Assembly (NCBI RefSeq): GCF_004349105.1
Contig: NZ_SMLB01000013.1
Coordinates: forward strand, 62,001 to 126,000
Direction: 5' to 3'
Length of the DNA stretch: 64,000 nucleotides
Source of the DNA: Jiangella aurantiaca
GTDB lineage: Bacteria; Actinomycetota; Actinomycetes; Jiangellales; Jiangellaceae
The position numbers and the translations under genes are program-made. The notes beneath the pieces were generated by a model. The model worked only from the letters and a program-made list of their open reading frames with translations, was not told the origin of the DNA and searched no databases. The stretch's first letter is position 1. Every line of letters begins with the position of its first letter. Below are positions 1 to 64,000 of this stretch, in pieces.

Positions 1-1184
1 TAGACCTCGTGCGCGACGGCGGCGCCCTCGTCCGTCCGCGTGGCCAGGCCGGTCAGGAACGCCGTCACCGCGGCCTCGTAACCGGCCGGGTCGAGGTTCC
101 AGTTGCGGACGTGCTCGGCCTCGGTGCGCAGGTACGTGACGAGGTCGGGCCGGGCCTCGGCGAACCGGTCCGACGACGTCACCGGGACGGTGGTGTCGCC
201 CGATCCGTGGACCAGCAGCACCGGGACGTCCAGCCGGTCGGCATGCGCGACCTGGTCCATGGCCCAGACGTTGATGCCGGTGCGCGCCCGCACGACCGAC
301 CCTGCGACGGTGGCGCCGAACGCCGGGATCCCGCGCAGCCGCGCCTGGTAGGCGAGGATGTCCGGCCACGACAGAGCCGGGGAGTCGTAGATGACGCCGG
401 CGACGCCGTCGGACCCGGCGACGCGCAGGTGGTTGCCGACGATCGCGCCGCCCATCGAGTAACCGGTCAGGACGAACTCGCGGGCGCCGTTCTCGCGGGC
501 CCAGTCGAGGGCCGCGGCGAGGTCCTCGGACTCCGTCCAGCCCAGGCCGTACTCGCGGTGCGGCCCCTCGGGCGCGCCGTCGTCGTTGCGGTAGGCGATG
601 GACAGCTGCGGCAGCCCGAGCCGGTGCACCGTGGGAACCAGCCGATACGCCTGAGCCCGGGTGGCGCCGCGGCCGTGCACGTGGATGAGCCAGCGGTCGC
701 CGTCGGCCGGGACGTACGTGGCCGGGTAGCGGCCGAGCGGGCCGTCGAACTCGACGCGCCGCGCGGAGACGCCGGCGACGCGGGACAGGTCGCGCAGGGC
801 GTTCGGCGCGGCGTAGTAGGCGACCCGGACCTGCGTCCCGACGGCGGGCAGCTGCGGGTAGGGCTCGATGCTGCGCAGGACGTACTCGCCGGCCACGTCG
901 ATGTCGCGGCCGACCCGCGCGAACCCGCCGGGCCATTCCAGGCCGACGACGCCGGGTTCGTCGGCGCCCGGCCCGGACAACGTGACCGTGCTGCCGACCA
1001 CCGCCACGATCTCGACGGGATAGTCGGGCGGTTCGGGGCGCACCTGCAGCAGCTCGTCGGCGTAGTACCAGCCGCCCGCGCCGGTCGTCGCCAGGCCGGC
1101 CACCGCGACCGCCGCGGAACCCACGGCCACGCGCAGCGGCCAGCGCCGTCCGAGCGTGGCGCCGGCACGATCGTCGAGGGTCAC
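1..1184 (-). CDS. Membrane-anchored alpha/beta hydrolase (C-terminus cut by window edge)
   Basis: An open frame read from a GTG at 1184 to the left edge gives 394 codons with no stop, so the C-terminus is missing. Residues about 15–40 form one hydrophobic N-terminal segment, probably a signal anchor with an external catalytic domain. The alpha/beta-hydrolase triad is visible: Ser243 in the GYSMGG elbow, Asp330 in HGSGDTTVP and His358 in AEHVRNWN. This resembles secreted serine hydrolases of the prolyl-oligopeptidase/BAAT-like type; the substrate is unknown. It is transcribed divergently from hisH, with only 29 bp between the two starts. Confidence 0.85.
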
Positions 1185-1213
1185 GCTGGCAGTGTGACAC
1201 GCCGAGGTGGACG

Positions 1214-1921
1214 ATGAGTGACGTGCAACCCAACCACGGTGCCTCCAAGCCTGGCGCCCCCGAGCGCGGTGCCTCCAATCGGGCTGCCGCTCATCGGTCT
1301 GTCGTCGTGCTCGACTACGGCTCCGGCAACGTCCGGTCGGCGACCCGCGCGCTGGAGAAGGTCGGCGCGACGGTCACGCTGACCGCCGACCGTCAGGCGG
1401 CCGCCGAGGCGGACGGCCTGGTCGTGCCCGGCGTCGGCGCGTTCGCCGCCTGCATGGCCGGCCTGCGCGCCGTCCGCGGGCACGAGGTCGTCGGGCGCCG
1501 GCTGGCCGGCGGCCGGCCGGTGCTGGGCATCTGCGTCGGCATGCAGATCCTGTTCGAGCGCGGCGTCGAGCACGGCGTCGAGACCGAGGGCATGGGGGAG
1601 TGGCCCGGCACCGTCGAGCGGCTGCACGCGTCGCCGCTGCCGCACATGGGCTGGAACACCGTCGACGTGCCGGCCGGGTCGGTGCTGTTCGATGGCGTGG
1701 AGAAGGAACGGTTCTACTTCGTGCACTCGTACGGTCTCCGTCAGTGGGTGATGCCGCCGCCACAGCGGCTGAAGGCTCCGCTGGTGACGACGTCGGGGCA
1801 CGGCGGCGACACGTTCGTGGCCGCCGTCGAGAACGGGCCGCTGTCGGCGACGCAGTTCCACCCGGAGAAGTCGGGTGAGGGTGGGCTGCAGCTACTCGAG
1901 AACTGGGTGAGGAGTCTGTGA
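1214..1921 (+). CDS. hisH: Imidazole glycerol phosphate synthase, glutaminase subunit HisH
   Basis: Hydrolyses glutamine and channels ammonia to HisF for ring closure in histidine biosynthesis. Class-I amidotransferase triad: Cys107 in GICVGMQ, with His216 and Glu218 in FHPEKS; the oxyanion region PGVGAF is present. The conserved domain starts near residue 30 ([10 protein letters not shown]). The first 29 residues are a low-complexity extension unusual for HisH. The ATG at 1214 has a GAGGTGG ribosome site at 1205, which supports it, but an internal GTG near the domain start cannot be excluded. First gene of a four-gene run; hisB, the frequent upstream neighbour, is replaced by a divergent hydrolase. 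Confidence 0.93.
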
Positions 1922-2664
1922 CCGTGACCAACTGGGACGCACGGGCCTACGACCGGGACTTCGCGTTCGTGGCCGCCTACGGTGCGGAGCTGCTCGACTG
2001 GCTCAAACCGCAGCCCGGCGAGTCCATCCTCGACCTCGGCTGCGGCACCGGTGAGCTGACGCAGCGGCTGATCGACGCCGGCGCGCGGGTCATCGGCCTG
2101 GACGCCGACCCGGCGATGATCGAGGCCGCCCGCGAGCGGCTGGGCGACGGCGCCGAGCTGCGGGTCGCCGACGCGCACGACTTCACCGTCGAGCAGCCGG
2201 TCGACGCGGTCATCTCCAACGCCGCGCTGCACTGGATGCCGGCGCAGGTCGAGGTGCTGGGGTGCGTGTCCGACGCGCTGCGCGAGGGCGGCCGGTTCGT
2301 CGCCGAGATGGGCGCCACCGGCAACGTCGCCTCCATCACCGCCGCCGTCGACCGCGCCTGCCGCGAGGCCGGGCTGCCCGACCGCACGTGGCCGTGGTTC
2401 TTCAACTCCCCGGCCGAGTACGCCGCCATGCTCGAGGACGCCGGGCTGGAGATCCGCCAGCTCGACTTCTACGACCGGCCGACCAAGCTGACCGGCCCGG
2501 ACGGCATGACGAGGTGGCTGGAGATGTTCGCGTCGGCGCAGGTCGAGGCGCTGCCCGCCGAGGTGCTGGCGCGCGCCGAGGAGATCGCGCGGCCGTCGCT
2601 GTGGCACGACGACGCCTGGTGGGCCGACTACCGCCGGCTCCGGTTCCGGGCGGTGAAGCTCTGA
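1918..2664 (+). CDS. Class I SAM-dependent methyltransferase in the his operon
   Basis: A 248-residue methyltransferase of the trans-aconitate/UbiE-like type. Motif I is [10 protein letters not shown] (about residues 38–47), the acidic end of strand 2 is GLDAD, and ADAHDF and SNAALHW match the later motifs. It starts at a GTG overlapping the hisH stop (GTGA) and its own stop overlaps the priA start, so it is translationally coupled inside hisH–priA–hisF. No methyltransferase is known in histidine synthesis; the placement is conserved-looking rather than a random insertion, but the substrate cannot be read from the sequence. Confidence 0.85.
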
Positions 2665-3428
2665 TGCCGGTCCTCGAGCTGCTGCCGGCCGTCGACGTCG
2701 CCGACGGCCAGGCCGTGCGCCTGGTCCAGGGCGAGGCCGGGTCCGAGACGTCCTACGGCGACCCGCTGGAGGCGGCGCTGGCCTGGCAGAGTGCCGGCGC
2801 CCCGTGGGTGCACCTGGTCGACCTCGACGCCGCCTTCGGGCGCGGGTCGAACCGCGAGCTGCTGGCCGAGGTCGTCGGCCGGCTGGACGTCGACGTCGAG
2901 CTCTCCGGCGGCATCCGCGACGACGAGTCGCTCGCCGCCGCGCTCGCGACCGGCTGCCGGCGGGTCAACCTGGGCACCGCCGCACTGGAGGACCCTGAGT
3001 GGACGGCGTCGGCCATCGCCCGCCACGGCGACCGCGTGGCCGTCGGGCTGGATGTGCGCGGCACCACGCTGGCCGCTCGCGGCTGGACCCGCGAGGGTGG
3101 CGACCTGTGGGAGGTGCTGGAGCGGCTGGACCGCGACGGCTGCGCCCGGTACGTCGTCACCGACGTCACCAAGGACGGCACGCTGCGCGGCCCCAACCTC
3201 GACCTGCTCCGCGAGGTCTGCGCGCGGACGTCCAAGCCAGTGGTGGCCTCGGGCGGCGTGTCCAGCCTGGACGACGTGGCGGCGCTGCGCTCGCTCGTCC
3301 CGGTGGGCGTCGAGGGCGCGATCATCGGCAAGGCGCTGTACGCGGGCCAGTTCACGCTGGAGGAGGCGCTGAAGGTGGCGACGTCGGCCGAAGCACGCTT
3401 CTCAGCTGAGGCCGGGAGTGACCGGTGA
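2664..3428 (+). CDS. priA: Phosphoribosyl isomerase A (bifunctional HisA/TrpF)
   Basis: A 254-residue beta/alpha barrel that isomerises ProFAR in histidine synthesis. In actinobacteria the same barrel also isomerises phosphoribosyl anthranilate for tryptophan. The catalytic acid/base pair is visible as Asp11 (LPAVDV) and Asp171 in DVTKDGT; the phosphate loops ELSGGIRD and VASGGVSS are intact. The ATG shares its first base with the preceding TGA (TGATG). The Trp cluster 8–14 kb downstream contains trpE, trpC, trpB and trpA but no trpF, which fits dual use of this enzyme. Confidence 0.94.
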
Positions 3429-4186
3429 GCGTGGCCGTCCGCGTCATCCCCTGCCTGGACGTCGACGCCGGCCGCGTGGTGAAGGGCGTGCGCTTCACCG
3501 ACCTGCGCGACGCCGGCGACCCGGTCGAGCTGGCCGCCGCCTACGGCGCCGAGGGCGCCGACGAGCTGGTGTTCCTCGACATCACCGCGTCCTCGGACGA
3601 CCGGTCCACCACGTACGACGTCGTCTCGCGCACGGCCGAGCAGGTGTTCATCCCGCTGACCGTCGGCGGCGGCGTCCGCTCCGTCGACGACGTCGACCGC
3701 CTGCTGCGCGCCGGCGCGGACAAGGTCGGCGTCAACACCGCCGCCGTGGCCCGGCCGGAGCTGGTCGCTGAGATCGCGCAGCGGTTCGGCAACCAGGTGC
3801 TGGTGCTGTCGGTCGACGCGCGTCGCGGCGGCGGCACCGCGTCCGGGTTCGAGGTCACCACCCACGGCGGCCGCCGCGGCACCGGCATCGACGCCGTCGG
3901 CTGGGCGGCGACGGCGGCCGATCTGGGGGCCGGCGAGATCCTGCTGAACTCGGTGGACGCCGACGGCACCAAGGACGGCTACGACCTGGAGCTGCTGCGC
4001 GCGGTGCGCGCCGCCGTCGACGTGCCGGTGATCGCCAGCGGCGGCGCGGGCGCCCTGGCCGACTTCGCGCCCGCCGTCGGCGCCGGAGCCGACGCCGTCC
4101 TCGCGGCCAGCGTCTTCCACTTCGGCGAGCTGCACATCGGCGAGGTCAAGACGGCGCTCGCGGAATCCGGTCATACCGTCCGCTAG
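3425..4186 (+). CDS. hisF: Imidazole glycerol phosphate synthase, cyclase subunit HisF
   Basis: The cyclase partner of HisH; a 253-residue beta/alpha barrel. The catalytic aspartates are Asp12 in IPCLDVD and Asp131 in VLSVDARR. The phosphate-binding loops TVGGGVRS and IASGGAGAL are intact. The GTG start overlaps the priA stop by 4 bp, so hisH, the methyltransferase, priA and hisF are coupled. HisF and HisH are separated by two genes but would form the usual 1:1 complex. Length and motifs are normal. Confidence 0.95.
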
Positions 4187-4250
4187 GGCGCAATCGACAT
4201 CGAGCGGGTCGAATCGCCAGAAGCGGCGCCGATGCCGCTAGGCTGGCGCG

Positions 4251-4268
4251 GTCCGCCGCGAGGCGGAC
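4251..4268 (+). terminator. Hairpin after hisF
   Basis: A perfect 7-bp stem (GTCCGCC/GGCGGAC) with a GCGA loop lies 65 bp after the hisF stop and is followed by a T-rich run (ATTTTCTGTTCTT). This would be a plausible transcription end for the his operon. A second hairpin follows at 4297, so this could instead belong to the leader of the next gene. Confidence 0.5.
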
Positions 4269-4296
4269 TCTGACACGACATTTTCTGTTCTTCGTT

Positions 4297-4317
4297 GGCG
4301 GCGTCCCAGGCGCCGCC
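4297..4317 (+). other. Hairpin in the leader of the surface-protein gene
   Basis: GGCGGCG (4297–4303) pairs with CGCCGCC (4311–4317) across a 7-nt loop. It ends 7 bases before the GAGGGGGG ribosome site of the next gene, so it could affect translation or mRNA stability. Confidence 0.35.
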
Positions 4318-4337
4318 ATGCCTTGAGGGGGGCACCA

Positions 4338-5657
4338 ATGAGGTCTCTGTCATCTGCCCGCAGGTCGTCCGCGCTGGCCGCGGGCGCCGTACTGATCGTC
4401 GCCGCCGGTGTGCCGGCCGCCCTGGCGGCGGAGGAACCGGCGCCGCGCGGCGGGTCGGCGCCGCTGTCGGCCAAGGGGGAGGGCGTCGGCGACCAGACCG
4501 TCGCCGACCTCGGCACGGGCGGCCTGACCGCCGAAGAGATCGTCCAGACGCTGGTCGGTGACGGCGTCACCGTCGACAGCGTCCAGTACACCGGCAGCCC
4601 GCTCGCGGCCGGCCTGGCCGGTGGCTTCGACGACGTGTTCGGCGTCCCCGGCGGCGTCGCGCTGTCGTCCGGCGCGGTCGGCGGCGACCGCAGCTCGATC
4701 CTCGGCCCGAACGTCGCCCACGACATGACGACGGAGCACCACTTGCCCGGCGACGACGACCTCGGCGACCTGGCGGCGTTCCCGACCTACGACGCCGCCG
4801 TGCTGGAGTTCGACTTCGTCCCGGAGACCGAGCAGATCCGGTTCGAGTTCGTCTTCGGCTCCGAGGAATACAACGAGTACGTCGACGACGTGTTCAACGA
4901 CGTGTTCGCGTTCTTCGTCAACGGCGAGAACTGCGCGGTCGTGGGCGAGGACGCCCAGCCGATCTCGATCAACACGATCAACGCCGCCAGCTACGCGGAG
5001 CTGTTCGTGAACAACGAGCTCGACAGCGAGGGCGAGGCGGCCCACGCCACCGAACTGGACGGCTTCACGGCGGTGCTCACCTGCGCCGCCGACGTCGTGG
5101 CGGGGAAGACCAACCACATCAAGCTGGCCATCGCCGATGCGTCCGACGAGCAGCTGGACTCCACCGTCGTCATCGCGGCCGGGACGTTCGAGGCCAACCA
5201 CCCGCCGGTCGCCGACGACCAGGCCGTCGAGACCTACGTCGACGCGCCCGTCGACATCACGCTGACCGGCACCGACGAGGACGGCGACGAGCTGACGTAC
5301 GAGCTGGCCTCCCCGCCGGAGCACGGCACACTGAGCGGCGAGGCGCCCGACCTCACCTACACCCCGGCCGAGGACTACACCGGCGACGATGCGTTCACGT
5401 TCACCGTCTCCGACGGCACCGCGGCCTCCGAGCCGGCCACGGTGACCGTCAGCGTCGTCGAGGAACCCACGCCGACGCCGACGCCGACCCCGACCTCGAC
5501 GGAGACGGCCACGCCGTCGCCGTCGCCGTCGCCGAGCGAGACCGGCGAGCCGCTGCCCGACACCGGCTCCGGCCCGAGCCTGCCGCTGGCCGCGGCCGCC
5601 CTGCTGGGCATCGCCGGGCTCGCGTTCCTGCTGCGCGCCCGCCGTACCACGGCCTGA
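4338..5657 (+). CDS. Secreted choice-of-anchor L protein with LPXTG sortase anchor
   Basis: A 439-residue exported surface protein. The ATG at 4338 follows a GAGGGGGG ribosome site at 4325, better than the in-frame TTG at 4323. A signal peptide (about residues 1–30) ends in ALA-A. Residues about 55–285 match the choice-of-anchor L domain, with the typical FEFVFGSEEYNEYVDDVFND and a paired Cys region. Then comes one Ig/cadherin-like repeat (about 290–375, VADDQAVETY…TFTVSDGTA), a Thr/Pro/Ser linker with TPTPTPT repeats, and a sorting signal: LPDTG, a hydrophobic segment and an RARRTTA tail. A class A/E-type sortase should attach it to the wall. Acidic DxD-rich loops suggest calcium binding, which is inference. 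Confidence 0.85.
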   Translation: MRSLSSARRSSALAAGAVLIVAAGVPAALAAEEPAPRGGSAPLSAKGEGVGDQTVADLGTGGLTAEEIVQTLVGDGVTVDSVQYTGSPLAAGLAGGFDDVFGVPGGVALSSGAVGGDRSSILGPNVAHDMTTEHHLPGDDDLGDLAAFPTYDAAVLEFDFVPETEQIRFEFVFGSEEYNEYVDDVFNDVFAFFVNGENCAVVGEDAQPISINTINAASYAELFVNNELDSEGEAAHATELDGFTAVLTCAADVVAGKTNHIKLAIADASDEQLDSTVVIAAGTFEANHPPVADDQAVETYVDAPVDITLTGTDEDGDELTYELASPPEHGTLSGEAPDLTYTPAEDYTGDDAFTFTVSDGTAASEPATVTVSVVEEPTPTPTPTPTSTETATPSPSPSPSETGEPLPDTGSGPSLPLAAAALLGIAGLAFLLRARRTTA

Positions 5658-5675
5658 CGCCGCCGTCTCACTGTC

Positions 5676-5710
5676 GCTGCCCGCCCCGCCCACGTGGTGA
5701 GGCGGGCAGC
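5676..5710 (+). terminator. Strong stem-loop after the surface-protein gene
   Basis: GCTGCCCGCC (5676–5685) pairs perfectly over 10 bp with GGCGGGCAGC (5701–5710) around a 15-nt loop, 18 bp after the stop. It has no T tract, which is common for actinobacterial terminators. Confidence 0.6.
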
Positions 5711-6149
5711 GCCGGTGGTACCCGCGGAACCGGCGGATGCCCGCGAGACCGCCCGACAACCACCGGGATCGGACCGGCGTCCGCCGGTGGGGTGGGTAAC
5801 CGCCGGTTTCCCGGCATCGGCCGGGTCGTCACCTGCCGCGCAAACACCTCACCCGCCTGAAACGCCACGTGGCGTGCCTACGGGTCCCCGTCGCGGCCCT
5901 CACGCGGGTGAGGTGTCATCCGGGCGCGTGGCTGAGGTCACGCCGACTCCTCGCCAGGCAACGCACCGACGGAAGCTGCAGGAGAGCCTCACTTCCAGCG
6001 AGGGGCGTGGGCCGGCGGGAAACCGATTACAGGTGTGTCGGCGGCAGTTGGTACCGTACAAAGCCGGGCACCCCACGGATTTCGCGCGAGCGGTCGAGCA
6101 CGCCTGCGCTCTGTCCGGGGACGGAGCATGAGCGCAGAGAGCGAGTGAT
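5711..6149. other. Long non-coding gap before the ABC exporter
   Basis: This stretch spans about 440 bp. An open frame runs across it on the plus strand, but its Arg/Pro/Ser-rich product has no signal, motif or ribosome site and looks random. Most of what can be seen is the symmetrical element at 5844–5916. A TACCGT at 6053 is a possible −10 for the ABC genes, without a good −35. Confidence 0.4.
5844..5916. repeat. Nested palindrome: 13-bp inverted repeat around a 14-bp perfect palindrome
   Basis: ACACCTCACCCGC (5844–5856) is repeated in inverse at 5904–5916. Inside it lies the perfect palindrome ACGCCACGTGGCGT (5862–5875), centred on CACGTG. Dimeric regulators bind such sites; an RNA cruciform-like fold is also possible. 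It is about 235 bp upstream of the ABC exporter start. Confidence 0.6.
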
Positions 6150-7958
6150 GTGAGGGACGAGCGGCAGGCGACCTTGCGCGAAGGGCTCCGGATCCTCGTC
6201 CGGGCCATGCGCGACGAACCGGTCATCCTCGGCATCGCCGTCGCCGGCAGCGCGGTGTACGGGTTCGCGACGGTCGCGGCGGCCGAGGTCATCGGGCGGG
6301 TCACCGACCGCGTCGTGGTGCCGGCGTTCCGCGACGGCGAGACCACGACCGGCGCGCTGGCCCTGGCGGCGCTGGCGATCATGGTGACGTCGCTGGTCAA
6401 GGCCGCCGGCATCGTGGTGCGCCGATACTTCGCCGGGCTCGGCCAGTACCGCCTGAACGCGCGGTACCGGCGCGCCGTCAGCCGCCAATACCTGCGGCTG
6501 CCGCTGTCGTGGCACCACCAGCACTCCACCGGCAAGCTGCTGTCCAACGCGAACGCCGACGTCGAGGCGTCGTTCTGGCCCATCGCGCCGCTGCCGTTCG
6601 CGCTCGGCGTCGTCGTCATGCTGGTGTTCGCGCTGGTGTCGATGTTCCTGGCCGACCCCTGGCTGGCGCTCGTCGGCGCGCTGCTGTTCCCGGCCATCCT
6701 GCTGCTCAACTTCGTCTACCAGCGCCGGCTGTCGCCGCTGGCCACCCGCGCGCAGGCGCTGCGCGCGGAGCTGTCGGGTGTGGCGCACGAGTCGTTCGAC
6801 GGCGCCACGGTGGTCAAGGCGCTGGGCCGTGAGGCCGCCGAGACCCTCCGGTTCGGCAAGGTCGCCGGCCAGTTGCGCGACGCCAACGCCGCGGTCGGCC
6901 GGGTCCGCGGCGCCTTCGACCCCATGCTCGACGCGCTGCCGAACCTCGGCGTGCTGGCGGTGCTGATCATCGGCTCGGTCCGGGTGGCCGACGGCTCGCT
7001 GCCGGCCGGTACGCTCGTCCAGGTCGCCTACCTGCTCACCATCACCGCGTTCCCGATCCGCGCCATCGGCTTCGTGCTGGGCGAACTGCCGCGGGCCACC
7101 GTCGGCTGGCGGCGGGTGCAGGCGGTGCTCGACGCCACCGGCGCACTACCGCACGGCACGGCCCGGCTGACGGCGTCCGGCGACGGCGCGGCGCACCTCG
7201 GCCTCGACGACGTCGGCTACTCCTACGTCGAGGGCACGCCGGTGCTCGACGGCGTCCACCTCGACGTCGAGCCGGGTCGCACGGTCGCCGTCGTCGGCTC
7301 CACCGGGTCGGGCAAGTCGACGCTGGCCAGCCTGCTGGTCCGGCTGGTCGACCCGGTCAGCGGGGCGGTGCTGCTCGACGGCACCGACCTGCGGCAGCTG
7401 GAGCCGGGCCAGGTCGCCGGCGCGGTGTCGCTGGTGTTCCAGCAGCCGTTCATCTTCGAGGACAGCGTCCGCGACAACGTCACCCTCGGCCTTCCGGCGC
7501 CTGACGACGACGTCTGGGCTGCGCTGCGGCTGGCCCAGGGCGACCGCTTCGTGCACGAGCTCGACGGCGAGCTGGACGCCCGCATCGGCGAGCGCGGCGC
7601 CACCCTTTCCGGCGGGCAGCGGCAGCGGCTGGCGCTGGCCCGCGCGCTGGTCCGCAAGCCGCGGCTGCTCGTCCTCGACGACGCCACCAGCGCGGTAGAC
7701 CCCGAGGTCGAGCGGCGCATCCTGGCCGGGCTGCGCGACGCCGCGCTGCCGTCCACCGTCGTCGTGGTCGCGTACCGGCGGGCCACCATCGCGCTGGCCG
7801 ACGAGGTCGTCTACGTCGAGGACGGCAGGGTGTCCGCGCGCGGCACCCACACGGAGCTGTTGACCACCTCGCCCGGCTACCGCGACCTCATCACCGCCTA
7901 CGAACGCGACGCCGCCGAGCGGGCCATGGCCCGCACCGACCAGGAGAACCGGTCATGA
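6150..7958 (+). CDS. ABC exporter half-transporter, degenerate-site partner
   Basis: A 602-residue type IV exporter half: about six membrane helices (residues 20–310) fused to a nucleotide-binding domain. Walker A GSTGSGKST starts at 383 and the signature LSGGQ at 486. The Walker B Asp510 is followed by Asp511 where the catalytic Glu should be, and the H-loop His is replaced by Tyr542 (VAYRRAT). This is the pattern of the non-catalytic half of heterodimeric exporters such as TM287 and BmrC. The GTG start at 6150 has a purine-rich GAGAGCGAG ahead. Its stop overlaps the next gene by 4 bp. The substrate is unknown; drug or lipid export is usual. Confidence 0.9.
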   Translation: MRDERQATLREGLRILVRAMRDEPVILGIAVAGSAVYGFATVAAAEVIGRVTDRVVVPAFRDGETTTGALALAALAIMVTSLVKAAGIVVRRYFAGLGQYRLNARYRRAVSRQYLRLPLSWHHQHSTGKLLSNANADVEASFWPIAPLPFALGVVVMLVFALVSMFLADPWLALVGALLFPAILLLNFVYQRRLSPLATRAQALRAELSGVAHESFDGATVVKALGREAAETLRFGKVAGQLRDANAAVGRVRGAFDPMLDALPNLGVLAVLIIGSVRVADGSLPAGTLVQVAYLLTITAFPIRAIGFVLGELPRATVGWRRVQAVLDATGALPHGTARLTASGDGAAHLGLDDVGYSYVEGTPVLDGVHLDVEPGRTVAVVGSTGSGKSTLASLLVRLVDPVSGAVLLDGTDLRQLEPGQVAGAVSLVFQQPFIFEDSVRDNVTLGLPAPDDDVWAALRLAQGDRFVHELDGELDARIGERGATLSGGQRQRLALARALVRKPRLLVLDDATSAVDPEVERRILAGLRDAALPSTVVVVAYRRATIALADEVVYVEDGRVSARGTHTELLTTSPGYRDLITAYERDAAERAMARTDQENRS

Positions 7959-9751
7959 GCCCAGCAGCAAGCCCAGGATCGCGCCTGGGCGACGTACGCT
8001 CCGGCTCCGCCTGGGCGACATTCCGGCGTGGCCTGGCGCTGTCGCCGGAGATCACCCAGGGGCTGACGGCGACGCTGCTGCTCGCGCTCGTCGCCACCGC
8101 CGGGCGCGTCGTCGTGCCGATCACCGTCCAGCAGACGATCGACGGCGGCCTGAACGCCACCGGCGGCGCCGACCTCGGCTACATCCGCTGGATGGTCGGG
8201 CTGGCCGCCGCCGGCGTCGTCGTCACCGTCGTCGCCGCGTACCTGATGAACCGGCGCATCTTCCGGGCCAGCGAGGCCGGCCTCGCCACTCTGCGTACCA
8301 AGGCGTTCCGGCACGTGCACGACCTCTCCGTGCTGACCCAGGACACCGAGCGGCGCGGCTCGCTGGTCTCCCGGGTCACCAGCGACGTCGACACCATCTC
8401 CCAGTTCGTCCAGTGGGGCGGGCTGATCATGCTGGTCAGCATCGGCCAGCTGATCATCGCGACCGTCGTCATGGCGGTGTACTCGTGGCAGCTGACGCTG
8501 CTGGTCTGGGTCTGCTTCCTGCCGCTGTTCCTGGCGCTGCGGACGTTCCAGCGCATGCTCTCCGCCGCCTACATGGTGGTGCGCGAGCGGGTCGGCGGCA
8601 TGCTCGGCGCCATCTCCGAGTCCGTCGTCGGCGCCCAGGCGGTCCGGGCGTACGCCGTCGAGGGCCGCACCCAGCAGCGCATCGACGACGCCGTCGAGGC
8701 GCACCGCGTCTCGGCCAGCCGGGCGCAGCGGCTCGCGGCCACGGCGTTCTCCACCGGCGAGGTGGTGGCCGGGCTGGCCAACGCCGCCATCGTCGTGGTC
8801 GGCGTGCTGCTCGGCGTGGCCGGCGACATCACGCTCGGCCGGATGCTGGCGTTCCTGTTCCTCGTCACGCTGTTCGTGGCGCCGGTCCAGGTGGGCACCG
8901 AGGTGCTCAGCGAGGCGCAGAACGCCATCGCCGGCTGGCGACGGGTGCTCGGCATCCTCGACACCCCGGCCGACGTCGCCGACCCGGGCGAGAACGGCGT
9001 CCGGCTGCCCCGCGGCCCCATCGACGTGCGCTTCGAGTGCGTGTCCTACGCCTACCCGAACGGGCCGACGGTGCTGCACGAGGTCGACGTCGCGATCGCC
9101 CGGCACACCCGGGTCGCGGTGGTGGGCGAGACGGGCTCCGGCAAGACGACGTTCGCCAAGCTGCTCACCCGGCTGATGGACCCGGTCCGCGGCCGGGTCC
9201 TGGTCGACGGCGCGGACCTGCGCGATGTGCGGTTCGCGTCGCTGCGCGAGCGGGTGGTCATGGTGCCGCAGGAGGGGTTCCTGTTCGACGACACCCTCGC
9301 GGCCAACCTGCGCTACGGCAAGCCCGAGGCGACCGACGAGGAGCTGCTGCTCGCCGTCACCGAGCTGGGGCTGGGGGAGTGGCTGGACTCGCTGCCGTAC
9401 GGGCTGGAGACGCCGGTCGGACAGCGCGGCGAGTCGCTGTCGGCGGGGGAGCGGCAGCTGGTGGCGCTGGCCCGGGCCTATCTCGCCGACCCCGACCTGC
9501 TGGTCCTCGACGAGGCCACCAGCGCCGTCGACCCTGCCACCGAGGTGCGGCTGGCGCGGGCGCTCGAGGGCATCTCCCGCGGCCGGACGTCGGTGACCAT
9601 CGCGCACCGGTTGTCCACCGCCGAGGCCGCCGACGAGGTGTTCGTGTTCGATCGCGGCCGGCTGGTGGAGTCAGGGCCGCATGCGGAGCTGGTCGAGAAG
9701 GGCGGCGTCTACGCCGCCCTGCACGCGGCCTGGATCAGCCAGTCGCGCTGA
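7955..9751 (+). CDS. ABC exporter half-transporter, catalytic partner
   Basis: A 598-residue membrane-plus-NBD exporter half that pairs with the preceding product. Walker A GETGSGKTT starts at 391, Walker B LLVLDE carries Asp519 and catalytic Glu520, and the H-loop His551 is present. Its signature is LSAGE (495), not LSGGQ. Canonical ATPase residues here plus the canonical signature of the partner make one full site. Its altered signature plus the partner's Asp/Tyr changes make the degenerate site. The ATG overlaps the upstream stop (ATGA), so the subunits are coupled. Confidence 0.9.
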   Translation: MSPAASPGSRLGDVRSGSAWATFRRGLALSPEITQGLTATLLLALVATAGRVVVPITVQQTIDGGLNATGGADLGYIRWMVGLAAAGVVVTVVAAYLMNRRIFRASEAGLATLRTKAFRHVHDLSVLTQDTERRGSLVSRVTSDVDTISQFVQWGGLIMLVSIGQLIIATVVMAVYSWQLTLLVWVCFLPLFLALRTFQRMLSAAYMVVRERVGGMLGAISESVVGAQAVRAYAVEGRTQQRIDDAVEAHRVSASRAQRLAATAFSTGEVVAGLANAAIVVVGVLLGVAGDITLGRMLAFLFLVTLFVAPVQVGTEVLSEAQNAIAGWRRVLGILDTPADVADPGENGVRLPRGPIDVRFECVSYAYPNGPTVLHEVDVAIARHTRVAVVGETGSGKTTFAKLLTRLMDPVRGRVLVDGADLRDVRFASLRERVVMVPQEGFLFDDTLAANLRYGKPEATDEELLLAVTELGLGEWLDSLPYGLETPVGQRGESLSAGERQLVALARAYLADPDLLVLDEATSAVDPATEVRLARALEGISRGRTSVTIAHRLSTAEAADEVFVFDRGRLVESGPHAELVEKGGVYAALHAAWISQSR

Positions 9752-9768
9752 CCCAGGCCGCGCCGACC

Positions 9769-10359
9769 TCAGCGGTTGGCGCCCTCGAGGGTGCCGCTCA
9801 CCGGGCCGGACGGGTCGAGCACGGTGCAGACGAGCTCGCGGTCGCCCTGCGCCCACGACTCCTCGGTCGGCTCCAGCCACTGGATCTCGAGGACCGACTC
9901 GTTGTAGGGCATGCCGACGAAGGTCTCGAACTCGCTGACGCAGTCGGACTCGACCTGCGTCTGGAACGCCTCGGAGCCCGGGAAGTCGCCGTCCGGGACC
10001 TCGAAGACCGCGAACACCTCCTGGTCGTGCTCCTCCTCACACGGGATGACGGTGAGCTCGCTGACCTGCTCCTCCGCGTTGAAGTTGCTGATGCAGTCGC
10101 CCAGGCCGACGTCGAAGACGTCCTGGGTGTCGCCCTCTGGAGCCTCGGTCTCGTCCTCGGCCGGGGTCTCCTCGGCGGGGGTCTCGTCCTCGGCCGGGGT
10201 CTCCTCGGCGGGGGTCTCGCCCGACTGGGAGTCGGTGGTGGCAGTCGAGTCGCCGCCGGCGTTGTCGTCCGACGAGTCGTCGCCACACGCGCTCAGGCTG
10301 AGCGCGGCGACGGCGGCCAGCGCCGCGACAGCAGTACGAATCGTGATCCGCACGATCAT
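9769..10359 (-). CDS. Septum-formation-like lipoprotein (paralog 1)
   Basis: A 196-residue exported lipoprotein. The ATG at 10359 follows AAGGAGAC and precedes a signal peptide ending in the lipobox LSAC (SLSACGDD). After an acidic linker with two 11-residue Thr-Pro-Ala-Glu repeats, residues about 85–190 carry the Septum_form-type domain ([14 protein letters not shown]…[16 protein letters not shown]…GDRELVCTV), with four conserved Cys likely forming two disulfides. The role is unknown; it is anchored outside the membrane. It converges on the ABC exporter, 17 bp away. The next gene upstream on the same strand is a paralog. Confidence 0.82.
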
Positions 10360-10453
10360 TGTCTCCTTCAGGTTGAACACGCCGATGGCACGGCGTCTTG
10401 CGTCCGCCGCCCGCTCGGACGGACGGCGGGGTCCAATGGGGTGTCCACGAGGC

Positions 10454-10942
10454 TCAGCGGTTCGCGCCTTGCAGCGAACCGGTCACCGGGCCGGCGGGGT
10501 CGTTGACGAGGCAGACCAGTTCGCGGTCGCCCTGATCCCACGACTCGGCGGTGGGCTGCAGCCAGGTGAAGTCGAGCGCGGACTCCGCGTAGGGGAGCCC
10601 GACGTAGGCCTCGAACTCGGCGGTGCAGACCTCCTCGGCCTGGGCGCGGAGGTCGTCGTCGCTGGGGAGCTCGCCGTCAGGGATCTGCGCGGTCGCGTAG
10701 ATCTCCTGGGCGTGCTCCTGGTCGCACGGGACGACCGAGACGCCGGTGACCTGCTCGGAGTCGCCGAAGTCACCCAGGCAGTCGCCGAGCCGCACGTCGA
10801 ACACGTCGGCGCCGGCGGACTCGGTGACGTTGCCCGACGCGTCGCGGCGCGGTTCGTCGCCGTCGTCCGAGCAGCCGGCCAGCAGCAGGACCGCGGCCAC
10901 AGCGGCCGACGCCGCCGCGGCGACGCGGGGCGTGCGTGCCAC
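10454..10942 (-). CDS. Septum-formation-like lipoprotein (paralog 2)
   Basis: A 162-residue lipoprotein with signal peptide and lipobox (LLAGC). Its globular part matches paralog 1 almost block for block: [41 protein letters not shown] and the same GANR end. It lacks the repeat linker of paralog 1. A local duplication is the simplest explanation; the 94-bp spacing would allow co-transcription. It is divergent from hisI and interrupts the usual continuity of the his/trp genes. Confidence 0.82.
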
Positions 10943-11084
10943 GAGAATGCTCCTTCGTCAAGGGTCGGGTGCCCGGTCGTACCCAACCATGGCACCTTAG
11001 TCGGTCATCGTCTCGTCCACGATGCGATACCCGAGATCGGGATGCGCGTCGCCCGCCGTGGGCGCCGTCGGCGACAATGGGGGA

Positions 11085-11444
11085 ATGCCCGGTCTCGACC
11101 CCACCGTAGCCGCCCGGCTCACCCTCACGCCCGACGGCCTGCTACCCGCGGTCGTCCAGCAGCACGACACCGGCGAGGTGCTCATGCTCGCGTGGATGAA
11201 CGCCGAGGCGCTGCACCGCACGCTCACGACCGGCCGGGCCACGTACTGGAGCCGCAGCCGGTCGGAGTACTGGGTGAAGGGCGAGACGTCCGGGAACCGG
11301 CAGTGGGTGCGCGAGGTACGCCTCGACTGCGACGGCGACACCCTGCTGCTCAAGGTCGACCAGGAGGGCCCGGCCTGTCACACCGGCACCCGCACCTGCT
11401 TCGACGACGGCCTGCTCGACGCCGTCACCGGGACGGCCGCATGA
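11085..11444 (+). CDS. hisI: Phosphoribosyl-AMP cyclohydrolase
   Basis: Opens the adenine ring of PR-AMP in histidine synthesis. The 119-residue product has the Mg site DCDGD and the zinc-binding Cys motif [12 protein letters not shown] start it at the ATG at 11085; an in-frame upstream start at 11022 would add an unconserved 21-residue stretch. GACAAT lies exactly 6 bp before the ATG, which suggests a leaderless message. The stop overlaps the trpE start (ATGA), coupling a His enzyme to the first Trp enzyme, as in Streptomyces. Confidence 0.93.
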
Positions 11445-12976
11445 CCACCACGGCCCTGGACGTCACTCCAGATCTCGAGACCTTCCGGGTGCTCGCCAAG
11501 GAGCACCGCGTCATCCCCGTCGTCCGGCGGCTGCTGGCCGACGGCGAGACCCCGGTCGGCGTGTACCGCAAGCTGGCCGCCGACCGGCCCGGCACGTTCC
11601 TGCTGGAGTCGGCCGAGCACGGCGGCGTGTGGTCGCGCTACTCCTTCGTCGGCGCGCGGTCGGCCGCGGTGCTCAGCGAGCGCGACGGCGAGGCCGTCTG
11701 GCACGGCAACCCGCCGGTGGGGCTGCCGTCCGGCGGCGACCCGTGGGCGGCGCTGCGCGGCACGTTGCGGGCGCTGAAGAGCAAGCGGCTGCCGGGGCTG
11801 CCGCCGCTGACCGGCGGGCTGGTCGGCTTCGTCTCCTACGACGCCGTCCGCCGGCTGGAGCGGCTGCCGTCTACGACGGTCGACGACCTGCGGCTGCCCG
11901 ACCTCGCGTTCCTGTTTGCCACCGACGTCGCCGTCCTCGACCACGACGACGGCACGATCCTGCTGGTCGCCAACGCCGTCAACTGGGACGACAGCGACGA
12001 GCGAGTCGACCAGGCGTGGGCCGATGCCGTCGGGCGGCTGGACCGCATGACCGCCGAGCTGGCCCGGCCCACGCCGTCGTCGGTGGCCTCCTATGACCCG
12101 GGCACACCGCCGCGGCACGACAGCCGCACCGAGAAGGGCGACTTCCTCGCCGCGGTCGAGCGGGCCAAGGAGGAGATCCGGGCCGGCGAGGCGTTCCAGA
12201 TCGTGCTCTCGCAGCGCTTCCAGACCCCGACGACGGCCGACGCGCTGGACGTCTACCGGGTGCTGCGCCGCGACAACCCGAGCCCGTACATGTACCTTGT
12301 CCGGCTGCCCGGTCCCGCCGGCGACGGCGACGGCGCCTACTCCATCGTCGGGTCCAGCCCCGAGGCGCTGGTCAAGGTCAACGGCGACCGCGTCATGACG
12401 CACCCGATCGCCGGCACCCGGTGGCGCGGCGAGACGCCCGAGGCCGACGCCGCGCTGGCCGAGGAGCTGCTCGCCGACCCCAAGGAGCGGGCCGAGCACC
12501 TCATGCTGGTCGACCTCTCCCGCAACGACCTCGGCAGGGTCTGCGCGCCCGGCACCGTCGACGTGGTCGACTTCATGACGGTGCGCCGCTACAGCCACGT
12601 CATGCACATCGAGTCGACGGTGGTCGGGCGGCTGCGCGACGACCAGGAGGCGCTCGACGTGCTGGCCGCGTGCTTCCCGGCCGGCACGCTGTCCGGCGCG
12701 CCGAAGGTGCGGGCCATGGAGATCATCGACGACCTCGAGCCGGTCCGCCGCGGCGTGTACGGCGGCGTCGTCGGCTACCTCGACTTCGCCGGTGACCTCG
12801 ACGTCGCCATCGCCATCCGCACCGCGCTGGTCCGCGACGGCGTCGGCTACGTGCAGGCCGGCGCCGGCATCGTCGCCGACTCCGATCCCGAGGCGGAGTG
12901 GACGGAATCGCGGAACAAGGCCGCGGCGGCGCTGCGGGCCATCGCCGTCGCCGAGACGATGCGGCCGGTGGAATGA
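11441..12976 (+). CDS. trpE: Anthranilate synthase component I
   Basis: A 511-residue chorismate-utilising enzyme that makes anthranilate with the glutaminase TrpG (not in this window). The catalytic core carries [35 protein letters not shown] and the C-terminal GGVVGYLDF and [12 protein letters not shown] blocks. The N-terminal LLES(A/E)…RYSF segment typical of Trp feedback inhibition is present ([18 protein letters not shown]). Start and stop overlap neighbours by 4 bp on both sides. No Trp-codon leader is present, and none is expected inside this overlap. Confidence 0.95.
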
Positions 12977-13563
12977 CACCGCCGGTCCGCCGCGAGTACG
13001 TCGGCGCGCTGCTCCTGCTGGCCGCCGGTGGCGTGCTCGGGCTGGTGGCGGCGTCCCGGACGTGGGGGACCGCCGAGCAGTCGTCGGCACTCTCCGTGAC
13101 GTCGACGACGGTGTCCGGGTCCGACCTGCTGCCGCTCGCCCCGGCCGTCGCGCTGGTGGCGCTGGCGGCGGTGGTGGCGATCCCGGCGGTCCGGCGGCTC
13201 GGCCGGCGCGTCGTCGGGGGCGTCCTGGCCGTGCTGGGCCTGGTGCAGGCGCTGATGGCCGCGCTGGCGCTGGCGGACCTCAGGGGGCGGGTGTCGGACT
13301 GGCTGACCACGGGTCCTGAGGCCACCGGCCCGGTCGACTCGGTGTCCACCTCACCCGCGTGGGCGGTTGCCGTCGTCGTCGCGGGCCTGCTGGTCGCCGC
13401 GGCCGGCCTCCTGGTCGCCGTGCGCGGGCCGTCGTGGCCGGCCATGGGCGCGCGGTACGAGCGGTCCGGCGGCCGGGCGCCGCGCCGCACCGCGAGCAAG
13501 CCGGCCGAGGGCAACCGCGCCGCCTGGGACGCCCTCGACCGCGGCGACGACCCGACGACCTGA
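12973..13563 (+). CDS. Trp-region conserved membrane protein (TIGR02234-like)
   Basis: A 196-residue protein with about four hydrophobic helices (near residues 12–30, 60–80, 86–108 and 140–160) and a charged C-terminal tail. Membrane proteins of this type lie between trpE and trpC in many actinobacteria (Trp_oprn_chp family). The W..AEQ segment after helix 1 fits. The function is unknown; the tight coupling to trpE (ATGA overlap) suggests a role tied to tryptophan or chorismate, by association only. Confidence 0.85.
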
Positions 13564-13683
13564 GCCGGTCGCTGCCCGCCGCTCACCGGTCCGGGCGAGT
13601 ACGGAGGTCGGCCGACGAGCCACGGCGGTCATCGGGCACAATGTCGGTAAGGCCGCCATGACGACAGGGAGACGTGACACACG

Positions 13684-13932
13684 ATGGCGCACAACGAGCA
13701 CGGCCACACCGCGGCCGCCTGGACCACGGTCATCCTGATCCTGGCCGGCTTCATGGTCGGCGCCGTCGCCGTCATCCTGCTCAACTGGCCGCTGTTCTGG
13801 ATCGGCGGCGTCGGCCTGGTCGTGGTCGGCGGCATCGTCGGCAAGATCATGCAGATGATGGGCCTCGGGCAGCGCGACACGCAGGCCGGCCCTCGGCAGC
13901 CCGCCGCGACGGGCGAGGACCGCATCGGGTAG
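13684..13932 (+). CDS. Small two-helix membrane protein (HGxxPAAW-type)
   Basis: An 82-residue protein starting MAHNEHGHTAAAWT, which resembles the HGxxPAAW family, followed by two hydrophobic helices (about 15–37 and 39–58) and a polar tail. Such proteins accompany the Trp-region membrane protein in actinobacteria. GGGAGA lies 14 bp before the ATG. Function unknown. The 120-bp gap before it holds a CACAAT at 13636 as a possible −10. Confidence 0.8.
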   Translation: MAHNEHGHTAAAWTTVILILAGFMVGAVAVILLNWPLFWIGGVGLVVVGGIVGKIMQMMGLGQRDTQAGPRQPAATGEDRIG

Positions 13933-13935
13933 GCC

Positions 13936-14286
13936 ATGCGACGCGCCGGCAGGACGACGTCGGACCGGACCCGCGCGGGCCCGCCGGTCGTCTCCGTCGC
14001 CGGTGTGACGCTGGACGTCGACCATCGCCGGGTGGCGACGCCGGGCGGGCGCGAGGTCGCGCTGACGCCGTTACAAGCCGCGCTGCTGGCCCATCTCATG
14101 TACCGGCCCGGCCGGGTCTGCACGCGCGAGGAGCTCATGTGCCAGGCGCTGGGCTACCCGGTCCCGGTCGGCAGCCGCACCGTGGACGTGCACGTGGCGA
14201 CGCTGCGCGGCAAGCTCGACGGCGCCCTGACGATCCGCTCGGTGCGCGGCGTCGGCTACGCCCTCGACCCCGTCCCGAAGGGATGA
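13936..14286 (+). CDS. Free-standing OmpR/PhoB-type winged-helix protein
   Basis: A 116-residue protein. Residues about 20–112 match the trans_reg_C winged helix: LDVDHRRV, LTPLQAALLAHLMYRPGRVCTREEL, RTVDVHVATLRGKL and IRSVRGVGYAL. There is no receiver domain before it; the first 18 residues are basic. It starts 3 bp after the upstream stop and precedes trpC. It is most likely a DNA-binding regulator, perhaps of the Trp genes; the target is inferred only from position. Confidence 0.82.
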   Translation: MRRAGRTTSDRTRAGPPVVSVAGVTLDVDHRRVATPGGREVALTPLQAALLAHLMYRPGRVCTREELMCQALGYPVPVGSRTVDVHVATLRGKLDGALTIRSVRGVGYALDPVPKG

Positions 14287-14403
14287 GCACATGGCCGTCG
14301 AGTCCCCTTCACCGGGGGTATGTCGAGAGCACCCTTCACTCGCCGTTACTCTGGACCAGCCGGGTCGACCGATTCGGCGGGGTGGCACCGGCGAGGGGCG
14401 GAG

Positions 14404-15219
14404 ATGAGCGTTCTCGAAGAGATCATCGACGGGGTGCGCGCCGACCTGGCCGAACGAGAGAGCCGGTGCCCTCTCGACCAGCTGAAAGAGATGGCGGCCA
14501 AGCAGCCGCCGGCCCGTGATCCGCTGCCGTTGCTCCGTTCGCCGGGTGTCTCGGTCATCGCAGAGGTGAAACGGTCGAGCCCGTCGCGCGGTTCCCTGGC
14601 CGAGATCGCCGACCCCGCCGCCCTCGCCGTCGACTACGAGTCTGGCGGCGCCGCGGCCATCAGCGTGCTCACCGAGCAGCGCCGGTTCGGCGGCACCCTC
14701 GACGACCTCAAGACCGTCCGGGCCGCGGTCGACGCGCCGGTGCTGCGCAAGGACTTCATCGTCACCAGCTACCAGCTGTGGGAGGCGCGCGCCTACGGCG
14801 CCGACCTCGCGCTGCTCATCGTCGCCGCGCTCGAGCAGATCGCGCTGGTGAGCCTGATCGAGCGGGCCGAGTCCATCGGGCTGACGCCGCTGGTCGAGGC
14901 GCACACCGCCGACGAGGTGGCGCGGGCGGCCGACGCCGGGGCGAAGCTCATCGGCATCAACGCGCGCAACCTCAAGACGCTCGACGTCGACACCACGACG
15001 TTCGAGCGGCTGGCGCCGAAGGTCCCGGACGGCATCGTGAAGATCGCCGAGTCCGGGGTGAAGTCCCCGCGCGACGTCATCGACCTCGCCCGGGCCGGAG
15101 CCGACGCCGTCCTGGTCGGCGAGACCCTGGTGACCGGCAAGGACCCCAGGGCCGCCGTCGCCGACCTCGTCGCCGCCGGCGCCCATCCCGCGCTCAACCG
15201 CGGCAGCCGCCAGGCCTGA
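14404..15219 (+). CDS. trpC: Indole-3-glycerol phosphate synthase
   Basis: A 271-residue beta/alpha barrel that converts CdRP to indole-glycerol phosphate. Signature blocks: [29 protein letters not shown] and IAESGVKS. The ATG at 14404 directly follows GAGGGGCGGAG; an earlier in-frame start at 14320 would add unconserved residues. The 117-bp gap from the winged-helix gene implies its own promoter, but I see no clear hexamers and no run of Trp codons. Confidence 0.95.
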
Positions 15220-15244
15220 ACCCGGGCGGGAAAACCGAACGCGA

Positions 15245-15275
15245 TTGCGGTGCCCTCGGCCCGCTGCGATACCGT
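15245..15275 (+). promoter_or_regulatory. Possible promoter of trpB–trpA
   Basis: TTGCGG (15245) is followed after 17 bp by GATACC, or after 19 bp by TACCGT, in the 128-bp trpC–trpB gap. A T-box or Trp leader peptide was looked for here and not found. Confidence 0.35.
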
Positions 15276-15347
15276 CACGGATGACGGCGCATGCTGCGCT
15301 CCCGTCACCTGTCAGCCATCTCTGCCACGCATCGAGGAGCTACTCGG

Positions 15348-16594
<1,247 letters not shown>

Positions 16595-16598
<4 letters not shown>

Positions 16599-17389
16599 CG
16601 ACGTCGGTCGCGTTCGAGAAGGCGCGGGCCGAGGGCCGCGCCGCGCTGGTCGGCTACCTGCCCGCCGGTTACCCCAGCGTCGACGAATCCATCGCGGCGC
16701 TGCGGGCCATGATCGACGCCGGCGTCGACATCGTCGAGGTCGGGCTGCCCTACAGCGACCCGCTCATCGACGGGCCGGTCATCCAGACCGCGGTCGACGC
16801 CGCGCTGCGGGCCGGCACCACGACGACCGACGTGCTGCGCGTCGTCGAGGCGGTGGCCGCCACCGGCGCGCCCGCCGTCGTCATGTCGTACTGGAACCCG
16901 CTGGACCGCTACGGGGCACGGGCGTTCGCCCGCGACCTCGCCGCGGCCGGCGGGTCCGGCGTCATCACGCCCGACCTCACGCCCGACGCCGACGACTCCT
17001 GGGTCCCGGCGGCCCGCGAGCACGGCCTCGACACCGTCTTCCTGGTCGCGCCGTCGTCCACCGACGAACGCATCGCCATGACGACGGCCGCCTGCCGCGG
17101 CTTCGTCTACGCGACCTCCGTCATGGGCGTCACGGGCACCCGCGAGCAGGTCGGCGACGCCGCGGCCGGGCTGGTCGAGCGGACCCGCGCGACGACGGAG
17201 CTGCCGGTCGCCGTCGGGCTGGGCGTCTCCAACGCCGTCCAGGCCACCGAGATCGCCGCGTTCGCCGACGGCGTCGTCGTCGGGTCCGCGTTCGTCCGCC
17301 GGCTGCTCGACGCCGCCGACCCCGCCGCCGGGGTCGCCTCCGTCGCCGCGCTGGCCGCCGACCTCGCCGGGGGAGTGCGCGAGCGCTGA
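16595..17389 (+). CDS. trpA: Tryptophan synthase alpha chain
   Basis: Cleaves indole-glycerol phosphate and passes indole to TrpB. The 264-residue barrel carries the catalytic Glu and Asp in [15 protein letters not shown], the loop-6 region [10 protein letters not shown] and the phosphate site VGLGVS. The start overlaps trpB by 4 bp; the stop shares its last base with the next ATG. Normal length. Confidence 0.95.
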
Positions 17390-18171
17390 TGGCCAGCAAG
17401 CGGGACCACGACAATCGGCCGCCGGCCCGAGGCTCTAAGAGACAAGCAGCTCGGCTGAGGGCCGAGGCGATGCGCAAGGAGGCGGAGGCCCGGGCGCTGG
17501 CCGAGCGTCGCCGCGAGCGGTTCCTGCGGGCCGGCATCTCCGCCGGCATCCTGGTCGTCGTCGCGGTCATCGCGATCGTGCTGGTCAACCGGTCGTCGGA
17601 CGGTCCCGAGGGCACCGGCGCCATCCCGTCGGGCACCGTCGACGGCGGCACCGGCGTCGCGGTCGGCGAGGCGGAGGCGCCGGTGACGATCGACTACTGG
17701 TTCGACTTCCAGTGCCCGTTCTGCGGCGAGTTCGAGGCCGAGAACGGGCCGGTCCTCGAGGAGCTGACCGCCGCCGGCACGGCCCGGGTCGTCTACCACC
17801 CGGCGGCGTTCCTCGGCGAGGAGTCCGACCGCGCCAGCAACGCGTTCGGCTGCGCCATCGACGCCGGCCGTCCGGTCGAGTACCTCACGGAGCTGTTCGC
17901 GAACCAGCCAGAGGAGCGCACCGGCGGCTACACGACGGACGACCTGCTGGCGGCGGGCGAGGCGGCCGGCCTCGACGACGCCGTCTTCGAGTCGTGCGTC
18001 CGCGACGGCACCTACGCTGACTGGGGCCGGCACGTCCTCGACGTTTTCCGCGACGAAGGCCTCGAGGCGACACCGTCGGTGCTGCTGAACGGCGAGCCGC
18101 TCGACAACCCGGCGGCGATGAGCTCGGACGAGTTCCGTGCCGCGGTCGACGCCGCCGTGACGACATCGTGA
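17389..18171 (+). CDS. Membrane-anchored DsbA-like thiol-disulfide protein (CPFC)
   Basis: A 260-residue protein. A basic, coiled N-terminal part (residues 1–47, rich in Arg/Ala/Glu) precedes one membrane helix (about 48–66), then an extracytoplasmic thioredoxin-fold domain. The active-site motif is CPFC in FDFQCPFCGEFE, and the cis-Pro loop is TPSVLLNG. It probably oxidises or isomerises exported proteins. It is translationally coupled to trpA. A paralog follows. Confidence 0.85.
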   Translation: MASKRDHDNRPPARGSKRQAARLRAEAMRKEAEARALAERRRERFLRAGISAGILVVVAVIAIVLVNRSSDGPEGTGAIPSGTVDGGTGVAVGEAEAPVTIDYWFDFQCPFCGEFEAENGPVLEELTAAGTARVVYHPAAFLGEESDRASNAFGCAIDAGRPVEYLTELFANQPEERTGGYTTDDLLAAGEAAGLDDAVFESCVRDGTYADWGRHVLDVFRDEGLEATPSVLLNGEPLDNPAAMSSDEFRAAVDAAVTTS

Positions 18172-18259
18172 TCGTATGAGCCGGAACTCACGTCATGGTC
18201 GATGAAGTTGTACCCTCGTCAATTCCCATGAACTCTCTCGTGTCGAAGGAAGCCCATCG

Positions 18260-19084
18260 ATGAGCAGCAAGAAGGCCGAGGCCCGCGAGCGCATCAAGGC
18301 GATGCGCGAGGAGCAGGCGCGCCAGGAGAAGCGGCGCGAGCGGATGATGCGCTACGGCGTGGCGGTGGCCGTCGTGGCCGCGGTCGCGATCATCGCGGTC
18401 GCCGTCGCGGCCAGCCGCGGTGGCAGCGATGGCCCGGTCGCGGTGCCCGACGCCGTCGGGTCCGGCAACGGCCAGGTCATCGAGGGTGACGGCGGGGGCA
18501 TCCTCGTCGGCGAGGCCGACGCACCGGTCACCATCGACTACTGGATGGACTTCCTCTGCCCGCACTGCGCGGAATTCGAGGCGGCCAACAGCACGGCCAT
18601 CCAGGAGCTGGTCGACTCCGGCCAGGCGAACATCGTCTACCACCCCCTCGACTTCACCGGCGCCGTCTACTCCCGCCGCGCGAACAACGCGTTCGCCTGC
18701 GCCGCGCAGGAGGGCCAGGCGGTGGAGTTCAAGAGCGCCGCGTTCGCGGCCAGCACCCAGTGGTCCACCAGCTCGCTGGTCGACCTCGGTGAGCAGGTCG
18801 GCATCGGCGGCGACTACGAGGGCTGCGTCCGCGACGACGAGTTCGAGGACTGGGCGGCCGCGGTGCCCGAGTCGGCGCGCGACCACGAGATCACCGGCAC
18901 GCCGACGGTGTTCGTCAACGGCGAGCTGCTCGACTCCACCCAGTGGACGCCCGAGGGCATCAACGCCGCCGTCGCGACCGTCGCCGCGGGCGGCAGCCTC
19001 GCCACCCCGGCGCCCGATGCCACCGGCACGGCTCCGGCGACGCCGCCCGCGGGCGAGACGCCGAACCCGTCCGCCACCCAGTGA
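18260..19084 (+). CDS. Membrane-anchored DsbA-like thiol-disulfide protein (CPHC)
   Basis: A 274-residue paralog of the preceding protein with the same layout: basic coiled N-terminus, membrane helix (about 34–52) and DsbA-like domain with CPHC in MDFLCPHCAEFE and cis-Pro TPTVFVNG. CPHC is the E. coli DsbA active site and is usually strongly oxidising. A Pro/Thr/Ala-rich tail of about 30 residues is added. GGAAG precedes the ATG by 8 bases. Tandem duplication before lgt is common in actinobacteria. Confidence 0.85.
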   Translation: MSSKKAEARERIKAMREEQARQEKRRERMMRYGVAVAVVAAVAIIAVAVAASRGGSDGPVAVPDAVGSGNGQVIEGDGGGILVGEADAPVTIDYWMDFLCPHCAEFEAANSTAIQELVDSGQANIVYHPLDFTGAVYSRRANNAFACAAQEGQAVEFKSAAFAASTQWSTSSLVDLGEQVGIGGDYEGCVRDDEFEDWAAAVPESARDHEITGTPTVFVNGELLDSTQWTPEGINAAVATVAAGGSLATPAPDATGTAPATPPAGETPNPSATQ

Positions 19085-19138
19085 CGTGAAGCACACCGCG
19101 ATGATGCCCCGGATCGACCCGTCCGGTACGGTTCGGCT

Positions 19139-20626
19139 GTGATCGCGACGCCGGCCGTGGTGCCCACCTCAATTCCCAGCCCGAGCAGCGGCTCGTGGGA
19201 CGTCTTCGGGTTCGAGCTGAGGGCGTACGCGCTGTGCATCATGGCCGGCATCGTGCTGGCGATCTGGCTCGGCAACCGGCGCTGGCTCGCCCGTGGCGGC
19301 GAGCCCGGCGTCGTCGCCGACGTCGCCGTGTGGGCGGTGCCGTTCGGCATCATCGGCGGCCGGCTCTACCACGTCATCACCGACAACCAGCTCTACTTCC
19401 GCGAGGGCCGCGACCCGTGGCAGGCGCTGCGCATCTGGGAGGGCGGCCTGGGCATCTGGGGCGCCATCGCCATGGGCGCCCTCGGCGTCTGGATCGCCTG
19501 CCGCCGCCGCGGCGTCCCGTTCGCGGCCATGGCCGACGCCCTGGCTCCCGGCATCCTGCTCGCCCAGGCCGTCGGCCGGTGGGGCAACTGGTTCAACCAG
19601 GAGCTGTTCGGCCGTCCGACCGACCTGCCGTGGGCCCTGGAGATCGACCCAGCCCACCGGCCGGAGGGCTACGCCGACGTGGCGACCTTCCACCCGACGT
19701 TCCTGTACGAGTCGCTGTGGGCGATCGGGCTGGCGTTGCTGCTGCTGTGGGCCGACAAGCGGTACACCATCGGCCACGGCCGGCTGTTCGCGCTGTACGT
19801 GGCGGGCTACACGCTGGGCCGCGGCTTCTGGGAGTACCTGCGCATCGACCCCGCCAACGAGGTCTTCGGCGTCCGGGTCAACCTCTGGGTGACCGGCCTG
19901 ATCTTCGTGGCGGCGCTCGGCTACTTCTTCTGGTCGCTCAAGCGCAACCCCGGGCGCGAGGAGCCCGAGACGCTGCGCGGCTTCTACGACCAGCCCGACC
20001 CGTTCGACGACAACGCCAAGGCCGAGGACGACACGCCCATCACCCTCCCCGACGACGAGCCGGAGGACGGGGAGAAGCAGCCGGCCGACGCCAAGCCCGC
20101 GGCCGGGGAGAGGCCCGCCGACGAGCCGAAGCCGGCCGACGGCGACAAGCCGGCCGACGCGGACGAGCCGGGGGACACGGCGAAGCCGCGGGACACGGAG
20201 AAGGTTCCGGCCAAGACCACTGCGGCTGCGGCGACGGCCGCGGGCGCGACGACCGCGAGCACGGCGGCCGCGAAGAAGACCACGGCGAAGTCGGCTGCCG
20301 CGAAGAAGGCGCCGGCCGCCAAGAAGACGGCGACCACGGCGAAGAAGGCGCCGGCGGCCAAGAAGGCGGCAACTATGGCGAAGGCCGCCGAGGCCGACGA
20401 CGCCGCCCCGGCGAAGTCGGCTGCAGCCAAGAAGGCGCCGGCCGCCAAGAAGGCCGCGACCACGGCGAAGAAGGCACCGGTGGCGAAGACCGCGGCCGCC
20501 GCGACGAGGAGCGCCGCCGCGAAGAAGGCGCCGGCGAAGAAGACGCCCGCGACGAAGGCCGCACCCGAAGCACCTACGGCAGCTCCGGCCGCCGAGTCGA
20601 CGAGCCCGCCCGCCACCGGCAGCTGA
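19139..20626 (+). CDS. lgt: Prolipoprotein diacylglyceryl transferase with Lys/Ala-rich tail
   Basis: Transfers diacylglycerol from phosphatidylglycerol to the lipobox Cys; it serves the lipoproteins encoded in this window. The membrane core (about residues 1–285) has the Lgt signature GRWGNWFNQELFG, the FGIIGGRLYH block and about seven helices. The remaining 210 residues are an extra cytoplasmic-side tail: first acidic and Pro-rich, then repeated KKAPAAKK-type blocks like histone H1 or HupS tails. Usual Lgt length is about 270–330. The GTG at 19139 lies 6 bp after TACGGT, suggesting a leaderless mRNA. Confidence 0.93.
   Translation: MIATPAVVPTSIPSPSSGSWDVFGFELRAYALCIMAGIVLAIWLGNRRWLARGGEPGVVADVAVWAVPFGIIGGRLYHVITDNQLYFREGRDPWQALRIWEGGLGIWGAIAMGALGVWIACRRRGVPFAAMADALAPGILLAQAVGRWGNWFNQELFGRPTDLPWALEIDPAHRPEGYADVATFHPTFLYESLWAIGLALLLLWADKRYTIGHGRLFALYVAGYTLGRGFWEYLRIDPANEVFGVRVNLWVTGLIFVAALGYFFWSLKRNPGREEPETLRGFYDQPDPFDDNAKAEDDTPITLPDDEPEDGEKQPADAKPAAGERPADEPKPADGDKPADADEPGDTAKPRDTEKVPAKTTAAAATAAGATTASTAAAKKTTAKSAAAKKAPAAKKTATTAKKAPAAKKAATMAKAAEADDAAPAKSAAAKKAPAAKKAATTAKKAPVAKTAAAATRSAAAKKAPAKKTPATKAAPEAPTAAPAAESTSPPATGS
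20254..20560 (+). repeat. Degenerate tandem repeats encoding the Lys/Ala-rich Lgt tail
   Basis: Repeated units reading GCCGCCAAGAAGGC with small changes encode the (A)AKKAPAAKKA pattern. This is low-complexity coding DNA that can vary in copy number between strains. Confidence 0.7.
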
Positions 20627-20643
20627 CGCGTGCGGACATCCCG

Positions 20644-20693
20644 TGATCATCCAGGATCCTCCACGCCATAGGGGGTGGAATCCTTGATGATCA
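20644..20693. terminator. Long imperfect inverted repeat after lgt
   Basis: The arms 20644–20664 and 20675–20693 pair over about 18 bp, beginning with TGATCATC. There is one mismatch and a 2-nt bulge, and the loop is 10 nt. It lies 18 bp after lgt and should act as a terminator; it may also be a copy of a dispersed palindromic repeat. Confidence 0.6.
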
Positions 20694-20932
20694 TGGAGGA
20701 ACCCACGTCAGCTCGTGCCGGTGGGGGTGCCGTGTTACGTCACGAAACGGCCACGAACCGCTTCCGCCACGCCGAGGTGGTGCCCTTCACAACTGCGAGG
20801 ACGTCAACGTACTTGTACGGTCCGACAGTCCGCTGACCTGACGATCTGCGGCGACGGCCGGTCCTCGGTGGAGAATCCGATGATCAACAGCGGGTTCGCC
20901 GCCGTGCTAGTCACCACCGTCGCCGATATCAT

Positions 20933-20976
20933 GGAGAGACGCGACAACACATGACGGCCGAAGTGTTGTAATCTCC
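20933..20976 (+). other. Two-part hairpin in the gltB upstream region
   Basis: ACAACAC (20944–20950) pairs with GTGTTGT (20963–20969), and the outer GGAGA (20933–20937) with TCTCC (20972–20976). It overlaps the candidate −10 TAATCT, so it may be an operator rather than an RNA structure. Confidence 0.35.
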
Positions 20977-21044
20977 ACGAAACTTCACGCACGGGCCATC
21001 GCCGTCCCTGCACCCGCCGCCAGTCTCACGACGACGGGAGTGCC

Positions 21045-24000
21045 ATGCGCCTCACGCCTCACCCCCAGGGTCTCTACGACCCGCGGTTCGAGCACGACGC
21101 CTGCGGCGTGGCCTTCGTGGCCACGCTCGACGGCGTGGCCAGTCGCGCGATCATCGATCGCGGGCTGACCGCCCTGAGCAATCTCGACCACCGGGGCGCC
21201 TCGGGCGCCGAGCCCGACTCCGGCGACGGTGCCGGCATCCTCATACAGGTCCCCGACGCGTTCTGCCGCGCGGTCGCCGGCGTCGAGCTGCCCGCGGCCG
21301 GGCACTACGCCACGGGGCTGGCCTTCATCCCCGACGACGACGCGCAGGACGCGGAGATCGTCGAGGCCACCGCGCACATCGCCGCCGACGAGGGCCTGAC
21401 GGTACTCGCCTGGCGCGACGTGCCGACGACGCCCGAGCTGCTGGGCAAGACGGCCCGCTCGACGCTGCCGCGCATCCGTCAGCTCTTCGTCACGGCCGAG
21501 GCACGCTTCTCCGCCGAGGGCGAAAATGTGACAGTCGGCGACGTCCGTGGAATCAGCGGTATCGACCTCGACCGCAAGGCGTTCGCGCTGCGCAAGCGCC
21601 TCGAGCGCACCACCGGCGCGTACTTCCCGAGCCTGTCGTCTCGCACCCTCGTCTACAAGGGCATGCTGACGACCGGCCAGCTGGAGCCGTTCTTCCCCGA
21701 CCTCTCCGACGAGCGGCTGGCCAGCGCCATCGCCGTCGTGCACTCGCGGTTCTCGACGAACACGTTCCCGAGCTGGCCGCTGGCGCACCCGTACCGCTTC
21801 GTCGCACACAACGGCGAGATCAACACCGTCCAGGGCAATCGCAACTGGATGCGGGCCCGCGAGTCGCAGCTGGCCGGCGACGTCTTCGGCGGCGAGCTGT
21901 CCCGGCTGTACCCGGTCGTCGCGCCCGACGGCAGCGACTCCGCCAGCTTCGACGAGGTGCTCGAGCTGCTGCACCTGGGCGGCCGCAGCCTGCCGCACGC
22001 GGTGCGCATGATGATCCCGGAGGCGTGGGAGAACCACCAGGGCATCTCGAAGTCGCGGCGCGACTTCTTCGAGTTCCACAGCACGATCATGGAGCCGTGG
22101 GACGGCCCGGCCGCGGTCGTCTTCACCGACGGCAGCCTGGTCGGCGCCGTGCTCGACCGCAACGGCCTGCGCCCGGGCCGGTACTGGATCACCGACGACG
22201 GCCTGGTCGTGCTGGCGTCGGAGGCGGGCGTCCTCGACCTCGACCCGGCGAGGGTGGTGCGCAAGGGCCGCCTCGAGCCGGGCCGCATGTTCCTCGTCGA
22301 CGTCGCCGGCCACAAGGTCATGGACGACGACGAGGTCATGGACGCCCTCGCCGCGCAGGAGCCGTACGGCGAGTGGCTGCACGCCGGCCTGATCCGCCTC
22401 GGCGACCTCCCCGAGCGCGAGCACGTCGTGCACACCCACGCCAGCGTCTCCCGCCGCCAGCAGACCTTCGGCTACACCGAGGAGGAGCTGCGGCTGCTGC
22501 TCGCGCCGATGGCCAAGTCCGGCGCGGAGCCGATCGGATCGATGGGCACCGATACGCCCATCGCCACGCTGTCCGACCGGCCGCGGCTGCTGTTCGACTA
22601 CTTCTCGCAGCTGTTCGCGCAGGTCACGAACCCGCCGCTGGACGCCATCCGGGAAGAGCTGGTCACGTCGCTGGCCGGCACCATTGGTCCCGAGGGCAAC
22701 CTGCTCGACCCGGGCCCCGCGTCGTGCCGCCAGCTCGTGCTGCCGTTCCCGGTCATCGACAACGATCAGCTCGCCAAGATCATCCACATCAACCGCGACG
22801 GCAACCTGCCCGGCTACGCCACCCACGTCATCCGCGGCCTGTATGACGTCGCCGGCGGGGGAGCGGAGTTGGGCCGACGCCTCGCCGAGATCTGTGCCGA
22901 GGCGTCGAAGGCGATCGAGTCCGGCGCGCGCATCGTCGTGCTGTCCGACCGGCACTCCGACACCACGCTGGCCCCCATCCCGTCGCTGCTGCTCACGTCC
23001 GCGGTGCACCACCACCTCATCCGCGAGAAGAGCCGCACCAAGGTCGGCCTCGTGGTCGAGGCCGGCGACGTGCGCGAGGTGCACCACGTCGCGCTGCTCA
23101 TCGGCTACGGCGCCGGCGCGGTGAACCCGTACCTCGCGATGGAGAGCGTCGAGGACCTCGTCCGTCAGGGCACCCTGCTGCCCGGGGTCAGCCCGGAGAA
23201 GGCGGTCGCCAACCTCATCAAGGCGCTCGGCAAGGGCGTGCTCAAGGTCATGAGCAAGATGGGTGTCTCGACGGTCGCGTCGTACACCGGCGCTCAGATC
23301 TTCGAGGCGCTGGGGCTGTCGGCCGAGGTCGTCGACCGGTACTTCACCGGCACGACGTCCCGCCTCGGCGGCATCGGCCTCGACGGCATCGCCGAGGAGG
23401 TCCGCCGCCGGCACGCCCGGGCGTACCCGCGCGGCGGCAGCGCCACCCGGCACCGCAAGCTGGAGGTCGGCGGCGAGTACCAGTGGCGGCGCGAGGGCGA
23501 GCCGCACCTGTTCGACCCCGAGACGGTGTTCCGGCTGCAGCACTCCACCCGGGCCGGCCGCTACGACGTGTTCAAGCAGTACACCCGGCAGGTCGACGAG
23601 CAGTCGAAGCGGCTGATGACGCTGCGCGGCCTGTTCACGCTGAAGACGGGCGAGCGCCCGCCGGTGCCGATCGAGGACGTGGAGAGCATCGACAGCATTG
23701 TCAGGAGGTTCTCCACCGGCGCCATGTCGTACGGCTCCATCAGCAAGGAGGCGCACGAGACCCTCGCCATCGCGATGAACCGCCTCGGCGGCAAGTCCAA
23801 CACCGGCGAGGGCGGCGAAGACACCGACCGCCTGTACGACCCCGAGCGGCGCAGCGCCATCAAGCAGGTGGCCAGCGGCCGGTTCGGCGTGACGTCCGAC
23901 TACCTGAGCAACGCCGACGACATCCAGATCAAGATGGCGCAGGGCGCGAAGCCCGGCGAGGGCGGCCAGCTGCCCGGCCACAAGGTGTACCCGTGGGTGG

Positions 24001-25604
24001 CGCGCACCCGGCACTCGACGCCGGGCGTCGGCCTCATCTCGCCGCCGCCGCACCACGACATCTACTCGATCGAGGACCTCAAGCAGCTCATCCACGACCT
24101 CAAGAACGCCAACCCGGCCGCCCGCATCCACGTGAAGCTGGTCGCCGAGGTCGGCGTCGGGACGGTGGCCGCGGGCGTCTCGAAGGCGCACGCCGACGTC
24201 GTGCTGATCTCCGGTCACGACGGCGGCACCGGCGCCGCGCCGCTGACCAGCCTCAAGCACGCCGGCGGCCCGTGGGAGCTGGGCCTGGCCGAGACGCAGC
24301 AGACGCTGCTGCTCAACGGCCTGCGCGACCGCATCGTCGTGCAGACCGACGGCCAGCTCAAGACCGGCCGCGACGTCATCGTCGCCGCGCTGCTGGGTGC
24401 CGAGGAGTACGGCTTCGCGACGGCGCCGCTGGTGGTGTCCGGCTGCATCATGATGCGGGTCTGCCACCTCGACACCTGCCCGGTCGGCGTCGCGACGCAG
24501 AACCCTGAGCTGCGCAAGAAGTTCACCGGCCGGCCGGAGTTCGTCGTCAACTTCTTCCAGTACATCGCCGAAGAGGTGCGCGAGTACCTCGCCCAGCTGG
24601 GCTTCCGCAGCCTCGACGAAGCCATCGGGCGGGCCGACCTGCTCGACACCGAGGCCGCCGTCGACCACTGGAAGGCCGCCGGGCTGGACCTCTCGCCCAT
24701 CCTGCACGTGCCGGAGCTGCCCGACGGCGCCGCCCGGCACCAGGTGGTCGGCCAGGACCACGGGCTGGAGAAGGCACTGGACAACCAGCTCCTCGCGCTG
24801 GCCACCGACGCGCTGGAGCAGGGCGAGCGGGTGCAGATCAAGCTCGAGGTGCGCAACGTCAACCGCACCGTCGGCACCATGCTCGGCCACGAGGTCACCA
24901 AGCGCACGGGCGGCGCCGGCCTGCCCGACGACACCATCGACGTCACGTTCACCGGCTCGGCCGGGCAGTCGTTCGGTGCGTTCTTGCCGGCCGGCGTCAC
25001 GCTGCGGCTCGAGGGCGACGTCAACGACTACCTCGCCAAGGGGCTCTCGGGGGGCCGGGTGATCGTCCGGCCCGACCGCAGTGCGCCATTCGCCGCCGAA
25101 GAGAACATCATCGCCGGCAACGTCGCCGCCTATGGCGCCACCGGCGGCGAACTGTTCGTCCGCGGCCTCGTGGGCGAGCGATTCTGCGTGCGCAACTCCG
25201 GCGTCACGGCCGTCGTCGAGGGCGTCGGCGACCACGCCTGCGAGTACATGACTGGCGGGACCGTCGTCGTGCTCGGCCGCACCGGCCGCAACATCGCCGC
25301 CGGAATGTCCGGCGGGACGGCGTTCGTGCTCGATCTCGACCCCAGCCTGGTGAACTCCGAGATGGTCGAGATCGAGACGCCCGACGCCGGCGAGCTGGCC
25401 CGGCTGCACGGCATCATCGAGAAGTACCGTGACGAGACCGGCTCGGCCGTGGCCGAGGCGCTGCTGGCCGACTGGACGGCGGCGATGGTCCGGTTCTCGC
25501 TCATCATGCCCACGGACTACAAGCGAGTGCTCGCCGCCAAGGCCGCCGCCGAGCGCGATGGACGCGATGTGGACGTCGCGATCATGGAGGCGGCGCATGG
25601 CTGA
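21045..25604 (+). CDS. gltB: Glutamate synthase (NADPH) large subunit
   Basis: Makes two glutamates from glutamine and 2-oxoglutarate. The 1519-residue product starts with a short propeptide, and Cys20 (HDACGVAF) becomes the N-terminal nucleophile of the class-II glutaminase domain. The FMN/synthase domain follows ([21 protein letters not shown]). The 3Fe-4S cysteines are Cys1134, Cys1140 and Cys1145 in [12 protein letters not shown]. The C-terminal GXGXG beta-helix domain is intact. The ATG at 21045 follows GGGAG by 4 bp. It overlaps gltD by 8 bp. Confidence 0.96.
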
Positions 25605-27066
25605 CCCACGAGGCTTCCTGAAGACCCCGCGCCGGGGTGCGACGCCGCGCCCGGTCGAGGAGCGGCTGCGCGACTGGAACGAGGTCTATCCCGAACCGGG
25701 CATCGGCCGCACGCTGCTGCCGATCATCGTCGAGCAGGCCGGGCGCTGTATGGACTGCGGCATCCCGTTCTGCCACCACGGCTGCCCGCTGGGCAACCTC
25801 ATCCCGGAGTGGAACGACCTCGTCTGGCGCGACGACTGGAAGGTGGCGGCCGAGCGGCTGCACGCCACCAACAACTTCCCGGAGTTCACCGGGCGGCTGT
25901 GCCCCGCGCCGTGCGAGGCGGCCTGTGTGGTCGCCATCGCCGACGACGCCGTCACCATCAAGAACGTCGAGGTCTCCATCATCGACAAGGCGTTCGACGA
26001 GGGCTGGGTGGCGCCGCTGCCGCCGGAGCGGCTGACCGACCGGACGGTGGCCGTCATCGGATCCGGCCCGGCCGGCCTGGCCGTCGCCCAGCAGCTGACC
26101 CGCGCCGGGCACACCGTCGCCGTCTACGAGCGGGCCGACCGCGCCGGCGGGCTGCTGCGCTATGGCATCCCCGAGTTCAAGATGGAGAAGCGGCACCTCG
26201 ACCGCCGGCTGGACCAGATGCGTGCCGAGGGCACCATCTTCCGCACCGGCGTCGAGGTCGGCGTCGCCGTCACCGGCAAGGAGCTGCGGGCCCGCTACGA
26301 CGCCGTCGTGCTGGCCGTGGGCGCCACCGACTGGCGCGACCTCCCGATCCCGGGCCGCGAGCTCGACGGCGTCCACCAGGCCATGGAGTACCTGCCGCAG
26401 GCCAACCGCACGGCGCTCGGCGAGGCCGTCCCCGGCCAGATCACCGCCGAGGGCAAGCACGTCATCATCATCGGTGGCGGCGACACCGGCGCCGACTGCC
26501 TGGGCACCGCCCACCGGCAGGGCGCGGCGTCGATCACCCAGCTGGAGATCATGCCCGAGCCGCCCGGCACCCGGCACCCATCGACGCCGTGGCCGACCTG
26601 GCCGCTGATGCTGCGCACGTCCAGCGCCCACGAGGAGGGCGGCGAGCGCGTCTACGCGGTCTCCACCCAGGCGTTCGTCGGCGACGGCGGCAGGGTGACG
26701 GCGCTGCGGCTGGTCGAGGTCCGGCGCACCGAGACCGGCGGGTTCGAGCCGGTGCCCGGCACCGAGCGCGAGCTGCCGGCCGACCTCGTCCTGCTGGCCA
26801 TGGGGTTCGTCGGCCCGGAGAAGTCGCCGCTGATCGAGCAGCTCGGCGTCGAACTCGACGCGCGGGGCAACATCGTCCGCGACGACTCGTTCGAGACGAC
26901 CATTCCCGGCGTGTTCGTGGCCGGCGACGCCGGACGCGGCCAGTCGCTCATCGTGTGGGCGATCGCCGAGGGCCGATCGGTCGCGGCGGCCGTCGACCGC
27001 AAGCTGACCGGGGTCGACCGGCTGCCCTCGCCGGTCTCGCCCACCGACCGTCCGCTCGCGGTTTGA
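25597..27066 (+). CDS. gltD: Glutamate synthase small subunit
   Basis: A 489-residue flavoprotein that feeds NADPH electrons to GltB through two 4Fe-4S clusters. Cysteines Cys51, Cys54, Cys59 and Cys63 ([18 protein letters not shown]) and the later CPAPCEAAC group are present. The FAD site is [12 protein letters not shown] and the NADPH site [11 protein letters not shown]. The ATG at 25597 lies inside the end of gltB; a longer frame upstream is only overlap with gltB. Complete and normal. Confidence 0.95.
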
Positions 27067-27093
27067 GCCCTGAGAAGACTAGTGTTGGCGGAC

Positions 27094-28533
27094 GTGCGTA
27101 GAGCGAAGATTGTTTGCACTCTTGGTCCAGCGACCGACTCGCCGGAGCGGCTGCGGGAACTGATCGACGTCGGCATGGACGTCGCACGGTTCAACCTCAG
27201 CCACGGCAGCCACGCGGAGCACGAGGAACGGTACCTGCGAGTGCGTAAGGCGGCCACCGAGGCCGAGCGCAACGTGGGCGTCCTCGTCGACCTGCAGGGC
27301 CCGAAGATCCGGCTGGGCGAGTTCGTGGACGGCTCGGCGGAGCTCGAGGTCGGCCAGACCTTCGTGATCACCGTCGAGGACGTCGAGGGCACGGCCGAGC
27401 GTGCGTCCACCACCTACAAGGGACTGCCTGGCGACGTCACGGCCGGCGACACCGTGCTGATCGACGACGGCCGGCTCTCGCTCGAGGTCACCGACGTCAC
27501 CGACACCGACGTCGTCACCACCGTCGTCATCGGCGGCAAGGTCTCCAACCACAAGGGCCTCAACCTGCCGGGCACCGCCGTCAGCGTGCCGGCGCTGTCC
27601 GAGAAGGACATCGAGGACCTGCGCTGGGGGCTGCGCATCGGCGCCGACATGATCGCCCTGTCGTTCGTCCGCTCCGCCTCCGACGTCGACGACGTGCACC
27701 GCATCATGGCCGAAGAGGGCGTGCGGCTGCCGGTCATCGCGAAGGTCGAGAAGCCGCAGGCGGTCGAGAACCTCGCCGAGATCGTCGACGCGTTCGACGG
27801 CGTCATGGTGGCCCGTGGCGACCTCGGCGTCGAACTGCCGCTGTGGGACGTCCCGCTGGTGCAGAAGCGCGCCGTCGAGCTGTGCCGGCGCCGGGCCAAG
27901 CCGGTCATCGTCGCCACCCAGATGCTCGACTCCATGATCACCAACCCGCGGCCGACCCGCGCCGAGACCTCCGACGTCGCCAACGCCGTCCTCGACGGCG
28001 CCGACGCCGTCATGCTGTCCGGCGAGACCAGCGTCGGTGCCTATCCCATCGAGACCGTCGCCACCATGGCGAAGATCGTCGAGACGGTCGAGGAGCACGG
28101 CCTCGAGCGCATCCCGCCCCTGGGCACCCAGCCGCGCACCAAGGGCGGCGCCATCACCAAGGCCGCGGTCGAGACCGGTGCCCTGCTGGGCGCGAAGTAC
28201 CTGGTCGCGTTCACCCAGAGCGGCGACTCCGCGCGCCGGATGGCCCGGCTGCGGCCCGCCATCTCGCTGCTGGCCTTCAGCCCGCTGAGCGCCACCCGGC
28301 ACCAGCTGGCGCTGTCGTGGGGCATCGAGGCGTTCACCGCCGAGCACGTCGACCACACCGACGAGATGGTCAAGCAGGTCGACCGCATGCTGCTCGAGCA
28401 GGAGCGCTGCCGCCGCGGCGACCTCGTGATCATCGTCGCCGGGTCCCCGCCCGGCATCCCGGGCTCGACCAACGCCATGCGGGTGCACCGCATCGGCGAC
28501 GCCGTCGGCAAGGTGGCGCCGGCCTACCACTGA
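27094..28533 (+). CDS. pyk: Pyruvate kinase
   Basis: Converts PEP and ADP to pyruvate and ATP, the last step of glycolysis. The 479-residue product begins MRRAKIVCTLGPA. The active-site Lys lies in VIAKVEKPQAVEN, the Mg region is MVARGDLGVELP, and MLDSMITNPRPTRAE is the signature. I prefer the GTG at 27094 over the TTG/GTG at 27082, since family members start at this point. TAGTGT lies 8 bp upstream, so it may be leaderless. There is no C-terminal PEP-utiliser domain. Confidence 0.94.
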   Translation: MRRAKIVCTLGPATDSPERLRELIDVGMDVARFNLSHGSHAEHEERYLRVRKAATEAERNVGVLVDLQGPKIRLGEFVDGSAELEVGQTFVITVEDVEGTAERASTTYKGLPGDVTAGDTVLIDDGRLSLEVTDVTDTDVVTTVVIGGKVSNHKGLNLPGTAVSVPALSEKDIEDLRWGLRIGADMIALSFVRSASDVDDVHRIMAEEGVRLPVIAKVEKPQAVENLAEIVDAFDGVMVARGDLGVELPLWDVPLVQKRAVELCRRRAKPVIVATQMLDSMITNPRPTRAETSDVANAVLDGADAVMLSGETSVGAYPIETVATMAKIVETVEEHGLERIPPLGTQPRTKGGAITKAAVETGALLGAKYLVAFTQSGDSARRMARLRPAISLLAFSPLSATRHQLALSWGIEAFTAEHVDHTDEMVKQVDRMLLEQERCRRGDLVIIVAGSPPGIPGSTNAMRVHRIGDAVGKVAPAYH

Positions 28534-28561
28534 CGGGCGCCGTGCGGCGGCCGGCCGGCGC

Positions 28562-28777
28562 TCAGGCGTTGGCCGGCTGCAGGACGTCGTCGAGCTGGCC
28601 CTCCTTGGCCGACTCGACGATGACGCGGAACTGCGCCAGGCTCATCTGCACCCGCTGGCCGAAGTCGTCGGTGATGACGACCCGGCGCTCCGGGGGAGCG
28701 TTGTGGTCGAGGAACAATTCCGGACAGCCGCAGTCGCAGTTGCCGCAGAAAGTCACGATGTGCTGGAGACGGTCCAT
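28562..28777 (-). CDS. Small Cys-cluster protein of unknown function
   Basis: A 71-residue acidic protein with a CxxCxCxC cluster near the N-terminus (Cys11, 14, 16 and 18 in FCGNCDCGCPEL). A region follows that looks like a short beta/alpha domain (RRVVITDDFGQRVQMSLAQF). The spacing suits a metal site (zinc or Fe-S), but no family name is certain. A GAGG lies about 9 bp before the ATG. It is divergent from the LysE gene and convergent with pyk. ACCGTA at 28827 (TACGGT on this strand) is a possible −10. Confidence 0.7.
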   Translation of the reverse strand: MDRLQHIVTFCGNCDCGCPELFLDHNAPPERRVVITDDFGQRVQMSLAQFRVIVESAKEGQLDDVLQPANA

Positions 28778-28858
28778 GGGCGGCCTCGTTTCTCACGTTC
28801 GGGAAAGTGCAGCAGCTCCATTCCGGACCGTAACCGAAGCGGTCGATCATGAACAGTC

Positions 28859-28887
28859 TTGTTCGTCATTCTGACGACGAGTAAAAT
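28859..28887 (+). promoter_or_regulatory. Promoter of the LysE-type exporter
   Basis: TTGTTC (28859–28864), a 17-bp spacer and TAAAAT (28882–28887) form one of the clearest promoters in the window. The expected start is near 28894, 45 bp before the GTG. Confidence 0.6.
28863..28877. promoter_or_regulatory. Palindromic operator candidate in the LysE promoter spacer
   Basis: TCGTCA and TGACGA form a perfect 6-bp inverted repeat with a 3-bp centre (TTC), lying between the −35 and −10. A repressor bound here would block RNA polymerase. No regulator gene is adjacent. Confidence 0.45.
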
Positions 28888-28938
28888 CCCGCGGGGCGGC
28901 GGCGGTATCCGTCCGAGTTGCCCGGGTTAAGGTGGTCC

Positions 28939-29580
28939 GTGACCATCGCACAGGCTTTGCTGTCGTTCTCCGTCGTGGCCGCCCTGCTCACCGTCATTCC
29001 CGGTCTCGACACCGCGCTGGTGCTGCGCGCCGCCGTCAGCCGCGGCCGCGGGCACGCCATCGCCGCGGCGCTGGGCATCGGCGCCGGCTGCTTGGCCTGG
29101 GGCGTCGCGGCGGCCGTGGGTGCGTCGGCACTGCTGGTCGCGTCGGAGACGGCATACCGCGTGCTTACGCTGGCCGGTGCGGCGTACCTGGTGGCGCTCG
29201 GGGCGCAGCTGCTGTGGACGAGCTTCCGGCGGCAGGGCGACGACGATAGGCTGCCGGCGGTGGATTCGCCGGACCGCGGGTCGCTGTGGGTCTCGTGGCT
29301 CACGGGTCTGGGCACGAACATCCTCAATCCGAAGATCGGGGTGTTCTATGTGGCCACCATTCCGCAGTTCATTCCCGACGGCATGTCGCCGCTGCTGATG
29401 GGAATTCTGCTCGCGGTCGTGCACAACGTCATCGGAATGCTCTGGTTCGCGTTCGTCATCGCCGGCGCCGGATTCATGGTGCGCACGCTGGGCCGGTCCC
29501 GGTTCGCCCGCGTGGCCGACCGCGTGACGGGCATCGTGCTGGTCGGCTTCGGGCTGCGGCTGGCGCTGCAGCACCGCTGA
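28939..29580 (+). CDS. LysE-family amino-acid/metabolite exporter
   Basis: A 213-residue membrane protein with about six helices and the LysE/RhtB pattern: TVIPGLDTALVLR near the N-terminus (the PGP/D segment) and WLTGLGTNILNPKIGVFYVA in the middle (the NPK block). Start: the GTG at 28939 follows AAGGTGG; an upstream TTG would add 7 unconserved residues. It likely exports an amino acid or threonine-like compound; the substrate is not readable. Confidence 0.88.
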   Translation: MTIAQALLSFSVVAALLTVIPGLDTALVLRAAVSRGRGHAIAAALGIGAGCLAWGVAAAVGASALLVASETAYRVLTLAGAAYLVALGAQLLWTSFRRQGDDDRLPAVDSPDRGSLWVSWLTGLGTNILNPKIGVFYVATIPQFIPDGMSPLLMGILLAVVHNVIGMLWFAFVIAGAGFMVRTLGRSRFARVADRVTGIVLVGFGLRLALQHR

Positions 29581-29627
29581 CGCTGTCGCCGTCGATCGTG
29601 TCGGTGGACGCGGCTACGGTAGGTGCG

Positions 29628-30494
29628 GTGAGAGTCGCCACTTGGAACGTCAACTCCGTCAAGCAGCGGTTGCCGCGGCTGCTGCCCTGGCTCGACCAGC
29701 GCCGCCCCGACGTCGTCTGCCTGCAGGAGACCAAGCTCGCCGACGACCTCATCGAGGAGCTGCTCGGCGCCGAGCTCGAGCAGCGCGGCTACCAGGCGGC
29801 CTACCACGGTGAGGCGCGCTGGAACGGCGTCGCGCTGTTCTCGAGGGTCGGCCTCGACGACGTCGTCACCGGGCTGCCCGGCGGGCCGGGCTTCCCGCAC
29901 CAGGAGGCGCGCGCCGTCTCGGCCACCTGCGGGGGAGTGCGGGTGCACTCGGTCTACGTCCCCAACGGTCGCGAGCCCGACTCCGAGCACTACGCCTACA
30001 AACTGGAGTGGCTGGCGGCGCTGCGCGCGCAGGTCGCAGCCGGCCCCGACGCCGTCATGGTGTGCGGCGACATGAACATCGCACCCACCGACGCCGACGT
30101 GTTCGACCCCGGCGCCTACGTCGGGCAGACCCACGTCACGCAGCCCGAGCGCGCTGCCCTGGCCGACCTCCAGTCCGCCGGCCTGCACGACGTCGTCCGC
30201 GACCGCTGGCCTGCCGAACGGGTCTTCACCTACTGGGACTACCGCGCCGGCATGTTCCACAAGGACCTCGGCATGCGCATCGACCTCATGCTGGCCAGCG
30301 ACCCGGTGGCCGAGCGGGTCGCCGCCGCCTGGGTCGACCGGCACGCGCGCAAGGGCACCGGCCCCAGCGACCACGCCCCGGTCATCGTCGACCTCGACGA
30401 GGCTCCTGACGGCGACATCGGCCCGGTCGTTCCCCCACCGTCGGCCGCCGCCCCGCGCCGCGGCTCGGTCAAGCTGCCCCAGTCGAAGACCTGA
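29628..30494 (+). CDS. xth: Exodeoxyribonuclease III / AP endonuclease
   Basis: A 288-residue Mg-dependent DNA repair nuclease that cuts at abasic sites. Family blocks: ATWNVNSV, LQETKL, YVPNGRE, CGDMNIAP, WDYRAGMFHKDLGMRIDLML and the catalytic GPSDHAPVIVDL. The GTG at 29628 lies 7 bp after TACGGT (29615–29620), the arrangement of leaderless actinobacterial genes. The last 30 residues (PPPSAAAPRRG…) are a disordered extension. Confidence 0.92.
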   Translation: MRVATWNVNSVKQRLPRLLPWLDQRRPDVVCLQETKLADDLIEELLGAELEQRGYQAAYHGEARWNGVALFSRVGLDDVVTGLPGGPGFPHQEARAVSATCGGVRVHSVYVPNGREPDSEHYAYKLEWLAALRAQVAAGPDAVMVCGDMNIAPTDADVFDPGAYVGQTHVTQPERAALADLQSAGLHDVVRDRWPAERVFTYWDYRAGMFHKDLGMRIDLMLASDPVAERVAAAWVDRHARKGTGPSDHAPVIVDLDEAPDGDIGPVVPPPSAAAPRRGSVKLPQSKT

Positions 30495-30562
30495 GCAGCA
30501 TGCCGCCGTCCGCGTCGGCCGCGACGCCGGTGGCCGCTCCGCGACGGCGCGGGTTCGTCGAG

Positions 30563-30591
30563 TTGCGTCGATCTAGCGTTCGAAATATGAT
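30563..30591 (+). promoter_or_regulatory. Promoter of the HNH/DUF222 gene
   Basis: TTGCGT (30563), a 17-bp spacer and TATGAT (30586–30591) form a strong promoter match in an AT-rich spot. Just downstream, at 30598–30616, ATGCA and TGCAT flank a GATATC centre and may be an operator. Confidence 0.6.
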
Positions 30592-30637
30592 GTCTACATG
30601 CAGTGATATCGTGCATTCGTGACGGAAGGAGGTCGGC

Positions 30638-32554
30638 GTGGTCGCTTCGCTCGGCAGCGGCGCCGGCCTTCGGTCCGTGGTGCAGATCAGGCTGGTGCCC
30701 GACGACGAACCCGCCGTGCGCCGGCTCGATGACGCGGTAGCCGGATTCCTAGCCGGAGGCAGCGGCTACCGTTGCAGCACTCGGGAACTGTCCGCGGACC
30801 CCGTGCCGCTGCCGGGCGGGTTCGAGTCGATGGAGCCCGGCCCCGAGCTGGCTGCCGCGCTGGCACGGGTCCCGGTGCGCCGGGTGAGGGGGCACGACAC
30901 GGTCGACGTGATGACCGCAGCCTATCGGCAGGCCTGTCATGCGCAGGCGGTGTTCCTGCGGGCGCTGCTGGAGACCGGGATGCGCCGGGCGCACAGCGGT
31001 GACGGCGTGTCCCGGGTGGAGTGGCCGGGCGAGTTCGCCGCCGAGGAGGCGCGGGCCGCGCTGGTGTGGTCGCGCCGCCGCGCCGACAGCACGTTCGAGT
31101 TCGCCTGGCAGGTACACGAGCGGCTGCCGATGCTGGGCGAGGCGATGGAGGCCGGGGAACTGGACGAGCCGCGGGCGCGGGCGTTCGTCCAGTGGACCAT
31201 CGGGCTGAACAACGACCAGGCCGCGCAGGTGATCACCGGCCTGCTGCCCCGGGCGGGCACACTGCTGGTGGGCGAGCTGATCGACCGGATCAAACGGGCC
31301 GCGATCGCCATCGACCCCGGCTGGGCCGAACGCCGCTACCGGGCAGCGGTCAAGGGCCGCCGGGTCGAGGGGTCGCGCAACGACGACGGCACCGCCAACC
31401 TGCACGGGCTGGACCTGCCCGTCGACCGTGCCGCGGCGGCGTGCGACCGCATCGACACCCTCGCCCGGGCCTGCAAGCACGCCGGCGACGCCCGGCCGAC
31501 CGACCACATCCGCGCCGACCTCTATCTCGGCATGCTCGACGGCACCTTCGAGCACCTGAGCGAGGACCAGATCGTCGACCATGTCCTCGCCCACCCCTTC
31601 GCGGACCTTGCCGAGCCAGGCACCGCCACCGGCGGCCACGACGGTGACGGTGATGCCGATGGCCACACCGAGACGGGCCAGCCGGTCGGCCCGGCCGCGC
31701 CGCGCCCGGCCGCTGACGGCCCTCCTCCGAGCGGATGGAGCGTGCGAGAGCTGCGGGTCGAGGTGGCCGCCATGCTCGGGGTGCACGAGCACCCGGCCGA
31801 GATCGCCGGGTGGGATGTCATCCCTGCGACACTGGCCCGGCCGATGGTGGCGTCCATGACCAATGCGCAATGGCGCTGGGTCGTCTGTGACCACCACGGC
31901 CGCCCCATCGACAGCGGGACCACCCACCACCGGCCCACCGCGCCGACCGGTACCGCACCGCCGATGCCGGCACGCACTACCGGTCGCGGTCGCCCGGCGA
32001 TCGTCGAGCTGCAGGTCAAAGCCGACGAACTGACGTGGCTCACCGCGCTAGCCGCGGAGCGCCACCCCGCCTGGAGCGCGGTGCTCGCCGACATCGCCGG
32101 TCAACGCGCCGCCAGCCTTCCGGCCGGCTCCGACCGCGCCGACATCGAGGCGGCCGACCAGCACCGCAGGTCCGCCCACGCCTGGCTGCGGCGGGTGGTG
32201 CAGATCCGCGACCGCTGCTGCACCCACCCCGCCTGCCGGGCGCCGGCCAGCCGCACCGATCAGGACCACGCCGTCGACCATGCCGACGGCGGACCGACGG
32301 ACGAGGCGAACCTGGGCTCCTGTTGCCGTCACGACCACCGGCTCAAACACGACGGCGGCTGGCGGTTCAGAAAGCTCACGCCCGATAGCACGGTGTGGAC
32401 GAGCCCGCTAGGCCACACCTACGTGAGCCGACCACCACCAGTCATGTCCGCCCTACCCGAGCCCTGGCCGACCGCCGAACCGATCGACACGGCGGAAACG
32501 ACGCCGCAACAACATCCCAGGCACGTCGGCCTCATAGACACCCCGCCGTTCTGA
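30638..32554 (+). CDS. DUF222/HNH endonuclease family protein (13E12-type)
   Basis: A 638-residue protein. The long helical DUF222 region (about residues 85–320) is followed by a polar linker and a C-terminal HNH nuclease site: DRCCTHPACRAPASRTDQDHAVDHADGGPTDEANL, then CCRHDHRLKH. The His-rich core and paired Cys fit an HNH zinc/metal site. A strong GGAAGGAGG ribosome site at 30624 fixes the GTG. This family is multi-copy and associated with mobile or accessory DNA in actinobacteria. It marks the left end of the accessory stretch. Confidence 0.88.
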   Translation: MVASLGSGAGLRSVVQIRLVPDDEPAVRRLDDAVAGFLAGGSGYRCSTRELSADPVPLPGGFESMEPGPELAAALARVPVRRVRGHDTVDVMTAAYRQACHAQAVFLRALLETGMRRAHSGDGVSRVEWPGEFAAEEARAALVWSRRRADSTFEFAWQVHERLPMLGEAMEAGELDEPRARAFVQWTIGLNNDQAAQVITGLLPRAGTLLVGELIDRIKRAAIAIDPGWAERRYRAAVKGRRVEGSRNDDGTANLHGLDLPVDRAAAACDRIDTLARACKHAGDARPTDHIRADLYLGMLDGTFEHLSEDQIVDHVLAHPFADLAEPGTATGGHDGDGDADGHTETGQPVGPAAPRPAADGPPPSGWSVRELRVEVAAMLGVHEHPAEIAGWDVIPATLARPMVASMTNAQWRWVVCDHHGRPIDSGTTHHRPTAPTGTAPPMPARTTGRGRPAIVELQVKADELTWLTALAAERHPAWSAVLADIAGQRAASLPAGSDRADIEAADQHRRSAHAWLRRVVQIRDRCCTHPACRAPASRTDQDHAVDHADGGPTDEANLGSCCRHDHRLKHDGGWRFRKLTPDSTVWTSPLGHTYVSRPPPVMSALPEPWPTAEPIDTAETTPQQHPRHVGLIDTPPF

Positions 32555-32629
32555 GCTTTCCGCACCAGCGACGGTCACCGCTGCCTGCGTCACGTAGGTC
32601 CGTTCCGGTGACGACACGACGGCTGCACC

Positions 32630-32644
32630 GGTCGCTCTGCGACC
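32630..32644. terminator. Short hairpin after the HNH gene
   Basis: GGTCGC and GCGACC pair over 6 bp with a TCT loop, 76 bp after the stop. A weak terminator candidate. Confidence 0.35.
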
Positions 32645-32683
32645 AGTGGTGAGCGAGATCGTGGCGATCACGGACGCGTGATG

Positions 32684-33118
32684 CGCAGACCATCTCGATG
32701 AGGAGTATGCGCCGCTGAGCCGGCGGCTCGTGGAAGCGCTGGCGCGGAAGCGTCCGTCGCCGCTACTGCGCGGCGACCGGCGGATCTGGGCGGCGGGCGT
32801 CGTCTACGCGATCGGCCGAGTGAACTTCCTCTCCGACCCGGCCCAGCGCCCGCACCTGCGTACCGACGAGCTGGCCAGGCTGCTCGGCGCTCGACACCGG
32901 CACGATCGCCGCGCCCCGCTGCGGGACGGGCTGGTCTTCGGGGAGACGTTCGGCGACCGCGCCGGCTACCACTGCTCCGCTCGCGAGGACACTGGGCTGT
33001 TCTGGTCGAACGACCCGCGGACGCCCATCGACGCCATGGTCGCGCAGCTCGGTGTGGAGCCTGCGCGACCAGGTGCGGCGCAACGCCGAGCTGCGCGCTC
33101 GCACCTCGGATCAGCGAT
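32684..33118 (+). pseudogene. DUF6398-like gene remnant and debris
   Basis: The frame from about 32684 reads DHLDEEYAPLSRRL, then ALARKRPSPLLRGDRRIW and VVYAIGRVNFLSDPAQ, the pattern of DUF6398 proteins. It has no start: a TGA lies directly upstream. After LLG the reading frame no longer matches, but a neighbouring frame continues as ALDTGTIAA, so there is a frameshift near 32885. The rest (to about 33118) contains REDTGLFWSNDPRTP and LRDQVRRNAELRART pieces I cannot assign. The domain call is from memory of the family pattern. Confidence 0.6.
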
Positions 33119-34040
33119 GATCGTGGGGACGGCGCATCCGGTTCACCTCGCGGGCCAGCGCCCAGGGATCGGCCACCGGACCCGTGTGCGCGAGCTTCTC
33201 GGGGTTGATCACCGAGCGGACCATCTGGATCCGGCCGCCGAGGATGTCCAGCGCCAGGATGGCGACGACCTTGCCGTCGCGGTCGCGGAAGATCGCACCG
33301 GGCTGGCCGTTCACGTCATGCGGCTCGAGGGTGACGTCGACCCGGAACAGCCAGGCGAAGCCGGAGCCGAACACCCTGGCCACCTTGTCCGCGCCGACGA
33401 CGGACCTGGGCAGCTGTGGCGCCTTGCCGCCGCCGTCGCCGACCATCTGCACGTCGGCGGCGAGCAGCTTCCGCAGCCCGTCGACGTCACCGTCGCGCAG
33501 CGCGTCGAAGAAGCGGGCCGCGAGCTCTTCGCGTTCGTGGCGGTCGGCGGCGAACCGGGGCCGCCCGTCGTCCATGTGCCGCCGGGCCCGGACGGCGAGC
33601 TGCCGGCAGGCTGCCTCCGACCGGCCCACCGCCGCGGCGATCTCGGGGAAGCCGAACCCGAACACCTCACGCAGCACGAACACCGCCCGCTCCAACGGGC
33701 TGAGCCGTTCCAGCAGCAGCAACGCCGCCATCGACACCGAATCGGCCAGCTCCGCCGACCGGGCCGGATCCTCATACGGATCGGTGAGCAGTGGTTCGGG
33801 CAGCCACGGCCCGACGTACTCCTCACGCCGGACCCGGGCCGAGCGCAGCACGTCGATGGAGATCCGGGTCACCACCGCCGAGAGATACGCCTTGACCGAC
33901 CTCGGCTGGGTCGGGGTGGTCTCATAGCGCAGCCAGGTCTCCTGCACCGCGTCCTCGGCCTCACTGACGCTGCCCAGCAGCCGGTACGCGATGGAGAACA
34001 ACAGCGGCCGCAACTCCTCGAACTCCTCGGTCCTGGTCAT
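33111..34040 (-). CDS. ECF41-type sigma factor (SigJ-like) with SnoaL-like C-terminal domain
   Basis: A 309-residue extracytoplasmic-function sigma factor. Sigma2 (about residues 8–75, AEDAVQETWLRY) and sigma4 (about 110–165, LSPLERAVFVLREVFGFGFPEIA) are followed by a fused SnoaL-like domain. The two ECF41 hallmarks are present: WLPEP in the linker (near 85) and DGGGK (near 207) in the extension, which controls activity in place of an anti-sigma factor. It overlaps the upstream epimerase gene by 4 bp. ECF41 genes are typically paired with an oxidoreductase, epimerase or carboxymuconolactone decarboxylase. Confidence 0.92.
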   Translation of the reverse strand: MTRTEEFEELRPLLFSIAYRLLGSVSEAEDAVQETWLRYETTPTQPRSVKAYLSAVVTRISIDVLRSARVRREEYVGPWLPEPLLTDPYEDPARSAELADSVSMAALLLLERLSPLERAVFVLREVFGFGFPEIAAAVGRSEAACRQLAVRARRHMDDGRPRFAADRHEREELAARFFDALRDGDVDGLRKLLAADVQMVGDGGGKAPQLPRSVVGADKVARVFGSGFAWLFRVDVTLEPHDVNGQPGAIFRDRDGKVVAILALDILGGRIQMVRSVINPEKLAHTGPVADPWALAREVNRMRRPHDHR

Positions 34041-34972
34041 GCCGCTTCGTCCTTGAAGCCCTCGCGCCAGGTCGGGTAGCGCGGCTGCCAGCCGAGCTCC
34101 CGCTTGGCCTTGGTGTTGGAGAACGGGCGGCCTTGGGTCATGATCGCCACCCCCATCTCACCGGCCAGCGGCCGGACCAGCCAGGCGGGGATCCGGCGCG
34201 GGCGTTTCGCGCCGACACACGCGGCCAGGTACGGCAGCCACTCACGGACCGGGGCCGGGTCGTCGTCGACGATGTTGAACACGCCGTTCGCCTGTTGCTC
34301 CACGGCCAGCACGGTAGCGGCTGCGGCGTCGTCGATGTGGACCCAGCAGAAGTAGCCGGTGCCGCCGCCGATGACCGGCATCCGTCGCTTGCGGACCAGG
34401 TCGATCTGCTCCTCGATGCCGCCGCCGGGGCCGTAGAACCCGCCGTAGCGCAGCGCCGCACCGCCGGCCTTGACCACGACACCCTCCACGTGGCGCAGCG
34501 GCTCGGCCATGATGCGCAGCTTCGCCGGCAGCTGCTCGAGCGGTGGCCGGTCGTCGTCGGCCACCGGTCCGGCCTCGCGGTTCGCCGGCCAGATCGCGAG
34601 GCTCTGCGCGACGAGGTGGGAGACGCCGGTCGCCTCGGCGGCGGCCAGCAGGTGATCGGTCCCCTCGGTGCGCAGCCGGTTGGTGAGAGCGCCGAACCGC
34701 TCCGGGTGCCGGAAGTCCGGCTTACCGGCGTGCGCGAACGAGAGGGCGGTCATCTCGTGCACGATCGCGTCCGGCCGGGCATGCGCTACCGCCTCACCCA
34801 CCGACGCCGCGTCCAGCCCGTCCATCACCACCGCCTCGGCGCCCAGCCGCGTCAGCAGGCCCAGCCGGCGCGGGTTCGTCGTGGTCGCCGTCACCTGGTG
34901 ACCGCGGGCGACGAGTTGCGGCACCAGCCGCCGGCCGATGGCTCCGCTCCCGCCCGCCACGAACACTCGCAT
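34037..34972 (-). CDS. NAD(P)-dependent epimerase/dehydratase, ECF41 partner
   Basis: A 311-residue Rossmann protein of the extended/atypical SDR type. N-terminal GGSGAIGRRL is the dinucleotide site; residues about 150–250 hold RYGGFYGPGGG and the substrate part. It is probably the sole direct target of the downstream ECF41 sigma, which follows in the same operon. The natural substrate is unknown. An ECF41-type promoter lies 43–70 bp upstream of the ATG. Confidence 0.88.
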   Translation of the reverse strand: MRVFVAGGSGAIGRRLVPQLVARGHQVTATTTNPRRLGLLTRLGAEAVVMDGLDAASVGEAVAHARPDAIVHEMTALSFAHAGKPDFRHPERFGALTNRLRTEGTDHLLAAAEATGVSHLVAQSLAIWPANREAGPVADDDRPPLEQLPAKLRIMAEPLRHVEGVVVKAGGAALRYGGFYGPGGGIEEQIDLVRKRRMPVIGGGTGYFCWVHIDDAAAATVLAVEQQANGVFNIVDDDPAPVREWLPYLAACVGAKRPRRIPAWLVRPLAGEMGVAIMTQGRPFSNTKAKRELGWQPRYPTWREGFKDEAA

Positions 34973-35014
34973 GATCGTTCACCGTCCCGATTCCGTGGGC
35001 CTGTCTCTGACCGA

Positions 35015-35042
35015 GACGAGACGGCCCCGGCGGGCTGTGACA
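35015..35042 (-). promoter_or_regulatory. ECF41-type promoter driving epimerase–sigma operon
   Basis: On the minus strand TGTCACA (35042–35036) is followed after 17 bp by CGTC (35018–35015), matching the −35 TGTCACA and −10 CGTC known for ECF41. It suggests the sigma factor activates its own operon. Confidence 0.7.
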
Positions 35043-35055
35043 TCGAGCCGCGGCG

Positions 35056-36486
35056 TCAGTGGACCGGCACCACCGTCGTCGCCGGGCGGCCCGCCGGGAC
35101 CAGCACCGATGCGACCAGCCCGGCGACGACCGCGGCCGCCGCACCGGCCGCGTAGGCGCTGGTGAAGCCGCCGGTGCCGGTGGCGCCGGGGGCGAGGTCG
35201 GCGGCCGCGATGCTCGACGCGAGGGCGACCCCGAGCGCCGCGCCGAACTCGTGGAACGTGTTCACGATGCCCGAGGCCAGGCCGGCGTCGTGGTGGTCGA
35301 CGTGCGCGAGGGCACTGGTGGTGGCGGTGACGAATGTCGCCCCGAGCCCGGCGGTGCCCACGCTCATGCCCGTCACCAGCAGGGCCGTGTCCGAGGCGCC
35401 GTCGCCCCGGATGGTGGCGACGGCGGCGAGAGCGAGCCCGGCCGCGGCGACGGCGAACGCGACGGCCGCTACGAGGCGGGGGCCGGCCCGGCCGACGGCT
35501 CGGCCGCCCACGTGCGCACCGGCCGCTACCGCGACCGCCACCGGCAGGAACAGCACGCCGGTGATGAGGGCGCCGTGGCCGCGGACGTGCTGCAGGAAGA
35601 ACGAGCCGAGGAAGAACGCCGAGATCAGCAGCCCGGTCGCGACCAGCATGAGCAGCACGCCGGTCAGTACGGGCCGCCGGGTGATGAGCCACGGATCGAT
35701 GAGGGGCGCTCGCAGGCGTCGCTGCAGCACGGCGAAGACGGTGTAGAGGACCAGCGCGGCGGCGACCGGCACGACGGTCGAGGAGCCCGTCCAGCCGTCG
35801 TCGCCGGCATTGACCAGGCCATAGATGAGGGCAGCGGTGCCGACGGTGACGAGCACGGCGCCGGGCACGTCCAGTCGCCGTGGACCGGGGCTGCCGGCGT
35901 GCGACGAGGCGGCGCGCCGGGTGGGCAGCAGCCGCCTCAGCAGGGCGACCAGCACGAGCCCGACCGGCACGTTGACGTAGAAGATCCAGGACCAGCCCGG
36001 ACCGGCGGTGAGCAGCCCGCCGACCAGCACGCCGGCCGCCGACCCGGCGCCGCCCAGCGCCGCCCACACGCCCAGCGCGCGGTTGCGCTCCGTCCCGTGG
36101 AACGTGGTCGCGACGATCGACAGCGCGGCGGGGGAGAGCAGCGCGGCCCCGGCGCCCTGGGCGACGCGGCCGCCGATCAGCGACTCGGCGTTCCATGCCA
36201 GCCCGCTGACCAGCGACGCCGTCGTGAACAAGGTCAGTCCGGCGAGCACGATACGGCGGGCGCCGACGAGGTCGGCCAGCCGGCCGCCCAGCAGGAGCAG
36301 ACCGCCGAACATCAGCGTGTACGCCGAGACCACCCACGTCAGCGCGGTGCGCGACAGCGACAAGTCGGCGCCGATGTCCGGCAGCGCCACCGCCACCACC
36401 GTGACGTCGAGCACCAGCATGAACTGGGCCAGGCCGAGCAGCGTGAGAAGCCGCCAACGGTCGGCGGCGGGCGGATGCATGGACAT
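35056..36486 (-). CDS. DHA2-family MFS multidrug exporter
   Basis: A 476-residue, 14-helix exporter of the EmrB/QacA type. Helix 1 carries LDVTVVAVALPDIGADL (motif D1), the 2–3 loop LGGRLADLVGARR (motif A) and helix 5 the antiporter motif C region (GGAGSAAGVLVGGLL). It is divergent from a TetR gene with two matching operators between them, so it is probably drug-inducible. It ends 14 bp before the ECF41 promoter region. Confidence 0.9.
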   Translation of the reverse strand: MSMHPPAADRWRLLTLLGLAQFMLVLDVTVVAVALPDIGADLSLSRTALTWVVSAYTLMFGGLLLLGGRLADLVGARRIVLAGLTLFTTASLVSGLAWNAESLIGGRVAQGAGAALLSPAALSIVATTFHGTERNRALGVWAALGGAGSAAGVLVGGLLTAGPGWSWIFYVNVPVGLVLVALLRRLLPTRRAASSHAGSPGPRRLDVPGAVLVTVGTAALIYGLVNAGDDGWTGSSTVVPVAAALVLYTVFAVLQRRLRAPLIDPWLITRRPVLTGVLLMLVATGLLISAFFLGSFFLQHVRGHGALITGVLFLPVAVAVAAGAHVGGRAVGRAGPRLVAAVAFAVAAAGLALAAVATIRGDGASDTALLVTGMSVGTAGLGATFVTATTSALAHVDHHDAGLASGIVNTFHEFGAALGVALASSIAAADLAPGATGTGGFTSAYAAGAAAAVVAGLVASVLVPAGRPATTVVPVH

Positions 36487-36501
36487 CTCAAGCTCCTAAC
36501 C

Positions 36502-36517
36502 TGAACAACTATGTTCG
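36502..36517. promoter_or_regulatory. TetR operator O1
   Basis: TGAACAACTATGTTCG: GAACA-N4-TGTTC symmetry, 15 bp upstream of the MFS start. Confidence 0.7.
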
Positions 36518-36539
36518 ACTTATGCACGGTACAGTAACT

Positions 36540-36555
36540 CGAACAATGCTGTTCG
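36540..36555. promoter_or_regulatory. TetR operator O2
   Basis: CGAACAATGCTGTTCG: the same half-sites with a perfect 6-bp arm, 38 bp (about 3.6 turns) from O1 and 18 bp before the tetR ATG. Both divergent promoters would be covered. Confidence 0.7.
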
Positions 36556-36573
36556 ACAAGGTGGGAGACCGAG

Positions 36574-37179
36574 ATGCCGGTCACGACAGGCAAGCGCGCC
36601 GACGCCCAGCGCAACGTCGCGGCGATCCTGGACGCCGCCGCGGCCTGCCTCGTCCGCGACCCGGACGCCAGCGTCTCCGACATCGCCGCGGCGGCCGGTG
36701 TGGGCCGGGTGACGCTCTACGGCCACTTCGCGTCGCGCACCGAGCTGGTCGACGCGGTGTTCGTCCGCGCCGTGACCCGGGCGCACGAGGCGCTGGACGC
36801 CGTCGACCTCACCGGCGACGCCCGGCAGGCGCTGGCGCGGCTGGTCGCGTCCAGCTGGCAGGTGATCGACGAGTCGCGGATGTTGCTGGTCGCCGCGCAG
36901 CACACGCTCCCACCGGAGCGGATCCGCAAGCTGCACGAGAACCCGATGCGGCGGGTCCGCTCACTGCTCGAGCGCGGCCGCGCGGCCGGCGTGTTCCGGT
37001 TCGACCTGCCCGCTGACTGGCTGGTCGCCGTCTTCTACACCGTCGTGCACGGCGCGGCAGACGAGATCGGCGCCGGGCGGCTGGCCGCCGAGGCCGCGGC
37101 CGACGCGATCACAGCCACGCTGCTGGCCGCCTTCACGCCGCCCGGCGACCCCGTTCCCCAGGTGACGGCCACGGGATGA
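36574..37179 (+). CDS. TetR-family repressor of the divergent MFS exporter
   Basis: A 201-residue regulator. The N-terminal HTH (about residues 14–58) reads ILDAAAACLVRDPDASVSDIAAAAGVGRVTLYGHFASRTEL; the rest is an all-helical ligand domain. GTGGGAGA precedes the ATG. The GAACA-N4-TGTTC sites in the shared 87-bp promoter region are the likely target. The inducer is unknown. Confidence 0.88.
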   Translation: MPVTTGKRADAQRNVAAILDAAAACLVRDPDASVSDIAAAAGVGRVTLYGHFASRTELVDAVFVRAVTRAHEALDAVDLTGDARQALARLVASSWQVIDESRMLLVAAQHTLPPERIRKLHENPMRRVRSLLERGRAAGVFRFDLPADWLVAVFYTVVHGAADEIGAGRLAAEAAADAITATLLAAFTPPGDPVPQVTATG

Positions 37180-37186
37180 CCGGCGG

Positions 37187-38398
37187 TCACCAGATGTCGA
37201 CGGTGTGAGCGGCGACCAGGGCGGCGATGCGGGCGACCGCATCGGCGGCGGGCAGCGCGTCCAGCCGGCGGCCGTCGCGCAGCCGCACCGCGACCTCGTC
37301 CGCGCCGGCCTCACGGGCACCCACGACCGCGACGTACGGGACCAGCCGGGCGGCGTGGACGCGGGCGCCGACGCTGCCCTGCTCTGCGCCTGCGACCTCG
37401 ACCCGCAGTCCGGCGTCCATGCACCGCCCGGCCACCGCCCGCGCGGCCTCGTCCTGCTCCGGTCCCACCGGCACCAGCACCACCTGCACCGGCGCCAGCC
37501 ACGGCGGGAACGCGCCACCGTGCACCTCGATGAGCTGCGCGACCGCCCGCTCCAGGCTGCCGATGACGCTGCGATGCACCATCACCGGCCGGTGCCGCTC
37601 GCCGTCGGCGCCGACGTACTCCAGGCCGAACCGCTCCGGCTGGTGGAAGTCGATCTGGACGGTGGACAGGGTCGACTCGCGGCCGGCGGCGTCGGCGATC
37701 TGCACGTCGATCTTGGGGCCGTAGAACGCGGCCTCACCCTCCTGGGACTCGTAGTCCGATCCGGATGCCTCCAGCGCCTCGACCAGCAACGCGGTCGACC
37801 GCTCCCACGCGGCCGGCGCTCCGGCATACTTGCCGCCGGGACCCGGCAGCGACAGCCGAAGCCGCGCGGGTGCGATGCCCATCGCGGCGTGTGCGGCGCG
37901 GATCAGCTCCAGCGCGGCGGCGGCCTCCTCGGCCGCGTCCGACGCGGCGCAGAAGACGTGCGCGTCGTTGAGCTGGATCGACCGCACCCGGGTCAGCCCG
38001 CCGAGCACGCCGGACGCCTCGGAGCGGTACATGCCGCCGAGCTCGGCCAGCCGCAGCGGCAGCTCGCGATACGAGCGGCCGCGCGAGCGGTAGATCAGCG
38101 CGTGGTGCGGGCACAGGCTCGGCCGCAGCACGAGCTCCTCGCCGCCGACGTCCATCGGCGGGAACATGTCGTCGCGGTAATGCGCCCAGTGGCCCGACAG
38201 CTCGTACAGCTCGCGTTTGGCCAGCACGGGGGAGTGGACGTGTTGGTAGCCGGCCCGCCGTTCGGCGGTGTGGACGTACTCCTCGAGCGCGTGGCGGACG
38301 GCGGCGCCGGCCGGCAGCCAGTACGGCAGGCCGGCGCCGATGAGCGGATCGGAGCCGAACAGGTCCAGCTCGCGGCCGAGCCGGCGGTGGTCGAACAT
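37187..38398 (-). CDS. Threonyl-tRNA synthetase without TGS and editing domains
   Basis: A 403-residue class-II synthetase that matches only the catalytic and anticodon-binding parts of ThrRS. Zinc/active-site ligands are kept: Cys96 in RPSLCPHH, His147 in NDAHVFC and His275 in PVMVHRS, with motif 3 GSLERAV and the anticodon domain opening WLAPVQVVLVPV. Ordinary ThrRS is about 640 residues; the N1 (TGS) and N2 (editing) domains are absent, not mutated. The ATG at 38398 has GGAG 8 bp upstream; a longer open frame upstream is not ThrRS. It is probably a second, specialised copy. A Thr-rich leader peptide and alternative hairpins precede it. Confidence 0.88.
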   Translation of the reverse strand: MFDHRRLGRELDLFGSDPLIGAGLPYWLPAGAAVRHALEEYVHTAERRAGYQHVHSPVLAKRELYELSGHWAHYRDDMFPPMDVGGEELVLRPSLCPHHALIYRSRGRSYRELPLRLAELGGMYRSEASGVLGGLTRVRSIQLNDAHVFCAASDAAEEAAAALELIRAAHAAMGIAPARLRLSLPGPGGKYAGAPAAWERSTALLVEALEASGSDYESQEGEAAFYGPKIDVQIADAAGRESTLSTVQIDFHQPERFGLEYVGADGERHRPVMVHRSVIGSLERAVAQLIEVHGGAFPPWLAPVQVVLVPVGPEQDEAARAVAGRCMDAGLRVEVAGAEQGSVGARVHAARLVPYVAVVGAREAGADEVAVRLRDGRRLDALPAADAVARIAALVAAHTVDIW

Positions 38399-38418
38399 CG
38401 TGGTCTCCTCGAAACAGA

Positions 38419-38461
38419 GGGCGAGTGACCACACGGCGGCGCTCCGGGGCACTCGCCCCGG
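38419..38461 (-). promoter_or_regulatory. Mutually exclusive hairpins in the thrS leader (attenuator candidate)
   Basis: Hairpin 1 pairs 38455–38461 with 38444–38450 (GCCCCGG/CCGGGGC, 4-nt loop). Hairpin 2 pairs 38450–38458 with 38419–38427 (9 bp, GGGCGAGTG with CACTCGCCC). They share bases 38450–38458, so only one can form. Hairpin 2 ends 11 bases before the GGAG of the synthetase gene. A third pairing joins the end of the leader ORF (38484–38489) to 38437–38442. Confidence 0.6.
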
Positions 38462-38478
38462 GCGTCGGTGGGTAGGAA

Positions 38479-38529
38479 TCAGCGCGCCGGGACCGTCTCC
38501 GGCGTCGTCGTCAGCTGGGCGCGCTGCAT
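38479..38529 (-). CDS. Thr-rich leader peptide upstream of the truncated thrS
   Basis: A 16-codon ORF, MQRAQLTTTPETVPAR, with four Thr codons, all ACG, three of them consecutive at positions 7–9. It ends 80 bp before the synthetase ATG, just ahead of alternative hairpins. On the same strand TACGGT (38542–38537) lies 7 bp before its ATG, predicting a leaderless start exactly at this codon. Ribosome stalling at the Thr codons when charged tRNA-Thr is scarce would fit classical attenuation. The peptide itself needs no function. Confidence 0.6.
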   Translation of the reverse strand: MQRAQLTTTPETVPAR

Positions 38530-38536
38530 GGCGCCG

Positions 38537-38542
38537 ACCGTA
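38537..38542 (-). promoter_or_regulatory. −10 element for the thrS leader transcript
   Basis: TACGGT on the minus strand, 7 bp before the leader ATG. No good −35 is visible. Confidence 0.45.
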
Positions 38543-38627
38543 GCATCCGGCCGACGGTGAACGCCCGCGGATTACGTTGAGCGCGGGAAGACGCCTAGTG
38601 CGACGGCTGTCGCCGGGCCGCGCCGGC

Positions 38628-38712
38628 TCAGGCGGCCGTCCGCTCGCTGCGATACCGGCCCGGCGGCCGGGCGTACTCGTGCTCGAACGCGGCGGCGAAG
38701 GCGAACTCCCGC
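38628..38712 (-). pseudogene. C-terminal tail of an AraC-family regulator
   Basis: The minus strand reads EFAFAAAFEHEYARPPGRYR and then SERTAA followed by a stop at 38628. This is the second helix-turn-helix end of AraC proteins (usual form EFAFAxAFRREYGxxPGRYR). Nothing upstream continues it: at 38704–38712 it meets the FMN-reductase remnant read on the other strand. A deletion junction is therefore inside these few bases. Confidence 0.6.
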
Positions 38713-38932
38713 CCGGACCGCGTCGGCCCCGCCGTCGCCCAGTGGGTCCTCGACCTCGCCGGACGGCGCGGCGACGCCGACTACGAAGTCGTCGACCTCG
38801 CCGACTTCGACCTCGACGGCCGGCGCCGTGCGAGCGCCAGGTGGCGGCCGCTGGGACGATGCTCGACGAGCTCGTCGCCTGGGCGGACACGCTGGCGCCG
38901 CTGCGTGCCGCCACTGCCCGTGATGATCAACG
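38704..38932 (+). pseudogene. NADPH-dependent FMN reductase remnant with internal deletion
   Basis: The plus strand starts with NSRPDRVGPAVAQWVLDLAG, then EVVDLADFDLDG: the phosphate-loop and strand-2 region of NAD(P)H:FMN reductases (usual form GSTRPGRxGxAVAxW). In another frame MLDELVAWADTLAPLRAA follows at 38859, the family's C-terminal helix. About 100 residues between the two parts are missing, and the start codon is lost. Confidence 0.6.
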
Positions 38933-40171
38933 GCCGGCCGGGCCGAGGTCGTCGACATCGCGGACGCCGCGCAGCGCCCACCAGACCGGCAGCGGCGTCA
39001 GCAGCGTCAGGACGCCGACCACCCAGAGCGTCGCCCGCGGCCCAGCCAACTCGCCGAGCACGCCGCCGGCCAGACCGCCGAGCGGGAACGCGCCCATGAT
39101 CAGCACCCGCATGGTCGCGTTGACCCGGCCGAGCAGCTCGTCCGGGGTGATCCGCTGGCGCAGGCTCACGCTCGCGATCGCATAGATGATCTGGCCGACC
39201 TCGCCGGCGCCGATGCCCACGATCAGGAATGCGATCGCCGTCCAGCCGGGTTCGGCCAGCGGGATCAGCAGGCCGGCCGGGCCGGTGACGGTGAGGCACA
39301 GCCAGGCGAGCCGGGCCGACCCCACTCGCCGCGACAGCCAGGGCGTCACCGCGGCGGCGGCCAGCACCGTCGCCGACCCGGCCGCGACGATCAGGCCGAT
39401 CGCCGACGGCGGCAGCTCGAGCGTCCGGGCCATGAAGATCATCGAGACCGCGGCGGCGACGGCGAAGCAGAAGTTGGCGACGGCACTGGTCAGAGCGGTG
39501 GCACGGAGTGCGGGGGTGTGCCGGACGAAGGCGAGGCCGGCGCGGATCTCGGCACGCAGGTGCGTGCGCTCGGCCCGTGACGGCGCGGGCTCGGGGGTGC
39601 GGATCGCGGCCAGCGCGGCCGCCGACACCGCGAACGTCACGACTTGAATCAGTACGACGATCGCCCCACCGAGGAGCCCGGTCAGCCAGCCGCCCAGGCC
39701 CGGGCCGGCGAACTGGCCCGACGCGCGCACCGTCTCCATGGCGGAGTTGCCGGCCAGCACCCGGTCGCGGCCGATGACGACCGGCAGGTAGCTCTGGTAC
39801 CCGATGTCGAAGAACACCCGGGCGACGCCGGTCAACAGAGCGACCACGATCAGCTGGGTCACCGTCACCACGCCGGCGACCGCCGCGAGCGGGATGGTGG
39901 CCAGCAGGAGGGCACGAGCAACGTCGGCGGCGATCAGCACCGGCCGGCGGCGGAGGCGGTCGATCCAGGCGCCGGCGGGCAGTCCGATGACGGCGAACGC
40001 GACCGTCGACGCCGCCGCCAGCAGCCCGGCCTCGAGCGCGGACGCGCCGAGCGTGACGACGGCGAGCAGCGGGATCGCGATGCCGCTGACCTGAGCGCCG
40101 AACTGACTGGTCGTCTGGCCGAGCAGGAGCAGGCGGAAGTCGCGCTGCCGCAGTGGGGAAGGGGTGGACAC
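38927..40171 (-). CDS. MFS exporter (DHA3-like, 12 helices)
   Basis: A 414-residue transporter of the macrolide/enterobactin-exporter type: N-terminal RDFRLLLLGQTTSQFGAQVSG, then AGAWIDRLRRRPVLIAAD (motif A) and about 12 helices. I start it at GTG 40171, which lies 5 bp after GGAGG; the ATG at 40183 has no ribosome site. The product is full length. It lies between the FMN-reductase remnant and a large palindromic element upstream. Substrate unknown. Confidence 0.87.
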   Translation of the reverse strand: MSTPSPLRQRDFRLLLLGQTTSQFGAQVSGIAIPLLAVVTLGASALEAGLLAAASTVAFAVIGLPAGAWIDRLRRRPVLIAADVARALLLATIPLAAVAGVVTVTQLIVVALLTGVARVFFDIGYQSYLPVVIGRDRVLAGNSAMETVRASGQFAGPGLGGWLTGLLGGAIVVLIQVVTFAVSAAALAAIRTPEPAPSRAERTHLRAEIRAGLAFVRHTPALRATALTSAVANFCFAVAAAVSMIFMARTLELPPSAIGLIVAAGSATVLAAAAVTPWLSRRVGSARLAWLCLTVTGPAGLLIPLAEPGWTAIAFLIVGIGAGEVGQIIYAIASVSLRQRITPDELLGRVNATMRVLIMGAFPLGGLAGGVLGELAGPRATLWVVGVLTLLTPLPVWWALRGVRDVDDLGPAGR

Positions 40172-40197
40172 CAAGGCCTCCATCGATCGGGCGGGTA

Positions 40198-40242
40198 GTG
40201 CCCCACCCGCCGGCGACGGAGGCGTCGCTAGGGGTGGGGTAC
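40198..40242. repeat. Nested inverted repeat upstream of the MFS gene
   Basis: Outer arms 40198–40208 and 40232–40242 pair 10 of 11 (GTGCCCCACCC with GGGTGGGGTAC). Inside, GCGACG and CGTCGC (6 bp) flank a GAGG loop. It starts 27 bp upstream of the MFS GTG, so an operator or 5'-leader structure is likely. Confidence 0.55.
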
Positions 40243-40378
40243 GTTACCCGTCGCTCGGCGGAGGGCCAATCCGGCGTCGGCGCGTTGTACCGCTTAGCGG
40301 CTCGTAGCGCTTTCGAGGCCCGCTGGCTGCACGGTGGGCGTTCGTGCACCGCACCCGGGCTGACGCCGGTGGGCGCAG

Positions 40379-41164
40379 GTGGAACAGGAGCGACTCCATC
40401 CACGGAGACGTTCGTTGACAACCGTCGTCTTCTTCGTCCACCTCGCTGCCACCCTCGACAACTGGGACCCCCGGATCATCGACCCCATCGCCAAGGGTCG
40501 TCACGTCATCGCCTTCGACAATCGAGGTGTCGGGGCGTCCACGGGCCGGGTGCCGGACAGTGTCGAGGCGATGGCCGACGACGCCTACACGTTCATCAAG
40601 GCCCTCGGCTTCGACAAGATCGACCTCTTCACCTTCTCGCTCGGCGGCTTCGTCGCCCAGGCCCTCGTGGTGAAGCACCCGGAGCTCGTCCGCAAGCTCG
40701 TCCTCACCGGCACCGGGCCGAAGGGCGGCAAGGACATCGACAAGGTCGCCGGCACTAAGTATCGGGACATACTGCGTGCCGCCCTGACCCGGTCAGACCC
40801 CAAGGAGTTCCTGTTCTTCAACCGCAACGCCACTGGCAAGCCCGCCGCGCGCGCGTTCGTCAACCGGCTCAAGGAGCGCACGGTCGACCGCGACGCACCG
40901 TTCAAGCTCCCGGCGCTCCAAACGCAGCTGAAGGCGATCAAGAAGTGGGGGCGCTCCACCCCCGACGACCTGTCGACGATCACCCAGCCCACCCTGATCG
41001 CCAACGGCGACAACGACCGCATGGTGCCCTCGGTCCTCTCCGAAGACCTCCACCGCCGCATCAAGGGGTCCGAGCTGATCATCTACCCCGACTCCGGTCA
41101 CGGCGGCATCTTCCAGTTCCACGAGAAGTTCGCCCCCGTCGCCGTCGAGTTCCTCGCCCGATGA
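40379..41164 (+). CDS. Alpha/beta hydrolase, N-terminally shortened
   Basis: A 261-residue hydrolase of the haloperoxidase/esterase type. Oxyanion region FFVHLAATLDNW, nucleophile Ser in FTFSLGGFVAQ, acid in ANGDNDRMVPS and His in DSGHGGIF are all present. Family members usually have about 30 more residues before VVFFVHL; here that part is replaced by unrelated residues. A neighbouring frame just upstream reads STETFVDN, which looks like a lost N-terminus. The GTG at 40379 or TTG at 40414 (7 bp after GGAGA) could start a shortened protein. It may be inactive. Confidence 0.7.
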   Translation: MEQERLHPRRRSLTTVVFFVHLAATLDNWDPRIIDPIAKGRHVIAFDNRGVGASTGRVPDSVEAMADDAYTFIKALGFDKIDLFTFSLGGFVAQALVVKHPELVRKLVLTGTGPKGGKDIDKVAGTKYRDILRAALTRSDPKEFLFFNRNATGKPAARAFVNRLKERTVDRDAPFKLPALQTQLKAIKKWGRSTPDDLSTITQPTLIANGDNDRMVPSVLSEDLHRRIKGSELIIYPDSGHGGIFQFHEKFAPVAVEFLAR

Positions 41165-41189
41165 CCGCCCGGAAGAGAAGGGCAACGCC

Positions 41190-41996
41190 ATGAGCACCTC
41201 ACCGCCCGCCGCGCAACTGGACGTGAAGAGGCACTTCACCTCCTCGATCCTGCTGTGGATGCGCACCGACCAGCCCCGCCAGACCGGCATGGACCACTGG
41301 AAGGGCCCGCACTCAGGGATCATCTCCGCCACTCCGGGCTTGGAGGAGTACCGGCAGATCTACCTCCGCAAGCACAACCCGGGCCGGTGGCCGGTGACCG
41401 ACGGCGTGGAGACCTCGATCCCCGTCGACCGGAAGATCGACGGCGTCGCGGAGGTCGCCTTCCGATCCGCGCTCTCGCCCCTGCAAGGGCGCAAGCAGAC
41501 GCAGCTGGCCTACCAGGACGAGATCAACGTGTTCCGCCGCACCCTGCTCTATGCCGGCCCGCCGAAATCGTCCCGCTGGTACGACGTCGCTGCCCCGGGA
41601 GAAGAGGTCGGTGCCCGCGCCCTCGTCTACCTCCGCCGCAGAGACGGGGTCGGCGCCGGCGAGTTCCGGAAGTTCGTCAAGAAGCAGCTCGGTCCCGCGC
41701 TCGCCAGCACCGGAATGCTCCGGGAGCTGCGCACGCAGACGTTCCTGCCCTGGATCGAACAGCTGTGGAACACCCCGAACGTCGCACACGACAATCCCGG
41801 CGACCAGCACTTCCACGCCTCCCTCATCCTCGGGTTCACCGGCACCGCGTCACGGGACGCCTTCTTCGCCAGCAGCGTGATCGAGGAACTGTCCAACCAG
41901 CTGGCACCGCTCGCCTCCTCGATCCACGCGTACGACGTCGCTGCCGCCCTCACCTACGTCAGGAACGGCGACATCCTGCCGCGGTGCGAGGAGTGA
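41190..41996 (+). CDS. EthD-like tandem alpha/beta-barrel protein (tentative)
   Basis: A 268-residue protein built of two similar halves. The first has MDHWKGPHSGIISATPGLEEY and DGVAEVAF, the second EFRKFVKKQLGPALAST and HFHASLILGF; these are the patterns of EthD/dimeric alpha-beta barrel proteins. No membrane or export signal. It lies 25 bp after the hydrolase with a GAGAAGGG site, and a TetR gene follows, so the three probably form a small inducible catabolic group. Reaction unknown. Confidence 0.6.
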   Translation: MSTSPPAAQLDVKRHFTSSILLWMRTDQPRQTGMDHWKGPHSGIISATPGLEEYRQIYLRKHNPGRWPVTDGVETSIPVDRKIDGVAEVAFRSALSPLQGRKQTQLAYQDEINVFRRTLLYAGPPKSSRWYDVAAPGEEVGARALVYLRRRDGVGAGEFRKFVKKQLGPALASTGMLRELRTQTFLPWIEQLWNTPNVAHDNPGDQHFHASLILGFTGTASRDAFFASSVIEELSNQLAPLASSIHAYDVAAALTYVRNGDILPRCEE

Positions 41997-42074
41997 GCGG
42001 CGAGGGCGAGGGCAGGACGTGACTAAAATCATTACTGAGCGCAGTCAGAGTCTATCGCCCTGGAGGGCACCGTC

Positions 42075-42677
42075 ATGTCTCTCGCTTCCCAGCCGGTCGG
42101 ACGGCGCGAGCGGAACAAGCAGGACAAGCTCGACCGCATCACCGCTGCCGCTGGCGAGCTGTTCGCCCGACTCGGTGTCGACGAGGTCACGACCCAGCAG
42201 ATAGCCGAGAAGGCCGACATCGGCACCGGAACACTGTTCCTCTACGCCAAGACCAAGGGCGAGCTCCTTCTGCTTGTGCAGAACGCCCATTACGCCGAAG
42301 CGCTCGAGCAGGGCCGTGCGGACGCCGCGAGCATCCCCGGTGTGCTCGATGCCGTGCTGGCGATCGTCCGGCCGATCGTGGAATGCAACCGCGTCCAGAT
42401 CGACAACGGGCGCACCTACCTGCGAGAGATGGTGTTCGGCGACCCCGAGGAGCCCCGTCACCGCGAAGCGCTGGCGATCGTCGCGCAGACCGAGGAGGCC
42501 GTCGCCGCCGTGCTGCGCCGAGACGAGCGGGTCGGAGAGGGTGATGCCGCCACGCTGGCACGCATCGTGTCCGCTGTGATGTTCCTCGGAATGGCGGCGA
42601 GCGTGAACATCGCCTCGAGCGTCGAGGAGATCATGCAGGACATCCGGAGGCAGGTCGGCGTCCTGCTGCCGCGCTGA
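42075..42677 (+). CDS. TetR-family regulator of the hydrolase/EthD group
   Basis: A 200-residue TetR protein; the HTH reads [44 protein letters not shown] (about residues 19–63). GGAGGG precedes the ATG. TAAAAT at 42024 is a possible −10, and TGACT/AGTCA (42020–42047) forms a loose inverted repeat that could be its operator. The genes immediately upstream are the probable targets. Confidence 0.85.
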
Positions 42678-42772
42678 CGCCAACGGCAGTAGCCGCGCGT
42701 CCTTCCGGTCGCCGAGCTGCCGCCGCCGCGGCGAACGGCGACGCGGGAACATCGGCGCCGTGGGGAACGTTA

Positions 42773-42787
42773 TGAGAAGCGTTCTCG
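42773..42787. promoter_or_regulatory. Zur-box-like operator
   Basis: TGAGAAGCGTTCTCG has perfect GAGAA-N3-TTCTC symmetry, the 5-3-5 geometry of actinobacterial Zur boxes (TGAAAACGATTTTCA-like). It overlaps a TATGAG −10 candidate (42771) and is 18 bp before the L36 ATG. Confidence 0.6.
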
Positions 42788-42804
42788 GAAAAGAAGGTGT
42801 CACG

Positions 42805-42927
42805 ATGAAGGTCCGCAACTCGCTCAGGTCGCTGAAGAACCAGCCGGGCTCGCAGGTCGTACGCCGCCGCGGCCGGCTGTTCGTCGTCAACAAGCAGAAC
42901 CCGCGGCTGAATGCCCGCCAGGGCTGA
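42805..42927 (+). CDS. rpmJ: Ribosomal protein bL36, zinc-independent (Cys-minus) form
   Basis: A 40-residue protein: [29 protein letters not shown], then [11 protein letters not shown]. The four zinc ligands of standard bL36 (C..C…C…H) are absent, so this is the C-minus paralog that replaces the zinc form when zinc is short. AAGAAGG precedes the ATG. Together with the next gene and the Zur-like box it makes a zinc-starvation unit. Confidence 0.92.
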
Positions 42928-42960
42928 CGCCGTCCCACTCCCGCTTCCGGAAAGGACCCC

Positions 42961-43125
42961 ATGGCACGCACCGAACTGCGCCCCGTCGTCAAGCTCCGCT
43001 CGACGGCCGGCACCGGGTACACCTACGTGACCCGGAAGAACCGCCGCAACGACCCCGACCGGCTGGTGCTGCGCAAGTACGACCCGCTCGCCCGGCGGCA
43101 CGTGGAGTTCCGCGAGGATCGCTGA
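42961..43125 (+). CDS. rpmG: Ribosomal protein bL33, zinc-independent form
   Basis: A 54-residue protein: [32 protein letters not shown] and [19 protein letters not shown]. It lacks the two CxxC pairs of zinc-type bL33. GGAAAGGA lies ahead of the ATG. It is 33 bp after rpmJ and probably shares its zinc-responsive promoter. Confidence 0.93.
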
Positions 43126-43163
43126 CGGTCCACCGGCCAAGCGGCGGTCGTAAGATCGCCGTC

Positions 43164-43772
43164 ATGGCCGACGACCACGCCGAGCGCGCCGCGCTGCAGC
43201 GCGTCTCCGACGCCGAGCGTGAGAAAGTGGCCGAGCGCATCCGCGCGGCCGCCGCCGACGGCCGGCTCGGCCTCGACGAACTGGACGACCGGCTGGGCTC
43301 GGCGTTGGCCGCGCGCACGCGCGGCGATCTCGACGCCGTCGTCGCCGACCTCGGTGACGACGGCGTCGCCGCGCGTCCGGCCGCCGAGCCGGTGGTGATC
43401 CGGGCCGACGGCTCTGCCGTGCAGCGGACCGGCCGCTGGGTGGTCCCGCCGCGGCTCACCGTCAGGGCGTCGATGTCCTCGGTGGTGCTCGACTTCACCG
43501 AGGCGACGTTCGCCGCGGCCGGGTGCCGCGTCGAGGTGGAGCTGTCGACGTCCTCGCTGCAGCTCGTGGTGCCCGAGGACATCGCCGCCGAGGTCGACGT
43601 CGAGACGCGGTTCTCCAGCGTCGACGTCAAGCTCCGGGAGCGGCCGGCCGACCCGCGCGCCGTCGTCTTCGTGACGGGCTCGGTGAACATGGGCAGCGTC
43701 AGTGTGCGACGCCCTCGCTGGCGCCGCCGCCGGCAGCTGCGCAAGGCGCAGCGGAAGCGTCTCGAGGCCTGA
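43164..43772 (+). CDS. DUF1707 protein with C-terminal adhesin-like beta domain
   Basis: A 202-residue protein. Residues about 12–66 match DUF1707 (RVSDAEREKVAERIRAAAAD, GRLGLDELDDRL, ARTRGDLDAVVADL). Residues about 95–185 form a beta-rich region (MSSVVLDFTEATF, CRVEVELSTSSLQLVVP, FVTGSVNMGSVSVR) like the cell-wall-active/DUF2154 fold, with a basic tail and no membrane helix. Function unknown. TAAGAT lies 7 bp before the ATG with no ribosome site, so it is probably leaderless. Confidence 0.85.
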   Translation: MADDHAERAALQRVSDAEREKVAERIRAAAADGRLGLDELDDRLGSALAARTRGDLDAVVADLGDDGVAARPAAEPVVIRADGSAVQRTGRWVVPPRLTVRASMSSVVLDFTEATFAAAGCRVEVELSTSSLQLVVPEDIAAEVDVETRFSSVDVKLRERPADPRAVVFVTGSVNMGSVSVRRPRWRRRRQLRKAQRKRLEA

Positions 43773-43797
43773 CGCCGGCGCCGGCGCCGTCGAGGGG

Positions 43798-44271
43798 TCA
43801 GCCGAGGTCCAGGATCAGGTGCGGCCGGCTCCAGCCGATCCGCCCGTACGGCTCGATGATGCCGGCGTCGCGGAAGCCGCAGCTGCGGTAGAACCCGGCC
43901 GACGGCGGGTGTGAGACGACGTGCAGCCGGTGCAGGCCCAGCTTCGCGGCCTCGGCCCGGAGGTCGTCCATCATGAGCCGCCCGATGCCGCGTCCCTGTG
44001 CGTCGTCGGCGACGAACATGAAGTCGACCTCACCCTCGCCCGGCCCGCCGCGCCCGGGGACCTGGAGGGTGGCGAACCCGAGCAGCTCACCGTAGGACCC
44101 GTGCGCGACGCGGGTCAGGTGCCGCCCGATGTACGCGGCGTCGATGGTCTGGTTCGCGACCATCACCCGGTAGTCGCCGGAGTACGCGCTCGACGTGCGC
44201 ACCATGGCGGTCAGCGCCTGGGTCTCCGCGATCGTCGCCGGCGCGATCTCCACCTGCAGCGTGTTCGTCAT
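43798..44271 (-). CDS. GNAT-family N-acetyltransferase
   Basis: A 157-residue acetyltransferase. The acetyl-CoA motif A is VADDAQGRGIGRLMMDDL; motif B follows as HVVSHPPSAGFYRSCGF. The ATG at 44271 has GGAGGAG upstream. Two TACCC-N5-GGGTA sites sit 22–59 bp upstream of the start. The same sites precede the MFS gene just upstream, so the two are probably co-regulated though each has its own promoter. Substrate unknown. Confidence 0.87.
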   Translation of the reverse strand: MTNTLQVEIAPATIAETQALTAMVRTSSAYSGDYRVMVANQTIDAAYIGRHLTRVAHGSYGELLGFATLQVPGRGGPGEGEVDFMFVADDAQGRGIGRLMMDDLRAEAAKLGLHRLHVVSHPPSAGFYRSCGFRDAGIIEPYGRIGWSRPHLILDLG

Positions 44272-44292
44272 CGTCGTCTCCTCCTGCGACAA

Positions 44293-44330
44293 ATACCCCG
44301 TGGGGGTAACACTAGATACCCGGGAGGGGT
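44293..44330. promoter_or_regulatory. Pair of CsoR-like operators at the GNAT promoter
   Basis: TACCC-N5-GGGTA occurs exactly at 44293–44307 and 44316–44330, 23 bp apart. Sites of this shape are bound by CsoR/FrmR/CstR (DUF156) repressors. Confidence 0.6.
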
Positions 44331-44420
44331 ATGCGCAAGAGATGGGCGATGGGAACGTGCCTGGGCACGCCGAGCAAGGCCCCCGCACGGCGCCGTGGCG
44401 ACGCCGTGCGGCGGGGCGGC

Positions 44421-45863
44421 TCAGCCGCGGCCGGCGGACACGTCCACCGGTGCCGCGTCCGCCGGCTGCGGGGAGCGCAGCGTGACGGCGGCCAGCAGCG
44501 CGCCGACGACGGCGATGCCGGCGGCGCCGAGGAACGCGGCCGAGAACCCGTCCGACAGCGCGGGCAGGTCGCCGAGCCGGTCTGCGCCGTAGGCCGACGC
44601 GACGGCGGTCATCGCGGCCAGGCCGAGGGCGGAGCCGATCTGGTAGCTGGTGTTGACGATGCCCGATGCCAGCCCGCCCTCCTCGGGCCGGGCCGACGAG
44701 ATGGCCGTGCCCAGGGAAGGGATGAAGGCCAGTGACATGCCGAGTGCCGCGACCAGCGACGCGGGCAGCACGTCCACCCAGAACGAGCCGCCGGGCCGGA
44801 TCAGTGACAGCCAGGCCAGGCCCGCGGCGAGCATCGCCAGGCCGGTCACGATCATCGCCTTGGGTCCGTACCGGCCGATCGCCCGAGGCGCGAGCGCGAT
44901 CATCCCGATCATGATCAGCGCGGTCATCGGCACCAGCGCGGCACCGCTGGGGAACGCACTGTACCCCAGCACCTGCTGCAGGTAGAGGTTCAGGAAGAAC
45001 CACATCGGGATCCACGCGCCGCCGAGCAGCAGCTGCGCGAGGTTCGCGGCGCCGAGGTCCGGCGTCCGGAAGATCGACAGCCGCATCAGTGGCGCACGCC
45101 GTGCGGCCTGGAGCGCCACGAACACGCCCAGCAGGACGACGGCCCCGGCGAGGACCAGCCAGGTGGAGGCGGAGCCCCAGCCGGCCTCCGGCGCGCGGAC
45201 GATCGCGTAGACGGCCGTGCCGAGACCGGCCGTCACGGTCAGTGCTCCCAGCACGTCGACGCCGCCGCGGGCGCCGGCACCGCCCGAGGGCATGAGGGCG
45301 GGCGTGGCCACGAGTGCGATCAGCGCGATCGGCACGTTGATGTAGAAGACCCACGGCCAGCTGACGTACTCGGTGATGACGCCGCCGAGGAACACCCCGG
45401 CGGTGCCGCCGGCCGGCGCGGCCGCGCCGTAGACGGCCAGGGCCTTGGTCAGCTCCCGTGGTTCGGCGCCGAACAGCATCATCAGCAGGGTGAGCGCCGC
45501 CGGCGCGATCAGCGCGGCGCCCACGCCCTGCACGGCGCGTCCGGTCAGCTCGACGGCGACGCTGTTCGCCGCGCCGGCCGCGACCGAGCCGGCCAGCAGC
45601 ACGAACCAGCCGATGCCGAACAGCCGGCGGGCGCCGAACAGGTCCGACAGCCTGCCGCCGAGCAGGAGCAGGCCCCCGAAGGCGACGACGTAGGCGTTGA
45701 ACACCCAGGAGAGGTCGCCCTGGGCGAAGCCCAGATCCGCCTGGATCTCAGGCAGTGCGACGCCGATGATCGACGTGTCCATGATCACCATGAACTGGGC
45801 GGTGGCGATCAACGCCAGGGCGAGCCAGCGGCGCGACGCCGCCGGCGATGGTGCGGAAGACAT
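44421..45863 (-). CDS. DHA2-family MFS exporter under CsoR-like operators
   Basis: A 480-residue, 14-helix EmrB/QacA-type exporter: MDTSIIGVALPEIQADL (motif D1), LGGRLSDLFGARR (motif A) and GGTAGVFLGGVI (motif C). The same family as the exporter at 35–36.5 kb but clearly diverged. Two TACCC-N5-GGGTA sites lie 13–59 bp upstream of the ATG. Control by a metal-, formaldehyde- or persulfide-sensing repressor is inferred from them; that repressor gene is not in the window. Confidence 0.9.
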   Translation of the reverse strand: MSSAPSPAASRRWLALALIATAQFMVIMDTSIIGVALPEIQADLGFAQGDLSWVFNAYVVAFGGLLLLGGRLSDLFGARRLFGIGWFVLLAGSVAAGAANSVAVELTGRAVQGVGAALIAPAALTLLMMLFGAEPRELTKALAVYGAAAPAGGTAGVFLGGVITEYVSWPWVFYINVPIALIALVATPALMPSGGAGARGGVDVLGALTVTAGLGTAVYAIVRAPEAGWGSASTWLVLAGAVVLLGVFVALQAARRAPLMRLSIFRTPDLGAANLAQLLLGGAWIPMWFFLNLYLQQVLGYSAFPSGAALVPMTALIMIGMIALAPRAIGRYGPKAMIVTGLAMLAAGLAWLSLIRPGGSFWVDVLPASLVAALGMSLAFIPSLGTAISSARPEEGGLASGIVNTSYQIGSALGLAAMTAVASAYGADRLGDLPALSDGFSAAFLGAAGIAVVGALLAAVTLRSPQPADAAPVDVSAGRG

Positions 45864-45875
45864 CGTAGTACTCCC

Positions 45876-45922
45876 TACCCGTAGGGGGTATATCTCGGAA
45901 CAAGACGTACCCTAGGGGGGTA
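45876..45922. promoter_or_regulatory. Pair of CsoR-like operators at the MFS promoter
   Basis: TACCC-N5-GGGTA occurs at 45876–45890 and 45908–45922, 32 bp apart (three helical turns). Confidence 0.6.
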
Positions 45923-45931
45923 TGGCACCGG

Positions 45932-46275
45932 ATGCAAGAGGCGTGGGTGAGGTGCGGCGCCCGGCCATCGCAGCCGGCGACGTCGTTCGTCGGCCGGGCC
46001 GATGAGGTGCGTGCGGTGACCGACCTGTGCGGGAGCAACCGGCTGCTCGAGACGATCCGGGCGTTCGCCGCTGCCCGCCCAGCGAAGCGCAGCAGGACAC
46101 CGTCGTTCCTGATCGGCACCTGCGGTGGTACGTCGACCTCGCCGCGGCCGCGGATGCCTGGCGGGAGGGCGACCCCGGCCGCCGGCGACAGCCGGTTCTG
46201 CCGCTGTGCGATCTGCGTGACGTCGCGGCCGTGCGGATCACGCCAGGCGCCGTCGTCGCGACCGCGGCTCCTTGA
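45932..46275 (+). pseudogene. AfsR/LuxR-type regulatory ATPase remnant
   Basis: One frame reads ATSFVGRADEVRAVTDLCGSNRLLETIRAFAAARPA. The first half is the start of the NB-ARC/STAND domain of AfsR- or LuxR-like regulators; the second (RLLETIRAFAAAR) is normally several hundred residues later. The two were joined at the shared RLL, deleting the P-loop. A neighbouring frame then continues with DRHLRWYVDLAAAADAW. No start, frameshifted. Confidence 0.55.
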
Positions 46276-46288
46276 CCGCGGCGGCGTG

Positions 46289-47935
46289 TCAGCGGGCAGC
46301 GCGGTGCTGGTCAGGATGCCGCGAGTGCAACCGGCGGATGGCTCGTCGTCGGGCAGATGCGGCTGCGGTCGACGTTCGCGCGTCGGGTCGGGTCCGCTGG
46401 ACCTGCGCCCTGCCGGCAAAGACGTCAGCAAGCAGATGCCGCAGCACGGCCAGGACGCCCGCAAGATCCGATGGCCGGGTGACCCGCTGCCACCCCCGCC
46501 GGGCCCGCTCGTGGTCGCCTTGCTCGAGGAGCAGGCGGAGATCGGGCATCACGGCTGCCACGCCCCGGTCGTCGGCCGCCTGGTCGTACCACCGTTCGGC
46601 CTCGTCGTGGCGGCCCTGTTGCTCGAGGAGCAGGCCGAGGTTGATCATGGCGACGACGTCGCCTCGGCGTTCGGCGGCGCGCTGCCAGGCCAGCTCGGCC
46701 ACGTCGAACCGGCTGTGCACGACCGCGGCGGCGTACCCGACCGTGACGAGCTGGTCGCCGGCGCCTGCGACCACAGCCGCCCACGTGGCATCCGGGACCG
46801 GCCGGCCCGCGTCGGCCAGGTGGTCGACGATGAAGTCGAAGGCGCGCCAGCCCGTGGGCGTCGGCTCGAGGAGCGCTACTGTCTGGTCGATCATCTCGCC
46901 CGCCCATGCCAGCGCGCCTCCCGCGTCGCCGTCCGGATCGCGCTGGACCGACGGTGGCAGGTAGGCGGGCGCGAGCCCACGGAGCACCGGCTCGGGCACG
47001 ATCTCGAGGCCGGCGCGCCGCCAGTCGGCAGCCGCCCGGACCATGGCCGTCGCCAGTGGATGCTGTGACTCACCGGTGTTGAACCGTTCGACGGCGAGGA
47101 CCCCTCCGCCGATGTACTCGGCAAGACCGTACCGGGCGATCCCGGCTCGCATCTTCGGGTCGCTGACCCGTGACGCCAACCGCCTGCGCTCGTTCTCGTC
47201 CTGGTGGATCCAGACCGTGCGGAACCTCTCGAGCAGCTCCCACTGCGGCGGGTGGAGGTCGCGCGTCGGCAAGAACTGCTCGTACGCCGAGGCGCGCATG
47301 GTGGCGACGACGACGTTCCCGGCGCGCACTGCGCGGTCGAGCCACTCGATCCGGAAGTGGTCCGGACCAAGGTAGCGTTCGAGGTCGTCGAGCCAGATGG
47401 CCGCGTCGACAGGGGTGGCGCCGACGCCGAACAGCTGAGAGAGGCCACGCGGTGGTGTGGGGATGACGAGCGGACGGTCGCCGAAATGGCGGCGGAGCAG
47501 CTCGGCGCCGAGCCTGGACTTGCCGACCATGGAATGCCCCAGCACCAGCACCGGCTCGCGCAGCCGGAGCAGCTCCACCACCGCGGCCTGCGCGTCACGT
47601 TCGATGTAGGGAATGTAGATGTGCGAGCGGTGGACGCCGAACTCACTGAGCGTGACATCGGCGACTCGTTGCAGGTCGCTGGCCTGCACGGATGTGCGAA
47701 CCGTGGATTCGACGGCCTGGTCCCGCCAGTCGGCATGGGCGGCGCGCTGCCTCAGCCATGACACAGAGGGCAAGCCCACCGCGACAAGACTGGTGAGCGT
47801 GAGGACGAGCCACCATGGAGCATCGGTCCAGAACTGCGCCGCGACGGCGCTCAGCATCACCGCGACTGTCAACACCAACAGTCGTGCCGATTGCTGCTGC
47901 GAGGACCGCCAGCGGACCCCGCGGTCGCGTGTCAC
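46289..47935 (-). CDS. Membrane STAND-like P-loop protein with TPR/Sel1-type repeats
   Basis: A 548-residue protein. Two N-terminal membrane helices (about 17–60) are followed by a cytoplasmic NTPase: Walker A GHSMVGKS (near 133), Walker B AAIWLDDLE (near 180) and a sensor-like NVVVATMRAS. The C-terminal part (about 380–500) has TPR/Sel1-like units (AMINLGLLLEQQGRHDEAERWYDQAA). The last 40 residues are basic and look out of frame, suggesting a late frameshift. The GTG at 47935 follows GGGAG. STAND proteins act in signalling or phage defence; which of these applies here is unknown. Confidence 0.72.
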   Translation of the reverse strand: MTRDRGVRWRSSQQQSARLLVLTVAVMLSAVAAQFWTDAPWWLVLTLTSLVAVGLPSVSWLRQRAAHADWRDQAVESTVRTSVQASDLQRVADVTLSEFGVHRSHIYIPYIERDAQAAVVELLRLREPVLVLGHSMVGKSRLGAELLRRHFGDRPLVIPTPPRGLSQLFGVGATPVDAAIWLDDLERYLGPDHFRIEWLDRAVRAGNVVVATMRASAYEQFLPTRDLHPPQWELLERFRTVWIHQDENERRRLASRVSDPKMRAGIARYGLAEYIGGGVLAVERFNTGESQHPLATAMVRAAADWRRAGLEIVPEPVLRGLAPAYLPPSVQRDPDGDAGGALAWAGEMIDQTVALLEPTPTGWRAFDFIVDHLADAGRPVPDATWAAVVAGAGDQLVTVGYAAAVVHSRFDVAELAWQRAAERRGDVVAMINLGLLLEQQGRHDEAERWYDQAADDRGVAAVMPDLRLLLEQGDHERARRGWQRVTRPSDLAGVLAVLRHLLADVFAGRAQVQRTRPDARTSTAAASARRRAIRRLHSRHPDQHRAAR

Positions 47936-48149
47936 GACTCACTCCCTGCATCCCGTGATCTATTGTGCCCCTTTTTGATCAATTTCTACCAGTTACGGCT
48001 CGCGTCAACTCGATCGGCGTCGTGGGCTCCTTCCTGGTAGCAGCGCATGTCGATCTACGGCTCATGCGGAAAGCAAGATCGATACGGTGGTGATCAACGA
48101 GTGCGGGTGGTCCAGTGCCCGGCTGTGCCGTCTGGGTAGGGTCGGGCAA

Positions 48150-48650
48150 ATGCCCGAGCTGAAGCAGCTGCATGCTGGTCATGCCTCGGCGGTGCTGGCC
48201 TTCGAGCTGGCGAACCGCGCCTACTTCGCTGCCTCGGTCTCCGACCGCGGTGACGACTACTTCGACCAGTTCACCGACCGGTACAACGCCTTGCTGGCTG
48301 AGCAGGAGGCCGGCATCTGCGCCTTCTACGTGCTCGTCGCCGAGGACGGATCGGTGCTAGGCAGGTTCAATCTGGTCGACATCGAGGACCGTATTGCGGA
48401 ACTCGGCTACCGGGTCGCGCAGCACGTTGCTGGCCGTGGCGTGGCGACCGCGACTGTTCGGGAGCTGTGCTTGCTGGCGGCGTCGCGGCACGGTCTGCGC
48501 ACCCTGCGGGCGGCGGCCGCCCACCAGAACGTCGCGTCGCAGAAGGTGCTGGCCAAAGCCGGGTTCGTCCCGGTCGGCCCAGCCGACCCGGCCCACCTCG
48601 GCGGTAAGCCAGGCACCTGGTATCAGTGCGATCTGGTGCTCCAGCCCTAG
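48150..48650 (+). CDS. GNAT acetyltransferase (RimJ/RimL-like)
   Basis: A 166-residue acetyltransferase starting MPELKQLHAGHASAVLAFEL. Core: VLGRFNLVDIED, ELGYRVAQHVAGRGVATATVREL (motif A) and HQNVASQKVLAKAGFV (motif B). The ATG at 48150 lies 7 bp after TAGGGT, so a leaderless start fits better than the upstream GTG at 48087. It probably acetylates a small amine or protein N-terminus. Confidence 0.88.
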   Translation: MPELKQLHAGHASAVLAFELANRAYFAASVSDRGDDYFDQFTDRYNALLAEQEAGICAFYVLVAEDGSVLGRFNLVDIEDRIAELGYRVAQHVAGRGVATATVRELCLLAASRHGLRTLRAAAAHQNVASQKVLAKAGFVPVGPADPAHLGGKPGTWYQCDLVLQP

Positions 48651-48721
48651 GCCGCGATCTTGCTGGTGGGGACGGGCCGGCGCAGGTTGCCGCCAGTGCC
48701 GACCACCGACAGTCTTCCCCC

Positions 48722-48794
48722 CGTTGATCTTGGAGTTGTTCGGGCAATGCGGGCGATATGTCCGATAGATGGCCGAACAACTCCAAGATCAACG
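48722..48794. repeat. 22-bp perfect inverted repeat (MITE-like or dispersed palindrome)
   Basis: Arms 48722–48743 and 48773–48794 are perfect reverse complements, beginning CGTTGATCTTGGAG, with a 29-bp centre. It lies 71 bp after the GNAT stop and directly abuts the broken HtrA fragment. It could be a terminator, but the length and perfection suggest a mobile palindromic unit. No transposase is present. Confidence 0.75.
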
Positions 48795-48819
48795 AAAGGG
48801 CGGGGCCGCACGACTGCGG

Positions 48820-49145
48820 GTGAAAGAACGCTCGACGACGGCACCGCGACCCACGCATTCGTCGGGATCGTCCCGGGGCGCATCACTCCGCAGATCGCGG
48901 CGGCGCTCGGTCTCGACATCGATCAGGGTGTGCTCGTTACCGATGTCGTGGACGACGGACCGGCCGCGCGAGCCGGACTCGAACGCGGCGACATCATCAC
49001 CGCCATCGCCGGCGAGCCGGTTCCGACGATCGAGGACTTCCTCGGGCATGCTCGGCATGAGCCGGGGTTCTACGAGGCGCATCGCGTGGTGGCCACCGGT
49101 CCTGGCTCGAGACACGAGCGCGACAACGACGACGGCTGGGCGTAA
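48820..49145 (+). pseudogene. HtrA-type protease remnant (C-terminal PDZ)
   Basis: Reads TLDDGTATHAFVGI, then GVLVTDVVDDGPAARAGLERGDIITAIAGEPV and EDFLGHAR: the junction and PDZ domain of trypsin-like HtrA proteases. The protease domain, signal and start are missing; the break coincides with the inverted repeat ending at 48794. Confidence 0.65.
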
Positions 49146-49551
49146 GAGCGGCGAGGGCACCCGACGAGAAGCTCATGCGCGTTGACGATCCCGGATGCTC
49201 GCAAGAAGGCCGGTCGCGGTGCGGCACAAAGGCGAAGCGTGGCTCAGCGTCCACCGACTGGACTCAACGATGCTGGGGCAGCGCTCTATTTAGCACCAGA
49301 GATAGTGGCGCGCCCATAGTCGTGGGCCAGACCGACACGTGCCGGTGAGTCGCGGCGCCTTCCCCTGATCGAACGAGTGTCGCGTCCGGTTCCCGAGGTC
49401 GGCGGCGGAGGATTCGCCGGCCTGGGTGAAAGACGCAGCTCATCCTGGGCAACGCTGTGGCGCGGCGACAACACGATCCACCTCGACCGCGATCCCGCCG
49501 AGGTGGCCGGTGCTCAGCCTACGATTCTGAGATCGTCCAGACCCGCGAACT
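49146..49551. other. No gene seen
   Basis: These 406 bp have short open frames on both strands, but none has a ribosome site, motif or convincing composition. Probably degenerated DNA. Confidence 0.4.
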
Positions 49552-50142
49552 TCACATGCCGGGATGGCGCATCCTGTGGAGCGACAGACGCGCCACGACC
49601 CCGGCACGCGGTTGCGTGTCGGTGAGCATCTCACTGCGGCAGACGCGAACGGACTCCACGAGCAAGCGGGCGAGAAGCTGATTCCGTTCGGTCAGCTTCG
49701 ACGATGCCACCGTGTGGACCGCGAGCCACAACGCCGTCGTGCCAGCCCACAGGTGCGTGGATCGTCCTCCGTTCAGGCGGTCGAGATGTCGTTCCGCCCG
49801 CCTGAGTTGCCGCCAGAGGCGGCGTGACAGCGGGTCCACCTCGAGCGCGATTCGTGTGCAAGTGACGACGAGTCGCGGAAGCACGAGCGGGGAGGTCGTG
49901 GCGGTGCCGATCAGGTCAGGAGCAAGGATCGCCAGCTGCGGCCGGGCCGCGTCAGAGATCAGGTCATTGACCAGGCGCGCCACGTGGGCGAGGTGCGGAT
50001 GAGTGCACTGTGGATGATCGCTGAACGGCTCACCGGCGAGCACGGACGCGTATTCCATCAGGCACACGCCGTCCTGAGGGTCGAAGTGTCGTGCCGCACC
50101 GAGCACGGGGAGGTGGTCGGGTACGCGAAGCTCGTCGGCCAT
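49552..50142 (-). CDS. Hypothetical protein
   Basis: A 196-residue protein, not assigned to a named family. The first half (CLMEYASVLAGEPFSDHPQCTHPHLAHVARLVND, then AILAPDLIG) resembles a hypothetical protein type seen in actinobacteria, with a conserved Cys/His group (CTHPHLAH). The second half is helical and basic. The ATG at 50142 follows GGGGGA by 8 bp. No signal peptide. Confidence 0.6.
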   Translation of the reverse strand: MADELRVPDHLPVLGAARHFDPQDGVCLMEYASVLAGEPFSDHPQCTHPHLAHVARLVNDLISDAARPQLAILAPDLIGTATTSPLVLPRLVVTCTRIALEVDPLSRRLWRQLRRAERHLDRLNGGRSTHLWAGTTALWLAVHTVASSKLTERNQLLARLLVESVRVCRSEMLTDTQPRAGVVARLSLHRMRHPGM

Positions 50143-50387
50143 GGCGCGGTCCCCCTTGATCGCGGAGCGTGGATTTGGTGGCCCCTACCCGGTCGCCCGG
50201 TGCCCTAACGGTGTCCGTCTCCGTTCGCCGTCGGCGAGCCTCGCCGCGATGCGCCGGGCTCCTACGTCGCGCTCATGAAGCACCGCGTCGTCGAGCTGAT
50301 GCTCATCGGGACCCTGCCGGCGCTGGCCGAGCTCGGGCTGGCGTCGCTGGTTCTGGTGTGTTTCGGAAACGGCTCCGGGAGCCCGCG
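50143..50387. other. No gene supported
   Basis: A plus-strand frame at 50275 starts MKHRVVELMLIGTLPALAEL and is hydrophobic, but breaks into low-complexity sequence after 35 residues; it may be a gene scrap. Confidence 0.3.
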
Positions 50388-50600
50388 TCAGCGACCGCTC
50401 GGATTCCACGATCGCTCGAAAGAGAACAGTCCCGGGCTTCGAGCTTCGTGCATCAGCTCAAGGCGTTCGTCGAGCAACGCGTCCATCGACTCGCTGATCT
50501 GCAGCGCATCGACGGGATCGTCGTGACGACGGAGGTCCTTGGCGAGCTCACGCAGCGTTTGGTCGATCCGGCGGATGTCGGATGCATGTGGTTCGATCAT
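50388..50600 (-). CDS. Small helical hypothetical protein
   Basis: A 70-residue acidic protein, MIEPHASDIRRIDQTLRELA, then LRRHDDPVDALQISESMDALLDERLELM: one or two amphipathic helices, no membrane segment. Composition is protein-like, unlike the shadow frames around it. Weak GGGAACC ahead of the ATG. Function unknown. Confidence 0.45.
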   Translation of the reverse strand: MIEPHASDIRRIDQTLRELAKDLRRHDDPVDALQISESMDALLDERLELMHEARSPGLFSFERSWNPSGR

Positions 50601-51184
50601 GGTGGTTCCCGTGGTGCGGAGGCTTACCTACCTGCGTACTTCAGACCCGTGCCCCGTCCCGCCCGTAGGAAACGGGATGTTCGGCCCGCATGGGCCGGCG
50701 TTCGCCGATTGTGAAGAGTCCCCGGCCGCCACCGGGTGCGAGCCGCTCGTCTACGCCCGGTGATTTGCCCGATCTCGTCGACCCGGCTCGCCTGATGCGC
50801 CGATACATGCGGATTCGTGGCCACGACGGTCAGAACCGAAGGGACGCACTCCAACATCCAACCCGCCGGTATGGAGCTGAGTCGGGGCGGCTGAGTCGTC
50901 CGTGCTCGGTCGTCCGATCTCGTGGATCAGCTCCGATCGTCGGCCATGCACCCGAGGTGCTCCGCGCACGTGACGGGAGGGAGGCAGTTGGGGCTGCGGG
51001 TCGGCGCCGGCAGCCTCGGCGAGGCAGCGTTGGACCACGACGCCGAGCCGCGGCATCGGACCCCCCTTCCGCGCGCCGCACTCGATATCGACACCGGGGA
51101 TCGAGCGGCGCCAAGATCGCGGCCCAGGGTCACGCGCCGAGCGTCGGAGTCTGGTCGCTGTGGATCGACGAGGCGCGCGGAGCT
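50601..51184. other. No intact gene seen
   Basis: These 584 bp carry only short frames on both strands without motifs or ribosome sites. Probably eroded coding DNA. Confidence 0.35.
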
Positions 51185-51290
51185 CAGCAGTGTGGAGGGC
51201 CTGCGCAACGTCACGTTCGCGGTCGCCGAAGGGCAGACGCACGCGTTCCCCGACGCGGCATTTCGACCTGGTGATGAGAAACGACTCGGT
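51185..51290 (+). pseudogene. SAM-methyltransferase fragment with a 1-bp frameshift
   Basis: Reads SSVEGLRNVTFAVAEGQTHA, then FPDAA; after a single extra T near 51263 the frame shift restores FDLVM. This is the motif II–III stretch of UbiE-type methyltransferases (form GLxNVxFxxGDAQxxPFPDxxFDLV). Motif I and all other parts are missing. Confidence 0.5.
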
Positions 51291-51323
51291 TCTGATCTGC
51301 GCGCTCGTCGCGGCGCAGGTTGG

Positions 51324-51512
51324 TCACCCGGTTCTTGCCGGGCCTTCGATCTCGATCATCTCCGACCTGCCGGTGTCCTGCGTGTCGGCGAGCATGGCCA
51401 ATGCCGACGAGAGGGCGAGTACAGCCAGGATGAATGCCAAGATGAGCCGTTGGGGCGTCGCTTCGTCGACCAGCCAGCGTCGCAACGGCCCGAGAGGTTT
51501 GTGGGCGGACAT
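51324..51512 (-). CDS. Small single-pass membrane protein
   Basis: A 62-residue protein from the ATG at 51512, which has an excellent GGAGG site 4 bp ahead. MSAHKPLGPLRRWLVDEAT is a basic N-terminus, residues about 20–40 (RLILAFILAVLALSSALAML) are a membrane helix, then a short acidic tail. Function unknown; the clear ribosome site argues it is real. Confidence 0.5.
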   Translation of the reverse strand: MSAHKPLGPLRRWLVDEATPQRLILAFILAVLALSSALAMLADTQDTGRSEMIEIEGPARTG

Positions 51513-51743
51513 GGCTCCTCCACCCAGCCTGCAGAGAGCATTCGTGTGGAGCTGTGACACCTCCACACTATCCCGGAGTTCTGTTTCCATCCCCCGACGT
51601 CCGCCGACCGTCCACGGCGGCACGGGTCGATCGACTGTGCCACGGTTGATCCGATCCGTGCCTCGCGGCGCTGCCCGGGTGCCCGATCATGGAGGCTGGA
51701 CGCTGCCAGTCGAAAACATTGCCGCCGGTGACGGCTGTCGCGA

Positions 51744-52199
51744 TCAAGGGCGCACCAGTAGTCCGACCAGCTGTCCGCAACCGTACCGCCCCAGCAGACG
51801 GCAACGACCGCAATCACCACGACGATCACCGCCGAGAAACGCGCGTGCCGCGCGCACAGCATCGAGTCCGACCGCGACGATGGCGGCGACGACAGCCGTC
51901 GCCACACTGGCCAAGGGCCCGACGACGGAGATCCGGAAGTCCGCACCGGGCGTCCGCGGCTCACCCTCGAGCTCGGCGACCCCGCCGAACAGCCACAGCG
52001 TGATGCCCTCGACTTCGATGCCGTTGCGCCGTGCGACCACGGCGTGGGAGACCTCGTGCGCCGGCAGCGAGGCGAAGAACAACACCGAAGTGACCAGCGC
52101 CGCGAGCACATACGCGACGGTGCTGCGTCCCGGGTGCACGGCCGGGAAGCGGCCGAAGGCCAGGCCGATCGTCATCGCGCTCGATGCCGCGGCCGACAT
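51744..52199 (-). pseudogene. M50 site-2-protease remnant
   Basis: Reads VLFFASLPAHEVSHAVVARRNGIEVEG, ITLWLFGGVAEL and DFRISVVGPLASV: the HExxH metalloprotease core (as HEVSH) and the following membrane part of M50 intramembrane proteases. The N-terminal helices before FP are absent, and after residue GLDAVRA (about 51848) the frame is lost; the second metal-binding block (LLPxxPLDGGR) cannot be found. It cannot be active. Confidence 0.6.
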
Positions 52200-52939
52200 G
52201 TCGGCGGGCGTCCTACCCGCCCGACGCGACGCCACCGGCCCGTGTCGATTCGGGCGCCCTTGCCGGTTTCGCGTTCGTCCCGTTGATGATCGCCACGTTG
52301 GCACTCGGCGCCAACATCGACACCGCGGCCGAGGATGCTCCCGAGAAGTTCCTCGCCTACTACAGCGACTCGGCCAACCAGGCACGTGGCTGGCTCGCAC
52401 TGAGCAGGGGAACGCTGGCGGCGTTCATCTTCCCGTGGTTCTTGGTGCGGCTCAAGCTCGCGCTCGATACGGCCGGACGCTCGCGTGGGAACCCGGGTCT
52501 CCTGGCATTCGGGGGTGGCCTGGTCTTCACCAGCATCCTCCTCGTCCACCTCGTGGTGAGCAACGCCATCGGGCTGACTGTCGACTTCTCGGAGAGCTAC
52601 CGACTGGACCCCAACGTCGCGATGCTGCTCGGGAACATGTCATACTTCCTGCTCTCGATCGGGATGGTCGGAATCGCCGTGCTCCTGCTCGCGACCGCGG
52701 TCACCGCGCGCCGTATACGCCTTCTCCCTGCGTGGCTGACATGGCCCGCCATCGTCATCGCGCCGCTGTCGCTTGCGACGGCCGAGCTATTCCTCCTGCC
52801 GCTGCTGCTGTTCCTCGCCTGGATGCTCGGCGCCAGCGTTGTCCTGACGCGACAGCGGAAGGCTGACACCCGCGGACACCGTCGACCTGAGCCGGATCCG
52901 GCGGTGTCGGCGCCGGCGGTCGACCACCGTCAGGTGTAG
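52184..52939 (+). CDS. DUF4386-like multi-pass membrane protein
   Basis: A 251-residue membrane protein with about five or six helices; KFLAYYSDSANQARGW and the following helices are typical of small actinobacterial DUF4386-like proteins. The first 20 residues are Pro/Arg-rich and unlike the family, and no ribosome site is seen, so the true N-terminus may be lost in the junction with the M50 remnant. It converges with the FAD oxidase and overlaps its end by 10 bp. Confidence 0.6.
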   Translation: MPRPTCRRASYPPDATPPARVDSGALAGFAFVPLMIATLALGANIDTAAEDAPEKFLAYYSDSANQARGWLALSRGTLAAFIFPWFLVRLKLALDTAGRSRGNPGLLAFGGGLVFTSILLVHLVVSNAIGLTVDFSESYRLDPNVAMLLGNMSYFLLSIGMVGIAVLLLATAVTARRIRLLPAWLTWPAIVIAPLSLATAELFLLPLLLFLAWMLGASVVLTRQRKADTRGHRRPEPDPAVSAPAVDHRQV

Positions 52940-54327
52940 CTGTCGGGCCGGATGTTCTGGTTGACGCGGAACAGGTTGCCGGGGTCGTAGCGGCGTTTGA
53001 CCTCGACGAGCCGGCGGTGGTTGTGCTGGTAGTTCGCCTGGATCTGCGCGGGGTCGTCGTCGGAGGAGAAGTTGACGTAGCCGCCTGCCATTGCGCTGGG
53101 CCGCAGCGCCTCATAGTAGGCGCGCGTCCAGGTGATGTTGGCGGCGTCGTCCGCGGGTTCGTGCCAGGTCGCGCCGATCCCGACGGCGAGGTTGGCGTCG
53201 CGGTACCCGAAGGCGGTCTCGTTCGGGCCGACGCGGTGGCATGCCCTGTCGATGGGGAAGATGAGCGTGGCGGACTCCGGCGTCGGCAACGTCCGAGCGA
53301 AGGAGATGTGTACGTCGATCGCTGCGTCCGACAGGCTCGCGTTGAAGCACCCTTTCCAGTAGTGGCGCAGCCCGAAGGGCAGTAGGTCGTCGAACAAGGT
53401 GTTGATCACTGGGTAGGGCATGCGGTCGACGAACTGACCGACCGCCGGTCCGAGCTGTTCGAGGCGGCCGCGGATCTGGTCGTCCTGGTCGCGCGGGCCG
53501 CTCCAGCACGTCAACACCGCACACACGGGTTTGCCGTGCCATGCCTCGGGAACAAAGGGCGCCGGTGGGGCTTGCACGAGCCCGAGGACGAGGTTCAGTT
53601 CGTCGGGGGCGTCGGCCAGGAGGTCGAGGTATTCGTGTACGACGTCGCTGTCCAGCGGATAGAAGGTCGGGCCGCCGAGAATGTCCGCGACCGTGTGGAG
53701 GCGGTACTCGAACGACGTCACGACCCCGAAGTTCCCGCCGCCGCCGCGCAGTGCCCAGAACAGGTCGGGGTGCTCGTCCGCGCTGCACACGAGCAGGCGC
53801 CCGTCGGCTGTGACGACGTCCGCGCTGATGAGGTTGTCGCAGGTCAGCCCACACCGCCGCGCGAGGTGGCCCAGCCCGCCGCCCAGGGTCAACCCGGCGA
53901 TGCCGGTGGTGGACACCATCCCGCCGGTGACGGCGAGCCCGAACGCATGGGTGGCGTGGTTGAGGTCGCCCCACGTCAGTCCCGGCTCGGCGCGCACGGT
54001 CTGGCTCTGCGGGTCTACCCGCAGCCCCCGCATCGGCCCCAGGTCGAGCACGATCCCGCCGTCGGAGGTGGCGAAGCCTGCGATGCCGTGGGAGCCGCCT
54101 CGCACCGCCAGCACCAGCTCGTGGTCACGGGCAGCAGCCACGGTCGCGGCCACGTCGGCGGCGCTTTCGGCGCGCACTACCGCCGCGGGCCGGCGATCGT
54201 GGATCGTGTTGTAGATCGTGCGCGCCTCGTCGTAACCGTCATCGCCCGGTTCGACCACCGAGCCGCGCACCGCAGCGCGTAGATTCTCGACCACCCTCGG
54301 GTCGACGGACATGTCGGTGAGCGCCAT
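52930..54327 (-). CDS. FAD-linked oxidoreductase, BBE type
   Basis: A 465-residue flavoprotein of the berberine-bridge/glucooligosaccharide-oxidase group. The FAD_binding_4 domain has VRGGSHGIAG, whose His is the usual 8-alpha attachment point, and LARRCGLTCDNL, whose Cys could make the second covalent bond. The C-terminal BBE motif is YDPGNLFRVNQNI. No signal peptide. It oxidises an alcohol or sugar group in known members; substrate unknown. It lies downstream of a LuxR regulator on the same strand. Confidence 0.9.
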   Translation of the reverse strand: MALTDMSVDPRVVENLRAAVRGSVVEPGDDGYDEARTIYNTIHDRRPAAVVRAESAADVAATVAAARDHELVLAVRGGSHGIAGFATSDGGIVLDLGPMRGLRVDPQSQTVRAEPGLTWGDLNHATHAFGLAVTGGMVSTTGIAGLTLGGGLGHLARRCGLTCDNLISADVVTADGRLLVCSADEHPDLFWALRGGGGNFGVVTSFEYRLHTVADILGGPTFYPLDSDVVHEYLDLLADAPDELNLVLGLVQAPPAPFVPEAWHGKPVCAVLTCWSGPRDQDDQIRGRLEQLGPAVGQFVDRMPYPVINTLFDDLLPFGLRHYWKGCFNASLSDAAIDVHISFARTLPTPESATLIFPIDRACHRVGPNETAFGYRDANLAVGIGATWHEPADDAANITWTRAYYEALRPSAMAGGYVNFSSDDDPAQIQANYQHNHRRLVEVKRRYDPGNLFRVNQNIRPDSYT

Positions 54328-54447
54328 CGCCTGCCTCCCAACCTCGGCTCATCACCGAGTGTGGATCGGCGCGGACGGCGAGCGCCTCGCGCGAACACCC
54401 CAACTCGTCGAGGCAGCCCATGGGCCGAACGCACTATGCAGTGGCGC

Positions 54448-56079
54448 TCAGGCCAGGCCGTTGGTGTAGGCGAAAGCCGCCGCGGCAGCGCGGGTGGACA
54501 CGCCGAGCTTGGCGTAGATGTTGTCCAGATGGCGCGACACGGTGTTCGCGCTGATGACCAGCTCCGCCGCGATGTCGCGGTTGGTCTTGCCCGCGGCCAC
54601 GAGCCGAAGCACATCGAGCTGACGCGTGGTGAGCCCGGCAGGCAGGTCGCGCCGCGAGCCGAGGAGCTCTTCGACCCGCCGCAGACCGGCGGACGACCCG
54701 AGCCGCTCGAAGACCGACCGCGCAGCGCGTAACTCGAGCTCGGCGGTGTCATCGTCGCCGGCGGCCCGATACGCGGTCGCGAGCACCAGCCGGGCCTGCG
54801 CTGCCTCGTAGGGCAACTGCAGGTCGAGCCACAGCGTGCGGGCGCGGCGTAGCCGAGCGAGCGCGTCGGCTATGTCGTCGCCGGCGACGGCCACGGTTCC
54901 GCTCGCCTGCAGCGCCAGCGCCTCGAGCAGCCGTGATCCGGACGCACCGGCCATCGCCTCGAGGTGACGTGCCGCGTCGTGGCCGGTCTCGACGTCGCCG
55001 ATGGCCACGCTGACCTCAGCTTGGGCGGCCAAGAGCCGTGCCCTGCTGAGAAGACCCCAGTCGCCGCTGGCCAGACAGGCAGCCAGGGCCGTGGCGGCCG
55101 CTTGCGCCTTCCCCTGGGCGAGACGGAGCAGGGCCAGGCCCGGCTGCGGGTCGCGTCCGAGTTCGTGGGCGGTGAGAAATGCCTTCTCGGCGCCGGGTAG
55201 GTCTCCCATCCGCCGGCGCAGCTCACCGGCGACGTAGAACGACTCGCCTGCCATGTTCGGGTGGTAGTTCATCAGCTCTCGGCAGGCGAGCACGGCCTCC
55301 GTCCCGGCTTCGTCCCAGGCGCCGCCCAGACCGAGCAGCTCGACGTGATGGACCCGGCACAGGCCGTGGAAGGGCGTCCCGGCCGGAAGCGTCGCACACC
55401 ACGCCATGGCGGCGTCGTTCCAGGCGGTCGCGCGACCCATATCGGACAGCTCAAAGCAGATCGGCACGGCGAGGCAGTACAACCAGCCCGTCACCAGATC
55501 GCCGAGCACACCCGCCATGACGTCGCACATGACCTCGTCGAGACGGGCCAGACCCGCCGCCGTGTCGCCGCCGGCGATACGCAGCCGGCCCTCGAGCAGG
55601 CGAGCCATCGCGACCACATCCGGGCTCTCGCAACGTGCGCCGACCTCGGCCATGTGCCGAGCCAGCCGCAGCGCCTGCTCGTGGTCTCCGGCCCGGGCCG
55701 CGAGCTCGGCATCGGCGAAGCAGAGGAAGCCCTGCTCTTCGCACTCCGGCAGATCGGCCAAGTGCCGCCGCGCCTTGGTCAACCAGCCCGCGGCCAGCGC
55801 GTCCTTGCCGATGAACCCGTACTCCGTCGCCAACATCCAGGCGTTGTAGCCGGCCCGGCGCCCATCCCCGGCCGCGACGTACGCTGCGTGGGCTCGCCGA
55901 CGGACTGCCAGCGACTCCTCGACCCGCGACAACCACCAGGCCGCATCGGCGAGTGCCTCCAGACCGGTGGCCCCGAGCGACGCAGGGTCCTGATCATGCA
56001 GCAGCCGGTACACCTCGGGCCACACCCCACGGCCGGCCTCGGTCCAAGCCCTCCGCACCGCCGCACGATCCGCGGGCAT
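54448..56079 (-). CDS. LuxR-family regulator with TPR-like repeats
   Basis: A 543-residue protein from the ATG at 56079, which has GGAGG 6 bp ahead. Residues about 20–460 are helical repeats of TPR type (RRAHAAYVAAGDGRRAGYNAW, GDHEQALRLARHMAE and others). The C-terminal LuxR HTH is LTTRQLDVLRLVAAGKTNRDIAAEL, then SANTVSRHLDNIYAKLGVSTRAAA. There is no AAA/STAND domain, unlike MalT. It probably controls the adjacent FAD oxidase gene. Confidence 0.88.
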   Translation of the reverse strand: MPADRAAVRRAWTEAGRGVWPEVYRLLHDQDPASLGATGLEALADAAWWLSRVEESLAVRRRAHAAYVAAGDGRRAGYNAWMLATEYGFIGKDALAAGWLTKARRHLADLPECEEQGFLCFADAELAARAGDHEQALRLARHMAEVGARCESPDVVAMARLLEGRLRIAGGDTAAGLARLDEVMCDVMAGVLGDLVTGWLYCLAVPICFELSDMGRATAWNDAAMAWCATLPAGTPFHGLCRVHHVELLGLGGAWDEAGTEAVLACRELMNYHPNMAGESFYVAGELRRRMGDLPGAEKAFLTAHELGRDPQPGLALLRLAQGKAQAAATALAACLASGDWGLLSRARLLAAQAEVSVAIGDVETGHDAARHLEAMAGASGSRLLEALALQASGTVAVAGDDIADALARLRRARTLWLDLQLPYEAAQARLVLATAYRAAGDDDTAELELRAARSVFERLGSSAGLRRVEELLGSRRDLPAGLTTRQLDVLRLVAAGKTNRDIAAELVISANTVSRHLDNIYAKLGVSTRAAAAAFAYTNGLA

Positions 56080-56334
56080 CGGCACCCTCCCCGATGGATC
56101 ATCCCGATTCACCGTACACCTGTCGCCCCGGCCTGACACGCCCTCGAACAACGCCATCCTCGTCCAGGCGGCCGCACACCAATCACTGAGAAGTGCGCCA
56201 TGTACGACAGCGCCACCGCGTCCCGCTCGGCCGGCCCGGCGCAGCGCTCCCGCCTCGACTGGGGCGCGGGCTCGCCTCTTCGCGGTCGTCCGCGTCAGCC
56301 TTGACGTTCTCCAAGGTGGGCCGCCCGTCTCTCT

Positions 56335-56923
56335 GGCGACCCCGCTCCGGCCGTTGCCGGTGTTGCCCGCGGCCTGGGAAGAAGTGCTGGTGCCGCGACG
56401 GGCCGGGGAAGCTCTTGGGCAAGCGATGCCCCGATCTGACCATCTCCGACGTCGACCGGCGCTCTGGCGAGACGAAGCAGCGCTGGTCGCCCAACCACGG
56501 CCGCTGGTACGCCCGCCACGAGGCGTTGCGTGGGGGGCAGGCTGGGTGGACTCCGGCAGGGTCTTCACCTACGAGGACGGCTCCGCCCTGAAGCCCGGAT
56601 ACGTCTCCGACAATTTCGAGCGGCTCTCCGCGGCCGCGCAACTGCCGCCGGTCCGGTTCCACGATTTGCGCCACGGCTCGGCCACCATGCTGCTGGCCGC
56701 CGGCGTCGACATGAAGGTCGTCTCAGAGATCCTCGGCCACGCGTCGAGCGCGTTCACCGCGGACGTTTGCACGTCGGTGGCTGAGGAACTGGCCGAGCAG
56801 GCGGCAGCCGTCATCGCGGCCTTCATCCCGCGGAGGGTGAAGGCCCGCGCCGCTGACGCTCGTTCCAGCAATGTTCCAGCACACCCCTCTTCAGAGAGGG
56901 GCCTGAGCAGTGGCTTGGGCTGA
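56335..56923 (+). pseudogene. Tyrosine integrase remnant with internal deletion and Tyr-to-Cys change
   Basis: One frame (about 56370–56540) reads CWCRDGPGKLLGKRCPDL and HGRWYARHEA, the N-terminal part of actinobacterial phage integrases. Another frame then carries the C-terminal catalytic end: GWVDSGRVFTYEDGSALKPG, FHDLRHGSATML and LGHASSAFTADVCTSV. About 200 residues between them are deleted. The catalytic Tyr of the last motif (normally TADVYTSV) is Cys through one A-to-G change at 56769. It ends 20 bp from the tRNA 3' end. Confidence 0.75.
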
Positions 56924-56942
56924 AGCTACAGGTCAGGAGGGG

Positions 56943-57016
56943 TAGCCCGGGTGGGACTCGAACCCACAGGCACCGCATTTTGAGTGCGGCGGCTTTGCCA
57001 GTTTGCCTACCGGGCC
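56943..57016 (-). tRNA. tRNA with anticodon CAA (Leu by codon), short variable loop
   Basis: A 74-nt cloverleaf. Acceptor arms 57016–57010 and 56950–56944 pair with one G-U at the end, and A at 56943 is the discriminator. The D arm has GGC/GCC, the anticodon stem CCGCA/TGCGG encloses the loop CTCAAAA (anticodon CAA) and the T arm GTGGG-TTCGAGT-CCCAC is perfect. CCA is not encoded. The variable loop is only 5 nt, although tRNA-Leu normally has a long variable arm. The adjacent dead integrase suggests its 3' end was an attachment site. Confidence 0.85.
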
Positions 57017-57083
57017 GCGCGCTCGGCCGCGACAGAGGCCCAGCCTACCCTTATCCGTAACATGCGCCGAGTAGGCTTCCCGG

Positions 57084-57689
57084 GTGACCGAAACGCCTAC
57101 GCCAACCGCGCCCGCCCGACGTGTTCTCGTCGCCGAGGACGAGTCGCTCATCCGCCTCGATCTCATCGAGATGCTGGGTGAGGAGGGGTACGAGGTGGTC
57201 GGAGAGGCCGCCGACGGCGCCAGCGCCGTACGGCTGGCCGAGGAGCACCGCCCCGACCTCGTCGTCATGGACGTGAAGATGCCGGTGCTCGACGGCATCT
57301 CCGCCGCGGCCCGCATCGTCGAGCAGCGCATCGCCCCCGTGCTCATCCTGACCGCCTTCTCCCAACGTGACCTCGTCGAGCGCGCCCGCGACGCGGGGGC
57401 GATGGCGTACCTGGTGAAGCCGTTCAGCAAGGCCGACCTCGTGCCGGCCATCGAGATGGCGCTGTCGCGGCACGAGGAGCTCACCCAGCTCGAGAACGAG
57501 GTCGCCGACCTCAACGAGCGGCTCGAGACGCGCAAGCTGGTCGACCGCGCGAAGGGCATCCTGCAGACGAGGTACGGGCTCAGTGAGCCCGACGCGTTCC
57601 GGTGGATCCAGAAGGCAGCCATGGACAAGCGCACGTCCATGCGCGACGTGGCGAAGGTCGTTCTGTCCGAAGGCGAGTCGAAGAGCTGA
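57084..57689 (+). CDS. pdtaR: Receiver–ANTAR antitermination regulator (PdtaR type)
   Basis: A 201-residue response regulator. The receiver (about residues 13–128) has phospho-acceptor Asp in VVMDVKMP and Lys in YLVKPF. The C-terminal ANTAR domain (about 133–190) reads KLVDRAKGILQTRYGLSEPDAFRWIQKAAM. ANTAR domains bind dual-hexaloop RNA hairpins and prevent termination. The PdtaS kinase is not in the window. The GTG at 57084 lies 6 bp after TAGGCT, suggesting a leaderless mRNA. Confidence 0.93.
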   Translation: MTETPTPTAPARRVLVAEDESLIRLDLIEMLGEEGYEVVGEAADGASAVRLAEEHRPDLVVMDVKMPVLDGISAAARIVEQRIAPVLILTAFSQRDLVERARDAGAMAYLVKPFSKADLVPAIEMALSRHEELTQLENEVADLNERLETRKLVDRAKGILQTRYGLSEPDAFRWIQKAAMDKRTSMRDVAKVVLSEGESKS

Positions 57690-57690
57690 C

Positions 57691-58833
57691 ATGTCCGTGC
57701 GTCGTGGCGCGGGGTGGGCCGCGCTGACGGCGGCCGCCGCGCTGCTCTCGTCGTGCGGCATGGTCGGCGCCCTGGGCGACGACGACGCCGGCGCGCAGAC
57801 GGCCACAGTCGGCGTGCTCGTGCCCGCCAGCGGCTGGCAGCAGGCCGACGGCGAGGCGGTGCTGGCGGCGGTCCGCGCCGCCGTCGAGCAGACGGCGGAC
57901 GACATCGCCGGCTGGACGGTCGAGGTCGTCGCCGTCGACGAGGACGAGAAGGGCCAGGCTGCGGCCGACGCCGTCACCGAGCTGGTCGACGGTGACGCGG
58001 TCGCGGTGATCGGCGGGCTGACGACGCCGGGCGTGCGGGCCGCGCAGCCGATCCTGGACGACGAGAACGTGCTGTTCGTGTCGCCGGCCGATGTCGTGCC
58101 GGCGCACACCCTGGGCGCCGACCCGAGCGCGCCGCTGCGTCCGTACCGCTCGTACTTCCGGACGGCGGTCGGCGCCGAGCCGCCGGCCGCGGCGCTGGCC
58201 CGGTACGCCGTCAGCGGGCTGCGCGCCGAGGCCGTCGCGGTCGTCGACGGGGGAGACCCGGCCGAGGTGCGGGCGTTCACCGAAGCCGTCGACGACGCCG
58301 GCGGCACGGTCGTGGCCCGCGGCGCCGACGTCGCCACCGTCGTCGCGACGGCGAAGACAGAGGGCGCCACCGCCGTCTTCGTGGCCGGGGACCCGGAGGT
58401 CGCGGCCCAGGTCGACCGTCAGATCCGCAGCGCGCGGCTGGACGCGACCCTGCTGGGGGCGACGGCGTTCGGCGGCGACTTCGCCGATGACGGAGGCGAA
58501 GGGGCGGTGCGGGCGGAGCCGGCCGAGCTGGACGCGACGGCGGGGGTGCGGTCGGGCCAGTTGGCCGAGGACGTCGGTGTGCCGCTGGGGGACTTCGGCG
58601 CGGCCGCCTACGACGCCGGGACCGCGGTCGGCACGGTGCTGGCGCGCTGCCTGCCGCCGGCCAGTTCGGCGTCGTCGGCGCGGCGCGGCTGCCTGGGCGA
58701 GATGAGCCAGCTGGACTTCGCCGGCGCCACCGGAGAGGTCTCGTTCGACGAGTACGGCGACCGCACCGGAGGCAGCATCCGGTTCAGCGTGCTGCGGGAC
58801 GGGACCTGGGAAGTCGTCGGTGTTGATGGCTGA
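57691..58833 (+). CDS. LivK-like periplasmic-binding lipoprotein, divergent
   Basis: A 380-residue exported lipoprotein (lipobox LSSC) of the type I periplasmic-binding, branched-chain amino acid group. Features VGVLVPASG, AVIGGLTTPG and ENVLFVSPAD; the FGAAAYDAG block matches the C-terminal lobe. It starts 1 bp after pdtaR, so they are co-transcribed. It is less conserved than the next gene product and may bind another ligand. Confidence 0.85.
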   Translation: MSVRRGAGWAALTAAAALLSSCGMVGALGDDDAGAQTATVGVLVPASGWQQADGEAVLAAVRAAVEQTADDIAGWTVEVVAVDEDEKGQAAADAVTELVDGDAVAVIGGLTTPGVRAAQPILDDENVLFVSPADVVPAHTLGADPSAPLRPYRSYFRTAVGAEPPAAALARYAVSGLRAEAVAVVDGGDPAEVRAFTEAVDDAGGTVVARGADVATVVATAKTEGATAVFVAGDPEVAAQVDRQIRSARLDATLLGATAFGGDFADDGGEGAVRAEPAELDATAGVRSGQLAEDVGVPLGDFGAAAYDAGTAVGTVLARCLPPASSASSARRGCLGEMSQLDFAGATGEVSFDEYGDRTGGSIRFSVLRDGTWEVVGVDG

Positions 58834-58979
58834 TGTCCAAGGTCACAGTGTCCTAACAAGATGATCCTGGTTGGCTACCGCTACTACGCTTGGGCCCCCG
58901 CACGGCATAGGTTTCGGAAGTCATCGCAGATTCAACCGGCGGCTGGTGACGGCGGCCGGCTCGGCGAAGGAGACATCTC

Positions 58980-60263
58980 ATGACCCGCACATCGCGACTG
59001 TGGCGGTCTCTTGCCGTCGCCGGAGCGGCCTCGCTCGTGCTGGCCGCTTGCGGTGGCGACGACGACGGCGGCACGGACGACGAGTCGCCCGGGGCTGGTG
59101 GCGACGGCGGCACGGCAACCAGCGAGGAGCCGCTGCGGCTCGGCACGCTGCTCCCCGAGACCGGCAACCTCGCCTTCCTCGGCCCGCCGGAGTTCGCCGG
59201 CGTCGACCTCGCGATCCAGGAGATCAACGAGGCCGGTGGCGTGCTCGGCCACGAGGTCGAGATCACGCACACCGACTCCAGCGACGCGAGCAACTCCGCG
59301 GTCACCCAGCAGTCCACCGACCAGCTGCTCAACGAGGGCGTGGCCGCCATCATCGGTGCCGCGTCGTCCGGTGTGTCGTTCACGGTGCTCGACCGCATCG
59401 TCCAGGACGAGACCATCATGTTCTCGCCGGCGAACACCTCGCCCGACTTCACCACGTACGAGGACGACGGCCTGTACTTCCGCACGGCGCCGTCCGACGT
59501 GCTGCAGGGCCAGGTGCTCGGCGACACCATCCTCGGTGACGGCCACGCCAACGTCGCGATCCTGAACCTCGACGACGCCTACGGCAACGGCCTCGCGCAG
59601 TACCTCACCGAGACGCTCGAGAGCGGTGGCGGCACCGTCGCCGAGCACATCGTCTACGACCCGCAGGCGTCCAGCTACACCTCCGAGGTCAGCCAGGTCG
59701 CCGCGGCGGCGCCCGACGCCATCGCGCTGATCGGCTTCGAGGAGACCGTCACGATCATCCCCGAGCTGGTCACCCAGGGCATCGGCCCGCAGACGATCCC
59801 GCTGTACTTCGTCGACGGAAACCTGTCGAACTACGGCGACCAGCTGCCGGCGGGCACGCTCGAGGGCAACAAGGGCACCCTGCCGGGCGCGGAGACCGGG
59901 GCGGACTTCCAGGAGCGGATGCTGCAGATCAACCCGGACCTCCAGGACTTCAGCTACGGCCCGGAGTCCTACGACGCGACGATGCTGCTGGCCCTGGCGG
60001 CCCTCCAGGCCGAGTCGGTCGAGAGCCGCGACATCGCTGACAACCTCGTCGCCGTCTCCCGCGAGGGCACCGAGTGCTCCGGCTTCCAGGAGTGCGCGGA
60101 CCTGCTCGCCGACGGCGAGGACATCGACTACCAGGGCGTGTCCGGCCCGGTCGAGTTCACCGATGCCGGCGACCCCGAGACGGCCACCATCGGCGTCTAC
60201 CAGTACGGCCCGGACAACACCTACACGCCGCTGGACTACGTCGAGCGGTCCATGACGGAGTGA
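58980..60263 (+). CDS. livK: Branched-chain amino-acid-type ABC binding lipoprotein
   Basis: A 427-residue lipoprotein: signal peptide with lipobox LAAC, an acidic Gly-rich linker, then a Peripla_BP_6 domain (GTLLPETGNLAFLGPPEFAG, AAIIGAASSGVSF, MFSPANTSPDF, SYDATMLLALA). AAGGAGA precedes the ATG by 6 bp. It delivers an amino acid or related compound to the Liv permease, whose ATPases are encoded at the right edge of the window on the other strand. An intrinsic terminator follows. Confidence 0.9.
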   Translation: MTRTSRLWRSLAVAGAASLVLAACGGDDDGGTDDESPGAGGDGGTATSEEPLRLGTLLPETGNLAFLGPPEFAGVDLAIQEINEAGGVLGHEVEITHTDSSDASNSAVTQQSTDQLLNEGVAAIIGAASSGVSFTVLDRIVQDETIMFSPANTSPDFTTYEDDGLYFRTAPSDVLQGQVLGDTILGDGHANVAILNLDDAYGNGLAQYLTETLESGGGTVAEHIVYDPQASSYTSEVSQVAAAAPDAIALIGFEETVTIIPELVTQGIGPQTIPLYFVDGNLSNYGDQLPAGTLEGNKGTLPGAETGADFQERMLQINPDLQDFSYGPESYDATMLLALAALQAESVESRDIADNLVAVSREGTECSGFQECADLLADGEDIDYQGVSGPVEFTDAGDPETATIGVYQYGPDNTYTPLDYVERSMTE

Positions 60264-60285
60264 CCTGAGGTCACGTCAGCGAAGG

Positions 60286-60314
60286 CCCCGCCGGGTGCAC
60301 TCGGCGGGGTTTTT
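60286..60314 (+). terminator. Intrinsic terminator after livK
   Basis: CCCCGCCG (60286) pairs with CGGCGGGG (60302) around an 8-nt loop, followed by TTTTT. It is a textbook form, rare in this genome. TGACCTGAGGTCA at 60261–60273 (over the livK stop) is a 13-bp palindrome. Confidence 0.88.
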
Positions 60315-60344
60315 CGCGCCCCGAACCGCCGCGTGATACGACCG

Positions 60345-60374
60345 TTGACACTTTATACATCACTCTTGTACGTT
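60345..60374 (+). promoter_or_regulatory. Near-consensus promoter of the M20 amidohydrolase
   Basis: TTGACA (60345–60350), an 18-bp AT-rich spacer and TACGTT (60369–60374). The start near 60381 leaves an untranslated leader of about 170 nt. Confidence 0.75.
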
Positions 60375-60433
60375 CCTCGTTCAAGGCGCCGAAATCACCC
60401 CAGCCGACCCATTTCGACATCCATCCTGCCTTC

Positions 60434-60454
60434 ACGCGACCACTCTGGTCGCGT
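60434..60454 (+). other. 9-bp hairpin in the M20 leader
   Basis: ACGCGACCA and TGGTCGCGT pair perfectly with a CTC loop, in the middle of the 170-nt leader. A second, weaker CGGCC/GGCCG pair lies next to the ribosome site (GAGGAG). Confidence 0.5.
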
Positions 60455-60550
60455 CCAGGTCAGCGGTTCCGGCGACGGCGCCACGCCGCTCATCCCCCCA
60501 GCTCAGACGACTGTTCGGCCCCTTGTTGGCCGCAGTGAGGAGCGATTGCG

Positions 60551-62281
60551 ATGTGCGACACCGACCACAACGAACCCGTCCACAGCCCGCAGTTCAGCCG
60601 GCGCCAGGCGATCGGAATCGGCGCCGCCGCGGCCGCCGCCGCGACCGTCGTCCCCGGGCTCACCGGCCGGCAGGCCGCATACGCCGCGGAGGAGGTGAGC
60701 CCGGAGAACTACGAGGCGCCCACCGGCCTGGCGATGGACAGCAACGCCAAGAACACCGCGCTCGGCGTCATCGACCGGTACGCGGACTCGATCACCGGCC
60801 TCAGCGACACCATCTGGGAGTACGCCGAGCCGTCGCTGGCCGAGTGGAACTCCGCGCTCGTGGAGGCGGAGTTCCTGCGCAAGCACGGGTTCCGCATCCA
60901 GTGGGCGGTCGGCGGCCTGCCGACGACGTTCGTCGCGACGTTCAGTAACGGCACCGGCAGCCCGGTGATCGGGTTCAGTGGCGAGTACGACGCGCTGCCC
61001 GGCGTCTCGCAGAACAAGGGGTCCACCGAGCACGACCCGCTGATCTACGAGGACGACCCGTACTCGCCGAACTACGGGTACGGGCACGGCTGCGGCCACT
61101 CGGCGCTGGGTGCGGCCGCGGCGGGCGCGGCGGTGGCGGCGGCGAGCGCGCTGCGCGGGCACCGGCTCGACGGCACCGTCAAGTTCTTCGGGTCGACGGC
61201 GGAGGAGCAGCTGGTCGGCAAGTCCTACGACGTCATGAAGGGCGTCTACAACGGCTGTGACGTGTTCGTCGACTGGCATCCCGGGCGCAACACCAGCACC
61301 GGCTTCGGCTCGAACAACGCGCTCAAGGCGATGGCGTTCAACTTCAGCGGCACCCACGGCCACGGCGGCAGCCCGCTGGGCAACAAGAACGCGCAGAACG
61401 CCGTCCGGGCCCTGACGATGCTCACCGACATGCTGCGCGAGCACCACGTCGCGCCGGCCGGGCGCATCCACCACGCGATCCGGCACTCTGCCGAGGCGCC
61501 GAACGTCCACGCCGCGCTGGCCGGCGCCTGGTACTTCGTCCGCGAGGCGACACCGGAACGGGTGGCGATCCTGGCCGAGAAGGTCAGCGACTGCGCCCGC
61601 GCCGCCGGCCTCGCGATGCGCATGGAGGTGCACGAGCGCACCGTCGCGAACATCTGGAACATGCTCCCGAACAAGCGCGGCGCCGAGCTCGTCCACGACA
61701 ACATGGTGCAGATCGGCGCGCCGGAGTTCACCGAGGAGGACCAGGCCTACGGGAAGGGCCTGCAGGCCGCGGCCGGCATCCCCCAGAACGGCTACAGCAC
61801 CGGCGTCGCCGACCTGCGCCCGCCGCAGGAGTTCTTCACCGGCGGCGGCTCCACGGACGTCGCCGACATCAGCTGGATCGTCCCGACGCTCAGCCTCGGC
61901 ACCCCGGTCAGCCCTTCCGGGACGGCCAACCACAGCTGGCTGACGACCGGCTCGACGGTGTCGCACGCGGGCCACGTGGCGCTGCTGGCCGCCGCCCGCT
62001 ACCTCGCCGCCGTCGCCGTCGACCTGTTCACGCAACCGGCGCTGGTGACGGAGATCAAGGAGGAGCACGCCGCCCGCACCGCGAACGTCGAGTGGGCCAG
62101 CCTGCTGCCGGCCGACTTCCAGCCCCCAGCCGTCGCGCCGCCGGAGTGGTTCCTGAAGCGGACCGGCCAGAGCTGGCCGAACGGCCAGATCACCTGGCCG
62201 CCGGAGCGGATCGTCGGGCACACCAAGTGGGAGAGCCTCGGCCCGCCCATCCCGCCGGGCAACGTCCAGCCCTACGAGTGA
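60551..62281 (+). CDS. Tat-exported M20 amidohydrolase (AbgB-like)
   Basis: A 576-residue zinc hydrolase. The N-terminal SRRQAIGIGAAAAAAATVV is a Tat signal (twin Arg), with cleavage near AAYAAEE. The M20D core has GFSGEYDALPG, YGHGCGHSALG and STAEEQLVGKS, the metal ligands and catalytic Glu-Glu, plus a dimerisation domain. It resembles p-aminobenzoyl-glutamate hydrolase subunit B, but export is unusual for that enzyme. It probably releases amino acids outside for the Liv uptake system next door; this is inference. Confidence 0.85.
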   Translation: MCDTDHNEPVHSPQFSRRQAIGIGAAAAAAATVVPGLTGRQAAYAAEEVSPENYEAPTGLAMDSNAKNTALGVIDRYADSITGLSDTIWEYAEPSLAEWNSALVEAEFLRKHGFRIQWAVGGLPTTFVATFSNGTGSPVIGFSGEYDALPGVSQNKGSTEHDPLIYEDDPYSPNYGYGHGCGHSALGAAAAGAAVAAASALRGHRLDGTVKFFGSTAEEQLVGKSYDVMKGVYNGCDVFVDWHPGRNTSTGFGSNNALKAMAFNFSGTHGHGGSPLGNKNAQNAVRALTMLTDMLREHHVAPAGRIHHAIRHSAEAPNVHAALAGAWYFVREATPERVAILAEKVSDCARAAGLAMRMEVHERTVANIWNMLPNKRGAELVHDNMVQIGAPEFTEEDQAYGKGLQAAAGIPQNGYSTGVADLRPPQEFFTGGGSTDVADISWIVPTLSLGTPVSPSGTANHSWLTTGSTVSHAGHVALLAAARYLAAVAVDLFTQPALVTEIKEEHAARTANVEWASLLPADFQPPAVAPPEWFLKRTGQSWPNGQITWPPERIVGHTKWESLGPPIPPGNVQPYE

Positions 62282-62296
62282 CGGACGGCGCCGGCC

Positions 62297-62326
62297 GGGG
62301 CTCGCGGGCCGTGACCCACGAGCCCC
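62297..62326. terminator. Bidirectional terminator between M20 gene and livF
   Basis: GGGGCTCG (62297–62304) pairs with CGAGCCCC (62319–62326), and an inner GGG/CCC extends it. It lies in the 57-bp gap between converging genes. Confidence 0.65.
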
Positions 62327-62338
62327 GCCCGGGCGTCG

Positions 62339-63114
<776 letters not shown>

Positions 63115-63118
<4 letters not shown>

Positions 63119-64000
63119 CGTCCGTCCTTCGTCTCGCCGGTGTGCTCGACCGGCACGGCTTCGGCCGGCGCCTGGCCGAGTTCGGCCGCGACCTCCTCGG
63201 CCAGCGTCCCGGTCTCGAGCTGCTCCTCCAGCTCGGCCAGCGACTGGTCGTGGTGGGCTCCGAGGTAGGCGTCGATGACCTTGTGGTCGGACATGACGGT
63301 CTCCGGCGGGCCCTCGGCCAGGATCCGGCCCTGGCCCATGACGACGACCCAGTCGGCGATGTCGCGGACCATGTCCATGTCGTGCTCGATGAACAGCACC
63401 GTCATGCCCTGCTCGCGCAGGTTGGCGACGTGCTGCAGCAGCGACTGGGTGAGCGCCGGGTTGACGCCGGCCATCGGCTCGTCGAGCATGACGAGCTCCG
63501 GACCGACCATGAGCGCGCGGGCCATTTCGAGCAGCTTGCGCTGGCCGCCGGAGAGCGAGCCGGCGAAGTCGTCACGCTTGGTGTCGAGCTTGAACCGGGC
63601 CAGCAGCTCCTCGGCCCGCTCGGTGATGGCGTCCTCCTGGCCGCGCCAGGTGAACGGCAGCATGGCCCGCCAGAAGCTCTCGCCCCGCTGCCCGGTGGCG
63701 CCCAGCCGCATGTTCTCGATGACCGTCAGCTTCGACAGCGCCTTCGTCAGCTGGAACGTGCGCACCATGCCGGCCCGGGCCACCTTGAACGGCGGCGTGC
63801 CGTGCAGCGACCGGCCGTTGAAGGTCCACGACCCGGAGTTGGCGCGGTCGAACCCGGTGAGCAGGTTGAAGAACGTCGTCTTCCCGGCCCCGTTGGGGCC
63901 GATGAGCGCGGTGATGGCGCCGCGCTGCACCTCGACGTGGTCGACGTCGACGGCGAGCAGGCCGCCGAAGTGCCGCTTGACATCGTCGGCGACGAGGATC
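63115..64000 (-). CDS. livG: Liv ABC transporter ATPase LivG (N-terminus cut by window edge)
   Basis: The frame is open to the right edge and reads ILVADDVKRHFGGLLAVDVD before the Walker A GPNGAGKTT; an internal GTG at 63930 is not the start. Q-loop VRTFQLTKALSKLTV, signature LSGGQRKLLEMARAL, Walker B LVMLDEPMAGVNP and H-loop IEHDMDMV are intact. A C-terminal acidic extension of about 45 residues follows the normal LivG end. The first one to three dozen residues lie outside the window. Confidence 0.93.

Follow-up and report, generated by a model that had tools for sequence, protein, structure and literature searches.

What controls a second, short threonyl-tRNA synthetase gene without an editing domain, and is the threonine-rich reading frame in front of it a regulatory leader? 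The question arises in Jiangella aurantiaca, where this gene lies on the minus strand of the 64,000-nucleotide stretch of contig NZ_SMLB01000013.1 that we analysed (hereafter, the window). Its product of 403 amino acids (38398-37187; thrS2 type by profile and domain matches) exceeds the cut-off of the thrS profile TIGR00418 (426.5 versus 383.65 bits) and carries the class II core and the anticodon-binding domain, while the domain search finds no tRNA_SAD in it, a domain present in the full-length ThrRS of the same genome; the original prediction of an editing-less thrS is thus borne out. That full-length enzyme (L001:1471-3558) has itself no match to TGS (Pfam, E<=0.001). As judged from sequence comparison, the region upstream of the short gene is a real, conserved leader-peptide attenuator, in which a Thr-rich leader and competing hairpins probably switch on a spare, editing-less ThrRS when Thr-tRNA is short.

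The leader had been predicted as a short ORF rich in threonine, and this is what the minus strand holds: positions 38529-38479 form a 16-codon ORF, with counterparts in the homologues, that translates into MQRAQLTTTPETVPAR followed by a stop codon, and each of its four Thr codons reads ACG. Three of them make up the putative control run (ACG ACG ACG, 38511-38503). The triple Thr run is kept in 59/59 leaders of the class, with ACG at the three positions in 57/59, 59/59 and 59/59; as background, in 37 window ORFs picked by a GC filter ACG accounts for 347 of the 920 Thr codons. Uniform ACG may point to control by the charging of one isoacceptor, or to a requirement of the RNA. The locus therefore shows the short ORF with repeated control codons that is expected of a leader-peptide attenuator, its translation being predicted.

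Does this leader belong to the short thrS, or did the two meet by chance? Both occur together in all 12 genomes of the genus. Across 393 genomes of the class we found 61 orthologues of the short thrS (E<=1e-112), 59 of them with a TTT leader upstream and two (L069 and L077) for which the contig ends too close upstream to judge; homologues lacking the ORF or its Thr codons had been sought and the claim of a Thr leader stood. The short ThrRS is also encoded in 97 of 199 Streptomyces genomes, with 99 matches, four of which were already in the class set, all with the leader. Among the 95 further matches, 92 carry a Thr leader (89 from the automatic search, L212 and L296 by inspection, and L306). 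The 89 automatically found leaders comprise 86 with TTTP, two with TTP (L265 and L276) and one with TTAP (L268), and the three leaderless matches are L239, L304 (a partial second copy) and L305 (a divergent second copy). The missing full Thr run in L265, L268 and L276 and the missing leader in L239 count as evidence against an attenuator. L239 has lost the leader ORF and retains hairpin A as well as the ribosome site and the strand leading up to it (see below), making it a natural test case for constitutive control. In L305 (G405:C316), the second ThrRS-like gene has diverged further (54% identity) and sits within an open frame of 896 aa.

The association holds equally when the leader is the starting point. 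Among the matches listed, the short thrS lies next downstream in 116 of 119 leader-DNA matches from named genomes (79/80 and 37/39 in two sets, the 39 loci L173-L211 having served for this count only), some of these thrS matches being short where the DNA record ends inside the gene; in the other three (L145, L175 and L202) the record ends at most 76 nt from the pattern start, before any downstream gene. With two mismatches allowed, the leader pattern is found in 54 of the 393 class genomes, against none for the backward control, and 52 of the 54 also have the short ThrRS, the exceptions being G236, whose match is 164 nt away from the end of a contig, and G369, whose match carries two mismatches. 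The genera among the matches listed are Streptomyces, Kitasatospora, Amycolatopsis, Nocardia, Nocardiopsis, Kribbella, Frankia, Nonomuraea and Streptosporangium. The position of the leader upstream of the short thrS, kept within the genus and far outside it, appears to be more than chance. Two further possibilities were rejected: a viral or mobile origin, since the leader pattern had no match in the viral collection, and a Thr leader before full-length thrS genes, since among 20 loci of the family a TTT short ORF occurs only at L041, about 410-420 nt from the end of the searched stretch, and was taken as chance.

Where would the leader transcript start? The hexamer TACGGT (38542-38537), indeed 7 nt before the leader ATG as had been noted from the sequence, is preceded one base upstream by TG (TGcTACGGT) and is a predicted -10 element. 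It was recognised by comparison, a scan of 37000-39500 having returned no consensus sigma-70 promoter: a TANNNT stands 6 or 7 nt upstream of the in-frame leader start in 138/138 leaders, and a -10 element at this distance from a start codon would put the transcript start at or next to that codon. The leader of L296, which is not among the 138, is without the TANNNT. Of these 138 records, 59 were reached through the protein and 79 (among the matches listed) through the leader pattern, so that the sample is biased for leader letters.

Upstream of the -10 element by 27 nt, we read GTAATC (38575-38570), a one-mismatch copy of the WblC/WhiB7 box GAAAWY that the original prediction had omitted, together with helices C and 1:2 described below. 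The exact box, ending 26-28 nt before the -10, occurs in 50 of 137 homologous leaders, and only two further occurrences were seen elsewhere in the 60 nt upstream of these leaders. The genome encodes a WhiB protein with an RGRP motif (L312), which we take to be the hallmark of WhiB7. In S. coelicolor, the accessible text of the WblC study places the box 3 nt before the -35 element with a spacer of 16-19 nt, which converts to 25-28 nt before the -10, and lists thrS2 among the WblC-activated genes (PMC7157823). The window copy may be under WblC control as well. Five of the 12 genus copies (L009, L010, L011, L013 and L015) have, ahead of the leader promoter, an inverted repeat of the type ATCCTA-N9-TAGGAT, perhaps an operator, which is absent upstream of the window promoter.

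Downstream of this start, the leader RNA offers a series of alternative pairings. Region 1 (AGCGCGCC, 38525-38518) can fold with the near-invariant region 2 (GTCCCGGCGCGCT, 38493-38481), whose GGCGCGCT pairs with region 1 (helix 1:2) and whose GTCCCGG can pair instead with the 5' arm of hairpin A (helix 2:A); in L036, L037 and L091, helix 1:2 is formed from different letters, as seen by eye. Hairpin A (CCGGGGC-GAGT-GCCCCGG, 38461-38444), identified by folding and comparison, is terminator-like without a U tract: a consensus scan of 37000-39500 found no U-tract terminator, and at least 6 T in 12 nt around the end of A occur in only 18/138 copies. Helix B, recognised by comparison, joins GGGCGAGTG (38458-38450) to CACTCGCCC (38427-38419). 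Hairpins A and B had been predicted to share 38450-38458 and so to exclude each other, and their overlap there is confirmed. Both exist, yet the picture of two competing hairpins was incomplete. A third helix, C, supported by folds and comparison, pairs GTGGTC (38432-38427) with GACCAC (38405-38400) and CTCG (38425-38422) with CGAG (38411-38408), and so lies over the thrS ribosome-binding site GAGGAG (38410-38405), found after the hairpins and upstream of the ATG at 38398 as expected and kept in homologues. Because helix C covers the ribosome site, control may act on translation besides, or instead of, transcription, and a second layer of control at this site is probable.

As a single sequence, the leader RNA is only mildly unusual in its fold (z -2.47; 4/200 shuffles equally good). 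The predicted absence of a T-box held, and T-box or any other known RNA family was rejected, no Rfam match being found at E<=1 within 36000-41000. The layout varies in some copies. L036 and L037, from another genus of the family, have TTTP leaders and a different layout after the stop codon, an outer pairing of the CCCACGA/TCGTGGG type replacing the usual hairpin A (by eye); L110, L129 and L150 have extra hairpin-like insertions between A and the 3' strand of helix B, with the B strand kept.

Are these helices maintained as pairs? For the partner-swap, slide and folding tests we used 118 of the 138 records, 20 being dropped as duplicates or for unclean automatic segmentation (among them are some in which the automatic hairpin choice went wrong, such as L011, L089, L093 and L106; it is doubtful in L160, which was kept). 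When own partners were compared with swapped ones across the 118 sequences, A, B and C scored z values of -19.5, -10.0 and -8.8, against +1.4 to +2.1 for four unrelated segment pairs, +0.9 for reversed C and a slightly negative -2.6 for reversed B. The stems proposed to covary in homologues therefore appear to do so, A, B and C each preferring their own partner. No covariation signal was obtained for 1:2 (z +0.96) or 2:A (z -0.23), because these segments hardly vary; neither value was counted as support, and the basis for these two helices is their invariance and the few rebuilt copies. In the alignment, where pairing and double-change counts ignore kinship, helix B is 93.7% paired with 43 double-change cells (slid versions reach at most 60.3% and 14), hairpin A is 91.2% paired (at most 63.9% when slid) and helix C 80.0% (at most 60.6%), double changes in A and C being no more frequent than in slid versions. 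In its loop part, B shows complete replacements such as GAGCG/CGCTC, GGGTG/CACCC, AAGTG/CACTT and GGATG/CATTC, and in many variants (for example L008, L010, L062, L141 and L172) compensation is merely partial.

Folding with a ribosome placed in silico indicates how the leader might choose. When the 3' arm of A is still missing and the ribosome sits on the first Thr codon, helix 2:A forms in 117/118 leaders with a mean of 9.7 expected pairs, versus 0/118 when the ribosome stands at the stop codon; in ribosome-free leaders helix 1:2 appears instead, and four pairs of 2:A are reached in 13/118. If region 2 is shuffled, the mean drops to 5.5 pairs, and 4.7% of shuffles come up to the observed value. 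In these models, the difference between stalling and reaching the stop codon follows the logic of a classical attenuator. On the completed leader A wins in all three ribosome states at equilibrium, so that the choice would have to be kinetic, made during transcription; equilibrium folding was set aside as an arbiter because it did not settle the switch. Excluding the 3' arm of A lets B take the place of C, with the ribosome site opening in 59/118 and closing in 0/118. Region 2 and helix B compete for the same G bases of A. If all but the last three bases of the 5' arm of A are blocked, in imitation of region 2, the site opens in 26/118 and closes in 12/118, the window copy changing little (0.22 to 0.29 unpaired), which makes the passage from 2:A to B the weakest step.

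On balance, we think it fairly probable that a leaderless thrL-type attenuator controls the second, editing-less ThrRS (thrS2 type) along the following steps. Transcription would begin at the leader ATG from a WblC-type promoter. As long as Thr-tRNA for ACG is sufficient, the ribosome would reach the leader stop codon and cover region 2, and hairpin A would form; either transcription would then end, or the strand before the thrS ribosome site would be free to close helix C, leaving thrS2 off. When Thr-tRNA is short, the ribosome would stall on the ACG run with region 1 beneath it, and on the nascent RNA region 2 would capture the 5' arm of A, so that A is delayed and transcription continues. 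In this antitermination state the strand before the ribosome site would pair with the A-loop strand (helix B), C would stay open and thrS2 would be on. In a leader that is not translated, helix 1:2 would protect region 2 and favour the off state. The conservation of the leader, the promoter position, the own-partner pairing of A, B and C and the linkage to the short thrS are established by the comparison, and we infer the order of events, the response to threonine, the shares of transcription and translation, the passage from 2:A to B and WblC control of the window copy. The original interpretation is upheld in part: comparison lends good support to ribosome-mediated attenuation, through the Thr run, covarying alternative helices, a fixed geometry and linkage to the short thrS only.

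Could the element work at one level alone? A purely transcriptional attenuator, with A as terminator, 2:A as antiterminator and B and C modulating read-through or simply structuring the ribosome site, would account for the classical geometry of 1:2, 2:A and A and for the T-rich tails that follow A in some copies (L156 and L116, for example). We think it unlikely, because B and C, downstream of A, are maintained by own-partner pairing, the consensus scan finds no terminator in the window, and the accessible text on thrL of S. lividans describes a leader that depends on threonine, has a single hairpin and lacks a stretch rich in uridine (PMC8079986). The converse, a switch in which A never terminates and the leader ribosome merely decides between C (closed) and B (open), is in keeping with the covariation and mutual exclusion of B and C and with the opening of half of the ribosome sites, 59/118, once the 3' arm of A is blocked. 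Such a purely translational device seems to us decidedly unlikely, given that region 2 touches A and not C, and that the equilibrium victory of A in every ribosome state places the decision during transcription.

Other readings concern the nature of helix B or of the ORF itself. B might be a pseudoknot in which the loop of an intact A pairs with the strand ahead of the ribosome site, A and B then coexisting: five loop pairs do hold 41 of the 43 double-change cells of B. The A loop is only 4 nt long in most copies, however, and C-to-T changes opposite G bases of the A stem (19, 11 and 33 cells) suggest that stem bases also pair in B, so that we regard the pseudoknot as quite improbable. We give very little credence to a functional small peptide with RNA structure secondary, for which the wide retention of the pattern M[QK]RA...TTTP[ED]xVPAR in class and Streptomyces leaders could be cited. 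The residue following TTTPE/D is free to vary, the RA and PAR codons coincide with helix 1:2 and the Thr codons are uniformly ACG; moreover, in L076, L082 and L225 the C-terminal half of the peptide is frame-shifted while the DNA of region 2 keeps its letters, which favours a role of the RNA over the peptide.

The leaderless attenuator acting during transcription, with a further layer at the ribosome site, is thus our preferred reading, and what had been annotated in one strain becomes a regulatory element of wide distribution. A synthetase that lacks an editing domain is linked by it to a shortage of threonine and, probably, to the antibiotic-stress response under WblC. A bolder version, which we hold with somewhat more doubt than conviction, would see three controls in one element: a WblC promoter, an ACG-only leaderless leader and a hairpin whose loop strand frees the ribosome site, one ribosome decision setting both transcription and translation across actinomycete families. 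If true, cells would give up fidelity in exchange for charging capacity only during a shortage of Thr-tRNA under translation stress. The locus also offers a testable case of one leader acting on transcription and translation with a strict single control codon.

How does this compare with known systems? In E. coli, the synthetase operon pheST is controlled by leader-peptide attenuation, for another amino acid and in another phylum. We know of no ribosome-site helix of type C in pheST. That attenuator is named as an example in an Actinobacteria survey, the accessible text of which describes leader-peptide attenuators of aminoacyl-tRNA synthetase genes closer to ours, trpS2 and leuS of Streptomyces, from the same bacterial group and for other amino acids, and reports no conserved RNA structures upstream of threonine operons (PMC1262725); leuL2 and trpL2 also appear in PMC8079986. 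ThrRS T2 of Anabaena is likewise a second ThrRS that is stress-expressed and editing-defective, although, as far as the available text goes, its response is to a lack of zinc, and it still has an editing domain in degenerate form (PMC4787780). The leader promoters described here agree in box, spacing and start distances with the WblC/WhiB7 regulon of S. coelicolor, for which the accessible text mentions a uORF attenuator for wblC itself and not for thrS2 (PMC7157823). SCO3778 is called a threonyl tRNA synthetase in the available part of another report (PMC10771440); it is absent from the main text of PMC7157823, and we do not equate it with thrS2.

The closest relative is thrL, placed upstream of thrS in S. 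lividans TK24 in 2021 with a leaderless start seen by RNA-seq (PMC8079986), so that the original statement that no threonine leader of an actinobacterial synthetase gene had been described was wrong; in the open-access literature, this is the only report of such a leader that we found. Within its accessible text, the report covers one strain, two threonines, one hairpin and unclear termination, and we found there no alternative pairings, covariation, distribution or promoter box of thrL. The main texts of the open-access literature likewise yielded no description of the wide distribution, the A/B/C alternatives or the link between leader and WblC. What is known already, then, is thrL before thrS in S. 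lividans and thrS2 as a WblC target in S. coelicolor. The window and its homologues show the thrL pattern in peptide sequence and in -10 position, and L276, a leader in front of a short ThrRS, encodes exactly the S. lividans thrL peptide, MKRVRPFLETTPGFVPAR: as far as the available text describes it, thrL is the same element, a leaderless Thr leader before a ThrRS gene (PMC8079986).
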